This document shows, piece after piece, positions 1 to 40,994 of a stretch of DNA of 40,994 nucleotides. Origin of the DNA: a virus; IMG/VR virus record IMGVR_UViG_3300042691_032496, positions 1-40,994 of that record; one strand, given 5' to 3'. The position numbers and the translations under genes were made by a program. How positions within the stretch are numbered: position 1 is the stretch's first letter; each line of letters opens with the position of its first letter. The notes under the pieces are model-generated. The model did no database searches. It was given only the letters and a program-made list of their open reading frames with translations, and was not told the origin of the DNA.

Positions 1-13
1 AATAGTTAATAAA

Positions 14-45
14 CAAATGTAAGTGTGTCAGCCGTAAATGTCAAA
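14..45 (-). promoter_or_regulatory. Bacteroidota-type promoter firing leftward out of the window
   Basis: On the minus strand there is TTTG (42-45), a spacer of exactly 20 nt, then TACATTTG (14-21), which matches the Bacteroidota primary-sigma consensus TTTG-N19/20-TAnnTTTG. It lies just beyond the stop of the 220 aa gene and points to a gene outside the window. The upstream element also reads TTGACA. This is the clearest direct hint of the host phylum. Confidence 0.6.
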
Positions 46-52
46 TACCTTT

Positions 53-715
53 TTAGTATTTAATTTCTTTGAAATCGTCTTCGTCAGTATAAGTGTCAAA
101 AGTTCTTTTAATTTCATCAGGTGAATAATCTTCAACTTCATCAGTTGTTAAAATATATTCATTCTTTCCTGATTTTTCCAAATCTTCTTCTTTATCAGCA
201 AAGAAATCTGTAAGTTTTTGATTGAATGGTCCTGAGTCCAAACTTCTAAGTTCTAATTTTTCTTGTGGAGTCTTTTCTCTATATTTTTCAATCTTACTTT
301 CAATTGAATTTAGTTTTTCAATTACAGAGTTCATATCTTGTAATTTAGATTCCAAGTTACCTAATTGATTGAATAAATTTTGAAAGTATTCTTCTTGTTT
401 TGTTTCTATATTTTTTTGAGCTGATACTAAATCAGTAATTTCTAACTCTTCACCTTCTTCAGATGAAATATCTTCTCCTGTGTCCGATATCTTTTCAACA
501 TCAGGGTCATTTTCAATATCTACGGGTTGTGGTTCTGCAGCAGTGTCTGATGGTGGAGGTGTAGCCCCTGCGTCAGCTGGTGGTAATGCCGCTGGGTCAT
601 CAGTTGGTTCTGCGGGTGGTGGAGGTAACTCACCGGTCTCTTGTTCAAAAATATAATTATTTATTTTATTATATTTTCTTAATTCCTCTAATATTGCTTG
701 TGAAGTCTGACTCAT
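53..715 (-). CDS. Acidic, Pro/Ala-rich coiled-coil protein of unknown function
   Basis: This 220-residue protein is not recognised. Residues ~30-65 are a Pro/Ala/Asp-rich linker (runs such as GELPPPPAEP). Residues ~65-95 are strongly acidic, and ~95-145 have the heptad-like Leu/Ile pattern of a coiled coil (LFNQLGNLESKLQDMNSVIE). The C-terminus is again acidic. There is no signal peptide or membrane segment. It starts one base after the stop of the 74 aa gene (TAAGATG), so the two are very probably translationally coupled. The linker DNA is noticeably GC-richer than its surroundings. The N-terminus contains AILE|E at residues 7-11, which formally fits a T4-type prohead protease site. Composition and late-region position suggest a virion, scaffold or assembly protein, but this is a guess. 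Confidence 0.7.
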   Translation of the reverse strand: MSQTSQAILEELRKYNKINNYIFEQETGELPPPPAEPTDDPAALPPADAGATPPPSDTAAEPQPVDIENDPDVEKISDTGEDISSEEGEELEITDLVSAQKNIETKQEEYFQNLFNQLGNLESKLQDMNSVIEKLNSIESKIEKYREKTPQEKLELRSLDSGPFNQKLTDFFADKEEDLEKSGKNEYILTTDEVEDYSPDEIKRTFDTYTDEDDFKEIKY

Positions 716-716
716 C

Positions 717-941
717 TTATCCGTTTAATAATTGCTTTATACCTGTTGTTGTTTCAACTTTGATTTTTTTATTTGTCATATAAGTGTTATCCACTCTTTC
801 AATAAGACCGTCTTTCATTCTTACAGTGTAACAATCACCAGTATCCAAATCACATACTTCTTTAAATCCGTGTCCGGCATCTCTTTCAGTGATATTGGCT
901 CTTTTACCTAAGTAATTTTCTAATAATGTTTTTACGTCCAT
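717..941 (-). CDS. Small protein of unknown function (74 aa)
   Basis: This is a 74-residue soluble protein with no family I recognise. It has two Cys in a short CDLDTGDC segment (residues ~30-37) and a basic C-terminal half. The N-terminus MDVKTLLE|N formally fits the [LI]-x-E prohead protease rule. It is the first gene of a two-gene unit with the 220 aa protein, and a TATTTATA box lies 11 nt before the ATG. The ATG is preceded by an A-tract and not by a Shine-Dalgarno sequence. The coding call rests on the intact frame, the coupling to the next gene and the leader motif. Confidence 0.65.
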   Translation of the reverse strand: MDVKTLLENYLGKRANITERDAGHGFKEVCDLDTGDCYTVRMKDGLIERVDNTYMTNKKIKVETTTGIKQLLNG

Positions 942-952
942 AGTTTTTTTAT

Positions 953-960
953 TATAAATA
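953..960 (-). promoter_or_regulatory. TATTTATA box upstream of the 74 aa gene
   Basis: The minus strand reads TATTTATA, 11 nt before the ATG at 941. It is one of ten such boxes before gene units in this window. Its role as a late promoter element is inferred from recurrence only. Confidence 0.4.
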
Positions 961-978
961 TATCGTTAATTAAATAAA

Positions 979-3900
979 TTACAATTTAAGCGTTATACAC
1001 GTAACGTAAGACTTAGCAATCTTACCCAATAACTGACTATAATAACTTGGATTAGTATTTTTATAATTATCATATATTGTTGGGGTTGCAGTTACTTTAT
1101 CAACAGGATAACTTTCAATGTAATATTGAGCAAACTGAGTAATAAAATCATTTTTATTAACACTATTAATTTTTCTAAGAATTAAAGATTGATATTTTAC
1201 ATTCAAGAAATTAATAAAATTATTAAAATCTTTAAATGACGCATACGCCTCAGACACATTATTAAGACTTAAACAAATATATTTTGGATTTAAGTAATCT
1301 GTTAATGTACCTGAAATTGGTGGTTTTTTCATTGGTATACTTCCATAGTTATTATCATAACCTTTAAAATTATTTACCGCAACTTCTGACTCAATATACA
1401 TTATCGTAAATAAAGCATATCTTAAAATTTGATTATCAGTAACACCTGTTAAAGCATTATATGTGTCAATAAATGAAACTTTTGTTGGTGCCGGAGTATC
1501 TCCATAGAAAGTAATAAAGTCAGTTGCGGAACAAGCATTAATTGGACTTGCCGCCTTAGTATTTGAAATATTTTTTGAAATGTTATTTTGAATTTGATTA
1601 ACATTTGTTGCGGGAGCCTGTTGTGCAGTTTCTTTATTTCCAGTCTTTCTAACTTGGGTTAAGAATTTTTGTCTAACACTTTGTAAATAACTATCATTTG
1701 TTGGTAACTCAGCAATTCTCTGTCTTGTACCTGAGAATGATGTTTTAAAATTATTAGGAGTAATGACATGAGTAACACTTGTAATCCAATATGGACCTTC
1801 GAACATTGGGACATTTCTCAAAACAAAATACATTGATGGTTGTATCATTGCATTTCCTAAACACTCAACTTTTGCTTGGTAAGACCTAGTTTTGTAAATA
1901 TTAAATAAACTTACATTTTGAGTACTTGATTTAACATTGTTTGTTACATTTCTCAACTCATATTCCGCTTGAATTGACTCGGAAGTTGCCTTACCTAAAT
2001 CTTGCGAAACTTCTAACCCATTAAACACTGATTGAGTTTGAATTCCATAATCCACAGAAAATCCTACGACTCTATTTGAAATTCCGTAATCAACTTTATT
2101 TGTTGGATTTTCATTTAATGGTGTTTGTCCGTTAAAATTCCAAGTGTCATCTTTATAAGCCGTTTTACTTTGTGGAACTGCCGTATTTTGAGAAGGAACT
2201 TCTGAGTAAAAACAAACTAATTTATTTCTAGAATCTAAATAATCCACTTCACTATATGTACCAAATAACGAGTTTGCAAAATTAGTGTCAGGATTTATAT
2301 TTGGAGTATCGGAACCTGTTGGTGTTGGCACACCATAAAAATTAATGTAAGACGGTATATTAAAAATTACAAAATTATTTGATTGTATAATTGATTTAAT
2401 AACTGTTTCGACACTTGCCTTTGCACCATTTTTAATCCAATTTTTAATAGGTTTTATATCTACCAAAATATTATTACCCACATCTCTATTTCCTCTATCT
2501 AAAAATAATACATCTTGGAATAATGTATTTTTTTGATAGTCATTACCAGCAATCCATTTATCGTTAATCGCCTTAAATCTGTCATAAGTTTCAACAGGAG
2601 TTACCTCACCAATAATACTAGAATCGGTTGATTTTTTATTAGCATTTCCAATTGTAGCATTTAATTGTTGTATAACACCAACAAATAAAGAATTTGCGTT
2701 TACGTCATAAATGTTTAATCTAACTGTAATAAAATCATTAAAAGTGTTTGCAAACTTATTACCAATTAATTTATAAGTCCCATAACTTTTAATTAAGTTT
2801 TGGAATAAAATAATGTTATCAACATTAAATGCAATATTATTATCTATAAAGAAATCAGTATAGTAAGACCCCGTATCAGTATACGTCAATCCAGAAATTG
2901 TAGAGAACCCTACATATTTTTTAAGAGCGTTCCATTCATTTGGGTAAGTATCTTGCGAATTTTGTAAATTTATTGTTTGAGTAGATGATGGTAAAACGTT
3001 TGGGGTTGCAGTATTATAATTTAAAACGGGTTGCAAATTTGACTCGTATGGAGTTACTTGGGATGTAGTATCACTTAAAAAATAATTATTAGTTTGGATA
3101 TCGTATTTTGTTGGGTTAGCGATTTTAATGAGAACATCGTCCCCCAAATATGATTTTAATTTGTTTGATAAATTATTATTACTTTGATTTTGAACATTTT
3201 GAATAACTTTTTCAGTATCACTAGATGTAATAGCGTAACCATATTTTACAATATCCCTCAGTATTGTTTGGAAAGAAACTTCTTTATCTGAACTTATTGC
3301 AGGTTTTGAAAAACTTAAAAACTCTTTTTCAAAATCATCCAATTCTTTTAATGTGAACACTCCAAATAATTCTTCGATAGTGTCGTATAATTTTGGTGTT
3401 GTAGTATCTTGTCCTCTTAACGCAAATGTATCTTGTTTTACTTTACCACTAGCGTAAGTTGCGGTATCAGCGGTTGTTAAGATTTTTTTCATGTGTTCCT
3501 CAACCGTTGGTTTTTCAACAAGACTTGTGTCAAAATATCCAAAGTTAGGTAACCCCCAAGCCAATCTCATTGAGCCATTATAGATAGATTGGTTATTAAA
3601 CATATCTATTTTTTTGGCGGGGTCAGCATTATAACACTCTTGGTAATTTTGATATACAGTACTACCAAATGATGGTACAGTATAATAAAGTGTTTGGTCA
3701 ACAGCATCTCTAACTAAAACACTAAACGGATAAATTAAAGTATCGTTTGGATTAGTCGTAGCATTTATACTTTGTGTTATATATCTAACAACTAAGTCAC
3801 CACTATTAAGTCTATCTTGTAAATCTAACTCAATTGATTGGTTTGACCCATATATGTCAGACCCATTAAAGAAATAATTAAAGTCATTAATTACCTTTGG

Positions 3901-6900
3901 ATAAAATCCTAAACACTGTTGTTTGATTGTTCCACTCCCTGTTGGAATAGTACTTTTTAAAGATATATTAACATTAGTACCTGAAATTGTTAAACTATAA
4001 TTTTTTGATGGGTTATTATTTAGTGGGTCAAATAAACTATCTTCGTCAACATTTCTCCATATATTATCAATAATATCAATATTGTTATCAATTTTTTCTT
4101 TATACCTGTGCCAAATAGAACCTATTTTATATACCCAAAGTTTTGGCATAGCTTGTATAGTTCCAAATCTAGTCATCGCAGCACTTATATAATCTCTTTC
4201 AAGACCAGTCAATGAAGAAAGGTTCAAAAATTGAGTTTGGAATTTTTCACGTAGTGTTGATAATGGTAAACTATTTAAGAAAAGGTAAGCCGCAGATTTA
4301 TAACAAGGTTGGGTATTTGCGTTTCTTTCCAATTCAACACCTTCCATTATAGCATTAATGAAATATGGAGTATTAAGAATAGATGTTGATTGGTCTCTAC
4401 CCACATTACCATTATACGATGTTGAGTATCTTAATCTACCTTCGGTTAGTGAATAAACTGTCCTGTTACTATAAAAATCGGTTAAACTACCTTCTAATGG
4501 GAATGTAATTACTTTGTCTAATGTTTCAAAATCAACAATTGGTCTGTTATATAATTTATCACCAACTTTTCCATATATGTTAGAGTCGTTATAATTGGTA
4601 ATTTTTTTGTTGTATTTGTTTAAATTCAGGCTCTTTGAAACTTTAAAGAAATTTTTTGGGTCTTCTTTTGTTGTCATATTTCCACCCATATTTTCTTGTA
4701 GCCAACTATTGGAAACATCAGAATAAACAAATGGTGGTAATTGAGATACAAAATCAAAGTTTCTTAAAGTGTCACAAAGTTTTTTATCAAAAAACTCAGT
4801 GATACCTTTTTCCGTATCTGATGAGGATATTACTTCAACTGTTGGCAAATCCTCATTTAAAAATAAAACACTACTTGTAATACCGCTATACAAATACTTA
4901 GTGTTTAACTCACCATAAACAAGTTTTTGCCATTTCTCACTTGTACCATTATTACTTTTTTCAAATAATAAATTAACAAAAGTTGCAATGTTTGGTATTC
5001 GGTATTGTTTGAATATGTACGCCAACTCAGCACTTAAACTTACAGTCACATTAATATTATAGGATTCAAAATCAATAACTGACTGTAATAATGAAATATT
5101 ATCTTCAATTGTGAAATCAAACCCATCGTATTGTGAAATAGAATTAATCCTTTCATACATTTCATACAAATAATTTACGACTTGTAAATTTGAATATGAA
5201 ATATTAGTTAATGGAATGTCAAAAGCGGAAATTAAAAGTCGATTAACACTATTTGGAGGTGCGGTAGAACTTAATTGAGGAACATCTACCTGAACACTTG
5301 CAGTAAGGTATTCCTCCACAAATTCAACCTCAGGCCAAACATTATAATCATCAGCACCTGTTTCTGAAATATATTTAGCATCGCCAGGATATTGTACTTC
5401 AAATTTTTGTTCATTATTTATTTGTTTAGGTACAACAAATTGAGGCCATGGGAATACAGGAGGGTCAATTTCATTTGTTTGGATGTCCTGAACCTGTGGT
5501 AATAAATTTTGATTTGAAACTACCGCTCGTTTAGTTTCATTATTTCTTTGATTAAATGCTTTAAAGTGAACTTCATTCATTAATCTTAAAAATGCTTCAC
5601 TTGAAGCCATAAAAACCGCAACCATGTTTTTAACAGTTGGTTTAAATCCAAGTCCATTATCACTCTCCAATGCCTTTGCCAACTTTTCAGTTGTTTCTTT
5701 TTCAATCTCTTCTTTTTTTGTTTGGAACGATTTGTCACATTTATTTAATTTGTCAATAAATTTAAATGGTCCATCAAAAATATAAAAAGGAGGATATGGA
5801 ACTTGTTGGTTCTGTGTATCTTGTGTATATCTAGAATTATAATAAGTTAAATAAAGACTTAACTCAGCTCTTAAAGCCTGTATTTCAGTATCCGTAAAAG
5901 TATCTTTTTTTGTTCTTGCTTTTAACGTTTCGATTAAATCAATATCACTTTCCGATATTTCAGTTCCGTATGCCTCACAATCACTAGCTCTTGGTACCAT
6001 CAAAATTCTATACCTACCTCCATCACCCAAAGTTTGATTTGATGTAATTTTTATAATGTTTGTATTACAAATTTGTTGTAATTTTTGATTAATTTCATAT
6101 GGGGTTGGAGACGCTATTGGAGTATAAACTTTTATTTTTTTCTTTTCTCCATTAGCATCTGTAACAACTCTTATCCAAAAAGCCGTTTTATTCATATATA
6201 AATTTAAAAACGACTCGGATGGACTAGTTACAACTTGTTTTCGGTATTGACTGATTGCATCTTGAAATTGGTCACAATCGTTTAACGGACCCATACTTTC
6301 ATTTCCAAACTTTTCTAATACTGTCGCAACAAAATTTTCTAATCTATATTGTAATTCAGGAACTGTAAGGTTTGGAAAATCATTATCTATAATTTTTAAA
6401 TTTTTGTAGTCCTCATAAACTTTATTAATAAATTCAATTCCTCGATATGTTAGAACAGTTTCTGACTGAGTGTTTTGACCTAAATTACCACTACTTTGTG
6501 AAACTAACGATGTAGTATTATTACCATTGGTTTGTTTCATATACATTTTAGGTAATGCAAATAAGTCACCAATTGTTAAATCTTGTAGTACTGTAAATTT
6601 ATAACCTACAAATGTTAAATTGACTTGGAAGTTACCATTTGATTGATTAAAACTTCCATTAAATTTTTGTAAAAAAAGTGGCATCCTTAAAGCTTTACCA
6701 TAAAAACCTTTTAAGGTTAAATAAAATACAGGATACGGTAAATTAAAAAAAACTGAGTATGGTGAATCGTCACCAGATTCAAACAATGCTCGACCCCTAA
6801 TGTCTTCTAAGGTAATGTTAACCGTAGGTACATATGAAGGATTAATTGTATAAGTGATGTTAGTAATACCCAACAACTCACTATTGATAACTCGACTATT

Positions 6901-7224
6901 AGTTGTGTTTGTTGCATCTAATGTCCAATTTGTTGTGAAGAAGTCCCCATCATTTGGTTTTAAAAAATCAACTTTTGATGTTGCAATTAAAGTATTTTCA
7001 CCCGCACCATCGTCACCTAAAAGTAATCTAGACCTGGGTTGTATGTTACATTCTAAATTCGCATACATTACCAAATCCTCTTGTTTTAGGTTTCTATCAC
7101 CAACGGTTAGTTCGTTTTCACCTATAATATCTGAGGTTTGATAAGTCTTATTTGGATTAATTATAAAAATATTATTATAATTATTCTCAATATATATGTC
7201 ACCAGGTACGATGTTACTTGCCAT
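979..7224 (-). CDS. Giant baseplate hub-like protein with C-terminal lysozyme-like domain
   Basis: This 2081-residue protein is the last gene of the baseplate operon. Its start overlaps the end of the LysM-like gene by 11 nt. Residues ~120-215 form a beta-rich block (ITLEDIRGRALFESG). At residues ~1800-1830 a segment containing GPYWITSVTHVITPNNF followed by SGTRQR resembles the end of gp27/gpD-type tail hub proteins. A low-complexity Gln/Asn linker follows, then a ~170-residue C-terminal domain (after ~1890). That domain contains ALFTIMYIESEV and GYDNNYGSIPM, which look like the helix, catalytic Glu and downstream Gly/Asn region of a lysozyme-like or glucosaminidase fold. I infer a hub or spike carrying a cell-wall hydrolase, playing the parts of T4 gp27 and gp5 within one chain. 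The protein is far longer than known hub proteins, and the middle ~1500 residues are unassigned. The baseplate assignment is fairly safe; the hydrolase is tentative. Confidence 0.65.
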   Translation of the reverse strand: MASNIVPGDIYIENNYNNIFIINPNKTYQTSDIIGENELTVGDRNLKQEDLVMYANLECNIQPRSRLLLGDDGAGENTLIATSKVDFLKPNDGDFFTTNWTLDATNTTNSRVINSELLGITNITYTINPSYVPTVNITLEDIRGRALFESGDDSPYSVFFNLPYPVFYLTLKGFYGKALRMPLFLQKFNGSFNQSNGNFQVNLTFVGYKFTVLQDLTIGDLFALPKMYMKQTNGNNTTSLVSQSSGNLGQNTQSETVLTYRGIEFINKVYEDYKNLKIIDNDFPNLTVPELQYRLENFVATVLEKFGNESMGPLNDCDQFQDAISQYRKQVVTSPSESFLNLYMNKTAFWIRVVTDANGEKKKIKVYTPIASPTPYEINQKLQQICNTNIIKITSNQTLGDGGRYRILMVPRASDCEAYGTEISESDIDLIETLKARTKKDTFTDTEIQALRAELSLYLTYYNSRYTQDTQNQQVPYPPFYIFDGPFKFIDKLNKCDKSFQTKKEEIEKETTEKLAKALESDNGLGFKPTVKNMVAVFMASSEAFLRLMNEVHFKAFNQRNNETKRAVVSNQNLLPQVQDIQTNEIDPPVFPWPQFVVPKQINNEQKFEVQYPGDAKYISETGADDYNVWPEVEFVEEYLTASVQVDVPQLSSTAPPNSVNRLLISAFDIPLTNISYSNLQVVNYLYEMYERINSISQYDGFDFTIEDNISLLQSVIDFESYNINVTVSLSAELAYIFKQYRIPNIATFVNLLFEKSNNGTSEKWQKLVYGELNTKYLYSGITSSVLFLNEDLPTVEVISSSDTEKGITEFFDKKLCDTLRNFDFVSQLPPFVYSDVSNSWLQENMGGNMTTKEDPKNFFKVSKSLNLNKYNKKITNYNDSNIYGKVGDKLYNRPIVDFETLDKVITFPLEGSLTDFYSNRTVYSLTEGRLRYSTSYNGNVGRDQSTSILNTPYFINAIMEGVELERNANTQPCYKSAAYLFLNSLPLSTLREKFQTQFLNLSSLTGLERDYISAAMTRFGTIQAMPKLWVYKIGSIWHRYKEKIDNNIDIIDNIWRNVDEDSLFDPLNNNPSKNYSLTISGTNVNISLKSTIPTGSGTIKQQCLGFYPKVINDFNYFFNGSDIYGSNQSIELDLQDRLNSGDLVVRYITQSINATTNPNDTLIYPFSVLVRDAVDQTLYYTVPSFGSTVYQNYQECYNADPAKKIDMFNNQSIYNGSMRLAWGLPNFGYFDTSLVEKPTVEEHMKKILTTADTATYASGKVKQDTFALRGQDTTTPKLYDTIEELFGVFTLKELDDFEKEFLSFSKPAISSDKEVSFQTILRDIVKYGYAITSSDTEKVIQNVQNQSNNNLSNKLKSYLGDDVLIKIANPTKYDIQTNNYFLSDTTSQVTPYESNLQPVLNYNTATPNVLPSSTQTINLQNSQDTYPNEWNALKKYVGFSTISGLTYTDTGSYYTDFFIDNNIAFNVDNIILFQNLIKSYGTYKLIGNKFANTFNDFITVRLNIYDVNANSLFVGVIQQLNATIGNANKKSTDSSIIGEVTPVETYDRFKAINDKWIAGNDYQKNTLFQDVLFLDRGNRDVGNNILVDIKPIKNWIKNGAKASVETVIKSIIQSNNFVIFNIPSYINFYGVPTPTGSDTPNINPDTNFANSLFGTYSEVDYLDSRNKLVCFYSEVPSQNTAVPQSKTAYKDDTWNFNGQTPLNENPTNKVDYGISNRVVGFSVDYGIQTQSVFNGLEVSQDLGKATSESIQAEYELRNVTNNVKSSTQNVSLFNIYKTRSYQAKVECLGNAMIQPSMYFVLRNVPMFEGPYWITSVTHVITPNNFKTSFSGTRQRIAELPTNDSYLQSVRQKFLTQVRKTGNKETAQQAPATNVNQIQNNISKNISNTKAASPINACSATDFITFYGDTPAPTKVSFIDTYNALTGVTDNQILRYALFTIMYIESEVAVNNFKGYDNNYGSIPMKKPPISGTLTDYLNPKYICLSLNNVSEAYASFKDFNNFINFLNVKYQSLILRKINSVNKNDFITQFAQYYIESYPVDKVTATPTIYDNYKNTNPSYYSQLLGKIAKSYVTCITLKL

Positions 7225-7537
7225 AATAATAGAAATAATTGTCTATTGCTGATTTATAATCTAACAAAGAGGATTCCAAAGGGAATGGTATTTTTAAAAT
7301 AGTATTATCAGGAATTTCAACTTCACTACCACCAGCAAATCCATTTGATTGTAAAATTAACCAACCAAAAAAAGGTGTCCCATAAAATTGTTGAGATACT
7401 TTATCCAATCGAGAAACTCCTAATTTATAAATGTATACTTTATCAGAATTTTTTGCAGGTATCTGAACAAATGGTACGTTTATAAACTCACCATTACTTG
7501 TAAAGTTAGTATATCTATTATAATATTCGTTAGCCAT
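7214..7537 (-). CDS. LysM-like baseplate wedge protein (T4 gp53-like)
   Basis: This 107-residue protein lies between the two giant baseplate genes. The core SRLDKVSQQFYGTPFFGWLI (residues ~42-61), followed by an Asn and then EIPDNTILKIPFP (~74-86), is the LysM-type pattern found in T4 gp53 and other small baseplate proteins: D-x-(I/V)-A/S-x-x-x-Y-G, then W, then P-x-G/N-x-x-(I/L)-x-(I/V)-P. Such proteins clamp baseplate wedges or the tail hub rather than binding peptidoglycan. It starts 2 nt after the stop of the upstream gene and overlaps the downstream gene by 11 nt, so its expression is tied to both. The family call is good; the exact T4 counterpart is inferred. Confidence 0.7.
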   Translation of the reverse strand: MANEYYNRYTNFTSNGEFINVPFVQIPAKNSDKVYIYKLGVSRLDKVSQQFYGTPFFGWLILQSNGFAGGSEVEIPDNTILKIPFPLESSLLDYKSAIDNYFYYYGK

Positions 7538-7539
7538 TT

Positions 7540-10500
7540 TTAGTTAAAATTTATCTTATCATTAAATGAAGTAATATCATCATTTAAATTAACACTCTTA
7601 TATAAATTAGAAATTTTTTCTTTATCAGGGTCAGTTTGTTCAAATGTTGAAAAATCAAAAATTCTTGTTTTCTGTGATAATGATAGTCCATTTCTTTGAG
7701 GATTAAACTGATAGTATGTTTTATACTCCTGATTAGAGTTTATCAGTTGTGTAAAGTGGGCATTTTCAGCAGTGTACTCAGATAAAAATCTGTTAACATA
7801 ACTATCAACAATTACTGAAATCGCATCTATTGTTATTTGTTTAGTTTCTGATGTTAGATTTTGGCAAAGTAAATTTTTTAAATTTTCTTTTTTATTACTA
7901 TCTAAGAAAACATCTGAGAACAAAGTATACATTAAATTAATAGCCTTTCCTGTTACTATCTCGGTAGCATTTAAACTATCAGTAACCGCTGAAAAGGTTG
8001 TGTTTTCAGTTCCTGCCGTGTATATTACTTTTTGATTTAAACAAAAAGTATTAAAAGAAGTTAATGAACTATAAACAACTAAATAATCACTTATAAGGGC
8101 ATTTAAAGTATTCTCATTATTTTCAGTAGTTCCTGTCAACTTTAAAACTTGCGGAACTCCATCAGGTTTTTTCTTACCGTCAATACCAAAAGAAACAACA
8201 TCTAATTTTCTAAGATACTGATTATATAAAGCCTCTCGATTAGCATAATTTTGAATTTTAGAACTAATAATTGTAAAACTATTTTGTATTTGATTGTTAA
8301 CAATATTTGTAAAATTATAGGTAACTTTATCTAAATCCTCTACTGATATTTCATAATTAAACGCCAACACTCTTTGTATTGGGTCTTCCTGTATATTTAT
8401 TAATTCTTTAAACTGTATTGAGACTGCCTCTAAGTTAGTCTGCCATAAAGATGGTTTACCAAAAATATTTAAAAAATTAGTATTTGGTTGTTGTAATTGA
8501 TTAACGTATCCATTACTATAATTTCTTGTTAAACATAATTGTTTTAAGATACCCAAATTATAACTAGACACAATGTCTTGTGAGAAATTTACAGTGTTCA
8601 CAAAATAATCATGTGTTTCTTGTATGAAACTACCAAAAAATGCTTTGTATTGTGTTTGTCCACTAGTATTACCACTATATAACGGAACCTCATTTACAAA
8701 TTCACCAATAATTGTACCCCCTAATTCACCTTGTTGTGTTGAGTCAGTTCCAAAAGGTTTTGAAGTAATCGATTGGAATAACTCAGTATCGATTGATGAA
8801 AAATCTTCTGTCTCAACTGCCCTATCATCATAAAGTTCAGTATTGGCATAATAATTAAATGATAATGCATTTTGTATTTTCTCAATTGGTTCTTTAATCC
8901 CACTACCACCAATAAAGTCAAAACTCATTTGTACTTTTGCAATCATAGGTTGTACTCCAATACCTTGTGGATTAATATCTAATCCTTCATATGAAAATTG
9001 TATTGAGCCAGGAATAATTTTTGTGTTGTAAAAATCACCTATTCTTAAAACTAAAACAGGAGGTTTACCAAAACTTGTATTAACAACATTATTATTTGTG
9101 ACATTACCATCCTTAGTTTTAGTCGGAATAGTATTACCAGGTCTTGTACATTGATTTAAGAATGTTAATCTACTGTTTAATCCCTCAGGAGTTATTGCAT
9201 GAAATGCCGGATTAAAGTATTTAATTTTTTCTTTGATGGATTGATAAACAAATGGGTCAGATTCTTTAATGACCTCAAAGTAATCACATTCAGACAATAA
9301 TTTTCTAATTAAAAACTTGGATATTGAAGATGTCTTATTTGATACATCGGTATTTTCTTGAGGTTTTAATCCTGTTTGTTGTTGTGCCGGTACTTGTTGA
9401 GTATTATTAGGAAATGGAGTTACTGTTACATTTTTAACTCTTAATGCCCTACACGCCATTGCATTTGGCGAATACACATCATTTGGAGCAGTTAAAACCT
9501 CAGTACAACTAAAATCAACATTATTAGACAATACAACATTATCTAATGATGATGTTGATAATTTTATAGTAAGGGTACCATCTTCAAATACCGTACTACC
9601 TAAATCGATACTCTCTTTAAAATAATTAACAACACTATCGGTCATAGTATTATTAACAATGTCATAATTTGTAGTGTTTGAAAATTTAGACCCTTGTAAC
9701 TCTATGGTAACTTTACCTTTTTTTCCGTCAATAATTGATTTAATCTCATTTGCAAATGCTTCTAATTTTGAGTAGTCCGATTGAATTACATCAGTAAAAA
9801 AAGTCGTGGTTTGAGCCGACACATCGGGATTAGAACTATAATATTGTAACTTTCTTTCATCCCCAGTATAAGTTTCATACTGATTAAAAAAATCGTCAGT
9901 TGTTGGATTAGTATCAAAATAAAATCCTTTATTTTTATAATCAGATTGTATTGTTATTACCTCACTATTATTTTGACTATTATTAGTAGTCGGTGTCAAT
10001 CCCTGAGCAGCGCTTTCTTTTTCCTCTAATGATGTTTGATTACTACCCAATACTTCTTGATATAATGCGGTTAAATCAGTAAAAGATAATGTGTTGAATT
10101 TTGCCGCAAGTTCATATAAATCATATCTTTTACATCCAGCAAAAAACGATGCAATAACACCATTTACGGTTTGAGAATCTGCCTTAGCCAATTCTTTATC
10201 AACTATTAAATTTAAAACCGAAGGATGGTCAACAATAATTGACCAACTTAAAGTACCTGTCCTTTTTGTATTACTATATGTGTAAACAGGTTCAGGTCTT
10301 CCTAAGAAATTTGTTGAGTCAAATTGTGGACTTGTTGTATCTGAAAATGACAAATCATATGGCGGAAACCACATAACTCGACCTCCATTTGGACCTTTTT
10401 CACACGCAGGTAAATCATTCCAATCAGGAGTACCTCTCCAAGCCAAATTTTCAATTGAAAACATGTATTTTTTAACAGAACCTTCTTTTGTAACATTTGT

Positions 10501-12333
10501 TGAGCCGTTTCCTGCTAACGGAGCAATGTTTAAATTATATGTTGAGTCTAGTACTGAATATGAAGATTTACGGATATTTCCATTTATTGCACTACCACTA
10601 TCACTTGATACAGTCTGTTGTAAGTTACTATAAGTATAATATGGATTATCTTTTGCAAATAATCTTCCATATTCTTGTCCAACCTCAACACCTGCCTTAT
10701 TAACATATTTTTTAACTTTTGAACCTTTGGTAATTTCTTTATACCCATCGTTAAACACTTTTGAAATTTGATTGATTGCATTTCCCGCGTGTTGTAATCT
10801 TTTTTTACCCTGCGGTGTTGAGTCAATTAATCTTTGTGTTTCATCCAATATTGAACCGGGGGTAAACCCTCCCTTGTCAATAGAAACCGCATTTAAATAG
10901 TAAGAGTTAATTCCATTACCTATAAAATTATTAAAGTCACCATAACTCGCTTCTCCCCCTTCACCAACTTTCTTACCTGCATTGTTTATAGTGTCGGTAG
11001 ATGCCCAAATAAATCCTCCATCATCAGAAGGTCTTTGGTCATATGGTTTTTCACCTAATCCAAATTGATAGTTTTGATATACCGTACCTTCATAGACTTT
11101 TGCCATGTTAGTCGGGCCATAAACCACAGAACTGGTTTGTTGTCCCAAATAATTAACAGGTGAGTCATCAGCAGGTGAATTAACTTTACTTGGGTCGGTT
11201 ACATCACTCCCAACATAATAGTTAACCAATGATGGTCTATCAATGTTAAAGAGAGCATTAAAAAATAAACCTGCCTGAGTTCTTGTTGTGTCGTAGTCAG
11301 GTTTAAACGTATTATAATTTAAACTTTTAAATAATACTGATTTTTGACCACTACCAGTATTGTTCAAAAATTTCTTAGACGGGTTATTATTAGGGTCAGC
11401 AGGTTTATAAACACCTGATAAAGCAGTATCTAATAATTGTCTAACAGTTGCGTTTTTATTATCAGGTTCATTAAAATAACTTCCCTCAATTGGTGATGAC
11501 GGTAACATACTACCCGTCATCTGTTGAGTTAAGTATTTTGCTTGGTCAAATACTCCGTCAGGAACAGTAATTACCCAATTTTTTTGAATTAGTGTTTCTT
11601 GTCCTGTTGCAAGTTCCGCAATTGAGAATGGATTAGTTAGAGCTTGGAAATTAGCCCTACCTAATGTGTTTCCATAGATTTGTCTATCAATATTAGCCCT
11701 AATTTGGAAATCCAAAAATGTGGTAGATATTTGAGCCAAATAAGAGTCGTCAGGATTATTTGCCGATTTCTCTAAAACTTTACTTAATGTAACTTGTCCT
11801 TCAACAAAATTTGGGTATTCCCCTTTTGTACTTTTGTTTGAAATTAATGGAGTATCACTAACAAAATATAAACTCTCATAGTTATCTGATGAAACGTAAC
11901 TGTTTAAAACACCTATTGTATCAATACTTATCTCATTAACAATGTCCATTCTGGTTTCTGTTAATGGCCAATATGGTTGGTTGTTGTTTAAAGTAAAAGT
12001 TGAGCCGTCATTTAATGAAACAGATGAATTTGAATTTTGGTTAGGGTAATTTATTATATCCGCAATATCTACAATATCATCTGACCCACCAGGTCCGTAT
12101 GGATTTAATTTTGTGTTGTTAATAACATTTTGGTTATTATTTCCATCAACAGTTTCACTAATGTTTGGAGAATCGGTTACCGTAACATTTTGGAAATTAA
12201 TTACAGTCTCAGTATCGACATTTTCATTATTAGACGTAAAATATCCTGTCAACTGATATGGTTGTAAATTTCTAGCAAGTAAACCATTCCTAAATTGTTC
12301 TGACCCTCTAAATGACAATAGGTTTTTCTCCAT
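7540..12333 (-). CDS. Giant baseplate/tail structural protein with an OmpA-like segment
   Basis: This is the 1597-residue first gene of the baseplate operon. A segment near residues 700-730 (TYSNTKRTGTLSWSIIVDHP) resembles the tail-tube/baseplate-adaptor beta domain of contractile tails. Residues ~834-915 have the alternating pattern of an OmpA-like peptidoglycan-binding domain: FFTDVIQSDYSKLEAFANEI, VTIELQGSKF, then Asn...VVNYF. The usual Asp after the G-x-x motif is missing, so ligand binding is doubtful. A second beta-rich block near residues 1110-1180 (PPVLVLRIGDFYNTKIIPGS) looks like another tail-adaptor module. Ser/Asn/Gln-rich linkers connect the parts. I place it in the baseplate by operon context with the LysM-like and hub-like proteins. 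The precise role is unknown. Confidence 0.6.
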   Translation of the reverse strand: MEKNLLSFRGSEQFRNGLLARNLQPYQLTGYFTSNNENVDTETVINFQNVTVTDSPNISETVDGNNNQNVINNTKLNPYGPGGSDDIVDIADIINYPNQNSNSSVSLNDGSTFTLNNNQPYWPLTETRMDIVNEISIDTIGVLNSYVSSDNYESLYFVSDTPLISNKSTKGEYPNFVEGQVTLSKVLEKSANNPDDSYLAQISTTFLDFQIRANIDRQIYGNTLGRANFQALTNPFSIAELATGQETLIQKNWVITVPDGVFDQAKYLTQQMTGSMLPSSPIEGSYFNEPDNKNATVRQLLDTALSGVYKPADPNNNPSKKFLNNTGSGQKSVLFKSLNYNTFKPDYDTTRTQAGLFFNALFNIDRPSLVNYYVGSDVTDPSKVNSPADDSPVNYLGQQTSSVVYGPTNMAKVYEGTVYQNYQFGLGEKPYDQRPSDDGGFIWASTDTINNAGKKVGEGGEASYGDFNNFIGNGINSYYLNAVSIDKGGFTPGSILDETQRLIDSTPQGKKRLQHAGNAINQISKVFNDGYKEITKGSKVKKYVNKAGVEVGQEYGRLFAKDNPYYTYSNLQQTVSSDSGSAINGNIRKSSYSVLDSTYNLNIAPLAGNGSTNVTKEGSVKKYMFSIENLAWRGTPDWNDLPACEKGPNGGRVMWFPPYDLSFSDTTSPQFDSTNFLGRPEPVYTYSNTKRTGTLSWSIIVDHPSVLNLIVDKELAKADSQTVNGVIASFFAGCKRYDLYELAAKFNTLSFTDLTALYQEVLGSNQTSLEEKESAAQGLTPTTNNSQNNSEVITIQSDYKNKGFYFDTNPTTDDFFNQYETYTGDERKLQYYSSNPDVSAQTTTFFTDVIQSDYSKLEAFANEIKSIIDGKKGKVTIELQGSKFSNTTNYDIVNNTMTDSVVNYFKESIDLGSTVFEDGTLTIKLSTSSLDNVVLSNNVDFSCTEVLTAPNDVYSPNAMACRALRVKNVTVTPFPNNTQQVPAQQQTGLKPQENTDVSNKTSSISKFLIRKLLSECDYFEVIKESDPFVYQSIKEKIKYFNPAFHAITPEGLNSRLTFLNQCTRPGNTIPTKTKDGNVTNNNVVNTSFGKPPVLVLRIGDFYNTKIIPGSIQFSYEGLDINPQGIGVQPMIAKVQMSFDFIGGSGIKEPIEKIQNALSFNYYANTELYDDRAVETEDFSSIDTELFQSITSKPFGTDSTQQGELGGTIIGEFVNEVPLYSGNTSGQTQYKAFFGSFIQETHDYFVNTVNFSQDIVSSYNLGILKQLCLTRNYSNGYVNQLQQPNTNFLNIFGKPSLWQTNLEAVSIQFKELINIQEDPIQRVLAFNYEISVEDLDKVTYNFTNIVNNQIQNSFTIISSKIQNYANREALYNQYLRKLDVVSFGIDGKKKPDGVPQVLKLTGTTENNENTLNALISDYLVVYSSLTSFNTFCLNQKVIYTAGTENTTFSAVTDSLNATEIVTGKAINLMYTLFSDVFLDSNKKENLKNLLCQNLTSETKQITIDAISVIVDSYVNRFLSEYTAENAHFTQLINSNQEYKTYYQFNPQRNGLSLSQKTRIFDFSTFEQTDPDKEKISNLYKSVNLNDDITSFNDKINFN

Positions 12334-12346
12334 CTATAACTTTTCT

Positions 12347-12354
12347 AATAAATA
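12347..12354 (-). promoter_or_regulatory. TATTTATT box upstream of the baseplate operon
   Basis: The minus strand reads TATTTATT, 13 nt before the ATG at 12333. It sits in the only non-coding DNA (35 nt) between the tape measure stop and the baseplate operon, and is a candidate promoter for the three-gene unit. Confidence 0.4.
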
Positions 12355-12368
12355 GAAACAAATAAATT

Positions 12369-14630
12369 TTAGGCAATTGAAATTTGTTGTATATAGTTCT
12401 GATATGGATTATCAGAATCTACTTGATAGTTACTTTTCTTAATGTCTAAACTTTGAATAATCTTACTTTTAAACACATCATCATTTTGGAATTTATTTGC
12501 AACCATTCTTAATGACTCGTTATTACCTTCAGCTTTAAACGTTATGGTAATACTATGGTCAATTTTTGTTTCTTTTGGAGCAGTATTTTGAGGTTCTTTT
12601 GGTTGATTAACAACCTCATTGACAGTTTCTTTTGGTTTTGGAGTTTCAATCGGTTTTTGAATGATTGAAGATAATGATTTTGTTAAATCTTGTAAATTAA
12701 TTCCCAAATCTTTGCTAGCAATTTGAGTTAACTGAACAACTTCATTATTTAAATTTTGATTTGATATTTTGTTAGTAAAATTATTAATTGTCTCATTAGA
12801 AATATTAGATTTTGCAAAATCCATTAATTTTGTTAAATCAATTGGGGGGATATTATTTTCAATCTTAATATTTTGTAAAGCAGAAATAAGACTGTCACTA
12901 ATATCAGGTATTTCTATATTCTGTGTAGTTTCTGGTTTTTCTCCAACATTTATATTTTCTTTTTGAGCAAAAACAACTAAATCATTTTTATCTTTATTAA
13001 TAACTTGGTTTTGTTCAGGAAAATACACTGCATCTTCAACATTAAATGCCTTATTGATAGTATCCATAATGTTTAGTCCTGATATCGCAGTTGTAACTTT
13101 TGCCATAGTAAGACCCGCGTCTTTATATACTTTTGCTAATTCTTTAGCTCCGTTTTCAACAGATTTTAAAGCGTCGGTTGACAACTCGGTAATTTTTAAA
13201 AATCCTGTTGTTTGGTCAATATATTTGTCAATACCTGAAATTGTACCTTGGTCATATTGATTTTTACCGACTTTATACCCACCCTTAACCTCTGGTCGAT
13301 ATAATTCATTTTGAACATTAGCATATGCGTCAACCGCTTTAACTGATGTCTCTAAAGCTTTATTACCCTGTTTTGTCGACGAAATTTGTAAACCGAGGGA
13401 TTTGGTCATCGCATTTAAATTAGCGTTCATCTCACCTGTTAACCCTAACTGTTCTTTTGCAATGTCAAACATTTTTTCCTCATAAGTTTTACCAGCCTCT
13501 TCTTCCATTCCAGTAATAAAATTTTTCAAATCTTCTTCTCTACCTTGGTAGGATTTTAATAAATCATTTACATTTTGTAAATTACCATCTTTTGTAGTGA
13601 TAACGTATTCACCAGTATTTTTATCGAGTGTTGCAAGATTAGCAATTGCAGTTTGAGTATCTTCTGTAATATTTAATCCACTAAAATCGATATCCGAAAG
13701 TTTTTTATCCAAATTAGCAGTACCTAATGCCATTTTTTCTATCTCAGCCATAGGTATACCTAATTCTTTTTGTAATTCTCTTAATTTTAATTTAGAGTCA
13801 GGGAAAAATTCAAAAGCTTGTGTTTCCTCATTAAAGAAAGTATATTGTTTAAACAATCCACTTAATTGGTTTTGTAATTCAGGTACGTTGTTTTGAGCCA
13901 AATCCATTAATTTTAATGGGTCAATCAAATCTGATGAAACATTTCCTAGTCTTTGTAACGCGGCAGACATATTGATTGCATCCTCAGGATTTAACATTTT
14001 TTCAGCAAAATCCAAAGTTTGTTGCATGTCAATTCTTAATGTAGTTGCCTTTGCCGCCATTTTTGCCAAACCATCAACTCCATTTACAAAATTAAATCTG
14101 TTTAATTGTTCTAAATTACCAACAACTAATTTACTTACAGCTTGTGATGATACTCCTAAATCTCTCGCAATTTTTGTAGTCTTATACATCTCTTCGGTAA
14201 TGTGACTCATAGACATTCCAGCCTTTTCAAAACCTTCAAGTAATTCTTTTGAAGCGACTCCCGAAACTTTTGCAGAGGCGTACAACTTAGCGTACATATC
14301 CTCACTTAATACTATATTTTTACCAAATGCGTCAACAACTTCGTTTTGCAAAGCAGTTGCAGCTTTAATATCACCTCCAAGTTTTAATACTGCATACGCA
14401 CCCTTAGATAAATTATCCTTTATTGCCTCAGAATAACCTCTACCAACACCCATATTTTGCATTATGGAATTAAATTGTTGGTCAATAGTTACTAACGTGT
14501 CAGGTATTGATGTGAAAATTTCAGCAGTGTCTGTGGCAATTTGTTTAGCCATTGCAACTGGATTTAACAAGGCTTTTAATCTTGCGGTTTCATCTGAATC
14601 AGTTGTATTTGTTACGTCAAACATCATCAT
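12369..14630 (-). CDS. Tail tape measure protein
   Basis: This 753-residue, mostly helical protein would thread the tail tube and set tail length. It has the Ala/Leu/Lys/Gln-rich helical repeats of tape measure proteins throughout residues 20-600. Segments such as FGKNIVLSEDMYAKLYASAK and LLEGFEKAGMSMSHITEEM are typical of the family. A Pro/Glu/Asn-rich stretch (~640-690) precedes a short beta-like C-terminus. It follows tail tube and chaperone genes, the usual order upstream of a tape measure gene. The start ATG at 14630 forms an ATGA overlap with the stop of the short chaperone-like ORF (14627-14800), indicating translational coupling; ATGs also follow at 14627 and 14624. At 753 aa it implies a tail of roughly T4-like length. 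Confidence 0.8.
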   Translation of the reverse strand: MMMFDVTNTTDSDETARLKALLNPVAMAKQIATDTAEIFTSIPDTLVTIDQQFNSIMQNMGVGRGYSEAIKDNLSKGAYAVLKLGGDIKAATALQNEVVDAFGKNIVLSEDMYAKLYASAKVSGVASKELLEGFEKAGMSMSHITEEMYKTTKIARDLGVSSQAVSKLVVGNLEQLNRFNFVNGVDGLAKMAAKATTLRIDMQQTLDFAEKMLNPEDAINMSAALQRLGNVSSDLIDPLKLMDLAQNNVPELQNQLSGLFKQYTFFNEETQAFEFFPDSKLKLRELQKELGIPMAEIEKMALGTANLDKKLSDIDFSGLNITEDTQTAIANLATLDKNTGEYVITTKDGNLQNVNDLLKSYQGREEDLKNFITGMEEEAGKTYEEKMFDIAKEQLGLTGEMNANLNAMTKSLGLQISSTKQGNKALETSVKAVDAYANVQNELYRPEVKGGYKVGKNQYDQGTISGIDKYIDQTTGFLKITELSTDALKSVENGAKELAKVYKDAGLTMAKVTTAISGLNIMDTINKAFNVEDAVYFPEQNQVINKDKNDLVVFAQKENINVGEKPETTQNIEIPDISDSLISALQNIKIENNIPPIDLTKLMDFAKSNISNETINNFTNKISNQNLNNEVVQLTQIASKDLGINLQDLTKSLSSIIQKPIETPKPKETVNEVVNQPKEPQNTAPKETKIDHSITITFKAEGNNESLRMVANKFQNDDVFKSKIIQSLDIKKSNYQVDSDNPYQNYIQQISIA

Positions 14631-14800
14631 TTTTTCGGTGTATTAATTTCTATGACTTTATCAACAAGATATCGTCTTTGATAAATAGGCATAGAAATAA
14701 AATCAGAGTAAGATGTATGTAAATACTTGGACAATAAAATGTATTGGTCTAATAAATAAATGGTGTAATCAGAAGAAAGGGCGAAAAAACTCCGCCCCAA
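14627..14800 (-). CDS. Short chaperone-like ORF without an AUG; likely frameshift extension of the gp26-like gene
   Basis: Between the gp26-like gene and the tape measure gene there is an open frame encoding a well-formed peptide of ~48 residues beyond the gp26 stop. It includes DQYILLSKYLHTSYSDFISM and MPIYQRRYLVDKVIE. The MPIYxRRYLVDK-type core resembles small T4-type hub/tail chaperone proteins encoded after gp26 (T4 gp51 occupies this place). There is no ATG or GTG before the core; only TTG at 14800 or an ATT could initiate. The frame is +1 (or -2) relative to the gp26-like frame, and they overlap across TTTGGGGCGG and GTTTTTTC. The stop forms ATGA with the tape measure start. A programmed +1/-2 frameshift making a fused tail assembly chaperone is the best explanation; initiation at TTG is the alternative. 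The start coordinate is nominal. Confidence 0.6.
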   Translation of the reverse strand: MGRSFFALSSDYTIYLLDQYILLSKYLHTSYSDFISMPIYQRRYLVDKVIEINTPKK

Positions 14801-15521
14801 AGGTAATACGTGTGAGTACCTTTTTTCCGGATGGGGCTATAATTTCTCTATTTAAATCAATTCTTGGTTCGTTTTTATCTATAAAATTTCTAATATACTT
14901 CGAATCCATGATTGGCATTTGGTCTAGAAATTTACTAATAGTACCCAATTCTCTACTTCCATTTAATTCAACTATTTGTTTTTGTAATCTCCAAGTAATT
15001 GCCGGTGGTACTAATCCTTTTGGATAGTTGTCCACCATTTTAGCAAGTTCTAATGTTTCACCATAAGTTAATGGTTTCAATTTTACTTGGGCTCCTGATT
15101 TTGGTAATGTTGTTAAAAAACACCCATTTTCATCAGGTTCAACCTCAGGTTTAATAAAATTTAATTCTTGTAACAAAATTGTTGACTCAAATTGTTTACC
15201 TGTTTCAGGGTCAACAACATTAAAAATATATTCAGGACCAAATGATGAATTTCTTAAAAAGATAAGAATAGTCTCTAAATCACCCTCTAATAAATCTTCG
15301 GGTTTCAAATCAGGTTCATATAATTTATTTCTAACTAACTGGGTAATTAAACCCTCACCACCATTTTTGGTTGCGTTAATTAAGATGTTTTCATCAGACG
15401 CGGTTAAATAACCAACTTTAACTGATTTCTTTTTTGTCTTATAATATTTTCCACCGCTAGGTAACACAATTACATCGTGTGGCAAGTTAAAACCTTCTTG
15501 ACTATACTGATTGTTTTCCAT
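14769..15521 (-). CDS. Baseplate hub assembly chaperone, T4 gp26-like
   Basis: This 250-residue protein matches the T4 gp26 family. Near the N-terminus it has VLPSGGKYYKTKKKSVKVGY and then LTASDENILINA (residues ~20-55). LEGDLETILIFLRNSSFGPE follows at ~75-95, a beta segment resembling the family's substrate-like domain, and a C-terminal KLKPLTYGETLELAK helix. Members assist hub/tape measure assembly and are not found in the mature baseplate. I take the ATG at 15521 as the start. A GTG at 15548 would also be in frame but lies inside the terminator hairpin of the tail tube gene and adds nine residues (first six VDFLFK) with no family support. The 3' end overlaps a second frame (14627-14800), so a frameshifted longer product is likely. 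Confidence 0.75.
   Translation of the reverse strand: MENNQYSQEGFNLPHDVIVLPSGGKYYKTKKKSVKVGYLTASDENILINATKNGGEGLITQLVRNKLYEPDLKPEDLLEGDLETILIFLRNSSFGPEYIFNVVDPETGKQFESTILLQELNFIKPEVEPDENGCFLTTLPKSGAQVKLKPLTYGETLELAKMVDNYPKGLVPPAITWRLQKQIVELNGSRELGTISKFLDQMPIMDSKYIRNFIDKNEPRIDLNREIIAPSGKKVLTRITFGAEFFRPFF
14783..14803 (-). promoter_or_regulatory. Candidate ribosomal frameshift site
   Basis: Reading the minus strand in the gp26-like frame, the last codons before the stop run TTT GGG GCG GAG TTT TTT CGC. The G-rich run and the run of six T are the only homopolymeric slip candidates in the overlap with the +1/-2 frame. No downstream pseudoknot was identified by eye. Confidence 0.35.
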
Positions 15522-15533
15522 AAAAACTTTTTT

Positions 15534-15563
15534 AAATAAAAAATCCACACAATGTGTGGATTT
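15534..15563 (-). terminator. Intrinsic terminator after the tail tube gene
   Basis: There is a perfect 10-bp stem, AAATCCACAC (15541-15550) against GTGTGGATTT (15554-15563), with a 3-nt loop. On the minus strand it is followed by an uninterrupted T-rich tract. It lies 22 nt past the tail tube stop, has the classic rho-independent form, and should limit read-through into the gp26-like gene. Confidence 0.8.
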
Positions 15564-15584
15564 GTAAATAGTAATTCAATTATA

Positions 15585-16076
15585 TTAGAATAATAAAATA
15601 CATCTGTCAGGACGAAGTGTTGCTTGAATTTTAGCCAAACCATCTTGACCGTAGTCTAATGATTGGAAATCAACACCTGTTAAGAAACAGTTTTGTAATA
15701 ACCATTTTTCGATTACAACACCTGTTGGGTCTAACATTTCTAAGTTAATGTCCTTTTTATATCCAGCTGCATATCCCATACGACCTGTAACAGACTCCGC
15801 ATGTAAACGTACCCACTCCATAAGAGCTTGAGCCGCAGACGGGCCGATTGGGTCACGGAATGTAACACTGATTTCACCCCATTCGAATTGTCCCGCAACA
15901 TAAGTTTTGGTATTCAAAAATGGAATCTCAGTTGATTTTATTGTTATCTTTGGACGTGACGTTGACTCTACGTACCATTCATTAATACCCAACGATGTGT
16001 CAACCCATCTCATTATAAATCGGTTCTGCCTTTTGGGTTCGTAAGGTACCGGCATTTGCATTAGTAAATCAGCCAT
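15585..16076 (-). CDS. Tail tube protein, T4 gp19-like
   Basis: This 163-residue protein has the length and pattern of contractile-tail tube proteins. It opens with PYEPKRQNRFIMRW (~residues 10-24, 'P..P.R.NRF.v'), then ITIKSTEIPFLNTKTYVAGQ, then GEISVTFRDPIGPSAAQALM with the family's D-P-I turn. GVDFQSLDYGQDGLAKIQAT follows near the C-terminus. It would polymerise as stacked hexameric rings inside the sheath. It is a single-gene unit with a TATTTATA/TATAAATA box upstream and a strong terminator downstream, consistent with very high expression. The ATG lacks a Shine-Dalgarno sequence; the leader is A/T-rich. Confidence 0.9.
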   Translation of the reverse strand: MADLLMQMPVPYEPKRQNRFIMRWVDTSLGINEWYVESTSRPKITIKSTEIPFLNTKTYVAGQFEWGEISVTFRDPIGPSAAQALMEWVRLHAESVTGRMGYAAGYKKDINLEMLDPTGVVIEKWLLQNCFLTGVDFQSLDYGQDGLAKIQATLRPDRCILLF

Positions 16077-16104
16077 TGTCTATTTTTTTAATTTCTTTTT
16101 ATTT

Positions 16105-16116
16105 TATTTATAAATA
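16105..16116 (-). promoter_or_regulatory. Candidate late promoter of the tail tube gene
   Basis: The 12-nt sequence TATTTATAAATA (minus strand) contains both TATTTATA, 32 nt before the ATG, and the T4 late-promoter -10 octamer TATAAATA, 28 nt before it. It lies in the 121-nt gap after the HAD-like gene. The rest of that gap is A/T-rich with one weak GGTC/GACC inverted repeat that is not a convincing terminator. Confidence 0.5.
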
Positions 16117-16197
16117 TCACCCAAAAAAAAATTTTCTATTTACTTTGATTTTTTTTCAGGTCATCTTTGCATAAGACCAGTTTAATTATTTAAATTA

Positions 16198-17031
16198 TTA
16201 ATTTTTATATGGTTTCTTTTCTCCTCCATGTGTTGAATATAACTGGTAAATATTTTCTGGGTCTTTTGTTAATTCAGTATCTAGTTTTTCTAAATTTCTT
16301 AAATCATCATCAGAAAAACCTATTTTAGGTACAAATCGGTTAGAAATGTCATCTTTAAAGTATGGAGACCCTCCAATTTTTTGGGATATACTTTTTACGT
16401 AATCTTGGAATTCTTTCGCAGCTTTCACTTTTAATTCCTCAGGGTTGGCGGCCGAACCTTCTCCGAAAGTTACAGGGTAATATTTACATAATTTGAAAAC
16501 ATAAAAATCAACCAATCTGTCATCAGATACATCTGGGTTTTGTTGAGCAATTTTATTATATTTTCTTAAATTCCAAACAAGTTCTTTTTTTGAAAGTCCA
16601 TTAATGTTCCCTTCGATTAATTTTCTGACCGCAAGTGCTAATGTTTTAGGATTATGTCCTCTTGCAGTGACAATAGAAAATACAGAACCTCCATTGACAC
16701 ATTCTACAAAATCTTGCCAAGCAGGACCTGGTTTTGCAATCATAGAGTCCATTAAAAATCTCTTATCACCCTCAACTCTAAAATTTCTAAAAGGATTTTC
16801 AGCAAACCCAACAATATTTTTACCTTTATAATCAAAAGGTTCCTTACCAATTTGGGTTCTATGTTCAGCAAATTCCTCAGTACCCATCCCTACTTCGTTA
16901 CCGTTAGAGTCTTTTAAAATAATCTTTGTTGGCATATACATTAAATTATCATCCCAATCAAACGCATAATATTTCATGTCAGGTGTGAGTTTTTCCAAAT
17001 CACCAAAACCTTCTACTATTACTAAATTCAT
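16198..17031 (-). CDS. HAD-superfamily phosphatase-like protein
   Basis: This 277-residue protein carries the haloacid dehalogenase motifs. Motif I is YAFDWDDNL (nucleophile Asp25, second Asp27), motif II is SIVTARGH (~119-126), and motif IV is KIGFSDDD (~236-243, acidic pair for Mg2+). The large insert between motifs I and II (~90 residues) is the usual cap position. It probably hydrolyses a phosphate ester, but the substrate cannot be told from sequence. It is a single gene inserted between sheath and tube genes, with TATTTATT only 3 nt before the ATG. The N-terminus MNLVIVE|GFG fits the T4 prohead protease/capsid-targeting rule ([LI]-x-E followed by a small residue), so it may be a packaged virion protein. 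The fold call is good; the virion location is a hypothesis. Confidence 0.75.
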   Translation of the reverse strand: MNLVIVEGFGDLEKLTPDMKYYAFDWDDNLMYMPTKIILKDSNGNEVGMGTEEFAEHRTQIGKEPFDYKGKNIVGFAENPFRNFRVEGDKRFLMDSMIAKPGPAWQDFVECVNGGSVFSIVTARGHNPKTLALAVRKLIEGNINGLSKKELVWNLRKYNKIAQQNPDVSDDRLVDFYVFKLCKYYPVTFGEGSAANPEELKVKAAKEFQDYVKSISQKIGGSPYFKDDISNRFVPKIGFSDDDLRNLEKLDTELTKDPENIYQLYSTHGGEKKPYKN

Positions 17032-17034
17032 AAC

Positions 17035-17042
17035 AATAAATA
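17035..17042 (-). promoter_or_regulatory. TATTTATT box upstream of the HAD-like gene
   Basis: The minus strand reads TATTTATT-GTT-ATG. If it is a -10 element, the transcript would be nearly leaderless. Confidence 0.4.
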
Positions 17043-17046
17043 CTAT

Positions 17047-17083
17047 GTAAAATAAAAAACCCCCACATCTCTGTGAGGGTTTT
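17047..17083 (-). terminator. Intrinsic terminator after the tail sheath gene
   Basis: A 12-bp stem with one C/A mismatch pairs AAAACCCCCACA (17056-17067) with TGTGAGGGTTTT (17072-17083) across a TCTC loop. On the minus strand it continues into TTTTTTATTTTA. It begins about 17 nt past the sheath stop. It also separates the sheath from the downstream HAD-like gene. Confidence 0.8.
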
Positions 17084-17099
17084 AATAAAGTTTGTATTA

Positions 17100-20000
17100 T
17101 TAGATGTTCTCAAAAGATGCTCCTGTTGGAGTAATTAAGAACTCGATGTCAATAAATTCTAACGCTTTTGTTGGTTTGATGTAAATCTTACCTACTAATT
17201 GGTTAGCATCTAAGTCTTCAGGTGTGTTAGACACTGTTACACGGAAGTCATATAAACCTCTATCTCTACGGATTGCGTCTAAGATAGGATTAACTGAATC
17301 CAAGAACTGTTGTCTTACCAAACTATCGTTTTGTTCGAACAATAATCTAATTGCCACCGCTGAAATTAACTTACGAGCTTGTAATAACAATCTTCTAACA
17401 TTAATTCTGTCTAACGCAGACTCTCTAATTTGTAAGGTCTTATTACCCCAAATAACTGTTCCAACATCGTTAAATGTTGCGATTGGGTTAATTCTTCCTT
17501 TGTAAAGAATGTCTCTATCTTCTTGTGTTAATCTCTTACGAGCTCTAACCGCGTTTACAATACCCCGAGTGTAACCAGCAGTTGCAAACCATGGGAATGC
17601 AACGTTGTCAGTCAATGCTAAGTTTCTTGTAACCTCAGCAGTTGGTGGGATGTAAAGTTGAGTATTATTAACAGTATCACGAGTTAAAACCCATGGATAG
17701 TAAGTTGCAGTATAGTTAGAGTCGATTGCCGAATCTTCCAAATTAACAACCGCTTCCTCAGGTAAGATTAAGTTATCAGAAATTACTGTTGAATTTTGTA
17801 ACAAATCAAAGTCAGGAGTAGTTGTGATGTAAATAGAGTCTGCTCTATTATACTCAACCATGTTAATTGTTGCATTAACTAATTCATAGTTATTAACATA
17901 ATCAATACCAGGTGTAACCAAAACGTTAATGTTTGTAACCTCAGGATTTGAGAATGTTTGAATACCTAACAAGTATGCGTAGTAGTCAGTATTTGCATAA
18001 TCTGTAGCGTTTTGGTCAACTGTGATTCTTCTAAATGAACCCCAACCTGTTGCATTTGTGTATGGTGTACAAGGAGCCGCACCTGCCAAATAACCAGTTC
18101 CACCTAATGTGAAATCATCGTTATTTGTTCTGTATTCTCTATAAATGTCCCATCCATCAAAACCACCATAAAACGCCATACTAAACTTACGAGAATATAA
18201 GTAGTAATATGTTTCAGTTTTTAAAGTTGGTTCAGATGTAAATGAACCGGCTCCAACATCAAATGCTGTTTCACCACTTGTTAAGTAATTACTAGCAATA
18301 GTGATAACAGTAGCTCCTGAGTCCATGTGGAAACCTTTTGTTAAGTAATTCCAAGAACTAAAATCTGCCTCATCTAATGTACAACTATCAAAACCTGTAA
18401 TTAAATTTTGTTTTCCTTTGTATTGTAAGAAATCACTATCATATCCAAGTTTTGTAGAGAAACCTAAATAAGTTCTTCTCACATTATCACCAGTTGATAT
18501 TACTTTATTATCAACACCAACACTTGTCCCAAATGGAGGGTTCCAAATTACTTCACCAGGATATTCATAACTTGTCTTATAGACAGGGAATGGTGGGTGA
18601 ATGTTTGCTGAAGTTACATCATAAGTTCTTGTAATATAACCATTAAATCCACAAGGAAGTGCATCGTATGGTGCTTCGTAATTAATTTCTAACATTACAT
18701 AACGAGAGTTGATTGCAAAATCTCCGTCAGATGTTCCAATTCTCTTAGCAATATAACTATTTAAATCAGGATTCATTGTACAGTTAGTAAACTTCTCTAA
18801 AACAACAGGGTTAGCATCTGTATCATAAAAATCTCTAATAACTACGTCAAAAGTTAAGTTATTAAAAGACATGTTTTGTATTGATACTTTGATTTCTGTA
18901 TTGGCCGCAGTTCCGTCAGAAATTGAAATGAATCTAAATAAGTTGTAAACTTTTGTACCTCTTAATTCTGAAACAACATAAGGTGTTGTTGGTGTTTGGT
19001 ATCTTTCTAAATAGTTACCTAATGATGTCGCTGACTGACTTTCGGCAGAATTTAAATCAGTTAGAGTAGTATTTAAACCTCTAATATAACCTTTATTATA
19101 ACCCCAAGTTAATAATGTATCGTAAGATTCTTCAACAAACAATGGAACAACTGTTCTATCTTTTTCAAAATTATCTTGACCAAATACTTTGTTAATGTAA
19201 TTAGCATTAGCAGATTCAAATGATGCCTCAAAACTAAATGCTGATGAATCATATTGAGTTCCACTAATTGAGAATGTTGAATACGGATTTGTCGTTGCCG
19301 CACTGTACGCTCCTGTAACAGTTAATGAAACATCGGTTGTTCCAGTAACTTGGTATTTTGGACCATGTTGAGATGAACTATAATTTGTAATACCTCTTGA
19401 CCTTAAAGTTGCAAGTACTAAGTTGTGATATTCAGTGTATGTAATACCTGTGAATAATTGAATTCCAATTGTTAAAGCATTATAGTTAGCCGCATTATAT
19501 CCACCAAAAGAACTGAAGTTTTGATTATTTTGTGTAACTATAAAAGAAAATCCAGAATAATTGTCAGTATTAGGAATTGGGTCAAAATTAGAGTAAAACC
19601 AAGAATCATTTAATCCATCACAATAATCTATTGTCGATGCATTGAAATCGTTAATTCCAAATACATTTGTTTTACCAGTATACCCATTATATATGTTATA
19701 CTGTGTTGTTGGTAATGCTCCAAAATAAATTACATTTTCATCATATAAACCTGAAGGTAAAGTTGTATCTGACATTTGAGAGTAAAATGTATTCCATAGG
19801 AAATTTTGTATCTCAGACCTAATTGTTGATGAGGTTCCATCATATTTCAAAAAAGGATTATCAAATTTGGATAATAGATACGGATATGACGCTAACTCAG
19901 TTTCAATATCGAAAAATTCAATAGTAGATGCCGTACCTCCATTTACTTGGAAAGTAAATCCAACTGAGATATTTGTTAGAGTCACCCAATTAGAGTCTCC

Positions 20001-20372
20001 ATCAACTCCAACAGTTGAGCAGTCAACGTTGGCTACCGAAGTTACCGACCAAGAAGGACCTGCATCATAACCAGACAATCCTAGTACCCTAGTTACAAAT
20101 AATTGATTTGATTGTTGTAAATATGATTTTGCAATATATGCGGATTCATATTTTGGTATTTGGGTGTTTACAAATTTTTCAGGATTTGTACCACCAAAAT
20201 AAGATGTGAACTCATCGTAACTTGTCACAAAAATTGGTTCGAACGCAGGACCTTTAAGAGTTTCCCCAACAAGACCTAAGGTTGTTACACCAACACTTTG
20301 TGAAACGAATGATAAGTCACGCTCCGAAGTATATACTCCGGGAGAGACGAATACTTTGTTTGCACTTGCCAT
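17100..20372 (-). CDS. Tail sheath protein, T4 gp18-like
   Basis: This is a 1090-residue contractile sheath subunit. The N-terminus FVSPGVYTSERDLS (residues ~8-21) followed by TTLGLVGETLKGPAFEPIFV and YFGGTN is the family signature. At the C-terminus, NVRRLLLQARKLISAVAIRL (~1000-1020), FEQND, and TVSNTPEDLDANQLVGKIYI (~1050-1070) form the conserved core that makes the inter-subunit handshake. It is much longer than T4 gp18 (659 aa). The extra ~400 residues sit in the middle (~150-850), are Tyr/Thr/Asn-rich and probably form protruding outer domains. It has its own A/T-rich 122-nt leader shared with a divergent small gene, and its own terminator. Confidence 0.93.
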   Translation of the reverse strand: MASANKVFVSPGVYTSERDLSFVSQSVGVTTLGLVGETLKGPAFEPIFVTSYDEFTSYFGGTNPEKFVNTQIPKYESAYIAKSYLQQSNQLFVTRVLGLSGYDAGPSWSVTSVANVDCSTVGVDGDSNWVTLTNISVGFTFQVNGGTASTIEFFDIETELASYPYLLSKFDNPFLKYDGTSSTIRSEIQNFLWNTFYSQMSDTTLPSGLYDENVIYFGALPTTQYNIYNGYTGKTNVFGINDFNASTIDYCDGLNDSWFYSNFDPIPNTDNYSGFSFIVTQNNQNFSSFGGYNAANYNALTIGIQLFTGITYTEYHNLVLATLRSRGITNYSSSQHGPKYQVTGTTDVSLTVTGAYSAATTNPYSTFSISGTQYDSSAFSFEASFESANANYINKVFGQDNFEKDRTVVPLFVEESYDTLLTWGYNKGYIRGLNTTLTDLNSAESQSATSLGNYLERYQTPTTPYVVSELRGTKVYNLFRFISISDGTAANTEIKVSIQNMSFNNLTFDVVIRDFYDTDANPVVLEKFTNCTMNPDLNSYIAKRIGTSDGDFAINSRYVMLEINYEAPYDALPCGFNGYITRTYDVTSANIHPPFPVYKTSYEYPGEVIWNPPFGTSVGVDNKVISTGDNVRRTYLGFSTKLGYDSDFLQYKGKQNLITGFDSCTLDEADFSSWNYLTKGFHMDSGATVITIASNYLTSGETAFDVGAGSFTSEPTLKTETYYYLYSRKFSMAFYGGFDGWDIYREYRTNNDDFTLGGTGYLAGAAPCTPYTNATGWGSFRRITVDQNATDYANTDYYAYLLGIQTFSNPEVTNINVLVTPGIDYVNNYELVNATINMVEYNRADSIYITTTPDFDLLQNSTVISDNLILPEEAVVNLEDSAIDSNYTATYYPWVLTRDTVNNTQLYIPPTAEVTRNLALTDNVAFPWFATAGYTRGIVNAVRARKRLTQEDRDILYKGRINPIATFNDVGTVIWGNKTLQIRESALDRINVRRLLLQARKLISAVAIRLLFEQNDSLVRQQFLDSVNPILDAIRRDRGLYDFRVTVSNTPEDLDANQLVGKIYIKPTKALEFIDIEFLITPTGASFENI

Positions 20373-20407
20373 TTTTTTAAATAATTTTTTTTATCGTTTT
20401 ATTTTCA

Positions 20408-20415
20408 AATAAATA
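20408..20415 (-). promoter_or_regulatory. TATTTATT box upstream of the sheath gene
   Basis: The minus strand reads TATTTATT, 35 nt before the sheath ATG, which resembles the 32-nt gap of the tail tube box. No Shine-Dalgarno sequence precedes the ATG. Confidence 0.4.
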
Positions 20416-20451
20416 TTGTGAAAAACCTTAAAAACTTTACTTTACAAAAAC

Positions 20452-20459
20452 TATTTATA
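20452..20459 (+). promoter_or_regulatory. TATTTATA box, possibly bidirectional
   Basis: The plus strand reads TATTTATA 35 nt before the 49 aa ORF. The minus strand at the same place reads TATAAATA, the T4 late -10 octamer, 79 nt before the sheath ATG. It could serve either or both genes. Confidence 0.45.
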
Positions 20460-20494
20460 ATATGGTATGATAATTTTCATACTTTTTTCTACCT

Positions 20495-20644
20495 ATGAAA
20501 ATTAAGAATTTAAAGATATCAGTTGAAGTTCACAGTCTACTTAAAAAGTATTGTGACCAAAAAGGTTTAAAGATTAATAAATTTGTTGAGAAATTAATTG
20601 AGGAGAACTGTAAAATTAAAAAGGATATTTACGGTGAAAATTAA
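20495..20644 (+). CDS. Small ribbon-helix-helix-like DNA-binding protein (49 aa)
   Basis: This short gene has the layout of an Arc/MetJ-type ribbon-helix-helix repressor. A strand KIKNLKISVEVH (residues 2-13) is followed by helix SLLKKYCDQKG (14-24), a turn, and helix INKFVEKLIEENC (27-39), with a basic tail. The phrase 'ISVEVHSLLKKYCDQKGLKI' reads like the strand plus helix A of that fold. It lies divergently from the sheath gene, and its last four bases overlap the end of the gp15-like gene on the other strand. It could autoregulate or control late transcription around 20400-20490; no operator was identified. Confidence 0.65.
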   Translation: MKIKNLKISVEVHSLLKKYCDQKGLKINKFVEKLIEENCKIKKDIYGEN

Positions 20645-21699
20645 ACTAAAACTGTCTTTAATTTAACTTTTGAAATTTCATCTTGATTTGTTTTAGTGAC
20701 AACAAACCTTACAGAATCACCATCATTAATTTGTAACACAGAAGTTAATGATGAAAATATATCCTCTCCAAAATACAATCCATTTAAATATACCTGATAG
20801 GTATCAACGTTTGTAAGTCCATCCAAATATAAGTTACAAGTAAATTGAAAATCTTTTGTTTTATCTGTTTCTGTTGTAGAGTACTCTATAACTGTTTCTA
20901 ATAAATCCGTATTTTCAACTCTGTCATTTCTTTTTGGTCTTTTAAATTTTTGAGTCTCAGTTGATAAAAATGTAATCGCTCGACTAATTGCCGGCTTAAC
21001 TTCAAACTCGTTCTCATCCATTAAAAATCCTTGTAATGTAAAGTTATATGTTTGAATATAATATTTTCTTTTTTCCATTTCCATTACAGATTCGTCTGCA
21101 ATGTCATCTAAAATAATTGGGATATAATGTCCTTTAATTTGAGTATATGCCTGTCTTGATGCAAAAGTTTCAATAACATTTTTATTAAAAATGTTTAATT
21201 CCCTCATTCTGTTGCAAATTATTTTAACACTATATTTTATATCCACTGGAACTGGTTGTGGAATTGTATAAATGTCATACCCTTTTCTTCCATCATTAAA
21301 TGTTGGAACCGCAGCATAAAAGAACTGTTTTCTATTTGGTATATTATATCGTAATGAAGGTAATGAACCATATTTAACCTCAGGTGTTCTTACAGTTGTA
21401 ATTACAGGAGGCTCAACATTCTTATCTAAATTTGAAAAGTTCCAAGTTTGAGTAAACTGAGCCCAATTTTGAGTTGTTAAAATTATATCAACAACAGGTA
21501 TTGATTTACCCTCAGATACTGTTCTTAAATTATTTTTAACAAAATCTAAAAAACCTCTATCTAAATCTTCATGTAATAATGATTTAGGTAAATAAGTTCC
21601 CTTATCGTTAATTTTATCTAACAATTCAACACGTCTATCGTATCCTATTTTCACAGGAGATAAATCCAAAGTCTTTTTTATTTTTTTAGGTAATGCCAT
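20641..21699 (-). CDS. Tail completion / sheath stabiliser, T4 gp15-like
   Basis: In this 352-residue protein the middle (~150-240) shows the gp15-type pattern. VPVDIKYSVKIICNRMRELN and IFNKNVIETFASRQAYTQI are followed by GHYIPIILDD, and then by YYIQTYNFTLQGFLMDENEF, the strand before a basic helix. gp15 caps the sheath and tube at the head-proximal end. The C-terminal ~70 residues are a separate beta-rich domain (CNLYLDGLTNVDTYQVYLNG) not expected from T4 gp15. Its ATG overlaps the stop of the upstream neck-like gene by one base (TAATG), so the two are coupled. Position between gp14-like and sheath genes repeats T4 order. T4 gp3-like tail terminator is the main alternative. Confidence 0.6.
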   Translation of the reverse strand: MALPKKIKKTLDLSPVKIGYDRRVELLDKINDKGTYLPKSLLHEDLDRGFLDFVKNNLRTVSEGKSIPVVDIILTTQNWAQFTQTWNFSNLDKNVEPPVITTVRTPEVKYGSLPSLRYNIPNRKQFFYAAVPTFNDGRKGYDIYTIPQPVPVDIKYSVKIICNRMRELNIFNKNVIETFASRQAYTQIKGHYIPIILDDIADESVMEMEKRKYYIQTYNFTLQGFLMDENEFEVKPAISRAITFLSTETQKFKRPKRNDRVENTDLLETVIEYSTTETDKTKDFQFTCNLYLDGLTNVDTYQVYLNGLYFGEDIFSSLTSVLQINDGDSVRFVVTKTNQDEISKVKLKTVLV

Positions 21700-22214
21700 T
21701 ATAATCCTCTAAATTCATTCTCTGTCACAATTGACGCAATAATTGTTCTATAAAAAGGTTTGTATCCACCATAGGTGTGTTTGTTATCACTTACAACACG
21801 ACCATCATTATTAACAGTATAATATCTAACTCTTGTTTCAGTTTCGTAATATGCAATATAATCACCAAACTCAATGTCAACTCCAAGTTCATTTAAATGT
21901 GATTGATAAACAGATACTTGTAAGTTACCAGGTTCTGTTTGGTCTAATTTTGATGTACCCAAATTTTTATTTTCAGGTGCCATTATTTTAACATATCCCT
22001 TAAACTCAACAGGTGGGTAAAATTTAATTCCATCTTTAACTGCCTCACCATAAACATCATCTGTATTTGTTTTTTGTCTATCTACCTTGTACAATACCAA
22101 AGTAAAATTCATATCTCCTTCTAACCACTCCCTTCCGATATTAACATCCAAAGCAAAGTCTTCCCCTCCAAAAAATTTTCCTAATCTAGTTATTGGTACA
22201 TTACGATGTGACAT
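21699..22214 (-). CDS. Neck / head-completion protein, probably T4 gp14-like
   Basis: This is a 171-residue mixed alpha/beta protein. Visible features are the N-terminal RLGKFFGGEDFALDVNIGRE and a beta-rich C-terminal half (GNLQVSVYQSHLNELGVDIE, FGDYIAYYETETRVRYYTVN). That alternation is common in head-tail connector and neck proteins. There is no motif by which I could name the family with certainty. The assignment relies on synteny: a coupled gp15-like gene follows, then sheath and tube, with a gp13-like neck gene nearby. The leader is TATTTATC-AAT-ATG, with no Shine-Dalgarno. The gene diverges from the helicase gene across 53 nt. Confidence 0.5.
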   Translation of the reverse strand: MSHRNVPITRLGKFFGGEDFALDVNIGREWLEGDMNFTLVLYKVDRQKTNTDDVYGEAVKDGIKFYPPVEFKGYVKIMAPENKNLGTSKLDQTEPGNLQVSVYQSHLNELGVDIEFGDYIAYYETETRVRYYTVNNDGRVVSDNKHTYGGYKPFYRTIIASIVTENEFRGL

Positions 22215-22217
22215 ATT

Positions 22218-22225
22218 GATAAATA
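22218..22225 (-). promoter_or_regulatory. TATTTATC box upstream of the neck-like gene
   Basis: The minus strand reads TATTTATC, 3 nt before the ATG. The divergent helicase gene on the plus strand has no such box. Confidence 0.4.
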
Positions 22226-22267
22226 TCTATTTTTTGTTTATTATTATTTGTTATTGTATTAGTAAAT

Positions 22268-24013
22268 ATGAACATTAGTATTGAGCAACAGGCTATTTCT
22301 ATTTTGGAGACCTATAATGGCTCAAATAATTATATTTTAAAAATTAAAAAACAGTGTGAGACTAATAAAAAACATGTTCCTACAAGAGCTCAATGTGAGT
22401 ATGTTATTCACTACCATACTGTAAATCCAAAGGTTGCCAAGAAATGGGTTCCAATCGATTCTTATTTTTCAACCAAACTTGTTGAAGATAATCCATTCAT
22501 TAAAGAACCTGATAAAATTTACATTGAGAAACTTTTAGTTGAGAAAGATAAATCTTACCATATTTGGGGTAAAGTTTTTAGTGGTGATACCATTCACGAT
22601 TTTTGGGTTCCAAAAGCAGCAATCATAAAAGAGTATAAAGAGAATGAAGTAAATGTTGATTACTCAAAGTATGAGAACCGTCCACCACTATCACACCAAA
22701 AAGAAGCAATTGAAAAGTTGTTAAAAAATGATAAGTTCATCTTGGCTGACGACATGGGATTGGGTAAAACTACTTCAACAATTATTGCGTCATTAGAAAG
22801 TGGGGCTAAAAAAGTTTTAATCATTTGTCCCGCATCTTTAAAGATAAATTGGGAAAGGGAAATTAGAAATTATACAGATAAATCAATCTATATCTGTGAG
22901 GGTAAAAAATATGAAGATGCTGAATATATTATCACTAACTATGATATTCTAAAAAACTTCCACGACCCAAAAGAAAAAGACAACTCACTAATTTTAAAAT
23001 CAAAATTTGATTTGGTGATTATTGATGAAGCTCATTATGTTTCAAATGCTCAGGCTCAAAGAACAAAAATCATAATGGATTTAACCAAAGAGATAAAAAA
23101 ACTTTGGTTATTAACGGGAACTCCAATGACTTCTCGTCCAATGAATTACTATAACATTTTAAAATTGATTGATAGTCCCGTAAGTCAAAATTGGATGGCT
23201 TATGCAATTCGTTATTGTGGTGGATATCAGTTTAGAGTTGGAAATAAAAAAGTATGGAATGTTACTGGGGCTTCAAATTTAGAAGAACTTAGGGAAAGAA
23301 CTTCTCGTCAAATTTTAAGAAGATTGAAAACTGATGTTTTGGATTTACCTGAAAAGATTATTACTCCAGTATATTTGAGATTAAAGTCAAAACTATATGA
23401 AGAACTAATGGGGGAGTATTATGATTGGTATACTAACAGACAAGATGAATCGAAGTCATTATCAATTCAATTTACAAAACTGACAAAAGTTAGACAGGTA
23501 ATCGCTGAGGAAAAAATTAAAACCACAATTGAACTTGCCGAGAATATTATTGAGCAAGGTAAAAAAGTTATTATTTTCAGTAATTTCACCGACCCAATTA
23601 AAAAGATTTACGAACACTTTGGAAAAACTGCGGTTTATTTAGATGGGTCAACTTCAAAACCTGCAAGACAAGACGCTGTGGATAAGTTTCAAACAAGTGA
23701 TAAAATCAAAGTGTTTTGTGGTAATTTAAAAGCCGCAGGTGTTGGTCTTACTTTAACTGAGGGAGAAGCAGTGATTATGAATGACTTATCATTTGTACCC
23801 GCAGAACATGCTCAGGCTGAAGACAGAGCATACAGATATGGTCAAAAAAATAATGTATCAATATTCTATCCCTTATTTGAAAACACAATTGAGGGGGTGA
23901 TTTATGATATCTTAATTAAGAAAAAACAAATCATCGGTACAGTTATGGGTGACACTAATGATGAACCTGCTGATATTGTTGAACAAATACTAAACGAAAT
24001 CAATAAGGGTTGA
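22268..24013 (+). CDS. SNF2-family (superfamily 2) DNA helicase/translocase
   Basis: This 581-residue protein has a full set of SNF2 motifs. Motif I is ADDMGLGKT (160-168), Ia is LIICPASLKINWERE, II is DEAH (253-256) and III is LTGTP (282-286). The C-lobe has VIIFSNFTDPIKKI (~434-447), YLDGSTS and motif VI QAEDRAYRYGQ (516-526). The N-terminal ~130 residues look like a small beta domain seen in SMARCAL1/HARP-like phage translocases. It would move on duplex DNA using ATP, for example in fork regression, recombination or repair, roughly where T4 uses UvsW. It heads a plus-strand unit with SOD and neck genes, yet lacks the TATTTATN box, so it may be expressed earlier. Confidence 0.88.
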   Translation: MNISIEQQAISILETYNGSNNYILKIKKQCETNKKHVPTRAQCEYVIHYHTVNPKVAKKWVPIDSYFSTKLVEDNPFIKEPDKIYIEKLLVEKDKSYHIWGKVFSGDTIHDFWVPKAAIIKEYKENEVNVDYSKYENRPPLSHQKEAIEKLLKNDKFILADDMGLGKTTSTIIASLESGAKKVLIICPASLKINWEREIRNYTDKSIYICEGKKYEDAEYIITNYDILKNFHDPKEKDNSLILKSKFDLVIIDEAHYVSNAQAQRTKIIMDLTKEIKKLWLLTGTPMTSRPMNYYNILKLIDSPVSQNWMAYAIRYCGGYQFRVGNKKVWNVTGASNLEELRERTSRQILRRLKTDVLDLPEKIITPVYLRLKSKLYEELMGEYYDWYTNRQDESKSLSIQFTKLTKVRQVIAEEKIKTTIELAENIIEQGKKVIIFSNFTDPIKKIYEHFGKTAVYLDGSTSKPARQDAVDKFQTSDKIKVFCGNLKAAGVGLTLTEGEAVIMNDLSFVPAEHAQAEDRAYRYGQKNNVSIFYPLFENTIEGVIYDILIKKKQIIGTVMGDTNDEPADIVEQILNEINKG

Positions 24014-24014
24014 G

Positions 24015-24022
24015 TATTTATA
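24015..24022 (+). promoter_or_regulatory. TATTTATA box upstream of the SOD gene
   Basis: TATTTATA lies immediately after the helicase stop and 4 nt before the SOD ATG. It could give SOD and the neck gene a late start independent of the helicase. Confidence 0.4.
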
Positions 24023-24026
24023 GGTG

Positions 24027-24734
24027 ATGAAGTCACTTAATTTAATTACAGAAAATCTAATAAAAGAACTCTATAAAAAAGAGTCAGAAGAAGTTTCAAA
24101 ATATTTCATTACCGAAATGAAAACTATTGGTATTGAAAAGTTACCATATAGTTACGCATCTTTAAGAAGATTTATCGACCCTGAAACCATGAAGTTTCAT
24201 TATCAAAAACATTACAAAGGGTATGTAAAAAAGTTAAACTCGGCACTTAGGAAAAAAGATTATGGGGATGTTGAGTTAGAGAATATTGTTAAACAAATTT
24301 CAAAGTACAACACAACAATTAGAAATAATGCAGGCGGAGCGTTCAATCACGCACTATTTTGGAAAATGTTATCTCCAACACCACAAAAACCATTTGGTGA
24401 AATTTTGGAAAAAATAATAAAGGATTTTGGTGGGTATAAAAAATTCAGAATGAAGTTTGAGTCCGAAGCTAAAAAAAGATTTGGTTCAGGTTGGATTTGG
24501 TTAATCTTAACAGATAAAGGGAATTTAAAAATTATGTCCACCCCAAATCAAGATAACCCACTTATGAATATTTTTGAGTATGGAGGGTTCCCATTATTAG
24601 GTTTAGATTTGTGGGAACACGCATATTATTTAAAATACCAAAACAAAAGAGACGAATACATTCAAAACTTTTGGGAAGCCGTCAATTGGAAATTCGTTAA
24701 TGATTTATATAAATCAAAAACTGAAAAAAAGTAA
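24027..24734 (+). CDS. Manganese-type superoxide dismutase with N-terminal leader
   Basis: This 235-residue enzyme of the Fe/Mn SOD family converts superoxide to H2O2 and O2. All four metal ligands are present: His58 (KFHYQKHY), His108 (AFNHALFW), Asp194 and His198 (GLDLWEHAYY). Gly104 in NNAGG and Gln175 in STPNQD match E. coli MnSOD Gly77 and Gln146 rather than FeSOD, so Mn or cambialistic use is expected. The SOD core starts near residue 38. The extra ~37 residues hold two ITE tripeptides, LITE|N (E9) and FITE|M (E30), which look like T4 prohead protease sites in a capsid-targeting leader. I prefer ATG at 24027 over the in-frame GTG at 24024. An oxidative-stress enzyme among neck genes is unusual. 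Confidence 0.9.
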   Translation: MKSLNLITENLIKELYKKESEEVSKYFITEMKTIGIEKLPYSYASLRRFIDPETMKFHYQKHYKGYVKKLNSALRKKDYGDVELENIVKQISKYNTTIRNNAGGAFNHALFWKMLSPTPQKPFGEILEKIIKDFGGYKKFRMKFESEAKKRFGSGWIWLILTDKGNLKIMSTPNQDNPLMNIFEYGGFPLLGLDLWEHAYYLKYQNKRDEYIQNFWEAVNWKFVNDLYKSKTEKK

Positions 24735-24738
24735 TTGA

Positions 24739-24746
24739 TATTTATA
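24739..24746 (+). promoter_or_regulatory. TATTTATA box upstream of the gp13-like gene
   Basis: The sequence TTGATATTTATAGA lies between the SOD stop and the neck gene, 14 nt before the ATG. Confidence 0.4.
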
Positions 24747-24760
24747 GATAAAGAAAATCT

Positions 24761-25888
24761 ATGTCAATCATATCAGAACCAGAAAGAAGTAAATTATATA
24801 CCAAAGTAAGACACGTACTTGGGGCTCCATTACGCTCAGTCGAATTGGAAGATGAGCAAATGGACACTTTATTGGAATTTGCAATTGGTGACTATTCTCA
24901 ATACATTCAGGATTGGTTAATTGATACTCAGTGGACTTCATTATATAATCTAAACATGGATACTCAATCATTATCCAGAGCATTCATTACAAAAAGTTTG
25001 GATTATGAAAATAGATATGCACAGGCATATTCTAAAATTGTAGGTTTACAATCATCTCCACTCGGAGATTGGGAATTGAAAAAAGATTACATCACTTTGG
25101 AACCAAATAAACAAATTTATGAAATTCCTGCGGGCAGAGAAGTTAATGAACTTTTATGGTTTACCCCAACAGCAATGAATAACATTTTATTTGACCCTTG
25201 GAGTTTTGGAGCTTTGGGTGGGTATGGTTTAGGAGGTCCGGCAGGTTATTCACAAATGGGATATACAGGTTCTTATTTTATGATGCCGGCTTTTGATATG
25301 ATGTTAAGATTACAAGAAATTAACATACAAAGAAGGATTATTGCCGGTGATTTAACATATAGAATTACAGGATTACCTGATGGTAAGAAGGCAATACATT
25401 TAATGCAAACACCAGGTGGGAAGTTTGACTTTGGTAATTCATCTTTAAGAAACTCACAAGTTTGGTATTGGTATTATGATGTTGGTCCGGAAGACAGAGA
25501 CTCTTGTTTAAAGGCAAATCCTGAAATTATTAAAATGCCATCAGATGTTCCAATGGATTCTATGTCGTGGGTTGATTTAAATAATCCATCGCAACAATGG
25601 GTTAGAAGATGGTTTATCGCTTCGTGTAAAGAAACTTTGTCAAAAGTAAGAGGAAAATATTCAGGTAATTTGAAAACACCTGACTCTGAATTAACTATGG
25701 ATTATCAATCATTGTCAACCGAAGCAAAAGATGAAAAAGCAAAACTTTGGGATGATTTATTTGGTGCCGAGGGTAAATTGACAAGATTAAGACCTGAAAA
25801 AATAATGGAACGTGAGGCAAATATTGCTGAAAACTTACAAAAACAAATGAAGACAAGAGCGTTTCCAAGAAATATGTACGTTATCTAA
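24761..25888 (+). CDS. Neck protein, T4 gp13-like
   Basis: This is a 375-residue protein. The N-terminus KVRHVLGAPLRSVELEDEQM followed by LLEFAIGDYSQYI (residues ~10-50) matches the opening of gp13-type neck proteins: 'LG.P...VEl.deQ...li..Ai..y'. It is followed by LKKDYITLEPNKQIYEIPAG (~107-126) and, near the C-terminus, ETLSKVRGKYSGNLKTPDSE then LWDDLFG, another family-like segment. gp13 with gp14 seals the filled head and joins the tail. A Gly/Met/Tyr-rich loop (~150-185) is an insertion. It is the first structural gene on the plus strand and is followed one base later by the 111 aa gene. Confidence 0.65.
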   Translation: MSIISEPERSKLYTKVRHVLGAPLRSVELEDEQMDTLLEFAIGDYSQYIQDWLIDTQWTSLYNLNMDTQSLSRAFITKSLDYENRYAQAYSKIVGLQSSPLGDWELKKDYITLEPNKQIYEIPAGREVNELLWFTPTAMNNILFDPWSFGALGGYGLGGPAGYSQMGYTGSYFMMPAFDMMLRLQEINIQRRIIAGDLTYRITGLPDGKKAIHLMQTPGGKFDFGNSSLRNSQVWYWYYDVGPEDRDSCLKANPEIIKMPSDVPMDSMSWVDLNNPSQQWVRRWFIASCKETLSKVRGKYSGNLKTPDSELTMDYQSLSTEAKDEKAKLWDDLFGAEGKLTRLRPEKIMEREANIAENLQKQMKTRAFPRNMYVI

Positions 25889-25889
25889 T

Positions 25890-26225
25890 ATGCCAATACA
25901 AAGGTCAATACAAATGCAAAGAGTAATCTCAGGTCGTGTTGTTGAGACTTCTGAGTCGTGCTTTGTTACAGATGAGACATATACCACAGAGGGTGAATAC
26001 GTTTTAATTACCAAGGACAAAAGAAATATTACCGTTTATTTAGATGATACAAAAACTGACCATTTAATTATTAAATCATTAACAAACACCAAAATAATCC
26101 CTTTAAAAGGTAGAATTGATGAGGAATTTTCAGAAATGAATTTAAGTAAAGGTTCTAGTGTTGAATTGTATTACTCTTTTAGTAATTGGTACATCCTTTC
26201 ATCCGATGGAATTAAGGAACAGTAA
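25890..26225 (+). CDS. Small beta-rich protein, fibre-tip or decoration-like (111 aa)
   Basis: It begins one base after the stop of the neck gene, and its own stop abuts the convergent polymerase stop with no gap. Residues ~35-105 have the pattern of the beta-sandwich/prism modules at phage fibre ends. EGEYVLITKDKRNITVYLDD is followed by HLIIKSLTNTKIIPLKGRID and then by VELYYSFSNWYILSSDG, ending in the typical S-x-W-Y-I. Such modules commonly cap fibres or decorate virions. I cannot name a T4 counterpart. No terminator hairpin is visible at the convergent junction with the polymerase. Confidence 0.6.
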   Translation: MPIQRSIQMQRVISGRVVETSESCFVTDETYTTEGEYVLITKDKRNITVYLDDTKTDHLIIKSLTNTKIIPLKGRIDEEFSEMNLSKGSSVELYYSFSNWYILSSDGIKEQ

Positions 26226-29021
26226 TTAAACCATTCCTTCCCATCCTTCTTCGGCAAGTTCGTAAATGTACTCAGGGTTAATTCCTCGTTTACCCCAATA
26301 CACCATTTCTTGGTCGGTAATAGTTAACAAATCCTCAATACTATCTTGGTCAGCCGGTTCAAAAGGAACTCCATTAATCAATTTACATTGTTCTTTTGTG
26401 AACATACCTCTATCCTCAGGTTTATCCACAATTAAGTTATTTCTAACTTCTTCACCAAACACAATTAACAATGGCTCAATTCTTTTATTGAATGTTACAA
26501 CCGCTCTTGGCACATTGTAGTCACCTAACATGTCGGGGTTTGACTCAACTTCTGTGGGGTCAAGACGGTAACAGTTTAGTTGTATTAAAGATGTCATAGA
26601 GTCGGTGGGGTAAACACCATAACCTTCAAAATGACTATCAATATGTTCTTGTTTCCATCCGCTCTTTGGTTTATTAACCTTTTGAACATCTCCGTGAGAG
26701 GCTTTAACTCCATTATTCACATAGAATATTACATCACCCAAACTAACCGCTATACCATCACGGATTGCCAATTCCATATGAGCCATACGAGACATCTCAT
26801 TACCCGCTTTTGTCTTTTCCTTTGAACGTTTTCTATAATCATCAATTGATAACTTAACTTTTGCTCTTTGGGCAATCTTCATTAATGGAATTTGTTTATT
26901 GTAGATTTTTTCCAAGTATTCATAATACCATTCTACAAATTGTTGTCCATTACCTTCTAACAACATCTTAATTCCCTTATCCAAAAAGTCCTCAATGTAA
27001 AGTGGAAGTTTCTTACTCTTAATTGAGTTACCTGTAAGTTTAATCTTTCCGTTATGTTCCATTGTTGCGTAGTTCTTACGAGCAATGTTCATACAGGATT
27101 TCCAAGTCCCATCACAATCAAGTCCCATCGCACCTTTCATAAACATATCGTTAAACTCAGCAACATCTGCGTCATAACCTTTATATTCCTTCCCTTCTTT
27201 AACGAGCCAGTTATTACCCTTACCGATATATCTTCTATCATCCACGCCACCCTCAGGTAATGAAAAGTTCATACCATCCGTATCACATACCAGTGGGGTA
27301 TAACCTCGTTTCATAAAGAAACGTAACATCTGACGAAGGTATTGTCTTCCTGTACAAGTAATCTGTTCACCCATATACATATCACCCCAATGGTATACCT
27401 GTGGGGCAGATAACGCTCCAAACATACTATTGATGAATATCTTAATCGGTAATTGTTTTCTATCGTAAGATGTTGCCTGTTTTTTGTCAATATCCTGATA
27501 CTCCTTTGCCAAGTTTTTATACTTGATACGAGTATTACGAAAGTAATTTAACATACCCTTCATTGCTCCTGTAATGTCACAGGTTGGGAATACATCGTGA
27601 ACCAACTGAATTGAAGGATAAAGTGACGAGAAGTCAAGTTTCAATACATCAGTTGAATAACCTACTTTGAGTAGCCGTGATAAACCTCCAACAAACTCTG
27701 TTTTCTCGTTCTTTGCAGGAATTGCAAGTTTGTGTTTATATGACCATGCCCTCATTTGGATTTCCCACAATGTTGCAGTTCCCATAGTGGAAACCCTTTC
27801 ATACGTTGTTGGAACCAAAGACGCAAGTAGGAATGAACCTTGGTTGAATTCTTCATCAACCGTTAAAGTTTCCTCCAAGTCATCGTCAAGATATCTCTCA
27901 ACCAAATCATCACCTGTTGTTTTAATATAGACATTTGAATGTTTGGAACACGCTTCGTCAATTGCGGGGTCAATCCCCACTTTCTTATATTTTCCGTTTT
28001 GGATGTTTAACCAATATTCTTCTTTTTTAGCATAGAACGGGCCAATATCTGTGTGGTCAATATATACACGGTCAGCGGCTTCTGCTTTAATATATTGGGT
28101 GATATACTTCAAACCAGCAGATTTGATAGATGAGTTGATTGCCTGAGCCCTTCTAACTGCGTGTAATGTATCCACCACGTTATAACCCCACATAGATGTC
28201 TGATTAAATCTCTCAACCTCATTTGCAAGTTTTAACATACTTTCAGATTGTTTGATAGGGTTAATTGGATTAAGAGTTTTTGCAACTTTCTTAATATCTA
28301 ATTTTAAAGCTTTAGACCTTTCAAATATCCAAAACCAGTCAAAATTAAATCCGTTGTAAGATGCGATGATACTTGGTTTTAGTTCATCTATGGTATTGAA
28401 GAATTTAATAATACCTTCCCTTTCTTGTTCCTCAGTTGAACATTCAATTACCTGACTAAAACCTTTATTGGTTTTCATTCCTATCATAAAGATACGACCG
28501 TCTTTTGGTTCGAGTGCGGTCGTCTCCAAGTCAAATACAAACCTAGTAATACTGTTATAGTCGTCAAATCCTTTGAATAGTCGTTTCTCCTTTGTAACCA
28601 AGAATTGTTCAACAGGAGGTAAAATAAGGATTAGTCCTTTGGTCTTTTCACCCCAAGGGTCAACACCACCATCTCTAAAAAACTGAATAAGAGAACGATA
28701 ACCATTTAGGGATTTAACCATAAATGTCAAACCTTTTTCCAATCTCTCATTACCGTCAGTACGTAATTTTTCAATGACAATTTTATGTTTTGTCATTGCT
28801 TCTTTTTGTAATGACTTTGATGATTGATAGAAATTTAATCCACGTAAGTCACCAACCCAAGCAAATGGAATGAAAGTATCTTTCTTAATTAGTTTTCCGT
28901 GAATTGGGTCTTCAATAATTTTCCAAACACAATCTTTGACATAATCGTATTCAACACCGATTATATATTTTTCATCATCATTTCCTTGTAGGAAATTCTC
29001 AATTTCTTCATTTGATATCAT
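26226..29021 (-). CDS. Family B replicative DNA polymerase with 3'-5' exonuclease
   Basis: This 931-residue polymerase is close to T4 gp43 in length and layout. Exo I is FVFDLETTAL (Asp164, Glu166), Exo II is SYNGFNFDWF (~221-230), and Exo III is probably ERYLDDDLEET (~375-385). Polymerase motif A is LDFSSLYPS (462-470), motif B is KIFINSMFGAL (527-537) and motif C is CDTDGMNF (579-586). Motif C has Gly where family B normally has Ser (DTDS); both metal-binding Asp residues remain. The palm, exonuclease and thumb all appear intact, so an active proofreading replicase is expected. It is a single-gene unit read towards the neck operon, from its own near-perfect promoter at 29084-29113. Confidence 0.95.
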   Translation of the reverse strand: MISNEEIENFLQGNDDEKYIIGVEYDYVKDCVWKIIEDPIHGKLIKKDTFIPFAWVGDLRGLNFYQSSKSLQKEAMTKHKIVIEKLRTDGNERLEKGLTFMVKSLNGYRSLIQFFRDGGVDPWGEKTKGLILILPPVEQFLVTKEKRLFKGFDDYNSITRFVFDLETTALEPKDGRIFMIGMKTNKGFSQVIECSTEEQEREGIIKFFNTIDELKPSIIASYNGFNFDWFWIFERSKALKLDIKKVAKTLNPINPIKQSESMLKLANEVERFNQTSMWGYNVVDTLHAVRRAQAINSSIKSAGLKYITQYIKAEAADRVYIDHTDIGPFYAKKEEYWLNIQNGKYKKVGIDPAIDEACSKHSNVYIKTTGDDLVERYLDDDLEETLTVDEEFNQGSFLLASLVPTTYERVSTMGTATLWEIQMRAWSYKHKLAIPAKNEKTEFVGGLSRLLKVGYSTDVLKLDFSSLYPSIQLVHDVFPTCDITGAMKGMLNYFRNTRIKYKNLAKEYQDIDKKQATSYDRKQLPIKIFINSMFGALSAPQVYHWGDMYMGEQITCTGRQYLRQMLRFFMKRGYTPLVCDTDGMNFSLPEGGVDDRRYIGKGNNWLVKEGKEYKGYDADVAEFNDMFMKGAMGLDCDGTWKSCMNIARKNYATMEHNGKIKLTGNSIKSKKLPLYIEDFLDKGIKMLLEGNGQQFVEWYYEYLEKIYNKQIPLMKIAQRAKVKLSIDDYRKRSKEKTKAGNEMSRMAHMELAIRDGIAVSLGDVIFYVNNGVKASHGDVQKVNKPKSGWKQEHIDSHFEGYGVYPTDSMTSLIQLNCYRLDPTEVESNPDMLGDYNVPRAVVTFNKRIEPLLIVFGEEVRNNLIVDKPEDRGMFTKEQCKLINGVPFEPADQDSIEDLLTITDQEMVYWGKRGINPEYIYELAEEGWEGMV

Positions 29022-29083
29022 AAATTAAACTTTTGGTGTATTAGCATCCGAATTATAGGTCGGAGTTTACCTTATATGGTTTA

Positions 29084-29113
29084 ATTATAATTTATGAATT
29101 AGTGAATGTCAAA
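29084..29113 (-). promoter_or_regulatory. Consensus primary-sigma promoter of the DNA polymerase gene
   Basis: The minus strand has TTGACA (29107-29112), a spacer of exactly 17 nt, then TATAAT (29084-29089): a textbook sigma-70 promoter ~60 nt before the polymerase ATG. It also starts with TTTG (29110-29113) and shares TTTGACATT with the promoter at the left edge of the window. Its -10 region fits TAnnTTTG poorly. A short inverted repeat, CCGA/TCGG (29048-29063), lies between promoter and gene and could be an operator; this is unproven. Confidence 0.65.
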
Positions 29114-32100
29114 TTAGGCGTTTACTATAAGAGTAACTGTACCTTGAGTTCCACCGTCGGCGGTGATGTAACCATATGTACCATCAAATGTAAAATTAGA
29201 TGCAGTATTAATTGTGTATTGTCCTCCATTTGTTAATTGACTATTAGTTTTAAATACTGATGGATATGCGTCTGTTAAACTTAAATCCATAACAACAACC
29301 CCTAAACCGGCTCCGGTTGAAAGTCTCACCCACATTTCAGGGTGACCTTCTTGACCTGATGAATTATAATCATACCCTATAAGAACTGAACCAGTAAATC
29401 CAACAACCCCAACTATACTTTGTGTTAATATCCTATTTATAACTCCCGTTGACCCAATAACTTCTCTTATTGTTATTGTATTTGTCGCAAATGATACAAA
29501 ATAAATATAATCAACACCATCAATCAAAACAATAATTGGTTTTGCGGTAGTTGATACTGGAGCACCTATAGTGTTCGCACCAGGGATTATAATACCCCCA
29601 TTACCAACTGACGGTCTATTTGCCGCGTCTACATAAGTCCAAATACACACATCAACAATATATCTATAATTTGATGTTCCAAAAATATACAATCTATTTA
29701 CGTTTTCAATACCAACCCCTAAATGAAATGCCGTAGTTGACCCAACTGAAAAATTATATATTGCAATTGTTGGTGTAAATACCCTAACATACAAATTAGC
29801 GTTATTATAATTATTGTAAAAGTAATTTGTACAAGTCCCAGCTCTAACCGATTCAGTCGGGTTTACAGCTCCAAAAGTAAATTGGTCATCTACTTGCATG
29901 AGCTCCGGTTGTTGCATTATCAATGGCTCTAATCTAATGAAGAATATTCCTCCAACATTATTTGTATATGTTAATGAATTCAGACCCTCATTATAAACTA
30001 ACCCAGTATTATAAATTGAATTACTATAACTAGGTTGAGTGACTGTTCCATTTGTGTTAAATTCCCAAATTATTGTTTCAGGGTCTAAAACACTTACAAC
30101 CCTAAACATAAAAAGAAATGCACCATTTCTTGTAACAATAATTGGTGTTATGTAGTAACCTTGAAATATAAATGATGGTAAAACATTATTTGTAGTTGGT
30201 CCAACAATCGTAACTCCTTCTGTAATTACCCCTAATTGAACTGCCCGTTCAAAAAATCCATATGGAATTGACGGAGAAGGAGTAATTGTTGGAGTGACGG
30301 AATTAGTTGGAGTAAGAGATTGACTTAATGATACACTAGGTGTTATTGTTTGACTTACCGATACACTAGGTGTGTTTGTTGGAGTGGCGGTCGGTGACAA
30401 TGATAAGGATACACTAGGTGTGTTTGTTGGAGTGGCGGTCGGTGACAATGATAAGGATACACTAGGTGTGTTTGTCGGTGTATTAGATACTGTTATACTA
30501 GGAGTATTTGTTGGAGTAGTAGTTGGTGATAGTGATAAGGATACACTAGGTGTGTTTGTTGGAGTGGCAGTTGCAGTATTAGATACTGTTATACTTGGAG
30601 TATTTGTTGGTGTATTAGATACTGTTATACTTGGAGTATTAGTTGGCGTGGGTGTTGTAGTATTAGATACGGTTATACTAGGGGTATTTGTCGGTGTTTG
30701 AGTTACAGTATTAGATACGGTTATGCTAGGAGTGGTTGTTGGTGTATTTGTTGGTGTTTGAGTTGCAGTTTCTGACATGGTCACACTAGGCGTATTTGTT
30801 GGTGTAGGTGTTGGGGTAGAGTCAACAGTTCCGCACACTACAAATTGAGATGATGGTGTTCCTACTATAATCCCAATTCCGTCAAATACTGTAAGAGTCT
30901 CAGATAAGATATAATTTTTATCTGTTACATAAAATGTTGCGGAGCTATTTCTACCATCAAATTGTATTATAATTGTCGATTGATTTATAACTACTGAATT
31001 AAATAATGTATCATTTCCAGTATTAATAAAAAACTGTGTAGAATTTAAAATACCTTTTCCGGCTGAAGTTGGTTCTTCCCATGAGAATAAAGAAGTATTA
31101 CATAACGGACTTTGGGTAATTGTTGGAGTAATACTTGGGGTTTGAGTATTCGTTACGGTATTTGTTGGGGTAATTGTTAAACTTGGAGTGACGGTTGAAG
31201 TTGGTGTTTCGGTTGGTGTAGGCGTATTAGTTGGTGTGGTAGTTGGTGTTGATGATTCTCCAGGAGATGGAGTTATTGTCGGAGTAACGGTTGAAGTTGG
31301 AGTTATTGTCGGAGTAACGGTTGAAGTTGGTGTGGTAGTTGGGGTTTCGGTTGAAGTTATTGTAGGGGTAATAGTTGGAGTAGGGGTTGGAGTAGGGGTT
31401 GTGGTTGGGGTACTACTAGGATTTACCGCTTCGGCAGATGGGGTAACAGTTGGAGTTTTTGTATTAGTATTTGTAGGAGTATTAGTAGGAGTATCTGAAT
31501 TAGTTGGGGTATTTGTTTGAGTAACAGTTGCTGTAACAGTATTTGTTGGAGTACTTGTTGGGGTTGTAGTTGGGGTTTCTAATGGAGTTTCAGTATTTGA
31601 TGGGGTAATTGTATTTGTTGGTGTTATAGTATTTGTTGGGGTAATTGTATTTGTTGGAGTTATTGTATTAGTTTGTGTTGGAGTTATTGTATTAGTTTGT
31701 GTTGGAGTTATTGTATTAGTTGGTGTTATAGTGTTTGTTGGAGTTATTGTAGAAGTGATGGTCGGAGTGTTAGTTGGAGTTGACGAAGGGTTTGGAGGGT
31801 CACCTGATGGAGTCACTGTTGGGCTTAAACTAATTGTTGGTGTAATTGTAGATGTAACAGTATTTGTCGGAGTATTTGTGTTTGTAGGTGTATTTGTTGG
31901 GGTAGTTGTATTAGTAGGAGTAACAGTCTGTGTATTAGTAGGTGTAACCGTTTGAGTATTAGTTGGAGTTGACGAAGGGTTTGGAGGGTCACCTGATGGA
32001 GTCACTGTTGGACTTAAACTAATTGTTGGGGTATTAGTTGGAGTAGAGGTATTTGTAGGTGTTACGGTATTAGTTGGGGTATTAGTAGGTGTAGTTGTAT

Positions 32101-33271
32101 TAGTTGGTGTATTTGTTTGAGTTATTGTGGGGGTTTGTGTTACAGTAGATGTTGGGGTTGTCGATGGATTTGGAGGGTCACCTGATGGAGTAACTGTTGG
32201 ACTTAAACTAATTGTTGGAGTAATTGTGGAAGTAACGGTATTAGTGGGAGTATTTGTATTTGTAGGAGTATTTGTTGGGGTAATTGTATTAGTAGGGGTA
32301 TTTGTTTGCGTTACTGTAGGAGTTTGTGTAATAGTGGATGTCGGGGTTGACGACGGATTTGGTGGGTCACCTGATGGAGTCACTGTTGGGCTTAAACTAA
32401 TTGTTGGTGTAATTGTAGATGTAACAGTATTTGTCGGAGTATTAGTTTGAGTTGGCGTATTAGTGGGGGTAATTGTATTAGTAGGAGTATTAGTTTGGGT
32501 TGAGGTTGGAGTTTGTGTAACAGTAGATGTCGGGGTTGATGATGGATTTGGCTCCTCACTTGATGGAGTGACTGTTGGTGTAATTGTATTTGTAGGAGTT
32601 ATAGTAGGAGTTTTAGTATTTGTAGGTGTTTGAGTTCTTGTTTGAGTATTTGTTGGAGTTATTGTTACAGAAGGTGTTGGTGTTTTAGTATTAGTTGGAG
32701 TTGGTGTATTGGTTTTTGTTGGAGTATTTGTTGGGGTAATACTTGGAGATAAACTAATTGTTGGGGTAATACTTGGAGATAAACTAATTGTTGGGGTATT
32801 TGTAGGAGTTATTGATGGGGTTGGTGTCTGGCTTCTTGCAGGCACTGAAACCTCATCAACACAACAAGGTTGGTCAGTAGTTGTCCCTGTTACAGGGACG
32901 TACCCATCTAATGAAAAACTATCTTGTATTGTTAAATAATTTTTATCACTTAAATCTAATCTAATAGTTCCTTGTGAATCAACAATGTTAACAATAATTT
33001 CATAATTACCAACTTGTGAAGTTTGATTTTTTGAAAATTGGTACTCTATAACATATAAAGTTTCTGAATTATTTAATGGATTGATTTCACTAACAACACT
33101 ACAAATAAGATTAGACAAATACACTAATCCGTTATCAGTATTAATTAAATCTAAGGTAACATTACTTGTGTTTGATAGATTGGAAAGTCTGTCATAGTCT
33201 GACCTGCCGTCTTTTGTGACCTCAATTCGTAATTTAGATAACGTTGAATTTTGACTTATAATAAACTCCAT
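29114..33271 (-). CDS. Giant Thr/Pro-rich fibre-like (mucin-like) surface protein
   Basis: This 1385-residue protein has five parts. Residues 1-~135 are a beta-rich N-terminal domain resembling the 117 aa neighbour, probably an Ig-like baseplate-anchoring domain. Residues ~149-720 are dense TPTNTPT/TITPTNT repeats with a 63-residue higher-order period. Residues ~720-814 are a globular beta domain (SLFSWEEPTSAGKG, FVVCG). Residues ~814-1002 are a second repeat block (NTPSITVSNT, SVSLSLSPTATPTNTPS). Residues ~1003-1385 are a C-terminal beta-rich domain that may be a propeller or receptor-binding head. No signal peptide is present. I start at ATG 33271, which overlaps the upstream stop as TGATG, rather than the TTG three bases earlier. 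It is likely a long flexible fibre or adhesin; Thr/Ser density makes it a candidate for O-glycosylation. Confidence 0.75.
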   Translation of the reverse strand: MEFIISQNSTLSKLRIEVTKDGRSDYDRLSNLSNTSNVTLDLINTDNGLVYLSNLICSVVSEINPLNNSETLYVIEYQFSKNQTSQVGNYEIIVNIVDSQGTIRLDLSDKNYLTIQDSFSLDGYVPVTGTTTDQPCCVDEVSVPARSQTPTPSITPTNTPTISLSPSITPTISLSPSITPTNTPTKTNTPTPTNTKTPTPSVTITPTNTQTRTQTPTNTKTPTITPTNTITPTVTPSSEEPNPSSTPTSTVTQTPTSTQTNTPTNTITPTNTPTQTNTPTNTVTSTITPTISLSPTVTPSGDPPNPSSTPTSTITQTPTVTQTNTPTNTITPTNTPTNTNTPTNTVTSTITPTISLSPTVTPSGDPPNPSTTPTSTVTQTPTITQTNTPTNTTTPTNTPTNTVTPTNTSTPTNTPTISLSPTVTPSGDPPNPSSTPTNTQTVTPTNTQTVTPTNTTTPTNTPTNTNTPTNTVTSTITPTISLSPTVTPSGDPPNPSSTPTNTPTITSTITPTNTITPTNTITPTQTNTITPTQTNTITPTNTITPTNTITPTNTITPSNTETPLETPTTTPTSTPTNTVTATVTQTNTPTNSDTPTNTPTNTNTKTPTVTPSAEAVNPSSTPTTTPTPTPTPTITPTITSTETPTTTPTSTVTPTITPTSTVTPTITPSPGESSTPTTTPTNTPTPTETPTSTVTPSLTITPTNTVTNTQTPSITPTITQSPLCNTSLFSWEEPTSAGKGILNSTQFFINTGNDTLFNSVVINQSTIIIQFDGRNSSATFYVTDKNYILSETLTVFDGIGIIVGTPSSQFVVCGTVDSTPTPTPTNTPSVTMSETATQTPTNTPTTTPSITVSNTVTQTPTNTPSITVSNTTTPTPTNTPSITVSNTPTNTPSITVSNTATATPTNTPSVSLSLSPTTTPTNTPSITVSNTPTNTPSVSLSLSPTATPTNTPSVSLSLSPTATPTNTPSVSVSQTITPSVSLSQSLTPTNSVTPTITPSPSIPYGFFERAVQLGVITEGVTIVGPTTNNVLPSFIFQGYYITPIIVTRNGAFLFMFRVVSVLDPETIIWEFNTNGTVTQPSYSNSIYNTGLVYNEGLNSLTYTNNVGGIFFIRLEPLIMQQPELMQVDDQFTFGAVNPTESVRAGTCTNYFYNNYNNANLYVRVFTPTIAIYNFSVGSTTAFHLGVGIENVNRLYIFGTSNYRYIVDVCIWTYVDAANRPSVGNGGIIIPGANTIGAPVSTTAKPIIVLIDGVDYIYFVSFATNTITIREVIGSTGVINRILTQSIVGVVGFTGSVLIGYDYNSSGQEGHPEMWVRLSTGAGLGVVVMDLSLTDAYPSVFKTNSQLTNGGQYTINTASNFTFDGTYGYITADGGTQGTVTLIVNA
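30265..30830 (-). repeat. Second Thr/Pro/Ser repeat block (16-residue units)
   Basis: This is tandem coding repetition in the fibre-like gene. Two identical 48-nt copies lie at 30361-30408 and 30409-30456 (unit: SVSLSLSPTATPTNTP), with further diverged copies up to ~30830 based on ITVSNTPTNTPS. The Ser-rich sequence differs from the first block, so the two blocks expanded separately. Confidence 0.8.
31110..32830 (-). repeat. First Thr/Pro repeat block with exact 189-nt higher-order period
   Basis: The block is made of short TPTNT-type units. Within it, the landmark LSPTVTPSGDPPNPSSTPT recurs. On the plus strand the end of GGAGGGT (or its variant) falls at 31800, 31989, 32178, 32367 and 32556, exactly 189 nt (63 codons) apart each time, even though the intervening units differ. 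At the N-terminal side a perfect 30-nt direct duplication lies at 32731-32760 and 32761-32790 (unit TISLSPSITP). Confidence 0.85.
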
Positions 33272-33624
33272 CAATTAGTAATATTAATATATAATTTTTC
33301 CCTATGTGGTAAAATATAGTCACCTTCGTCAGTAATTAAAGTAAATTCGGCCTCAAATTTCCCAATTTGACGAGTATCAAACGTAGAAAATTTATAGTAG
33401 ATATAATACTCTAATTTTGCGTTTGGTTCAATAAATACCTTCTCAACAAACCCACCTTTTTTATTAAGTATTACCTGTCTCCCATCTAAGGTATCTTTCA
33501 TAGAAAAATAAATCAAAGAATTTTCAATAACGTCAGAAAAATTATCTAACGAGCTTTCACCATCCTTAACTATTTGCATTTTTAGAAGTGGGAGCGTGGC
33601 GTTTTTTTTAATAAAAAATTCCAT
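33271..33624 (-). CDS. Small baseplate-anchor-like protein, paralogous to the fibre N-terminus (117 aa)
   Basis: This 117-residue beta-rich protein shares its layout with the N-terminal domain of the fibre-like protein that follows. MEFFIKKNATLPLLKMQIVK corresponds to MEFIISQNSTLSKLRIEVTK there. The later strand YYIYYKFSTFDTRQIGKFEA corresponds to YVIEYQFSKNQTSQVGNYEI. The pattern resembles the N-terminal domain of phage baseplate upper (BppU-type) proteins, so it may occupy the same socket without a fibre attached. I use ATG 33624: the alternative TTG at 33642 would put the TATTTATT box inside the gene, and the paralogue begins at the matching Met. Its stop overlaps the fibre start (TGATG). 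Confidence 0.7.
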   Translation of the reverse strand: MEFFIKKNATLPLLKMQIVKDGESSLDNFSDVIENSLIYFSMKDTLDGRQVILNKKGGFVEKVFIEPNAKLEYYIYYKFSTFDTRQIGKFEAEFTLITDEGDYILPHREKLYINITN

Positions 33625-33628
33625 ATTA

Positions 33629-33636
33629 AATAAATA
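33629..33636 (-). promoter_or_regulatory. TATTTATT box upstream of the fibre operon
   Basis: The minus strand reads GTATTTATT, 4 nt before ATG 33624. It separates the fibre pair from the sugar-transfer cassette, whose own genes have no such box. Confidence 0.4.
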
Positions 33637-33651
33637 CGCCAAAAATGATAA

Positions 33652-36021
33652 TCAGCTCTCCTTTCTTATACTCCTATCATAATGTTCGTACCTATCATGT
33701 TCAGTAGGTGTAAGTAAAAGAATACCTGGATATAATTTACCTTTTTTAGTTTCTTGAAACATGTGACTCATCCATGTTTGTTCAAATGGGTGAGCCCATT
33801 TTGTTTCTAAAAACATTTTTTTATTTCCTTCTCTTGTCACAATTTGAGGCCAATTACAATAAAACACATCACCATCTGCATATGGTAACCCTTTATGGGT
33901 TTTAATCGTATTATATTTTGTTCTTGGGGCTTTTGGGTCTAATCCTTGTTCAGGTAGTTTTTTATTATTTGGAAAATATTCTTCTCTAACAACTTGTGGA
34001 ACATTATACCATGACCATTGTGTTGAGTTATCTCCAAAAAACTCCGAAAAATTAAGTTTTAAAAAGTCAAAATTTTCTTTTTCAACTATCTCAACGATTT
34101 TGTTATATAAATTTTCAATGTATCTATTAAATCCATTTCTACAAACTTCACCTTTTTTTGGATAAAAAAACATATCATCCTCAAAAAAGAAATACCCATC
34201 TAAGTCTGTTAAATTAAAGTGTTCAGCAATGAACTGTCGTCCGCCACAAATTCCTAAATTTTCATTTTTCCAAATTATTTCAAACCCGTGTTCTTTACAT
34301 ATTTTAATATATTCCTCATCCGTAGACCTATCGGTCGAATTGTTTAATAAATATTTTTTAGGTTCATTTAAAAAATTAATATCGTAATCAATAAAGGATT
34401 GAATGAGAGTTTTTAATTGATTTGGACTATTAAATCCAATAACATATAAACCAATATTTTTTAAATTACAGTTATCTAATGTTTGTTTTTTTTCACTTTT
34501 AATATTCAATGTTTTATTTTTAAGATTTTCAAAAAATAACCATACTAATCCATTTGGTTCAATTTCACTATAATCAAATAATTCAGGGTATTTATAAATC
34601 ATTATTGTAAAAATACTTTCTTCGGTACCCATATATCCATCAGATAATGTTTGATTCAGTAATTGATAGTATAAATTGTTTATTTCAGAAATTGTTTGTT
34701 TTGGGCCTCCAAAAAATCCTCCTCTGGCAACTTTATTAACTTTTTGTTCAGATATTTCACATAACTTATTATATTCAAATCCATGTATTTCAGAATTTGT
34801 TTCATATGGAAAAGTTAAAAATGTAAATTTCTTTATTAGTTTTGGTAGATTATTGATTACTTTATCATGTGTAAAATATCCTAAATTAACAGTATTAGTT
34901 AATCCCGCATCAATCCAAAAAATATACTCAGAATTAAATCTATCTAAAATTTTCGCATCATGTAACAAAAAAATCTTACTCATTACAATTGGGTTATACA
35001 TTTCCAATTTAGATTGTGTTGATTCTTGTAACCAACTAACCTGTCCATACCACTCTTTATTAGTTCTTATTTTTTGTATTTTATCATAAAACTCATTATT
35101 TTTAAACCAATTTAAATCTCTATAAATAAATTGAGTATTATAAGATTTTCTTCTTTCCCATACAAAACTTTCTAATTCAGAATCTCCAAATATTATAATG
35201 TTATTGTCTATTTTAAGTAATTCTTCAAATTTTTTCAAATAGTGTCCTTCATACGACCTTGACCATCCCTCAGTTAATTCATTTCGACCCAAATTCCATA
35301 AACCTGTTACTAAAGTAACGTTAGATTCAGAATCATAATTAACTGTGTTTATAGTATTTTTAATTTCATCATAGAAATATTTAGGCAACCCTATAATATC
35401 CTGACCTGAAATTTCATAAACATAATCATTATTATTAAAAATATTAATAATTTGTTTTTGTTCGTCATCAGTCAAATTAATCCATTCTAATCTAATAACT
35501 TTTGGGGTATATTTTTTTAAATCTATTTGTTTAAAAATATTAAAATCATGACCTTCGGCGTCTATTTTAAGAATTTCAAAATTATTAATTCTGTGTTTAT
35601 TAATTAGAGTTTCAAATGTTATGCATGGAACTTTAATTAGTTTACCATATTTTTCAACAGTGGGTCTATCAAACTCACTACCTAAACCATTTTTAGGGGG
35701 ATAAACCGCACTCATACCATAAAAACAACTATGTACTAATCCACTATCTATAATTTCTTTGTCAATAGTCATCATTTCTATAACACCGTTATAATCAGAA
35801 ATTGCACTATTTTCAAACATTGCTTTATTTTTTATGTTGGATTGTAACCTTTCAAAAAGGTAAGGTACTGGTTCAACGTATAATACATTAAAGTTATACA
35901 TATTGGTGTATCCTATCATTTCGTCAAACATTACCCCATCCATAGAGCCTATGTTCAATGCTATAATATCTGGCTGTTTTTTTCCTAAAAAATGCAACGC
36001 TTTATCAAAAAAATTCTCCAT
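33652..36021 (-). CDS. Three-domain FkbM methyltransferase / HtrL-type / GT2-like glycosyltransferase
   Basis: This is a 789-residue fusion. Residues ~1-215 are an FkbM-type SAM methyltransferase: ALNIGSMDG (21-29), YVEP (48-51) and LKIDAEGHD (151-159). Residues ~235-500 resemble the HtrL/YibB glycosyltransferase family: VTLVTGLWNLGRNE, NIIIFGDSE, YIFWIDAG (366-373) and GGFFGGP. Residues ~520-789 form a GT-A fold like family 2: IGLYVIGFNSPNQLKTLIQS, GICGGRQFIA, and FFFEDDMFF with the acidic DxD-like site at 614-616. It is predicted to add and O-methylate sugars on a glycan. It is the last gene of the cassette and lies next to the fibre pair, which suggests the fibre as a target. Host surface polysaccharide is an alternative target. 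Confidence 0.8.
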   Translation of the reverse strand: MENFFDKALHFLGKKQPDIIALNIGSMDGVMFDEMIGYTNMYNFNVLYVEPVPYLFERLQSNIKNKAMFENSAISDYNGVIEMMTIDKEIIDSGLVHSCFYGMSAVYPPKNGLGSEFDRPTVEKYGKLIKVPCITFETLINKHRINNFEILKIDAEGHDFNIFKQIDLKKYTPKVIRLEWINLTDDEQKQIINIFNNNDYVYEISGQDIIGLPKYFYDEIKNTINTVNYDSESNVTLVTGLWNLGRNELTEGWSRSYEGHYLKKFEELLKIDNNIIIFGDSELESFVWERRKSYNTQFIYRDLNWFKNNEFYDKIQKIRTNKEWYGQVSWLQESTQSKLEMYNPIVMSKIFLLHDAKILDRFNSEYIFWIDAGLTNTVNLGYFTHDKVINNLPKLIKKFTFLTFPYETNSEIHGFEYNKLCEISEQKVNKVARGGFFGGPKQTISEINNLYYQLLNQTLSDGYMGTEESIFTIMIYKYPELFDYSEIEPNGLVWLFFENLKNKTLNIKSEKKQTLDNCNLKNIGLYVIGFNSPNQLKTLIQSFIDYDINFLNEPKKYLLNNSTDRSTDEEYIKICKEHGFEIIWKNENLGICGGRQFIAEHFNLTDLDGYFFFEDDMFFYPKKGEVCRNGFNRYIENLYNKIVEIVEKENFDFLKLNFSEFFGDNSTQWSWYNVPQVVREEYFPNNKKLPEQGLDPKAPRTKYNTIKTHKGLPYADGDVFYCNWPQIVTREGNKKMFLETKWAHPFEQTWMSHMFQETKKGKLYPGILLLTPTEHDRYEHYDRSIRKES

Positions 36022-36029
36022 AATTTTAT

Positions 36030-37805
36030 TTATTTTTTTATAATAATTGATGTAACACTTTCATCAAAATTTGGTGTTCTTGTCCAAATATCAATTGATG
36101 ATATATTGCTTTTAATGTATTCTTTATCCTCGTCGTTAATATAATTAGAGATTAATTCTCCGGTGTCATTTAGTTTGTTTAACATGTCTAATGTACTAAT
36201 TAAGTCTTCACCACTTTTAAATCTATCAATATTTGATGTGTGTAAATCTTCGATTATGTACGCACCTCCACTATTAAGTGATTTAAATAACACTCCAAAT
36301 GAAGTTTGTTGTTGTTTCATAGTGTGTCCCCCATCATCAATTATTATATCAAAATTACCACCATTTAATTTAATAAAATTTAATAAATCTTCTTCTTTTT
36401 CTTGATTATAAACATATGTTATAATTTTTTCAGAATTTAAATGACTAGTATCGGCAATATCAATACCGTATATTTTTGATTTTTTAAAATATTCAGATAA
36501 CATTTTTAAACTATCTCCTTGGTAGATTCCAATCTCTAATATTTTTTTTGAATCTTTCATTTTTAAAAATAAAGGTTCATAAATTACCATATAACCATGG
36601 TTATATTTATCTGTATTAAATTTTATCATATCATTATTAATTAACGTTGGGGTAATCAATTTGTTAAACTCAGAAGGTTCATAAAACTTAGGTTGTTTTT
36701 CTAACATGGTAGGATGATTACACCCTGTATCAGGGACACTCGAAGCATATCTTAAAACTGGAAAGGATGTTACTCCTTGATTTATGTCCCATAATTCTCT
36801 AGTTTCATATAAATGATTTTCTTTTTCATATGGTACAATATACATAGGAATTTTATTATTTCTAAAATATCTAGAAATTAAAACGTCATCCGAAAATGTT
36901 TTTCCTAAATAATCAGTAAAAAAATCATTTTTAAATAATTTTTTCTTGTATGATACTGATTTATAATGTTGTAATCCGTGAGTTTCCCTAATTTCAGTAA
37001 CACATAAAACCCAACTATCTCGAATATCATTATCATATAATGGTTTTTCAGAACCCCTACCATCATACCCAATTGCACTGTCAATTAATTTTGATTGATA
37101 TTTTTTATGTTCACTAACCATTTCACAATGATATACCAAGTCGTCATCAACCACTAATATAATTGTATCTTCGTTTTTAATTCTTTTTAATGTTGGTACA
37201 AATTTAGTTGGGGGTCCTAAATCCTCTACTCTAAAAATTTTTAAATTAGGATATTTGAGTTTATATTCATGTATCCAATTTGGGATAACATAAGGTTGTT
37301 TAGTAACATTATAAATGTCAGGTATGTTAAAATGAACTTCGTAATCATCATCCTCTTGTTCACATAATGATGATATTACTAATTTTAAACCATCTTCTTT
37401 TTCACTTTGTAACCTTTCAGGTACTGTAGTTAAACTAATTATTAAAGATTTTTCCTTTTCACTTCCATGATTCATTTTATATTCAACAAATCCCTCTTTA
37501 AACTTAGAGTTAATTTCATTTTTAATACCGACTCTTATATTATTGAAATCTCTAATTTTTAAAGCCCTTCTACCAATTTCTTCTAAACCTAAAATTGCTT
37601 CATTTCCTTTTCTAATATCAGATTCTAAATTCCAAATATCCCCATTAACCCCATATAATCTTTCAATATATGTTTCTAATTTTTCATAATTAGACATTTC
37701 TAATAATAATTCGTTAATTTCTTGTGAAAGGTCTAATTCTAATCTTTCACTTTTTAGTTTACATATTGTGTATCTGTCGACAATTTCTCCTATTGATGTT
37801 TTCAT
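36030..37805 (-). CDS. Glycosyltransferase fused to class I SAM methyltransferase
   Basis: This is a 591-residue, three-part protein. Residues ~1-105 are a helical domain (MKTSIGEIVDRYTICKLKSE, VNGDIWNLESDIRKGNE) of the kind found in small sugar-pathway proteins of unknown function. Residues ~118-390 are a GT-A-like transferase: SLIISLTTVPERLQ, then ILVVDDDLVYH with the acidic site at 220-222, then FSDDVLISRYF. Residues ~410-591 are a methyltransferase: YNHGYMVIYEPLF, KKILEIGIYQGDSLKML, SKIYGIDIAD and FDIIIDDGGHTMKQQ, the last typical of macrolide/sugar O-methyltransferases related to MycE. It starts 11 nt after the upstream gene in a packed operon. Substrates are unknown. Confidence 0.75.
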   Translation of the reverse strand: MKTSIGEIVDRYTICKLKSERLELDLSQEINELLLEMSNYEKLETYIERLYGVNGDIWNLESDIRKGNEAILGLEEIGRRALKIRDFNNIRVGIKNEINSKFKEGFVEYKMNHGSEKEKSLIISLTTVPERLQSEKEDGLKLVISSLCEQEDDDYEVHFNIPDIYNVTKQPYVIPNWIHEYKLKYPNLKIFRVEDLGPPTKFVPTLKRIKNEDTIILVVDDDLVYHCEMVSEHKKYQSKLIDSAIGYDGRGSEKPLYDNDIRDSWVLCVTEIRETHGLQHYKSVSYKKKLFKNDFFTDYLGKTFSDDVLISRYFRNNKIPMYIVPYEKENHLYETRELWDINQGVTSFPVLRYASSVPDTGCNHPTMLEKQPKFYEPSEFNKLITPTLINNDMIKFNTDKYNHGYMVIYEPLFLKMKDSKKILEIGIYQGDSLKMLSEYFKKSKIYGIDIADTSHLNSEKIITYVYNQEKEEDLLNFIKLNGGNFDIIIDDGGHTMKQQQTSFGVLFKSLNSGGAYIIEDLHTSNIDRFKSGEDLISTLDMLNKLNDTGELISNYINDEDKEYIKSNISSIDIWTRTPNFDESVTSIIIKK

Positions 37806-37816
37806 ATTTTTAAAAT

Positions 37817-38689
37817 TTAATTATTTGTTACAAAAAAATCATTATAATTTTTTGTAAATGTTATTTCTTGGGTTAAATTATGAGTTGTTCCTCGATTTAA
37901 GTAAACAAAAAAGCCACTATTACCGGTATAGGTAATTACATATTTACATTTTGAATGTATCCATAATGATGCAATATAGTATTCTGACCAAGTTATTTTT
38001 TTATCGTCATCTAATGGTATTGGAGGATAAATTTCGGATGAATTACCTAATGAAGTTTCTTTAAAAAATGTAGTATCAAAAGATTGAGAAAAAACCCCTA
38101 TCACTCCATTATTTTCAGATTGTATTAAAACTTTTGGTCGGTTACCGTCAGACTCAAATAATTCTTGACATTTTCTAAAATATCCTCCTGCCGAAATATA
38201 ATTAAACCCACCCATATCTGTCCATTTATCAGAATCTCTATAAATTACTGATATTGTATTATCTAAATCAACATTATATTTTTCAATTAATTCTTGAATT
38301 TTTTCTTTAATATTATCATTAACGTTAAAATATTTTTTAAAAAATTTATTATAATATTTTGAATATTTTTCAGAATAAATTGTGTGTTGGTCATCAGGGC
38401 TAAATGGAACAGGGATTTCAAAATCATCAAAATTAATTTTTAATGATTTGTTAATGTGAAAAAAATGATGATACATATCAATATTACTATCATTTTTTAG
38501 TTTTCTTAACAAATGTTTACCATCAATTTTATTAGGCAGTTTTTTATATTTTTTATACACAACCATTAAAGATGTTAACATTAATGTAAATGTCGAAAAA
38601 AATCCGTAATCTTTAATATTTTCTCTACCTATTAAAATATTATTTTTGGTATCGTAATCGTACCCGTATAAAATGTTTTCAACAATCAT
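37817..38689 (-). CDS. Fucosyltransferase-like glycosyltransferase (tentative)
   Basis: This 290-residue protein ends with a nucleotide-sugar-binding type pattern seen in alpha-fucosyltransferases and related GT-B enzymes. ISVIYRDSDKWTDMGGF (~139-155) is followed by KVLIQSENNG and FSQSF, then by SEYYIASLWIHSKCKYVITY and TGNSGFFVYLNRG (~258-270). The Arg-rich substrate motif of classical families is not clear, so the family is uncertain. I choose ATG 38689, which forms an ATGA overlap with the upstream stop; the TTG two codons earlier is less likely. The N-terminal half is Lys/Tyr/Phe-rich and unrecognised. Confidence 0.5.
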   Translation of the reverse strand: MIVENILYGYDYDTKNNILIGRENIKDYGFFSTFTLMLTSLMVVYKKYKKLPNKIDGKHLLRKLKNDSNIDMYHHFFHINKSLKINFDDFEIPVPFSPDDQHTIYSEKYSKYYNKFFKKYFNVNDNIKEKIQELIEKYNVDLDNTISVIYRDSDKWTDMGGFNYISAGGYFRKCQELFESDGNRPKVLIQSENNGVIGVFSQSFDTTFFKETSLGNSSEIYPPIPLDDDKKITWSEYYIASLWIHSKCKYVITYTGNSGFFVYLNRGTTHNLTQEITFTKNYNDFFVTNN

Positions 38690-40395
38690 AACCAATTATT
38701 TAAATTTAACAAATTAAATGTCTTTTTAAGTTTATTATTTTGCATAATATTATTTTCATAATATTCTCTAGCATTTTTGGAAATAAAATTTAAAAATTTA
38801 TTATCATTTATAACTTCCATATATCTTTTTTCAAATAATTTATAATGTTCAACAGTACCTGTTCGATATAAACTCATATCAGATGGTCTTTCTATTGAGA
38901 TGTAATGATAATTAGGTATTAATTCGTTATAGAATTTTGACTCAAATTCAAATCTAATGATTGGGACTCCAATACCAAAACATTCGATGTCTCGATAACA
39001 AAATTCACCTCTACCATCAATTGATAATGCAATTTTGTGTTTAATAATATCTTCAAAATATAATTCGGGGATAATTGGTGTAAAATCAGTTATTAAATTT
39101 TTATCTATATGATTTAAAAATGACCTGTCATTTAATGAAGTCCCTCTAAAATAAATTTTATTTTCTGTAGGCGGTATTAGTAATCTTTTATAATAATATC
39201 TATCTAAATCAATAACTGAGGATGGGAAATAAGTCCACGGACTATATTTGTACATGAATTTACCCGTGTGCTCAAAAATAGTCTTAGTTATAAATTGAGA
39301 AACTAAAACTTTTTTTAAAAAAGGATTAGATTTTTCATTAAGAATTGCATGAGATAATGTATCAGATACTGACATTATTACAAACTCACCGTTTTCTAAA
39401 TTTTCAATAATATACTCACATTCTAATACTAAAAGTTCATCTGTTAATCCTTTATTTAATTTAATTGGACATCTTTGAATGTGAGCGTTTTCAAAAAATC
39501 TGTTTTCATCAACATTAAAGAATAATTTAAGATAGTCTGTTAAATCATCCCAAAAACGATTATAATTTCTGTAATCTTTTGTATTACTATTTGATGGATT
39601 GTGAACTCTAATTCTTGGTTTAATTGTGGGATGACTATCATTCACATATTCATTTATCGATTCAGTTATAGATTCATTTGTTTCATTAATAGTTAAATTA
39701 TTTACTTCTATTGGAGTTAAAGTAACATCCCCACCTAATAATTCAAAATCTTCACCAGTATACCCACATTCAATTAAAAATTCATTGTATATTTTTTTTG
39801 CATCTTCACTATCCATAGTATTGTGATAGTTATGTTCAAAACAAATGAATGGTTTTATTTCTAATTTTTTAATAAAATTTTTAAGAGAACTAAGAATGTA
39901 ATAATCAAATGTTTCAGTGTCAATTTTAATAAAATTAAAATCTGAAAAAAAACTAAATCTTTCATTTAATAATCCATATATATCCCTCATTTGAGTTGGG
40001 GTTCCCCCGTTACTTGAAATTTGACCCAATCCTAAATTGATTCCATCTAATGTATCTTTATTTAAAAAATATTCAATCGTATCTTCGCTAAAATAAATTA
40101 ATTTATCCTCATTAGATATTGCGTAGTTAAAAATTTCAACACCCTGGACTTCCTTAAATTTATTTTTTAAATAATCTGATAATATTTTAGAACCCTCAAA
40201 CATTACACAATTTTCAATATTGAAATGATTTGATAGAATATCATAATATTTACCGACATTTGCCCCAATATCAATATATTTTAAATTTTTAACCCCTTTT
40301 TTATTAAAATAGTTTATAACAATTGACGATTCATGATTTACATGTGACCCGCAAATATTATCATCCCAATATTTAATTATTTCATTTTTAATCAT
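38686..40395 (-). CDS. FkbM-like methyltransferase fused to a CAP10/exostosin-like glycosyltransferase
   Basis: This is a 569-residue fusion. Residues ~30-235 are a FkbM-type methyltransferase: KYIDIGANVGKYYDIL (39-54), VMFEGSK, and FNFIKIDTETFDYYILSS. Here IDTETFD takes the place of the usual IDxEGxE, so the active site is altered. A Thr/Asn/Glu-rich linker (~225-265) follows. Residues ~270-569 resemble CAP10/GT90- or exostosin-type transferases: NKIYFRGTSLNDRSFL, HKIALSIDGRGEFCYRDIEC, and FGIGVPIIRFEFESKFYNEL, the nucleotide-sugar region. The final ATGA couples it to the next gene. It is probably involved in O-methylation and sugar transfer on the same glycan as its neighbours. Confidence 0.65.
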   Translation of the reverse strand: MIKNEIIKYWDDNICGSHVNHESSIVINYFNKKGVKNLKYIDIGANVGKYYDILSNHFNIENCVMFEGSKILSDYLKNKFKEVQGVEIFNYAISNEDKLIYFSEDTIEYFLNKDTLDGINLGLGQISSNGGTPTQMRDIYGLLNERFSFFSDFNFIKIDTETFDYYILSSLKNFIKKLEIKPFICFEHNYHNTMDSEDAKKIYNEFLIECGYTGEDFELLGGDVTLTPIEVNNLTINETNESITESINEYVNDSHPTIKPRIRVHNPSNSNTKDYRNYNRFWDDLTDYLKLFFNVDENRFFENAHIQRCPIKLNKGLTDELLVLECEYIIENLENGEFVIMSVSDTLSHAILNEKSNPFLKKVLVSQFITKTIFEHTGKFMYKYSPWTYFPSSVIDLDRYYYKRLLIPPTENKIYFRGTSLNDRSFLNHIDKNLITDFTPIIPELYFEDIIKHKIALSIDGRGEFCYRDIECFGIGVPIIRFEFESKFYNELIPNYHYISIERPSDMSLYRTGTVEHYKLFEKRYMEVINDNKFLNFISKNAREYYENNIMQNNKLKKTFNLLNLNNWL

Positions 40396-40411
40396 ATTAT
40401 TTTTTTTAATT

Positions 40412-40994
40412 TTATAAATTACCTGTCATTCTTTGCCCCCATCCCTTTGATTCTGAATGTGGCCAAACTACCCAATATTTTGGTTTTTTAGTGGTTTGGA
40501 AATCTCTCCAAACCTTACAATATCCATCAGGGTCATTTTTCATTCTTAGAATTTCATTTTTATCCGCGTCTTTTCTATAAATTGTCTCATCATTTTCATC
40601 ATGGAATGCAACCGCCCAAAAATCATAATCGTTTTCAGGAACTTGTGAATATCCTACATCAATACAGTGTTTAAATATTGACGCAAATGAATCCATCCAT
40701 TCTTCTTCTGACGAGTAATTATATGTGTTTGGTGGATATTTTTTATCTAATGTTTCTTGTTGAACCGCTCTTTTAGAAAATAATAAACCCGAGTATCTTT
40801 CATAATCACGAAGTGTCCTTACTTTACCAAAACCATATTTCCCATGGTTCATTGGGGGTTCGTCATCCATTCCAAATAAAGCCCTATTTTTCTTATGACA
40901 AAGATTATTTCTGTCAACCCACTGTTTATCATCATCCCACTGTTTAGTTCTTCCTTTACGGGTATATTCGTGCCAAATAAGAACTTTATGAGGG
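40412..40994 (-). CDS. Unknown protein, 5' end beyond the window
   Basis: The reading frame is open from the window edge to the stop at 40412, giving at least 193 residues. An internal Met (40870) is preceded in frame by 41 more codons of the same character, including LIWHEYTRKGRTKQWDDDKQ and CHKKNRALFG, so the true start lies outside. The C-terminal part is Trp/Tyr/Asp-rich (FWAVAFHDENDET, KPKYWVVWPHSES) and highly polar, with no membrane segment. I recognise no family. Its position 16 nt before the first transferase gene suggests membership of the sugar cassette. Confidence 0.6.
   Translation of the reverse strand, partial: PHKVLIWHEYTRKGRTKQWDDDKQWVDRNNLCHKKNRALFGMDDEPPMNHGKYGFGKVRTLRDYERYSGLLFSKRAVQQETLDKKYPPNTYNYSSEEEWMDSFASIFKHCIDVGYSQVPENDYDFWAVAFHDENDETIYRKDADKNEILRMKNDPDGYCKVWRDFQTTKKPKYWVVWPHSESKGWGQRMTGNL

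Follow-up and report, generated by a model that had tools for sequence, protein, structure and literature searches.

A mucin-like phage fibre, its GT60-containing sugar-enzyme cassette and their bacterial counterparts: a candidate route to mucin-like proteins

The fibre, its putative anchor domain and the cassette

The window analysed here, the whole 40,994-base stretch of viral DNA (GC content 31%), belongs to a large, contractile-tailed phage of aquatic type: a sheath, a tube, a baseplate hub, a helicase, a head-tail adaptor and a family B DNA polymerase are recognisable in it. Based on the tail sheath, its closest isolates are Microcystis and Flavobacterium phages, at low identity. The IMG/VR collection contains many relatives with a 70-95% identical polymerase, the longest records reaching about 300 kb. 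Near one extremity, positions 53-715 (minus strand) encode a 220-residue protein with a Pro/Ala/Asp-rich stretch (PPPPAEPTDDPAALPPADAGATPPPSD) that differs from the Thr-rich tracts described below; it has no match among PHROG families.

The gene at 29114..33271 (minus strand, as are all the features that follow) encodes a mucin-like fibre of 1385 amino acids if the ATG at position 33271 is the start codon, or of 1386 if the TTG just before it is used. From the N- to the C-terminus, it is composed of an anchor domain (32864..33271), a first Thr/Pro/Ser/Asn tract (residues 138-738; 31061..32863; 41% Thr, 19% Pro) proposed to be the O-glycan acceptor, a second Thr/Ser/Pro tract (residues 803-1009; 30248..30868; 30% Thr) and a C-terminal domain of about 377 residues (29117..30247). 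The two tracts add up to 808 residues, against the ~760 noted in the sequence-only reading that first pointed to a repeat-rich fibre beside a packed cassette. They comprise 307 Thr, 149 Pro and 98 Ser (38%, 18% and 12%), and such long tandem tracts rich in Thr, Ser and Pro are what defines a mucin-like composition. Thr and Pro codons are mixed in the tracts, much as in the remainder of the window, so that the composition is a property kept at the protein level. The underlying DNA repeats are imperfect (the best long unit is 189 nt, in about 4.9 copies with 78% matches), and the tract is therefore not one slipped unit. Pfam and PHROG searches returned no family for the C-terminal domain, which has one close relative in viral contigs and few in the fetched loci; it is probably the distal, tip domain, swapped among relatives. 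A tblastn search of phage records with the whole fibre, low-complexity filter on, yielded no match.

The cassette had been placed directly beside the fibre. The two are indeed co-directional, but a separate gene (33271..33642), whose stop overlaps the fibre start, lies in between. Its 123-residue product is a stand-alone anchor-domain protein: an alignment of 65 sequences gathers it and the fibre N-terminus in one family. Pfam and PHROG searches gave no convincing family for this domain, and no homologue was found in the phage record collection. In a structural comparison of its predicted model (pLDDT 81), the five best rows are all phage baseplate or connector chains (TP901-1 baseplate, 80alpha, Bas63 connector, NF5 and the TP901-1 ORF48 N-domain; Z 7.9-8.3), immunoglobulin folds coming next at 7.7. 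Foldseek, also run with this model, returned a resemblance to BppU-type baseplate domains. With this small margin over immunoglobulin folds, the model is a hint, not proof, of a BppU-type baseplate anchor. The family is modular: 43 members are short and tract-free, 17 end in a tract and 25 possess a tract followed by a further C-terminal domain, the tract spanning 34 to 956 residues. An anchor-domain gene is found within 900 bases after 63 of 82 distinct YibB proteins.

The cassette itself consists of five co-directional sugar-enzyme genes on the fibre strand, separated by short gaps or overlapping, and extends past the window end; the fibre gene ends the run. A perfect sigma-70 consensus (TTGACA-17-TATAAT; 29084-29112) located in the gap that separates the end of the fibre gene from the DNA polymerase gene suggests that the cassette-fibre run terminates there, before the polymerase. 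In several close relatives (L095, L096, L105, L116-L118, L124, L125, L127, L135 and L136), the same slot upstream of the polymerase is occupied by a different tract protein, 945-1303 residues long, which adjoins a gene block on the opposite strand; where their records are long enough, the GT60/YibB cassette is located elsewhere, as in G020.

The cassette gene closest to the fibre (33652..36021) encodes an FkbM methyltransferase domain (PF05050, 9e-16), an HtrL_YibB domain (PF09612, 4e-19; 69.6 bits for a curated cut-off of 24.1) and a GT2-like C-terminal domain supported through a relative. PF09612 is named "unknown function" and is glycosyltransferase (GT)-like by context; this protein is proposed to be an extending and methylating enzyme. 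The next gene (36030..37805) combines a GT-like domain, with weak GT2 matches seen in relatives, and a Methyltransf_24/MycE-like methyltransferase (phrog_21658, 9.8e-21; PF13578, 5e-05). It is followed by a 292-residue soluble protein (37817..38695), for which Pfam and PHROG searches gave no significant family; it has relatives among six loci proteins and is conserved in L168, a locus syntenic with the window cassette and harbouring a complete GT60. The fourth gene (38686..40395) encodes an N-terminal FkbM methyltransferase (PF05050, 1e-06) and a C-terminal domain possibly GT90/GT-B-like, its relatives giving GT90 matches below threshold. The last gene (40412..40993), cut by the window end, encodes the C-terminal 193 residues of a polypeptide-GlcNAc-transferase-like enzyme (PF11397, 3.5e-07; phrog_24687, 3e-56), of CAZy family GT60, to which PF11397 corresponds, and had been overlooked as such. 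Two FkbM and one further methyltransferase (phrog_21658) are thus present as first described. Of the GT domains, put at "about five", PF09612 and PF11397 score above their Pfam cut-offs in the window and a third is reached via a relative, the others being weakly supported; among the family assignments, those to GT60 and YibB are the two confirmed by test.

The window fragment of the GT60 scores 30.4 bits (cut-off 21) and its full-length relatives about 190-216 bits; it is 90% identical to one of them (L010:5573-6817). In the full-length relatives, a DxH motif replaces DxD in a region outside the fragment, D92-S93-H94 being invariant in 50 aligned sequences. The DxH motif marks families GT27 and GT60, the latter having been noted in prokaryotes and protists (PMC7185993). 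A PDB sequence search returned no GT60 relatives. The AlphaFold model of the L010 enzyme (pLDDT 92.6) exhibits a GT-A fold close to that of the GT27 polypeptide GalNAc-transferases: the best 29 PDB entries all belong to these enzymes (Z 19.1-22.3), the next entry scoring 17.7. In Trypanosoma cruzi, the GT60 begins mucin O-glycosylation on Thr, using UDP-GlcNAc as donor and a peptide such as KPPTTTTTTTTKPP as acceptor (PMC3769586; PMC9472816). The window GT60 is hence proposed, from its sequence family, as the initiating transferase of the cassette; by analogy, its donor would most likely be UDP-GlcNAc, from which alpha-GlcNAc would be transferred, bearing in mind that GT families can switch acceptor.

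Between GT60 and YibB, relatives carry usually two or three genes, and up to ten, which are co-directional and very diverse. They include GT10 and GT11 (fucosyltransferase-type), GT25, FkbM, rhamnosyl-type O-methyltransferases, UDP-galactopyranose mutase, UDP-GlcNAc 2-epimerase and carbamoyltransferase. Hydropathy analysis detected a TM-like segment in none of 229 distinct cassette proteins. This diversity and the lack of TM-like segments fit a cytoplasmic, fast-diversifying glycan builder.

Tract proteins and GT60 enzymes in phages and bacteria

Open reading frames with such tracts occur at 66 of 72 viral GT60 loci, counted only if at least 12 kb long, versus 4 of 33 sheath loci that served as controls and come from other T4-like phages, the tract thresholds being those of this analysis. 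Their density is 10.2 per 100 kb in the former and 0.64 in the latter. The associated Fisher p of 7e-16 overstates independence, since the GT60 loci are mutually related; viral loci being kin, their co-occurrence counts as few events. GT60 is found in 28 of 35 phage records and YibB in 31 of 35. Inside the phage's own lineage, presence and absence are too uniform, nearly all long records having both genes, and polymerase loci without a nearby GT60/YibB carry both elsewhere in the genome; the comparison was therefore made with tail loci serving as controls and with bacterial genomes. Relatives with the cassette and without the fibre, which the sequence-only reading would have held against itself, exist in a narrow sense: as far as the contig extends, certain cassettes lack a neighbouring tract, for example L128 and L130, where just short anchor proteins are close by, but near-complete relatives hold several tract proteins scattered elsewhere in the genome.

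A second location of such sequences is the tail sheath (17100-20372 in the window). Among its homologues, 8 of 62 distinct sheaths (L092, L101, L141, L159, L160, L161, L162 and L164; homology to the window sheath was checked for one) carry a Thr-run or Thr/Pro loop at one common site, about residues 270-336, as in KTTTTTTSTTTTTTQSNPC; the window's own sheath has no loop. Such an insertion would place mucin-like loops over the entire tail. Scattered tract proteins and sheath loops together indicate that this fibre is probably not the sole substrate, other virion tract proteins being probable co-substrates. Among isolates, XacN1, CM1 and RAS14 each encode a GT60 (46-50% identity), which is ORF334 in XacN1, and a YibB-GT (about 40%). 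XacN1 and RAS14 possess in addition a protein of 3.1-3.3 thousand residues, ORF325 and WAX21643 respectively, whose C-terminal part contains a Thr/Pro/Ser stretch. Proteomics of XacN1 is reported to have revealed at least two glycoproteins, for which the authors implicated phage transferases (PMC5852040).

In bacteria, PF11397 is rare: in phylum surveys, it was matched strongly by 1 genome of 395 and by 3 of 298, the other Bacteroidota matches being weak and partial. A tract is located within 1 kb at 8 of 14 bacterial GT60 loci, and nine near tracts in 60 kb compare with five in 145 kb (p 0.007, on a small sample), tracts having been counted in six frames, including those under overlapping or masked ORFs. 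In 10 of 15 such loci, the gene for YibB-GT adjoins that for GT60 or is found a short distance away. By eye, the partner proteins of L304, L305, L308, L309, L315 and L316 display a twin-arginine pair, then a hydrophobic stretch, then the tract, and that of L304 ends in a Por_Secre_tail domain. In L310 and G511, the tail of the same small protein is a short Ala/Ser/Thr/Pro stretch only. To note, at four Gemmatimonadota loci (L309, L310, L316 and L412), a small protein precedes GT60 and YibB-GT; on visual inspection its conserved N-terminal domain looks PqqD-like, and the protein further has a twin-arginine-like segment and a tail of Ala/Ser/Thr/Pro, the length of which is very different among loci.

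One bacterial layout is that of Jiulongibacter sediminis JN14-9 (L308:7942-15145), which is available in culture and thus open to experiment. There, a 262-residue Thr/Pro-rich protein bearing a twin-arginine-like signal is encoded between two GT60 genes; a carbamoyltransferase gene and then an FkbM-YibB-GT gene come next, all on the chromosome. The product of the latter is 54% identical, end to end, to that of window gene 33652-36021, with the same architecture. Together with the chromosomal GT60, this runs counter to the idea of a phage-specific enzyme set put forward at first. A tree of GT60 sequences mixes those of phages with those of bacteria, and its well-supported branches force at least four label changes; these genes have thus moved between phages and bacteria, with the reservation that some rows from short MAG contigs may be phage DNA. 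We favour, with reasonable though not high confidence, a horizontally mobile prokaryotic mucin-type O-glycosylation module, made of a tract acceptor, a GT60 initiator of the T. cruzi mucin type, YibB-GT and variable modifiers, that would coat phage virion proteins (fibres and, in some relatives, a tail sheath loop) as well as proteins with twin-arginine-like signals in Bacteroidota, Gemmatimonadota and Acidobacteriota.

A proposed mechanism and its alternatives

The genes described above probably constitute a phage-encoded, cytoplasmic mucin-type O-glycosylation system that would decorate virion proteins. Virion glycosylation, already suggested by the first reading, is the best supported interpretation, based on the GT60, the anchor-like fold, the co-occurrence in independent lineages and the XacN1 glycoproteins; recognition of TPTNT is not supported: in relatives, the same enzymes are accompanied by tracts of TPTPS, TTTTTT and the like. 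Judging from its family, motif and fold and from the acceptor composition, the cytoplasmic GT60 would start a sugar on tract Thr residues. Constant adjacency suggests that YibB-GT and the variable transferases would then lengthen this sugar, which the enzymes of the FkbM and Methyltransf_24 types may methylate as a cap. The fibre would be assembled onto the baseplate or tail via its BppU-like N-terminal domain, as the fold hints, and the tracts would become a sugar-coated, extended stalk. Dense O-glycans would stiffen, lengthen and protect this stalk, and might in addition serve masking, shielding or adhesion. In the cellular versions, modification would take place in the cytoplasm and precede export by the Tat pathway.

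An unlikely alternative is that the cassette remodels host LPS, LOS or capsule against superinfection, the fibre being a mere neighbour in a variable receptor-binding region. Cyanophage GT clusters have been interpreted in this way (PMC7824862), HtrL/YibB is found in Acinetobacter lipooligosaccharide outer-core loci, and the cassette is highly variable among relatives. Yet the 229 cassette proteins include no membrane protein, flippase, polymerase or ligase, the GT60 motif and fold are akin to those of polypeptide transferases, and GT60 adjoins tract proteins in unrelated bacteria.

More doubtful still is the view that the tracts are unmodified flexible spacers between anchor and tip, grown by repeat slippage. 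Tandem DNA repeats are present and tract length varies widely in the anchor-domain family. However, composition remains constant among relatives while sequence varies and codons are mixed: over 152 proteins, the tracts contain 37% Thr and 8% Ser, a Thr to Ser ratio of about 4.5 to 1. Furthermore, the 17 anchor proteins that end in a tract have little or nothing beyond it, and hence nothing to space, and tracts accompany GT60 in bacteria as well. Finally, glycosylation of phage DNA by the cassette, with hypermodified bases of the kind known from other large phages, is very improbable: GT-rich large phages can have sugar-modified DNA (YerA41; PMC9023294) and 8 of the 19 records searched contain thymidylate synthase, a mixed picture, but this enzyme is absent from long GT60-bearing records (240 kb G020 and 215 kb G025, which may be incomplete) and the same genes are chromosomal in bacteria, beside tract proteins.

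Relation to known glycosylation systems

Phages and bacteria thus appear to share a little-known way to make mucin-like proteins. If the proposed O-glycosylation is correct, a GT60 set with its own acceptor is a bacterial route to such proteins, and the unexplained HtrL/YibB family gains a testable function. It would also provide a clear case of phages making their own sugar coat, with a bearing on host recognition and phage shielding, shed light on the TPTP-repeat proteins found in aquatic phages, and offer cytoplasmic enzymes usable to make mucin-like glycoproteins in E. coli. Among open-licence papers, nothing relevant was found on mucin-like phage fibres or on GT60 in phages.

The general O-glycosylation system of Bacteroidota, a likely related host phylum, also targets Thr/Ser, within a D-S/T motif. 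In contrast, this motif is nearly absent here: as first noted for the repeats, the 808 tract residues contain just one D-[S/T]-[AILVMT] site, and membership in that system is rejected.

The Thr-rich region of Streptococcus mutans Cnm is modified by pgf-operon transferases encoded beside the adhesin (PMC5856776). The layout is alike, with a repeat protein and adjacent transferases, whereas the streptococcal system relies on a membrane-bound PgfS, membrane partners and other enzymes, and its acceptor is a cell-wall adhesin. In mycobacteriophages, phage-encoded transferases decorate the C-termini of capsid and tail tube proteins (Freeman et al. 2023, cited in PMC12619734), while here the predicted acceptors are mucin-like fibre tracts, with a GT60 initiator. 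The Xanthomonas and Stenotrophomonas phages XacN1 and RAS14/CM1 share the GT60 and YibB-GT and, for XacN1 and RAS14, a large Thr/Pro/Ser protein; they differ by a short tract and in that the search of the phage collection gave no anchor-domain homologue.

Glycosylation of mucins by a GT60 has been described in protists (PMC3769586), and the closest parallel is the T. cruzi pp-alpha-GlcNAcT (TcOGNT), which belongs to the same enzyme family, possesses the DxH motif and acts on a Thr-rich acceptor with Thr and Pro runs. That system is eukaryotic, resides in the Golgi and serves secreted mucins, whereas the proposed phage and bacterial counterparts are soluble enzymes with their putative acceptor encoded next door.
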